Shown piece by piece: positions 1 through 64,000 of a stretch of DNA of 64,000 bases. The position numbers and the translations under genes were made by a program. Below the pieces are notes generated by a model. That model searched no databases and had not been told where the DNA came from. It saw nothing but the letters and a program-made list of their open reading frames with translations. The DNA is taken from NCBI GenBank assembly GCA_016125275.1, contig WGMB01000011.1, positions 62,001 through 126,000 on the forward strand, in the 5' to 3' direction. Each line of letters starts with the position of its first letter. Position 1 is the first letter of the stretch. This stretch comes from Acidobacteriota bacterium. GTDB taxonomy: Bacteria; Acidobacteriota; Terriglobia; Bryobacterales; UBA6623.

Positions 1-15273
<15,273 letters not shown>

Positions 15274-15277
<4 letters not shown>

Positions 15278-18200
15278 GCGGCGCCGCGGACCAGTTCACG
15301 CCCCTGCAGCGCGCCGCCTTGGCGCTCAAGCAAATCCGCTCGGAGCTGGAGAGACTCCAAGCGGAGGCGGCCGAGCCCATCGCCATTGTCGGCGCAGGCT
15401 GCCGTTTCCCCGGCGGCGTGGCGGACCTGGACAGCTACTGGGAGCTGCTGCGCGGCGGCGTGGACGCCATCGCCGAGACGCCGCCCGAACGCTGGGACCC
15501 GGCGGCCCTGTACGACGCGGACCCCGACGCGCCGGGCAAGCTCTACGCCCGTTTCGGCGGTTACCTGGACCGCGTGGGCGATTTCGACGCCGAGTTCTTC
15601 GGCATCTCGCCGCGCGAAGCGGAGCGCATGGACCCGCAACAGCGGCTGCTGCTGGAGGTCGCCTGGGAAGCGTTGGAGAACGCGGGCCAAAGCCCGGAGC
15701 GCTTGGCCGAGAGCCAGACCGGCGTATTCATCGGCATCAGCGGCAATGACTACGCCACGCTGTCCGGCGGCGATTTGGCCGAAATCGACCCCTACACCGG
15801 CACGGGCAACACCTTCAGCGTCGCCGCCGGGCGCCTGTCGTACTTCTTGAAGACCCACGGGCCCAGCCTGGCGATCGACACGGCCTGCTCGTCCTCTCTG
15901 GCCGCCGTCCACCTGGCCTGCCAGAGCCTGCGCGCCAACGAGTGCTCCCTGGCGCTGGCCGGGGGCGTGAACCTCATCCTCACGCCGGACACCACGGCCT
16001 ACCTCTGTCGGCTGCGCGCGCTGGCGCCCGACGGCCGTTGCAAGACCTTCGACGCCTCCGCCGACGGCTACGTCCGCGGCGAGGGCTGCGGCGTCGTGGC
16101 GCTCAAACGGCTCTCGGCGGCGCAGCGCGACGGCGACCCCATCCTGGCGGTCATCCGCGGCTCGGCGGTCAACAACGACGGCCGCAGCAACGGCCTGACC
16201 GCGCCGAACGGAGCCGCCCAGGAGGCCGTGCTCCGCGAAGCCTTGCGCCGCGCCGGCGTCGAGCCGCGGCAGGTCGGCTTGGTGGAGGCTCACGGCACCG
16301 GCACGCCTCTCGGCGACCCGATCGAGTTGCAGGCGCTGGCGGCCGTGACCGGCGAGGGCCGCCCGGCTGACCGGCCCCTGGCGGTCGGCTCGGTGAAGAC
16401 GAACTTCGGCCACTTGGAGGCCGCCGCCGGCGTGGCGGGGCTGATCAAGGCGGCTCTGGCGATCCGGCGCGGCGTGATTCCGCCGCACCTGCACTTCCGG
16501 ACTCCCAACCCGCACCTGCAGTGGGACCGCCTAGCCATCACCGTGCCCACCAAGGCCGCAGCGTGGGAGACGCCCGAGGCCGAGCGGATCGCCGGCGTCA
16601 GCTCGTTCGGCATCAGCGGGACCAACGCCCACGTCATCCTCGGGGCGCCGCCGAGCGCGCCCGATCCGGCCCAGGAGCGGCCCGAAGGCCCCTATCTGCT
16701 GCCGCTGTCGGCGCGGCGCCCGGAAGCCCTGGCGCAGATGGCGGCCCGCGTGCGGCCCGCGCTGGCCGAAGCTTCGCTTTACGACTTGTGCCGCTCGGCG
16801 GCGCTGCGGCGCGGCCACTTCGAGCGCCGTTTGGCGATCGTGGGCTCCTCGGCCGAAGATTTCGACCAGGCGCTGGAGGCCTTTCTGGCTACTCCGCCGG
16901 AGTCCGCGGCGGGGGCGCCACGGCGGCCCAAGGTCGTCTTCGCCTTCCCCGGCCAGGGTGGGCAGTGGCAAGGCATGGGGCGCGAACTGCTAGCCGCCGA
17001 GCCGGCGTTTCGGGCGGCAGTGGAAGCCTGCGACCGGAGCATGCGGGCCGACTTCGGCGGCTCCGTCCTCCAGTGCCTGGAAAGCGGCGCTCTCGACGGC
17101 ATCGAGCGCATCCAGCCGGCTTTGTTCGCCGTGCAGGTTGGGCTGGCCGCGCTGTGGAAGAGTTGGGGGATCGAGCCCGACGCCGTCGTGGGGCACAGCA
17201 TGGGCGAGGCGGCGGCGGCCTTCGTGGCCGGCGCGTTGAGCCTCGACGACGCCGCCCGCATCATCTGCCGCCGCAGCGCCCTGCTGCGCCGCATTAGCGG
17301 GCGCGGCGCGATGGCGATCGTGGAGCTGTCGCGCACGGAGGCGGCTCTGCGCCTGGACGGTTTGCAGGACCGGGTCTCGGTGGCGGTGAGCAACAGCGCG
17401 CGCTCCACGGTGCTCTCCGGCGACCCTTCGGCGATCGACGAATTGCTGGCTACGCTCGAGCGCGAAGGCGTGTTCTGCCGCCGCGTGAAGGTCGAGGTGG
17501 CCTCCCACAGCCCCCAGGTCGACGAGCTGCGGGCCGACCTGCACGAGGCCTTGCGGGGCTTGGCGCCGCGCACGGCGACCGTTCCGTTCTACTCGACCGT
17601 CACCGGCGAGCCGGCCGACGGCCGGGAGCTCGACGGACCGTACTGGCTCGACAACTTGCGCCGCCCGGTGCTGTTCGCCGACGCCGTGCGGCGGTTGCTC
17701 GGCGACGACCACCACCTGTTTCTGGAGATCGGGCCGCACCCCGTGCTGCTGCCCGCCGTGGAAGACGGCTTTTTGGAGCAACAGCGACGGGGGCGGGCGC
17801 TGGCTTCGCTGCGCCGCGAGCAGCCGGAACGGGCCGCCCTACTGGAGTCCCTGGGCGCCCTCTACGAGCTCGGCCACAGCGTGGATTGGGAAGCGCTGTA
17901 CCGGCGCCCGGCGCCCGCCGTCGCGCTGCCGAGCTACCCCTGGCAGCGCGAGCGGTTCTGGCTGGAGCGTTCGGCGCGGCCGAAGGCGACGCGCCGGGAT
18001 CCCTCGGCCCACCCGCTGCTGGGGCCGGCCGTGCAGCCCGCCGACCAAGCCGACAGGCGCATCTGGCAGGCGCCGGTGAGCGTCGCCGGGACGCCTTATC
18101 TGGGCGAGCATCGGTTAGGCGAGCTGATCGTGTTCCCGGCCGCAGGCTACGCCGAGCTGGCCCTGGGCGCCGCGCGCGACCTCTACGGCGACGGCCCCTT

Positions 18201-21200
18201 CGAGCTGCGGGACCTGCGGTTCGAAAAGATGCTGGTGCTGCCCGAGGACTCCCCGGTCGCCGTGCAGGTCTCGGCCACGCAGGATTCGGCGAAAGGCGCC
18301 GCGCTGCGCATCGACAGCCGGCCCGAAGGCCCCGCGGGAGCGTCCGAAGGCTGGACGCTGCACGCCGCAGGCTCGTTGCGGGCCGCGCCGGAGGCCGTTT
18401 CGGAAGCGCCTTCGACACAGGAAGCCTTGCAGCGCTGCGGCGAGAGCATCGCGGGCGAGGACTACTACCGAGGCCTCTCCTCGCAAGGGCTGGCCTACGG
18501 CCCGACCTTCAGCGGCATCGTCGAGCTTCGACGCAGCCCGGGCGAGGCGGTCGCACGGCTGAAGCCGCCGGCGGACTCCTCGGGTTATCTCGTCCACCCG
18601 GCCCTGCTGGACCTCTGCTTTCAGGCGATGGGCGCGGCCCTGCCGGGTTGGGAAGACATCCCGGCGACGCCCGCGGCTGGGGATGCGCCGTATTTGCCCG
18701 TGGGCCTGGACTCGCTGGTCTGGCGCGGGCCCGCGCGCGGCGGGCTCACCGTCCACTGCCGCTTGGTCGGGCGCGACGCCGCCGACCAAGCCGTGCGGGG
18801 CGATCTGTGGCTGCGCGACGGCGATGGAAACGTCGTGCTCGAGGCGAGAGGGTTCCGGGTTCGGCAGCTCGGCGGCGACGCCGGCGCCGAGGGCTCTCTC
18901 GAAGACTGGCTGTACCGGGTGGAGTGGCGGAGCCTGCCCTTGGGCCCCTCCGCCGCGGCGACGGCCGCCGGCCGCTGGGTGCTGCGAGGCGGAGGACGCG
19001 TCTGGGCGCCGTTGCTGGCCGCGCGGCTGGAAGCGCGCGGAGCGACGGCAGTGGTCGACGGGCCGTTGGACTCCGACGGGCCGCCCCACGCCGGCGTGCT
19101 CTATGCGCCCGCCGTGGATGCGACGCCCGTCGAGGCCGCGTTCGAGCTGGTCTCGCTGGTCCAAGCCATCGAGCGCAACGGTCAGGCGCGTCCGCCGCGG
19201 CTGGCGATCGTCACCAGCGGCGCGCAAGGCGAGGCGCCGGCCCTGGCGGAGGCGCCGCTGTGGGGACTGGCCCGCACGATCGCGCTCGAACACCCCGAGC
19301 TGCGCTCGCTCTGCGTCGACCTGAGCGCTGCGCCCGACGCGGCCGAGCTGGACGCGCTGTGCGAAGAGATCTGGCAGGAGTCCGGCGAGAACCAGGTGAC
19401 GCTGCGAGGCCGCGAGCGCCGCGTGGCCCGGCTGGTCCGCTTTCAGCCGGAAGCCGAAACGGCGGTTCGGGCGCCGGCCGGCGACAGGGACTTCCGGCTG
19501 GAGATCGACCAGCCCGGCATCCTCGACGCGCTCACGCTGCGGGGCTTCCACAGCAGCCCGCCCGGTCCCGGCGAGGTGCGCATCCGCGTCCACGCCGCCG
19601 GCCTGAATTTCTTGGACGTCTTGGCGGCGATGGGCGTGCGCCCGGACCAGCCCGCCGGCGCGATCCGGCTGGGCGGCGAGTGCGCCGGCACGGTGTCGGC
19701 GGTGGGAGAAGGCGTCAAGGGACTGCAGGTCGGCGATGCGGTCGCGGCGATCGCTCCGTCGTGCTTCACGACGTCGGTCACCACGCCCGCCGTCTTTGTC
19801 GCACCGCTGCCCAAGGGCGTCTCGTTCGAGGAAGCCGCCACCATCCCGATCGCCTTCGTGACGGCCTACTACGCCATGACGCACGTCGGCCGCCTGCAAC
19901 CGGGCGAGAGCGTGCTGATTCACTCGGCGTCGGGCGGCGTGGGCTTGGCCGCTCTGCAGATCGCGCGCTGGCTCGGCGTGGAGGTCTTTGCCACGGCCGG
20001 CAGCGCAGAGAAGCGGGACTTCTTGCGCGGCCTGGGCGTCGAACACGTCTTCGACTCGCGCAACCTGGGCTTCGTCCAGGGCGTGCTCGATGCGACCGGC
20101 GGACGCGGCGTGGACGCCGTGCTGAATTCGCTGACCGGCGACGCGCTCGTCGCCAGCCTGGACCTGCTGGCGCCTTACGGCCGCTTCCTCGAGATCGGCA
20201 AGAAGGACGTCTACGGCAATCATCGGCTCGGGCTGTTCCCCTTCCGCAAGAACCTCACCTACTCGCTGATCGACTTGGCCCGGATGCTGCTGGAAAAGCC
20301 CGCGCTGTGCTCGGCAGTGCTGCGCGAGGTGATGGAGCACATCGCCGCGGGCCGCTTCCGCCCGCTGGAGCGCCGGGTCGTTGGGATCGAGCAGGCCTCG
20401 GAGGCCTTCCACGAGATGGCGCAGGCGCGCCACATCGGCAAGCTCGTGCTGTCGACAGAGAACGCAGAGACCACCGAGATCGAGCCGGCCCCGGCGCCGA
20501 TCGTGCGCGCGGACGGCAGCTACCTGGTCACCGGCGGCCTGGGCGGGCTGGGCCTCTCGGCCGCCGGCCGGCTGGCCGAGCAGGGCGCCGGCGGGCTGGC
20601 GCTGCTGGGACGGGGAGAGCCCTCACCGGACGCTCAGCGGCGGATCGACGAGCTGCGCGCCGGCGGAACGCGCGTGGAGGTGATCCGCGGCGACGTGAGC
20701 CGGCCCGAGGACGTGCGGGCCGCCTTGGCGCGCATTGACGCCTCCCTGCCGCCGCTGCGGGGAATCCTGCACGCCGCCGGCGTGCTCGACGACCGCACCA
20801 TCCTGCAGCTCGACCGCGAAAGCCTGCGCCGGACGATGGCGCCCAAGGTCGACGGCGCCTGGAACCTGCACGAGCTGACGCTCGGCCGCCCGCTGGACTT
20901 CTTTGTGGCGTACTCCTCCGGCTCCGGGCTGCTCGGCACGCCCGGGCAAGGCAACTACGCCGCCGCCAACGCCTTTCTGGACGCCTTGGCCCATCATCGC
21001 CGCGGGCTCGGCCTGCCGGGCCTGAGCGTCAATTGGGGCCCGTTCTCCGAGGTCGGCATGGTGGCTTCCCAAGTAGGACGGCTGGCCGGCGGCGGCATGG
21101 GCAGCTTGACGCCCGCGCAGGGTTTGGAGGCGCTCGAGCGGCTGCTGCGACAGTCTCAGCCGCAGGCCGCGGTGCTGCCGTTCCGCTGGGCGAGTTGGCG

Positions 21201-21692
21201 GCAGGCCACGCCTTTGCTCTCCGATCTGATCGCCGGAAAGCAGTCCGGCGGCGGCCGGCGCGACGAGGCTCTGTGCCAGTCGCTGGCGGAAGCCGAGCCC
21301 GACCAGCGCCCCGGCTTGCTCGAAAAGCACTTGCGCGAGCAGCTTGCGGCCGTTCTGCGGCTGCCTGCGCACCGCATTGGCGCGCGCACGCCCTTCAACA
21401 CGCTCGGCTTGGATTCGTTGATGGCCCTGGAGTTGCGCAATCGGCTGGAGGCGGGCTTGGGGCTGCGGCTGCCGGCCACGCTGGTCTGGAAGCATCCTAC
21501 CGTGGAGGCCCTGGCCGCCCACCTGGCCGAGCTGACCGCGCCGGCTCGGGCCGAGGGGGATGCGCCGGCGCCGGACCGCCCGGCCGAGCCGGAGACGCCG
21601 GTGGAAACGGGTGACGCGCTGGATCGCATCGGCGACCTCTCCGACGAAGAGGTCGAGCGGCTGTTCGCCGAGAAGTTGCTGAAGGGGGCGCG

Positions 21693-21696
<4 letters not shown>
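15274..21696 (+). CDS. Modular type I polyketide synthase, single module M4: KS-AT-DH-ER-KR-ACP (gene 3)
   Basis: Encodes 2140 residues. The docking head contains [21 protein letters not shown]. It is followed by KS (34-456; DTACSSSLA, Cys205), AT (551-870; [21 protein letters not shown], tentatively methylmalonyl), DH (910-1200), ER (1403-1733; [11 protein letters not shown]), KR (1747-1986; [20 protein letters not shown]), ACP (2016-2086; [13 protein letters not shown]) and the tail [12 protein letters not shown]. It should add a fully saturated unit. The DH motif reads [10 protein letters not shown] (His946): the fifth position, normally Gly, is Glu950, while His, Pro and the later [10 protein letters not shown] Asp are kept. 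Its tail is nearly identical to that of gene 1. The 3' end overlaps gene 4 as ATGA. Function of the whole module is well supported; DH competence is the one open point. Confidence 0.97.
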
Positions 21697-33071
<11,375 letters not shown>

Positions 33072-33156
33072 CAACGCCGCCCGGGGAGGCTCCGGCGGGC
33101 GGCATAATGGTCGTGATTTTTGGCGCAGTACAGTAGGGACGTGAAGGCATAAGGGA
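33072..33156 (+). promoter_or_regulatory. Intergenic gap between genes 4 and 5: hairpin, T-run, possible -10 box and weak RBS
   Basis: These 85 bases are the only real gap between genes in the window. An 8-bp perfect inverted repeat (GCCGCCCG at 33076-33083, CGGGCGGC at 33096-33103, 12-nt loop) is followed 13 nt later by five Ts (33117-33121). The T-run is too far from the stem for a textbook terminator. CATAAT at 33103-33108 resembles a -10 box, but no -35 box is properly spaced. GAAGG (33143-33147) sits 9 nt before the ATG at 33157. An in-frame TGA at 33142-33144 makes that ATG the first usable start. A weak internal promoter or attenuator is possible but unproven. Confidence 0.3.
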
Positions 33157-36100
33157 ATGGCAGGCTTACCCGAAAACGCATCGTCGGCCAAACGCGCCCT
33201 CGCGATGATTCGCGAGTTGCAGGCGCAGGTCGACGCGTTGCAGTCGGGCCGCACCGAGCCGATCGCCGTGGTCGGCCTGGGGTGCCGTTTTCCGGGCGGC
33301 GCGCAGGATGCGGAGAGCCTGTGGCGGCTGCTGTGCGACGGCGTCGACGCCGTGACCGAGGTCCCGGCCGACCGCTGGGACGTGGACGCCTACTACGACC
33401 CGGACCCCTCCGTCCCCGGCAAGATGTGTACGCGCTGGGGCTCGTTCCTGGACGGGATCGACCGGTTCGACCCGGCCTTCTTCGGGCTCTCGCCGCGCGA
33501 AGCCGCCGCCATGGACCCCCAGCAGCGGCTGCTGCTCGAGACCGCCTGGGAGGCGCTCGAAGACGCCGGCATCGCCCCGCCCAAGCTCGCGGGCAGCCGC
33601 ACCGGCGTGTTCGTGGGCATCTACAACAGCGACTACGCCCACTTGCAGCTCGGCGCGGCCCCCGCCGACGCCCACAGCGCGCTCGGCAGCTCACTCGGCG
33701 TGGCGCCGGGGCGGCTCTCGTACGCGCTCGACCTGCAGGGCCCCAGCGTGCTCGTGGACACCCTCTGCTCGTCGTCTCTGGTGGCGGTGCATCTGGCCTG
33801 CCAGAGCCTGCGCGCCGGCGAATGCGAGCTGGCGCTGGCGGGCGGCGTGAACCTGATCCTGTCGCCGTCGTCCACGATCATCACCTCGCGGCTGCTGGCG
33901 CTGTCGCCCGACGGTCGCTGCAAGACTTTCGACGCCGCCGCCAACGGCTTCGTGCGGGGCGAGGGTTGCGGCGTGCTGGCGCTGAAGCGGCTGTCCCAGG
34001 CGCAGGCCGACGGCGACCCGATTTGGGCTTTGCTGCGGGGCTCGGCGGTCAACCAGGACGGCCGCTCCGCCGGACTCACCGCGCCCAACGCCCTCTCCCA
34101 GCGGGCCGTGATGCGGCAGGCGCTGGCCGCCTCCGGGGTCGACCCGGCCGAGGTGGGCCTTATCGAGGCGCATGGGACGGGCACGGCGTTGGGCGACCCG
34201 ATCGAGGTGGACGCCTTGACCGGCGTCTACGGCCGGCCGCGACCCTCCGGCGCTCCGTGCGCGCTGGGCTCCGCCAAGACCAACTTCGGCCACCTGGAAG
34301 CCGCCTCTGGCGTGGCCGGGCTGATGAAGGCGATCCTGGCCGTGCGCCACGGCCGCATCCCGCCCCATCTGCACTTCCGGCAGTTGAACCCGCGCATCTC
34401 GCTGACGGGGACGCCGTTCGAGATTTCCGCGGGGCTGCGGGAGTGGCCGGAGGGGCTGACCCATCGCTATGCCGCCGTCAGCTCGTTTGGCATCAGCGGC
34501 ACGAACGCGCACCTGATCGTGGAGCAGCCGCCCGCGGCTTCGCCCGTCGCAACCGCCGCGCCACGGCCGAGTCTGCTCACATTGACCGCCCGCAGCGAAG
34601 GGGCCGTGCGCGAGTTGGCCGAGCGCTACCGGCGCCGTCTGGAGGCCACGCCGGACGCCCCGTGGGCCGACGTCTGCCACACCGCGCAAGCCGGTCGCGC
34701 CGAGCTGGAGTATCGGCTGGCGGTCGCCGCCGAATCCCCCGCGGACGCCGTCGCACAGCTCGCGCAGGCCGCGCAGCCGGACCAGATCGCCGTGCGGCGT
34801 GCGGCGAAGCTGTCGCCCAAGCTGGCCTTCCTGTTCAGCGGCCAGGGCGCCCAGTACGCCGGCATGGGCCGCGCGCTGTACGACACCGAACCGCCGTTCC
34901 GCGAAGCGCTCGACCGCTGCGCCGCCATCGCCGACCCGTTGCTGGGGGCCTCCCTGCGCGACCTGCTGTTCGAACAGGACGCGGCCCGGCGCCTCGACGA
35001 CACGGCCTACACCCAGATCGCGCTGTTCGCCTTGGAATGGGCTCTGGCGCAGGTCTGGCTGAGCTGGGGCGTGCGGCCGGACTTCGTGCTCGGGCACAGC
35101 CTGGGCGAGTACACCGCGACCTGCGTGGCCGGCGCGTTGGCGCTCGAAGACTGCATTCCGCTGATCATCGCGCGCGGCAAGCTGATGGCTTCGGTGGCCG
35201 AGACCGGCGCCATGGCCACCATCTACGCCGACGCCCCCACGGTCAGCGAGGCTCTCGCGCGGCTGGACGGCTCGGTCTCGATCGGCGCCAACTTGGCCCC
35301 GCGCCGCACGGTCGTCACCGGCCCGAGCGTGGCGGTCGACGCCGTCTGCGCGCAGTTCGCCAGCCAAGGCGTGGAAGTTCGCCGGCTGGCCGTCTCCCAG
35401 GCCGCGCACTCGGCGCTGATGGACCCGATCCTGGACGCCTTCGAGCGGCTCGTGGGCGGCGTCCCGACCCGGCCCCTGACGATTCCGCTGGCGACCAACC
35501 TCAACGGCGAGATCCTGCCCGCCGGCGCCGTGCTCGACGGCGCGCATTGGCGGCGACACCTGCGCGGGACGGTGCAGTTGACGCGCAGCTTCGAGAGTCT
35601 GGCGGCCCAAGGCTGCCGAGCTTTTCTGGAAGTCGGCCCGCACTCCACGCTCGCTTCGCTGGGCCCGCAGACGCTGCCGGACCCCGAGCTGCTCTGGCTG
35701 CCTTCGCTGCGCAAGGACGCCGTGGACGGCAAGGTTCTGCTGGGGAGCCTCGGCGCGCTGTACTCGGTCGGCTTCCGACCGGACTGGGCGGCGGTTCACG
35801 GGCCCGGACGGCGTCGGCTGGGTTCCCTACCCCTGTACCCCTTCCAGCGCGAGCGCTGCTGGATGCAAAGCGTGGGCGCGGGCGGCTTCGGGAGCACGGC
35901 GGTCGATCCATTGCTGGGCTCGCGGCTGCGGTCGGCGCTGCCGCAGGCGCTGTTCGAGTCGCAACTGAGCTTGCAGGCGCTGCCCTGGCTGGCCGACCAC
36001 CGGGTGCGCGGCGCGGCCTTGCTGCCCGCCGCGGCGATCGCCGTGCTGGCGCGCAACGCCGGCGCGGAGGTTTTCGGCGCAGGCTTTCCGGCCGTGGCAG

Positions 36101-39100
36101 ACTTGGTTCTGCGCGAGCCCATCGCGGTCCCCGAGCACGGGTCACTGACCACGCAGCTCGTCCTGCATCCGGGCGAAAACCCCTCGTTCCAGCTCTACAG
36201 CCTCGACGGAGACCGCTGGAAGCTGCACGCCGAAGGCGCCCTGCCCGCCACGACCGACGCCGCCGAGGCCCCGGAGCCTCTGGAGGCCGTCCGCGCACGC
36301 TGCGTCGAGGAGGCGTCCGCCGAGGGGTTCTACGAAGAGGTCGCGCGGCATGGTCTGGAGTACGGCCCGCGGTTCCAGGGGCTCTCGGAGATCCGCCGCC
36401 GCGACCGCGAAGCGATCGCCCGGGTGGAGGGCGACGAGATCGAGCTGCTCGACGCCTGCTTCCAGTTGCTCGGCATCGTGGCCTCCACGGCCGAAGGACT
36501 CTACCTGCCGTTGAGCATCGGGCGCCTGCAGCGGCTGGGCGAGACGCAGGGCTCCGGCTGGGCGCACGCCCGTCTGCGCGAGGCGCAACCGGGGTCGCAA
36601 CTGCTGACCGGCGACCTGACGGTGTATGACGCCGAGGGTCGGCCGACGCTGACCGTCGAGGGCTTGGCGCTGGGCCGAGCGGCGCTGGCTTCGCCCTCCG
36701 GCCCGGACCCCGCCCGCTGGCTGCACGCGGTCGAGTGGCGGCCGCAACCTCTACCGGCGCTCCCCGAGACGCCGCCGGCGTCCCGTTGGCTGCTGGCCGG
36801 CGGCCCCGGCGCCCTCCGGGACTGGCTCGCCGAGCGGCTTCGCGCGCTGGGCCAACAGGTGGCGTACTCGCTCGACGAGGCCGGCCCCGTCGACGCGACC
36901 GTCTACCTCGGCGCTCTGGACGATACGCCGGCAGCCTGCGTACGCGAGCCTCTCGCTCTCGCCCAAGCGCTGCTGCGACAAGAGAAGCCGCCGACGCTGT
37001 GGTGGGTGACCCGCGGCGCCGACCAGGCCCCCTACCAAGGCGCCCTCGGCGGTTTGGCTGCGGTGGCCGCGCGCGAGCGCCCGGCGCTCGGGTCGATCTC
37101 GATCGACCTCGACCCCGGCTTGCCCGCCGAGGCGTCCGGCCCGGCTCTGCTGGCCTGCCTGCTGGCGGGCGACCGCAGCGAGACCCGGCAAAGGCTGCGC
37201 GGCGGAACCCTTTACACGCCGCGGCTGGCGCGGTTGGCCCCGCCGGCGGGCGAAGAGCAGCCCGTGCGCGTCGTCCCCGGACCTTCGCGAGAGCTCGATC
37301 AGCTTCGGTTGGTTCCACTCGAGCGCCGCGCTCCGGGCCCCGGCGAGGTGGAGATTCGGGTCGAGGCGGCCGGCCTCAATTTTCGGGATGTCCTGAAGGC
37401 GCTCGGGCTGCTGCCCGACTCCTCGGCCCCGGGCTTCGAGTGCGCCGGCGCGATCGTAGCCGTCGGACCCGGCGTTGATGATCTGTCGGTGGGCGACCCC
37501 GTGGTGGCGGTGGCGGCGGAGTGCTTCGCCAGCTATGCCGTCGCACAGGCCTCCCTGACGGCGAAAATTCCGGCCGGGCTGCGCACGGTCGACGCCGCCT
37601 GTATCCCGGTCGTCTTCCTGACGATCCACTATTCGCTCCAAACCCTGGCCCGGCTGCGCGCCGGCGAGTCAGTTCTGGTCCACAGCGCCGCCGGCGGCGT
37701 AGGCTTGGCGGCCGTGCAGTGGGCGCAGGCGACGGGGGCGAAGGTCTACGGCACGGCCGGCAGCGACTCCAAGCGAGAACTGCTGGAAACGCTCGGCGTC
37801 GAATGGATCGGCTCCTCCCGTGAGCTTCCTTCCCTGGAAGACATGCGCGAGGCGGTGGGCGGCGCAGGCGTCGACGTAGTGATCAACGCCCTGACCGGCG
37901 ACGCCATCGAGCGCAGCCTGCGCCTGCTGAAGCCCGGGGGGCGCTTCATCGAGTTGGGCCGCCGCGGCATCTGGACCGCCGAGCAGGTCGCCGCGCTGCG
38001 CCCCGACGTTTCCTATCACGTGGTGGACCTGCTCGAGAAGGCCGCCGCCGAGCCGGCGCTGGTGGGCGGCTGGCTGCGCGAGACCCTGGCGCTGTTCGAG
38101 CAGGGACGGCTGCGGCCCCTGCCGGTCCAGACGTTCCCGCTCTCCGAAGCCGTCCGGGCGTTCCGAACCATGGCGCAAGGGCAGCATGTGGGCAAGCTGG
38201 CCCTAGTGGCCGACGTCGCCGCCGACCGGCGCAGCCACGCTCTGCCGGTCCACGCCGAGGGCGCCTATCTGATCACCGGCGGCCGCGGCGGTGTAGGCTT
38301 GGCGCTGGCCCGTTGGCTCGTCGAGCAGGGCGCGCGCCGCCTCATCCTGGCTTCGCGCAACGCTCCCGACGAGGCCCAGCAGGCCCAGATCGGCGAGCTC
38401 GAGCAGGCCGGGGCAAACGTCACGACGATCGCGGTCGACGTGGCCGACCTCGAAGCCTTACGGGCCAAGCTTCCGCCGCTGCGAGGCGTCATCCACGCCG
38501 CCGGAGTCATCGACGACGGCCTCATCGAGTCGCAAAACTGGGAGCGGGCCCAAGCCGTGCTGGCGCCGAAGATTCAAGGCGCCTGGGCGCTGCATGAGCT
38601 CACCCGCGAGCAGCCGCTGGACTTCTTCGTGCTCTGCTCCTCGGCCGCCTCGGTGCTGGGTTCGGCGGGGCAAAGCGCCTACGCCGCCGGCAACGCCTTT
38701 CTGGACGCGTTGGCCCACTTCAGGGCCGCGCTGGGATTACCCGCGCTGAGCGTCAACTGGGGTCCCGTGGCGGAGGTCGGCCTGGCCGCCCGGATGGGGC
38801 CGCAGATGCGGGCGCAATGGGCCGCCGCCGGCATTGACCTGATTCCGCCGGAGCTGCTGGGGCCGACGCTGGCCGCGGCGGCGCGCACGGGGCGTCCGCA
38901 GGTGACGGCGCTGGCGGCGGATTGGCGGCGGCTGCGCGCGGCGGGCCCGGTCGAGCCGTTACTGCGCGAGCTGGTTCCGGCGGCCCAAACCGGCTCCGGC
39001 GCGGCCAAGCCCAAGTCCGGGCGCCCGCTGGCGGAGACCGTCTTGGCCGCCGCAGCCGGCGTTCTGGGCCTGGCGCCGGAAGCCGTGCCCCTGGATCTGC

Positions 39101-42100
39101 CGCTCAAGGAGCTGGGCCTGGATTCGCTGATGGCGGTGGAGCTGCGCAACCGCCTCACGCGCCATCTGGACCGGCCTCTGCCGGCGACGCTCGTCTTCGA
39201 CTACCCGACCGTCGGCGCGATCATCGAGCATCTGCGCGAAGGCGAAGCCCCGGCCTCCGCCGCGCCGGCCGCCGTAACGGCTTTGGCCGCCAACGACCCC
39301 ATCGCCATCCTCGGCATGGGCTGCCGCATGCCCGGCGGGGTGAGCTCGCCCGAACAGCTTTGGCGGCTACTCGTCGACGGCATCGACGCCATTCGAGAGG
39401 TTCCCGCCGACCGCTGGGACATCGACCAGTACTACGACCCCAGACCCGCCACGCCGGGCAAGATGTCCACGCGCTGGGGCGGCTTCGTCGAGGGGATCGA
39501 CCTGTTCGACGCGAGCTTCTTCGGCATCTCGCCGCGCGAGGCCGCCAGCCTGGACCCGCAGCAGCGGCTGCTGCTGGAGGTCGCCTGGGAGGCGGTCGAA
39601 CGCGCCGGCATCGCCCCGCATTCGCTCAATGGCAGCGCCACCGGAGTCTTCGTGGGCCTCTCCACCACAGACTACGGCACCCTGCAGCTCAAGGCCGGCG
39701 ACCCGAGCGCGATCGACCTGTACTTCGGCACCGGCAACGCCATCAGCGTGGCCGCCGGGCGAGTGTCGTACGTGCTGGGCCTGCAAGGGCCTTGCGTGGC
39801 GCTCGATACGGCCTGCTCCTCGTCGCTTACCGCCGTCCACATGGCCTGCCAGAGCCTGCGGCTCGGCGAGTGCGAGCTGGCGCTGGCCGGCGGCGTCAAC
39901 GCCATCCTCACGCCCGACGCGCTCATCAACTTCTCCCAGGCCCACATGATGGCTCTGGACGGGCGCTGCAAGACCTTCGACGCCTCCGCCGACGGCTTCG
40001 TGCGCGGCGAGGGCTGCGGCCTGCTCGTGCTCAAGCGTCTGTCCGACGCCGTTCGCGACGGAGACCCTGTGCTGGCGGTGGTGCGCGGCTCGGCCGTCAA
40101 CCAGGACGGCCGCAGCAACGGCCTGACCGCGCCCAACGGCCCCTCGCAGGAGGCCGTACTGCGGGCCGCCCTTCGGCGCGCCGGCGTCCAACCGGCGGAG
40201 GTCGGCTACGTGGAAGCCCATGGGACCGGCACGTCGCTGGGCGATCCGATCGAGATCCAGGCGCTCAGCGCCGTGCTGGGCGAAGGGCGCGAACAACCGT
40301 TGCTGGTCGGTTCGATCAAGACCAACGTCGGCCACCTGGAAGCCGCCGCCGGCGTGGCCGGCTTGATGAAGACCGTGCTGGCTCTGGGCGAGGGACGCAT
40401 TCCCGCCAGCCTGCACCTGGTCACTCCAAATCCTCACATCGCCTGGGACCGCCTGCCGGTAGAGGTCGCCACGGCGCTCACGCCCTGGCCGGAGAGCTAC
40501 GAGCGGCGCCTGGCCGGCGTCAGCGGCTTCGGCATCAGCGGCACCAACGCCCACGTGGTCGTCGAAGAGGCTCCGACCGCGCCGGACGCGCCCGCCTCAA
40601 CGGACAGGCCCCTCCACTTACTGGCGCTGTCGGCTCGCTCCGCCGGCGCGCTGCGCGAGCTCGCCGCGCGCTACGCGGACCACTTGGCCGCGCATCCCGA
40701 GCAGAGCTTCGCCGACGTCTGCCACACGGCCAACGCGGCGCGGACGCACTTCGCCCATCGCTTGGCCGTAGTGGCCGGAACGGCGGAAGCCGCCCGCCAG
40801 AAGCTGTTCGTGGCGGCGCCGCCGGCCCCAGCCGTCGGGCAGCCCAAGGTCGCCTTCCTGTTCACCGGGCAGGGCGCGCAGTACGCCGGCATGGGCCGCG
40901 GACTGTATGAGACCCAGCCGACCTTCCGCGCCGCCATCGACCAGTGCGCCGCCTTGCTGGAGCCTTTGCTCGACGCCCCGCTGACGGAGCTGCTCTTCGA
41001 CGGGGGCCGGATGGAGCAGACGCGCTATGCGCAGCCCGCCATCGTGGCGCTGGAGTGGGCTCTGGCCGAGCTTTGGAGATCGTGGGGAGTATGGCCGGCG
41101 GCCGTGTTGGGCCACAGCGTGGGCGAGATCGCGGCGGCCTGCGTGGCCGGCGCGCTGAGCCTGCCGGACGCCCTGCGCTTGGCGGCGGTCCGCGGACGGC
41201 TGATGGAAGAGTCCGCGCGGGGCGGCGCCATGGCCGCCGTCTTCGCGCCGCCAAGGGATTTTGGCGAAGGCGTCAGCGTCGCCGCGCTCAACGCTCCCAC
41301 CGAGACCGTCATCGCCGGGTCCGCCGAAGCCGTGGAGGCAGCCCTGGAGCGCCTCGCCGCCGAGGGCGTCAAGACCCGCAGGCTGCCGATGCAGTACGCC
41401 TTCCACTCGGCGCTGCTGGACCCCACGCTCGACGAGCTGGAGCGCGAAGCCGCGGCGCTGGAATTCTCCGAGGCCGAGATTCCGGTCTTCAGTTGCCTCA
41501 GCGGCGACGCCTCCGCCGACCTGACGGCCGCCGCCTACTGGCGCCGCCAGGCGCGCGAGCCGGTGCGCTTCGCCGAGGCTCTGGCGGGCTTGCGCGCCGC
41601 CGGCTACACGGCTTTCCTCGAGATGGGGCCGCACCCGGTGCTGATCGCCGCCGGGCGCCGCGCCGACGACGAGGAGACCGCACTGTGGCTGCCCAGCCTG
41701 CGCCGGGACCGCGAAGACTTCGAGCAGCTCCTGGAGAGCCTGGGCCGCTTCTACACCGCCGGCGGCGCAGTGGACTGGCGGGGCTTCGACCGAGACTTTC
41801 CGCGCCGGAGGCTGGCGCTGCCCACCTACCCCTTCCAGCGGGAGCGCTACTGGATCCAGCCTGCGGCGCCGCCCAAGGCGGGCCCGGCCCCGTCAGCGTC
41901 GCTGACCGGACGCAGGCTCAGCTCGCCCGCCCTGCAATCCACGGTCTTCGAGAGCGTCGTGAGCGCTACGGCCCCGGCGCTGCTGGCGGACCACAAGGTC
42001 TACGGGACCGTGATCGCCCCGGCGGCGGGCTTCGCCGTCCAGGCCCTGCACGCGGCCGGCGGAGGGGCCATCGAGGAGCTCTTGCTCTCCGAGGCGCTGG

Positions 42101-44389
42101 TCCTGCCCGCCGACGAGCAGCGCCTCGTGCACGTGATCGCGAGCCCTTGCGGCGACCGCACGGCCATCGAGATCCACAGCCGCGGCGCGGATGCGGACGC
42201 CGACGCACCCTGGACCCTCCACGCCCGAGCCTTCGTGGGAGAACCCGCTGAAGCCGCGGAACCCATCGAAAGCCCGGAGGCGGCCCGCGCTCGCTGCCCG
42301 GTCGAGGTCTCGGGCGAAGCCTTGTACGCCCGAGCGGCGGAACGGCGGCTCCAGTTCGGCCCCTCCTTCCGCTGGATCGAGCGACTGTGGCAGGGCGAGG
42401 GAGAGGCCCTGGCGCGACTGGCCGGGCCCGCCACGGCCGATGGGGGGCCGGTTCCGCCGGGATTGCTCGACGCCTGCTTTCAGCTCGTGGCCGCCGCCTC
42501 GCCCGCCCCGGACGAGCGCCTCGCGACGATCCCCGTCGGCGTCGACCGCATCCAACTGTTCGGCCCGCCCGAAGGCGAGCTGTGGGGCCACGCCACGGCG
42601 GCCGGGCTGGTCCGGATTCACGGGGCGAACGGCCTGGTGCTCGAGATGCACGGCGTGCAATTGCGCCAAGTTCCGCCGGAGCTGCTGCGCCTGGAGCCGG
42701 TCTCGAACGACACCTGGCTGCACCGCACGGTCTGGGAGCCCGAGCCGCAAAGCGTCAGCGACGCACCGGCAGGGCGCTGGCTGGTCGCCTGCTCGGACGC
42801 CGCGGCCCGGGAAGCGCTCTGCCGGGCGTTGGGCGAGCGAGGTGGCGAGGGAATCCCCGTCGACGCCTCTGTGGACCGGCCGCAGGGAGATTTTCGGGGC
42901 TTGCTCTACATCGAGCCGACCAGCCTCGGCGAAGCCCTGGCGGTCCTGCAAACCTCCCCGGCGCCGGTCTGGCTCATCACCCGGGGCGCCCAGCCGGTGG
43001 GCGAGGCGGCGTCAGCGGAACCCTCGGCCGCCGCCTTGTGGGGCTTGGGACGGTCCGCCGCACTGGAGCAGCCGGAGATTTGGGGCGGCTTGATCGACCT
43101 GGACTCGGCAACCGCCTTGGCGGACCAAGTCTCCGGCATCCTGGCGGAAGCGCTGGCCCCGGCGCCGGCCCGCGAGTCCGCGCTGCGCGCCGGACGCCGC
43201 TTCGTCCCCCGCTTGGAGCCCGTCGAGACCGCGCCCGGCGCGGAGCTGCGACTCCGCCCTGATGCGACGTATCTGCTGACCGGCGGCTTCGGCGGCCTCG
43301 GTCTGCAAGCGGCCGGACGCCTGGCGGAACGCGGCGCGCGCCACCTGGCGCTGCTGGGCCGCAGCGAACCCGGGCCCGAGGCCGTCGCCTTCATCGAGCG
43401 GCTGCGCGGACAGGGCGTTGAGGTCGTCGGGTTGCGGGCCGACGTTGCGCAGGAGCAACAAGTGGCCCAAGCCCTTGCAACCCTGGCCGACACGATGCCG
43501 CCGCTGCGGGGCGTGCTGCACGCCGCCGGCGCGCTCGATGACGGCGTGCTCCGCCAGCAAACCCGGGAGCGCTTCGAGGGGGTCTGGGCGCCGAAGGCGA
43601 CCGGCGCCTGGAACTTGCACCAGCTCACCGCCGGACTGCCGCTGGACTTCTTCGTGCTGTATTCGTCGCTTTCGTCGGCCTTGGGCTCTCCCGGCCAAAC
43701 CGGCTACGCCGCCGCCAACGCCTATCTCGACGGCTTGGCCCACTGGCGCGCGGCGCAGGGCCTGCCGGCGGTGAGCGTCAACTGGGCGCCCTGGGCCGAG
43801 GTCGGCATGGCCGCCGGCAACGACGGGCTGCGGCGTAACTGGGGCGCGCAGGGTTTGACGCCGTTGTCGCCCGAACACGGCCTCGACCTGCTGGAGCAGG
43901 CTCTGCTCAGCGGACGGCCGCAGGTGGCGACGGTCGCGCCGGAGTGGCTGCGCTTCCTGGACCGGCCGGCGGCGCCGCCGTCGGCGTTGCGGGCGGAGCT
44001 GGAAGCCGCCCCGGCCGCCCGGCGAGAGGCCCTGCTGGCCGCGCACGTCCACGACCAGACGGCGGCGGTGCTCGGCCTAGCCGAGGGGTCGGCGCTGCAG
44101 CCGTCCCAGGCCTTCTTCGAGATCGGCATGGACTCGCTGACCGCGCTGGACCTGCGCAACCGGCTGCAGACGAGCCTGGGGCTGAGCCTGCCGCCGACCT
44201 TGGCGCTGGAGCACGGAACCTTGGCCGCCCTGACGGCGCATCTGGCCGAGCTGCTCTTCCCGCCGCAGCTCGACGAACCCGCCGCCGAAGCGGCCGACGA
44301 TGAAGATTTGGCGGCGCTGCTGGCCGAGATCGAGGCGCTCTCCGAGGACGCCATCGACAGCGAGCTCGCGCATCGCATGCAGGGTGACC

Positions 44390-44397
<8 letters not shown>
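33157..44397 (+). CDS. Modular type I polyketide synthase, two modules M7 and M8 (gene 5)
   Basis: Encodes 3746 residues. The ATG at 33157 is the first start after an in-frame stop. The head ([19 protein letters not shown]) has the coiled-coil docking character but differs from the other heads. Domains are KS (34-459), AT (553-878), DH (915-1175), ER (1372-1685), KR (1699-1929), ACP (1955-2029), then KS (2046-2472), AT (2564-2882), DH (2915-3175), KR (catalytic half 3369-3602), ACP (3622-3705) and a tail with [16 protein letters not shown]. It adds a saturated unit and then an alkene. Its first AT is unusual (see M7). The tail is the most divergent in the window, so the gene 5 to gene 6 contact is probably specific. 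The stop overlaps the gene 6 ATG by 8 bases. Confidence 0.97.
33256..39240 (+). other. PKS module M7: KS-AT-DH-ER-KR-ACP with an atypical AT
   Basis: The KS has DTLCSSSLV (Cys204; Leu replaces the usual Ala), [12 protein letters not shown] and NFGHLE. The AT has FSGQGAQ and GHSLGE (Ser648) but QAAHSALM at 748-755 instead of xAFH. It also has [12 protein letters not shown] where relatives have [12 protein letters not shown]. The extender unit is therefore uncertain. The DH motif [11 protein letters not shown] and LLDACFQ are intact. The ER ([22 protein letters not shown]) is of the M5 subtype. The KR has [13 protein letters not shown] and AYAAGNAF. The ACP has [13 protein letters not shown]. 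The beta-carbon should be fully reduced. Confidence 0.92.
39292..44270 (+). other. PKS module M8: KS-AT-DH-KR-ACP (alkene)
   Basis: The KS has [21 protein letters not shown] and NVGHLE and is close to KS6. The AT has FTGQGAQ, GHSVGE and YAFHSA, the malonyl type. The DH motif [11 protein letters not shown] and GLLDACFQ are intact. There is no ER. The KR has [13 protein letters not shown] and GYAAANAY. The ACP reads [13 protein letters not shown], a Met-for-Leu variant of the usual LGLDSL. The expected product is an unbranched alpha,beta-alkene. KS and AT come from different sequence classes here, so a recombination point probably lies just after the KS, near 40570. Confidence 0.92.
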
Positions 44398-50809
<6,412 letters not shown>

Positions 50810-50817
50810 AGCGAACG

Positions 50818-64000
<13,183 letters not shown>

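Follow-up and report, generated by a model that had tools for sequence, protein, structure and literature searches.

Alanine before the catalytic histidine and leucine at the AxNxP asparagine position in a malonyl-type acyltransferase domain of an Acidobacteriota polyketide synthase

The locus and the acyltransferase domain

The window, meaning the whole 64,000-nucleotide stretch of DNA that was analyzed (C15:62001-126000), forms the central part of a modular PKS/NRPS cluster, which extends over approximately C15:40345-134979 and encodes 16 AT domains. The genome is 7.55 Mb in 20 contigs, with a completeness of 97.57%. The domain considered here is the AT of the first module of a two-module PKS protein, whose reading frame is open; it was called AT7 in a preliminary description of the sequence and is AT10 of 16 when numbered over the whole cluster. 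The relevant features are:

33157..44397, + strand: two-module PKS protein, 3746 aa, KS-AT-DH-ER-KR-ACP followed by KS-AT-DH-KR-ACP; the AT in question belongs to the first module
33262..34536 (approximate ends), + strand: KS of the module, active-site Cys within DTLCSSSL
34828..35727, + strand: AT domain in question
34999..35019, + strand: DTAYTQI, the malonyl-type DTAYTQ signature with Ile replacing Pro after TQ
35092..35109, + strand: GHSLGE, catalytic Ser codon at 35098-35100
35173..35187, + strand: RGKLM, inside IIARGKLM (35164-35187)
35287..35301, + strand: ANLAP, Leu codon (TTG, 35293-35295) at the Asn position of AxNxP, within a 13-residue stretch (35284-35322)
35398..35409, + strand: QAAH, CAGGCCGCGCAC, catalytic His at 35407-35409 and Ala (35404-35406) where Phe is usual
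35545..35580, + strand: C-terminal 12-residue segment, His for Tyr and Leu for Phe of YW...VxF
35908..36678 (approximate ends), + strand: DH of the module, HxxxGxxxxP present as a 10-residue motif
37336..38205 (approximate ends), + strand: ER of the module, Pfam ADH_N and ADH_zinc_N_2
38260..38799 (approximate ends), + strand: KR of the module, KR motif present
39037..39234, + strand: ACP of the module, LGLDSL present
39295..40419, + strand: KS that receives the module's product; clusters with KSs downstream of malonyl ATs

The KS Cys and the motifs of the DH, KR and ACP are thus all present in the module. Both Pfam domains of the ER were found; a pattern search of the module protein for the ER motif gave no match, and the printed protein reads HSAAGGVG at the motif position. 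As a separate matter, DTLCSSSL instead of DTACSSSL is found in two KSs, the one at 33262-34536 and another at about 60573-61850; the two are mutual closest siblings (71%), and each lies downstream of a methylmalonyl-type DH-KR module.

By its profile match (PF00698, 209.2 bits against a cut-off of 32.7) the domain passes as a PKS AT. The catalytic set is intact, comprising the Ser of GHSxG, the His of xAxH and the Arg of RGxxM, which binds the extender carboxylate in this AT family, and the GQG motif is also retained. Two malonyl-type signatures are present, a branched hydrophobic residue after the Ser (GHSLGE) and a TxYTQ-type motif (DTAYTQ); at the third, Phe before the catalytic His (HAFH), the domain has QAAH instead. 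The methylmalonyl-type signatures, GHS[MQ]GE and a VDVVQ-type motif with xASH, are absent. The preliminary description had reported QAAH in an intact malonyl-lineage AT that keeps its catalytic Ser, His and RGKLM Arg, and the sequence bears this out, as it does the placement of the other motifs. Further positions differ from most of the 134 outside malonyl-type ATs: Pro follows TQ in 130 of these, and the Tyr and Phe of YW...VxF are conserved in 126 and 130, respectively.

Predicted extender specificity of the domain

Column-wise log-odds derived from 146 malonyl-type and 17 methylmalonyl-type ATs, with the AT in question left out, give a score of +280.9 for malonyl over the AT core. Of the top 25 discriminating columns, 23 favor malonyl, with a margin below 1 bit in four of these, and the two that favor methylmalonyl are that of the pre-His Ala and one further column. 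The core score is the lowest among the eight malonyl-type siblings, the other seven of which belonged to the training set. AT lineage does not equal AT specificity, and a small pre-His residue is also found in other ATs of the malonyl lineage.

Among 152 external malonyl-type ATs, the pre-His residue is Phe in 139, Ala in six, Ser in four and Tyr in three, in a background of loci that were picked by resemblance to the AT in question, or of their flanks, and that is not a random sample. Judged by these counts, a pre-His Ala is uncommon yet recurrent in malonyl-type ATs, and not unique to this one. Because xAAH rows are scattered over several separate places on the malonyl side of a 78-AT tree, the Phe has probably been lost repeatedly among malonyl-side ATs. 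The motif also occurs in two methylmalonyl-type siblings of the cluster (IAAH and VAAH). A whole-word search of the open literature found no paper that pairs QAAH with an acyltransferase. Separately, we note that five malonyl-lineage ATs from Chloroflexota (L044, L045, L050, L054 and L084) carry QSSH, QASH, TASH, VAAH and QASH, respectively, and that the Thr of TxYTQ is exchanged for Met or Ile in them; it is possible that they form a convergent methylmalonyl subfamily.

The earlier proposal that the pre-His residue bears on alpha-branching is supported by the epothilone ATs as described in PMC8058987. EPOAT3, which uses malonyl alone, gives 36% methylmalonyl product once F310S is introduced; S310F makes EPOAT4 malonyl only; and unaltered EPOAT4 (HASH), which is nine residues apart from a malonyl AT, accepts methylmalonyl or malonyl. 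EPOAT4 and EPOAT3 F310S resemble the AT in question in having a small pre-His residue, which there decides between malonyl and methylmalonyl; they differ in that the residue is Ser rather than Ala, the substrate of the present AT is predicted from sequence, and the accessible portion of that paper makes no mention of the Asn loss described below. ThaAT13, which is butylmalonyl-selective, carries AAGH (PMC8044089), and the exchange of CPTH for VASH in FkbB AT4 produced no change (PMC6090053). A small pre-His residue does not by itself signal an unusual extender. Table 2 of PMC4207774 lists malonyl-CoA for FabD of E. coli, which has VPSH, and in the same paper the GAAH of ZmaA is paired with hydroxymalonyl-ACP. 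According to its authors, this pair of Ala may impede methylmalonyl, and ZmaA prefers malonyl-ACP over methylmalonyl-ACP (PMC4207774).

In a tree of the cluster KSs, those that follow malonyl ATs (6/6) and those that follow methylmalonyl ATs (6/6) are split by a 97/98 branch, a count that omits the KS in question as well as KS1-KS3, which lack an ordinary AT upstream. The KS after the module in question is the sister (95/95) of a KS that follows a malonyl, fully reducing module. A KS that follows a malonyl AT plus a C-methyltransferase falls on the malonyl side, which implies that the split follows AT lineage and not branching itself; the split may record module ancestry. The sorting of cluster KSs by upstream AT class (12/12) is a possible cue for genome mining, and it holds less well elsewhere. 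Outside the cluster, the rule fails for three of six methylmalonyl-type rows (one of the six, VAGH, being so labelled on its Gly alone), and the three that obey are near-copies. The outside tree covered 47 of the 55 rows with a known upstream AT (22 + 33); eight near-repetitive rows from genome G004, one of them after a dead AT, were omitted, as was KS2 for its long branch.

Divergence of the domain and loss of the AxNxP asparagine

Of the 52 columns with a conservation of 90% or higher among the 134 external malonyl-type ATs, the domain breaks 9, where the median is 1 and only four of the 134 reach 9 or more; the other seven malonyl-type siblings depart in 0-2 of these columns. When all 162 full-length outside ATs are used, it departs from 8 of 44 columns, a number reached by seven of the 162, and AT15, a methylmalonyl-type sibling, likewise breaks 8 of these 44 general columns. 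Its mean identity to its siblings is the lowest in the cluster (40.7%, against 42.9-46.8% for the other 15 ATs), as is its identity to its best sibling (47.7%, against 50-63%). The KS, DH, ER and KR of the module have identities inside the range of their siblings, and by this measure the unusual divergence in the module is confined to the AT. In the AT tree the domain lies on the malonyl side (nodes 88 and 99) with an end branch of 0.78, against a median of 0.46, although several outside ATs have longer ones.

There is no sign that a foreign AT was swapped in recently: GC1 and GC2 are in the range of the siblings, GC3, at 0.923, narrowly exceeds that of every other AT of the cluster (the next being 0.920), and none of the other 15 has a more typical codon usage. 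No orthologue was found. The best match among at least 79 loci listed has 49% identity by tblastn (50-51% when aligned); in 60 relatives, the genome itself excluded, the best full-length match is approximately 45% and one 110-residue piece reaches 52%, among the matches listed; and the best value in 396 genomes sampled from the phylum, the genome itself included, is 47%, for up to four scored candidates in each genome and E up to 1e-60.

The predicted fold is confident (mean pLDDT 89.7), and its best matches are PKS AT structures. GfsA KSQ-AT ranks first in the PDB by VIA-align (Z 47.6), a match that does not imply a loading or decarboxylating function. The best PDB matches by sequence are the KS-AT of CurL (4mz0) and the module-2 AT of salinomycin (6iyo), which share with the domain their fold (Z 45.3 and 46.4), a malonyl-type GHS[VI]GE motif and the catalytic residues. 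Both differ from it in having HAFH and the AxNxP Asn, where the domain has QAAH and ANLAP.

The Asn of AxNxP is present in 188 of 188 distinct outside ATs and in all 15 siblings, and within this sample is replaced by Leu only in the AT in question. It is also present in 44 of 44 ATs from stretches of ten other genomes, a set that overlaps partly with the 188 and includes one AT with a dead active site. The standard applied here is invariance in this sample, which is not, to our knowledge, a published defining feature of ATs. An alignment slip at ANLAP was considered and rejected, since the flanking VSI and P...TVVxG both stand at their usual distances. All six of the other malonyl-type ATs with xAAH (L054, L081, L086, L090, L073 and L056), which lie on the malonyl side and share the pre-His Ala, retain the Asn, in contrast to the Leu found here. 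The preliminary description counted ANLAP among several changes as mere drift; the changes are real, but this one displaces an otherwise invariant residue, and, judged from the alignments, the missing Asn is a stranger change than the Ala and the most interesting feature of the domain. As an unrelated observation, the first AT (L160, G004:C21:6453-7578) of a 17911 aa open PKS frame in another genome has GCGVGE and EAAR and looks catalytically dead.

A possible role for the Asn is indicated by DynE8, in which a hydrogen bond links the His of GHSxG to a conserved Asn in the ferredoxin-like subdomain, and by the yersiniabactin AT, in which mutation of that His (H640A) raised hydrolysis about seven-fold while transacylation was kept (PMC4186864, PMC12895367). 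Two explanations of why hydrolysis is lower with the His are offered in PMC4186864, either the His-Asn bond or a water-mediated one. We infer that the AxNxP Asn corresponds to N715 of DynE8, the partner of the GHSxG His, because it is the sole nearly invariant Asn in that stretch of our alignment. In a table of FabD enzymes (PMC4633102), His occurs with Asn in EcFabD, VcFabD and SaFabD, and a residue other than His is accompanied by Leu or Met in human FabD and in two enzymes from apicomplexans; the human enzyme combines Leu at the putative Asn position with Phe at that of the GHSxG His. If row 265 of that table is the AxNxP Asn, then the two residues covary. The AT in question breaks the pairing, because it retains the His and has lost the Asn. 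The domain offers a natural test of what this almost invariant Asn does; as far as the available text of those papers goes, the evidence for a role of the Asn partner comes from a single structure and from a mutant of the His with which it pairs.

Readings of the divergent domain

We suggest, with a probability of roughly one half, that the domain is an active malonyl AT that separates malonyl from methylmalonyl less strictly and has a less protected acyl-enzyme. It would act in cis as a malonyl-CoA:ACP acyltransferase and charge the fully reducing module to which it belongs. A pocket without the Phe would tolerate an alpha-methyl group, so that methylmalonyl-CoA might be loaded as a minor substrate, and without the Asn the acyl-enzyme would be less shielded from water and more prone to hydrolysis. 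The module is expected mainly to extend the chain by two saturated carbons without a branch, with a methyl congener as a possible minor product. The observations that argue for this reading are the malonyl lineage, the retained catalytic residues, the presence of the partner domains, the concentration of change in the AT and the loss of both Phe and Asn. It is also favored by the column votes, the grouping of the downstream KS, the F310S and H640A precedents, the lack of a crotonyl-CoA carboxylase/reductase over cut-off, and the presence in the genome of a methylmalonyl-CoA mutase and a carboxyltransferase-family gene. In its fullest form, with the GHSxG His kept and both its Asn partner and the Phe gate lost, the AT would load malonyl and methylmalonyl and hydrolyze misloaded units. 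This version is distinctly unlikely; if it were true, a single module would set the ratio of desmethyl to methyl product inside an otherwise stricter assembly line.

The first alternative is a strict malonyl-CoA AT, in which Ala and Leu are tolerated drift that leaves substrate choice unaffected. The 23 of 25 malonyl columns agree with it, as do the small pre-His residue of FabD and the silent exchange in FkbB AT4, and human FabD shows that Leu can stand at the putative Asn position, albeit together with Phe for the GHSxG His (PMC4633102). We consider it somewhat unlikely, however, in view of the effect of F310S alone in EPOAT3 and of the nine conserved columns broken in the module's one divergent domain.

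A methylmalonyl-CoA AT that arose inside the malonyl lineage, giving an alpha-methyl module, is unlikely. Its appeal lies in the behavior of EPOAT4, in the xAAH of two methylmalonyl-type ATs of the same assembly line, and in the methylmalonyl-CoA mutase that the genome encodes. It is opposed by DTAYTQ, GHSLGE and most other discriminating columns, which are of malonyl type, and by the grouping of the downstream KS with malonyl followers. In addition, the Thr of TxYTQ, which is Met or Ile in the five Chloroflexota ATs with Ser or Ala before the His, is unchanged here, as it is in five Pseudomonadota ATs.

The domain could instead be weakened or dying, with the ACP loaded in trans by a neighboring AT or by a fatty-acid AT. 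The loss of an otherwise invariant Asn, the broken columns and the end branch above the median would fit decay; the assembly line already includes one KS-ACP protein without an AT, which implies trans loading or a module that does not elongate; and an AT-only frame (423 aa), FabD-like in size, lies at C14:836724-837557. Such decay is highly doubtful, given an open frame, intact Ser, His, Arg and GQG, cluster-typical codon usage and a confidently predicted fold.

The remaining possibility is that the domain selects an unusual extender, either ethyl- or allylmalonyl-CoA or, as in ZmaA, hydroxy- or methoxymalonyl-ACP. The preliminary description, which raised a non-malonyl extender as a candidate, had proposed looking for a crotonyl-CoA carboxylase/reductase outside the window; none scored over the cut-off of TIGR01751 anywhere in the genome at its 97.57% completeness (best 105.9 of 378.55 bits), in a search that exceeded the cut-off in one of 14 control genomes. 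A methoxymalonyl-ACP supply combines FkbH with genes for an ACP, a dehydrogenase and a methyltransferase. One FkbH-family gene is present (C18:2770-3750), but among the seven genes scanned downstream of it, two of which have no Pfam match, no ACP, acyl-CoA dehydrogenase or methyltransferase was recognized, and no extender cassette was found among 17 proteins scanned in the flanks of the cluster. ZmaA-AT (4qbu) is similar in having two Ala in the lid loop (GAAH and QAAH) and differs in combining GYSFG, with its bulky hydrophobic residue after the Ser, with a hydrophobic carrier-binding stretch (MCM), where the AT in question has GHSLG and EVR (PMC4207774). Even with the butylmalonyl acceptance of ThaAT13 in its favor, a rare extender is very improbable indeed, because there is no carboxylase/reductase over the cut-off, no cassette among the flank proteins scanned, a malonyl vote in 23 of 25 columns and a malonyl grouping of the downstream KS.

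The domain thus most likely uses an ordinary building block, perhaps less strictly, and not a rare one. The earlier idea of a non-malonyl extender survives to the extent that methylmalonyl is plausible beside malonyl, by analogy with the epothilone ATs. The further suggestion that this module is the likeliest source of an unusual side chain does not hold, because seven sibling ATs are methylmalonyl-type by motif. Prediction of polyketide structures from genomes relies on AT motifs, and the domain is a natural test of the weight of the pre-His residue when nearly all other discriminating columns say malonyl. If relaxed selection were confirmed, it would be a native double variant for producing methyl/desmethyl pairs.

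Finally, several other features of the cluster are of note. The first protein (L010:345-11156, C15:40345-51159) has two tandem ATs after one KS, the second with GHSVGE and YAFH, followed by DH-KR and then by the condensation, adenylation and methyltransferase domains of an NRPS part; it also has three carrier domains. The KS-ACP protein without an AT (L010:11156-13402, C15:51156-53405) has the KS Cys and both His, and by eye its KS-AT linker passes directly into the post-AT linker. The last PKS protein, past the end of the window (L012:8164-14976, C15:128164-134979), ends in a CurM-like KR-ACP-sulfotransferase-alpha/beta hydrolase. Such a sulfotransferase-hydrolase arrangement forms a terminal alkene. 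Haliamide of Haliangium ochraceum (PMC6274090) may be a comparable case.
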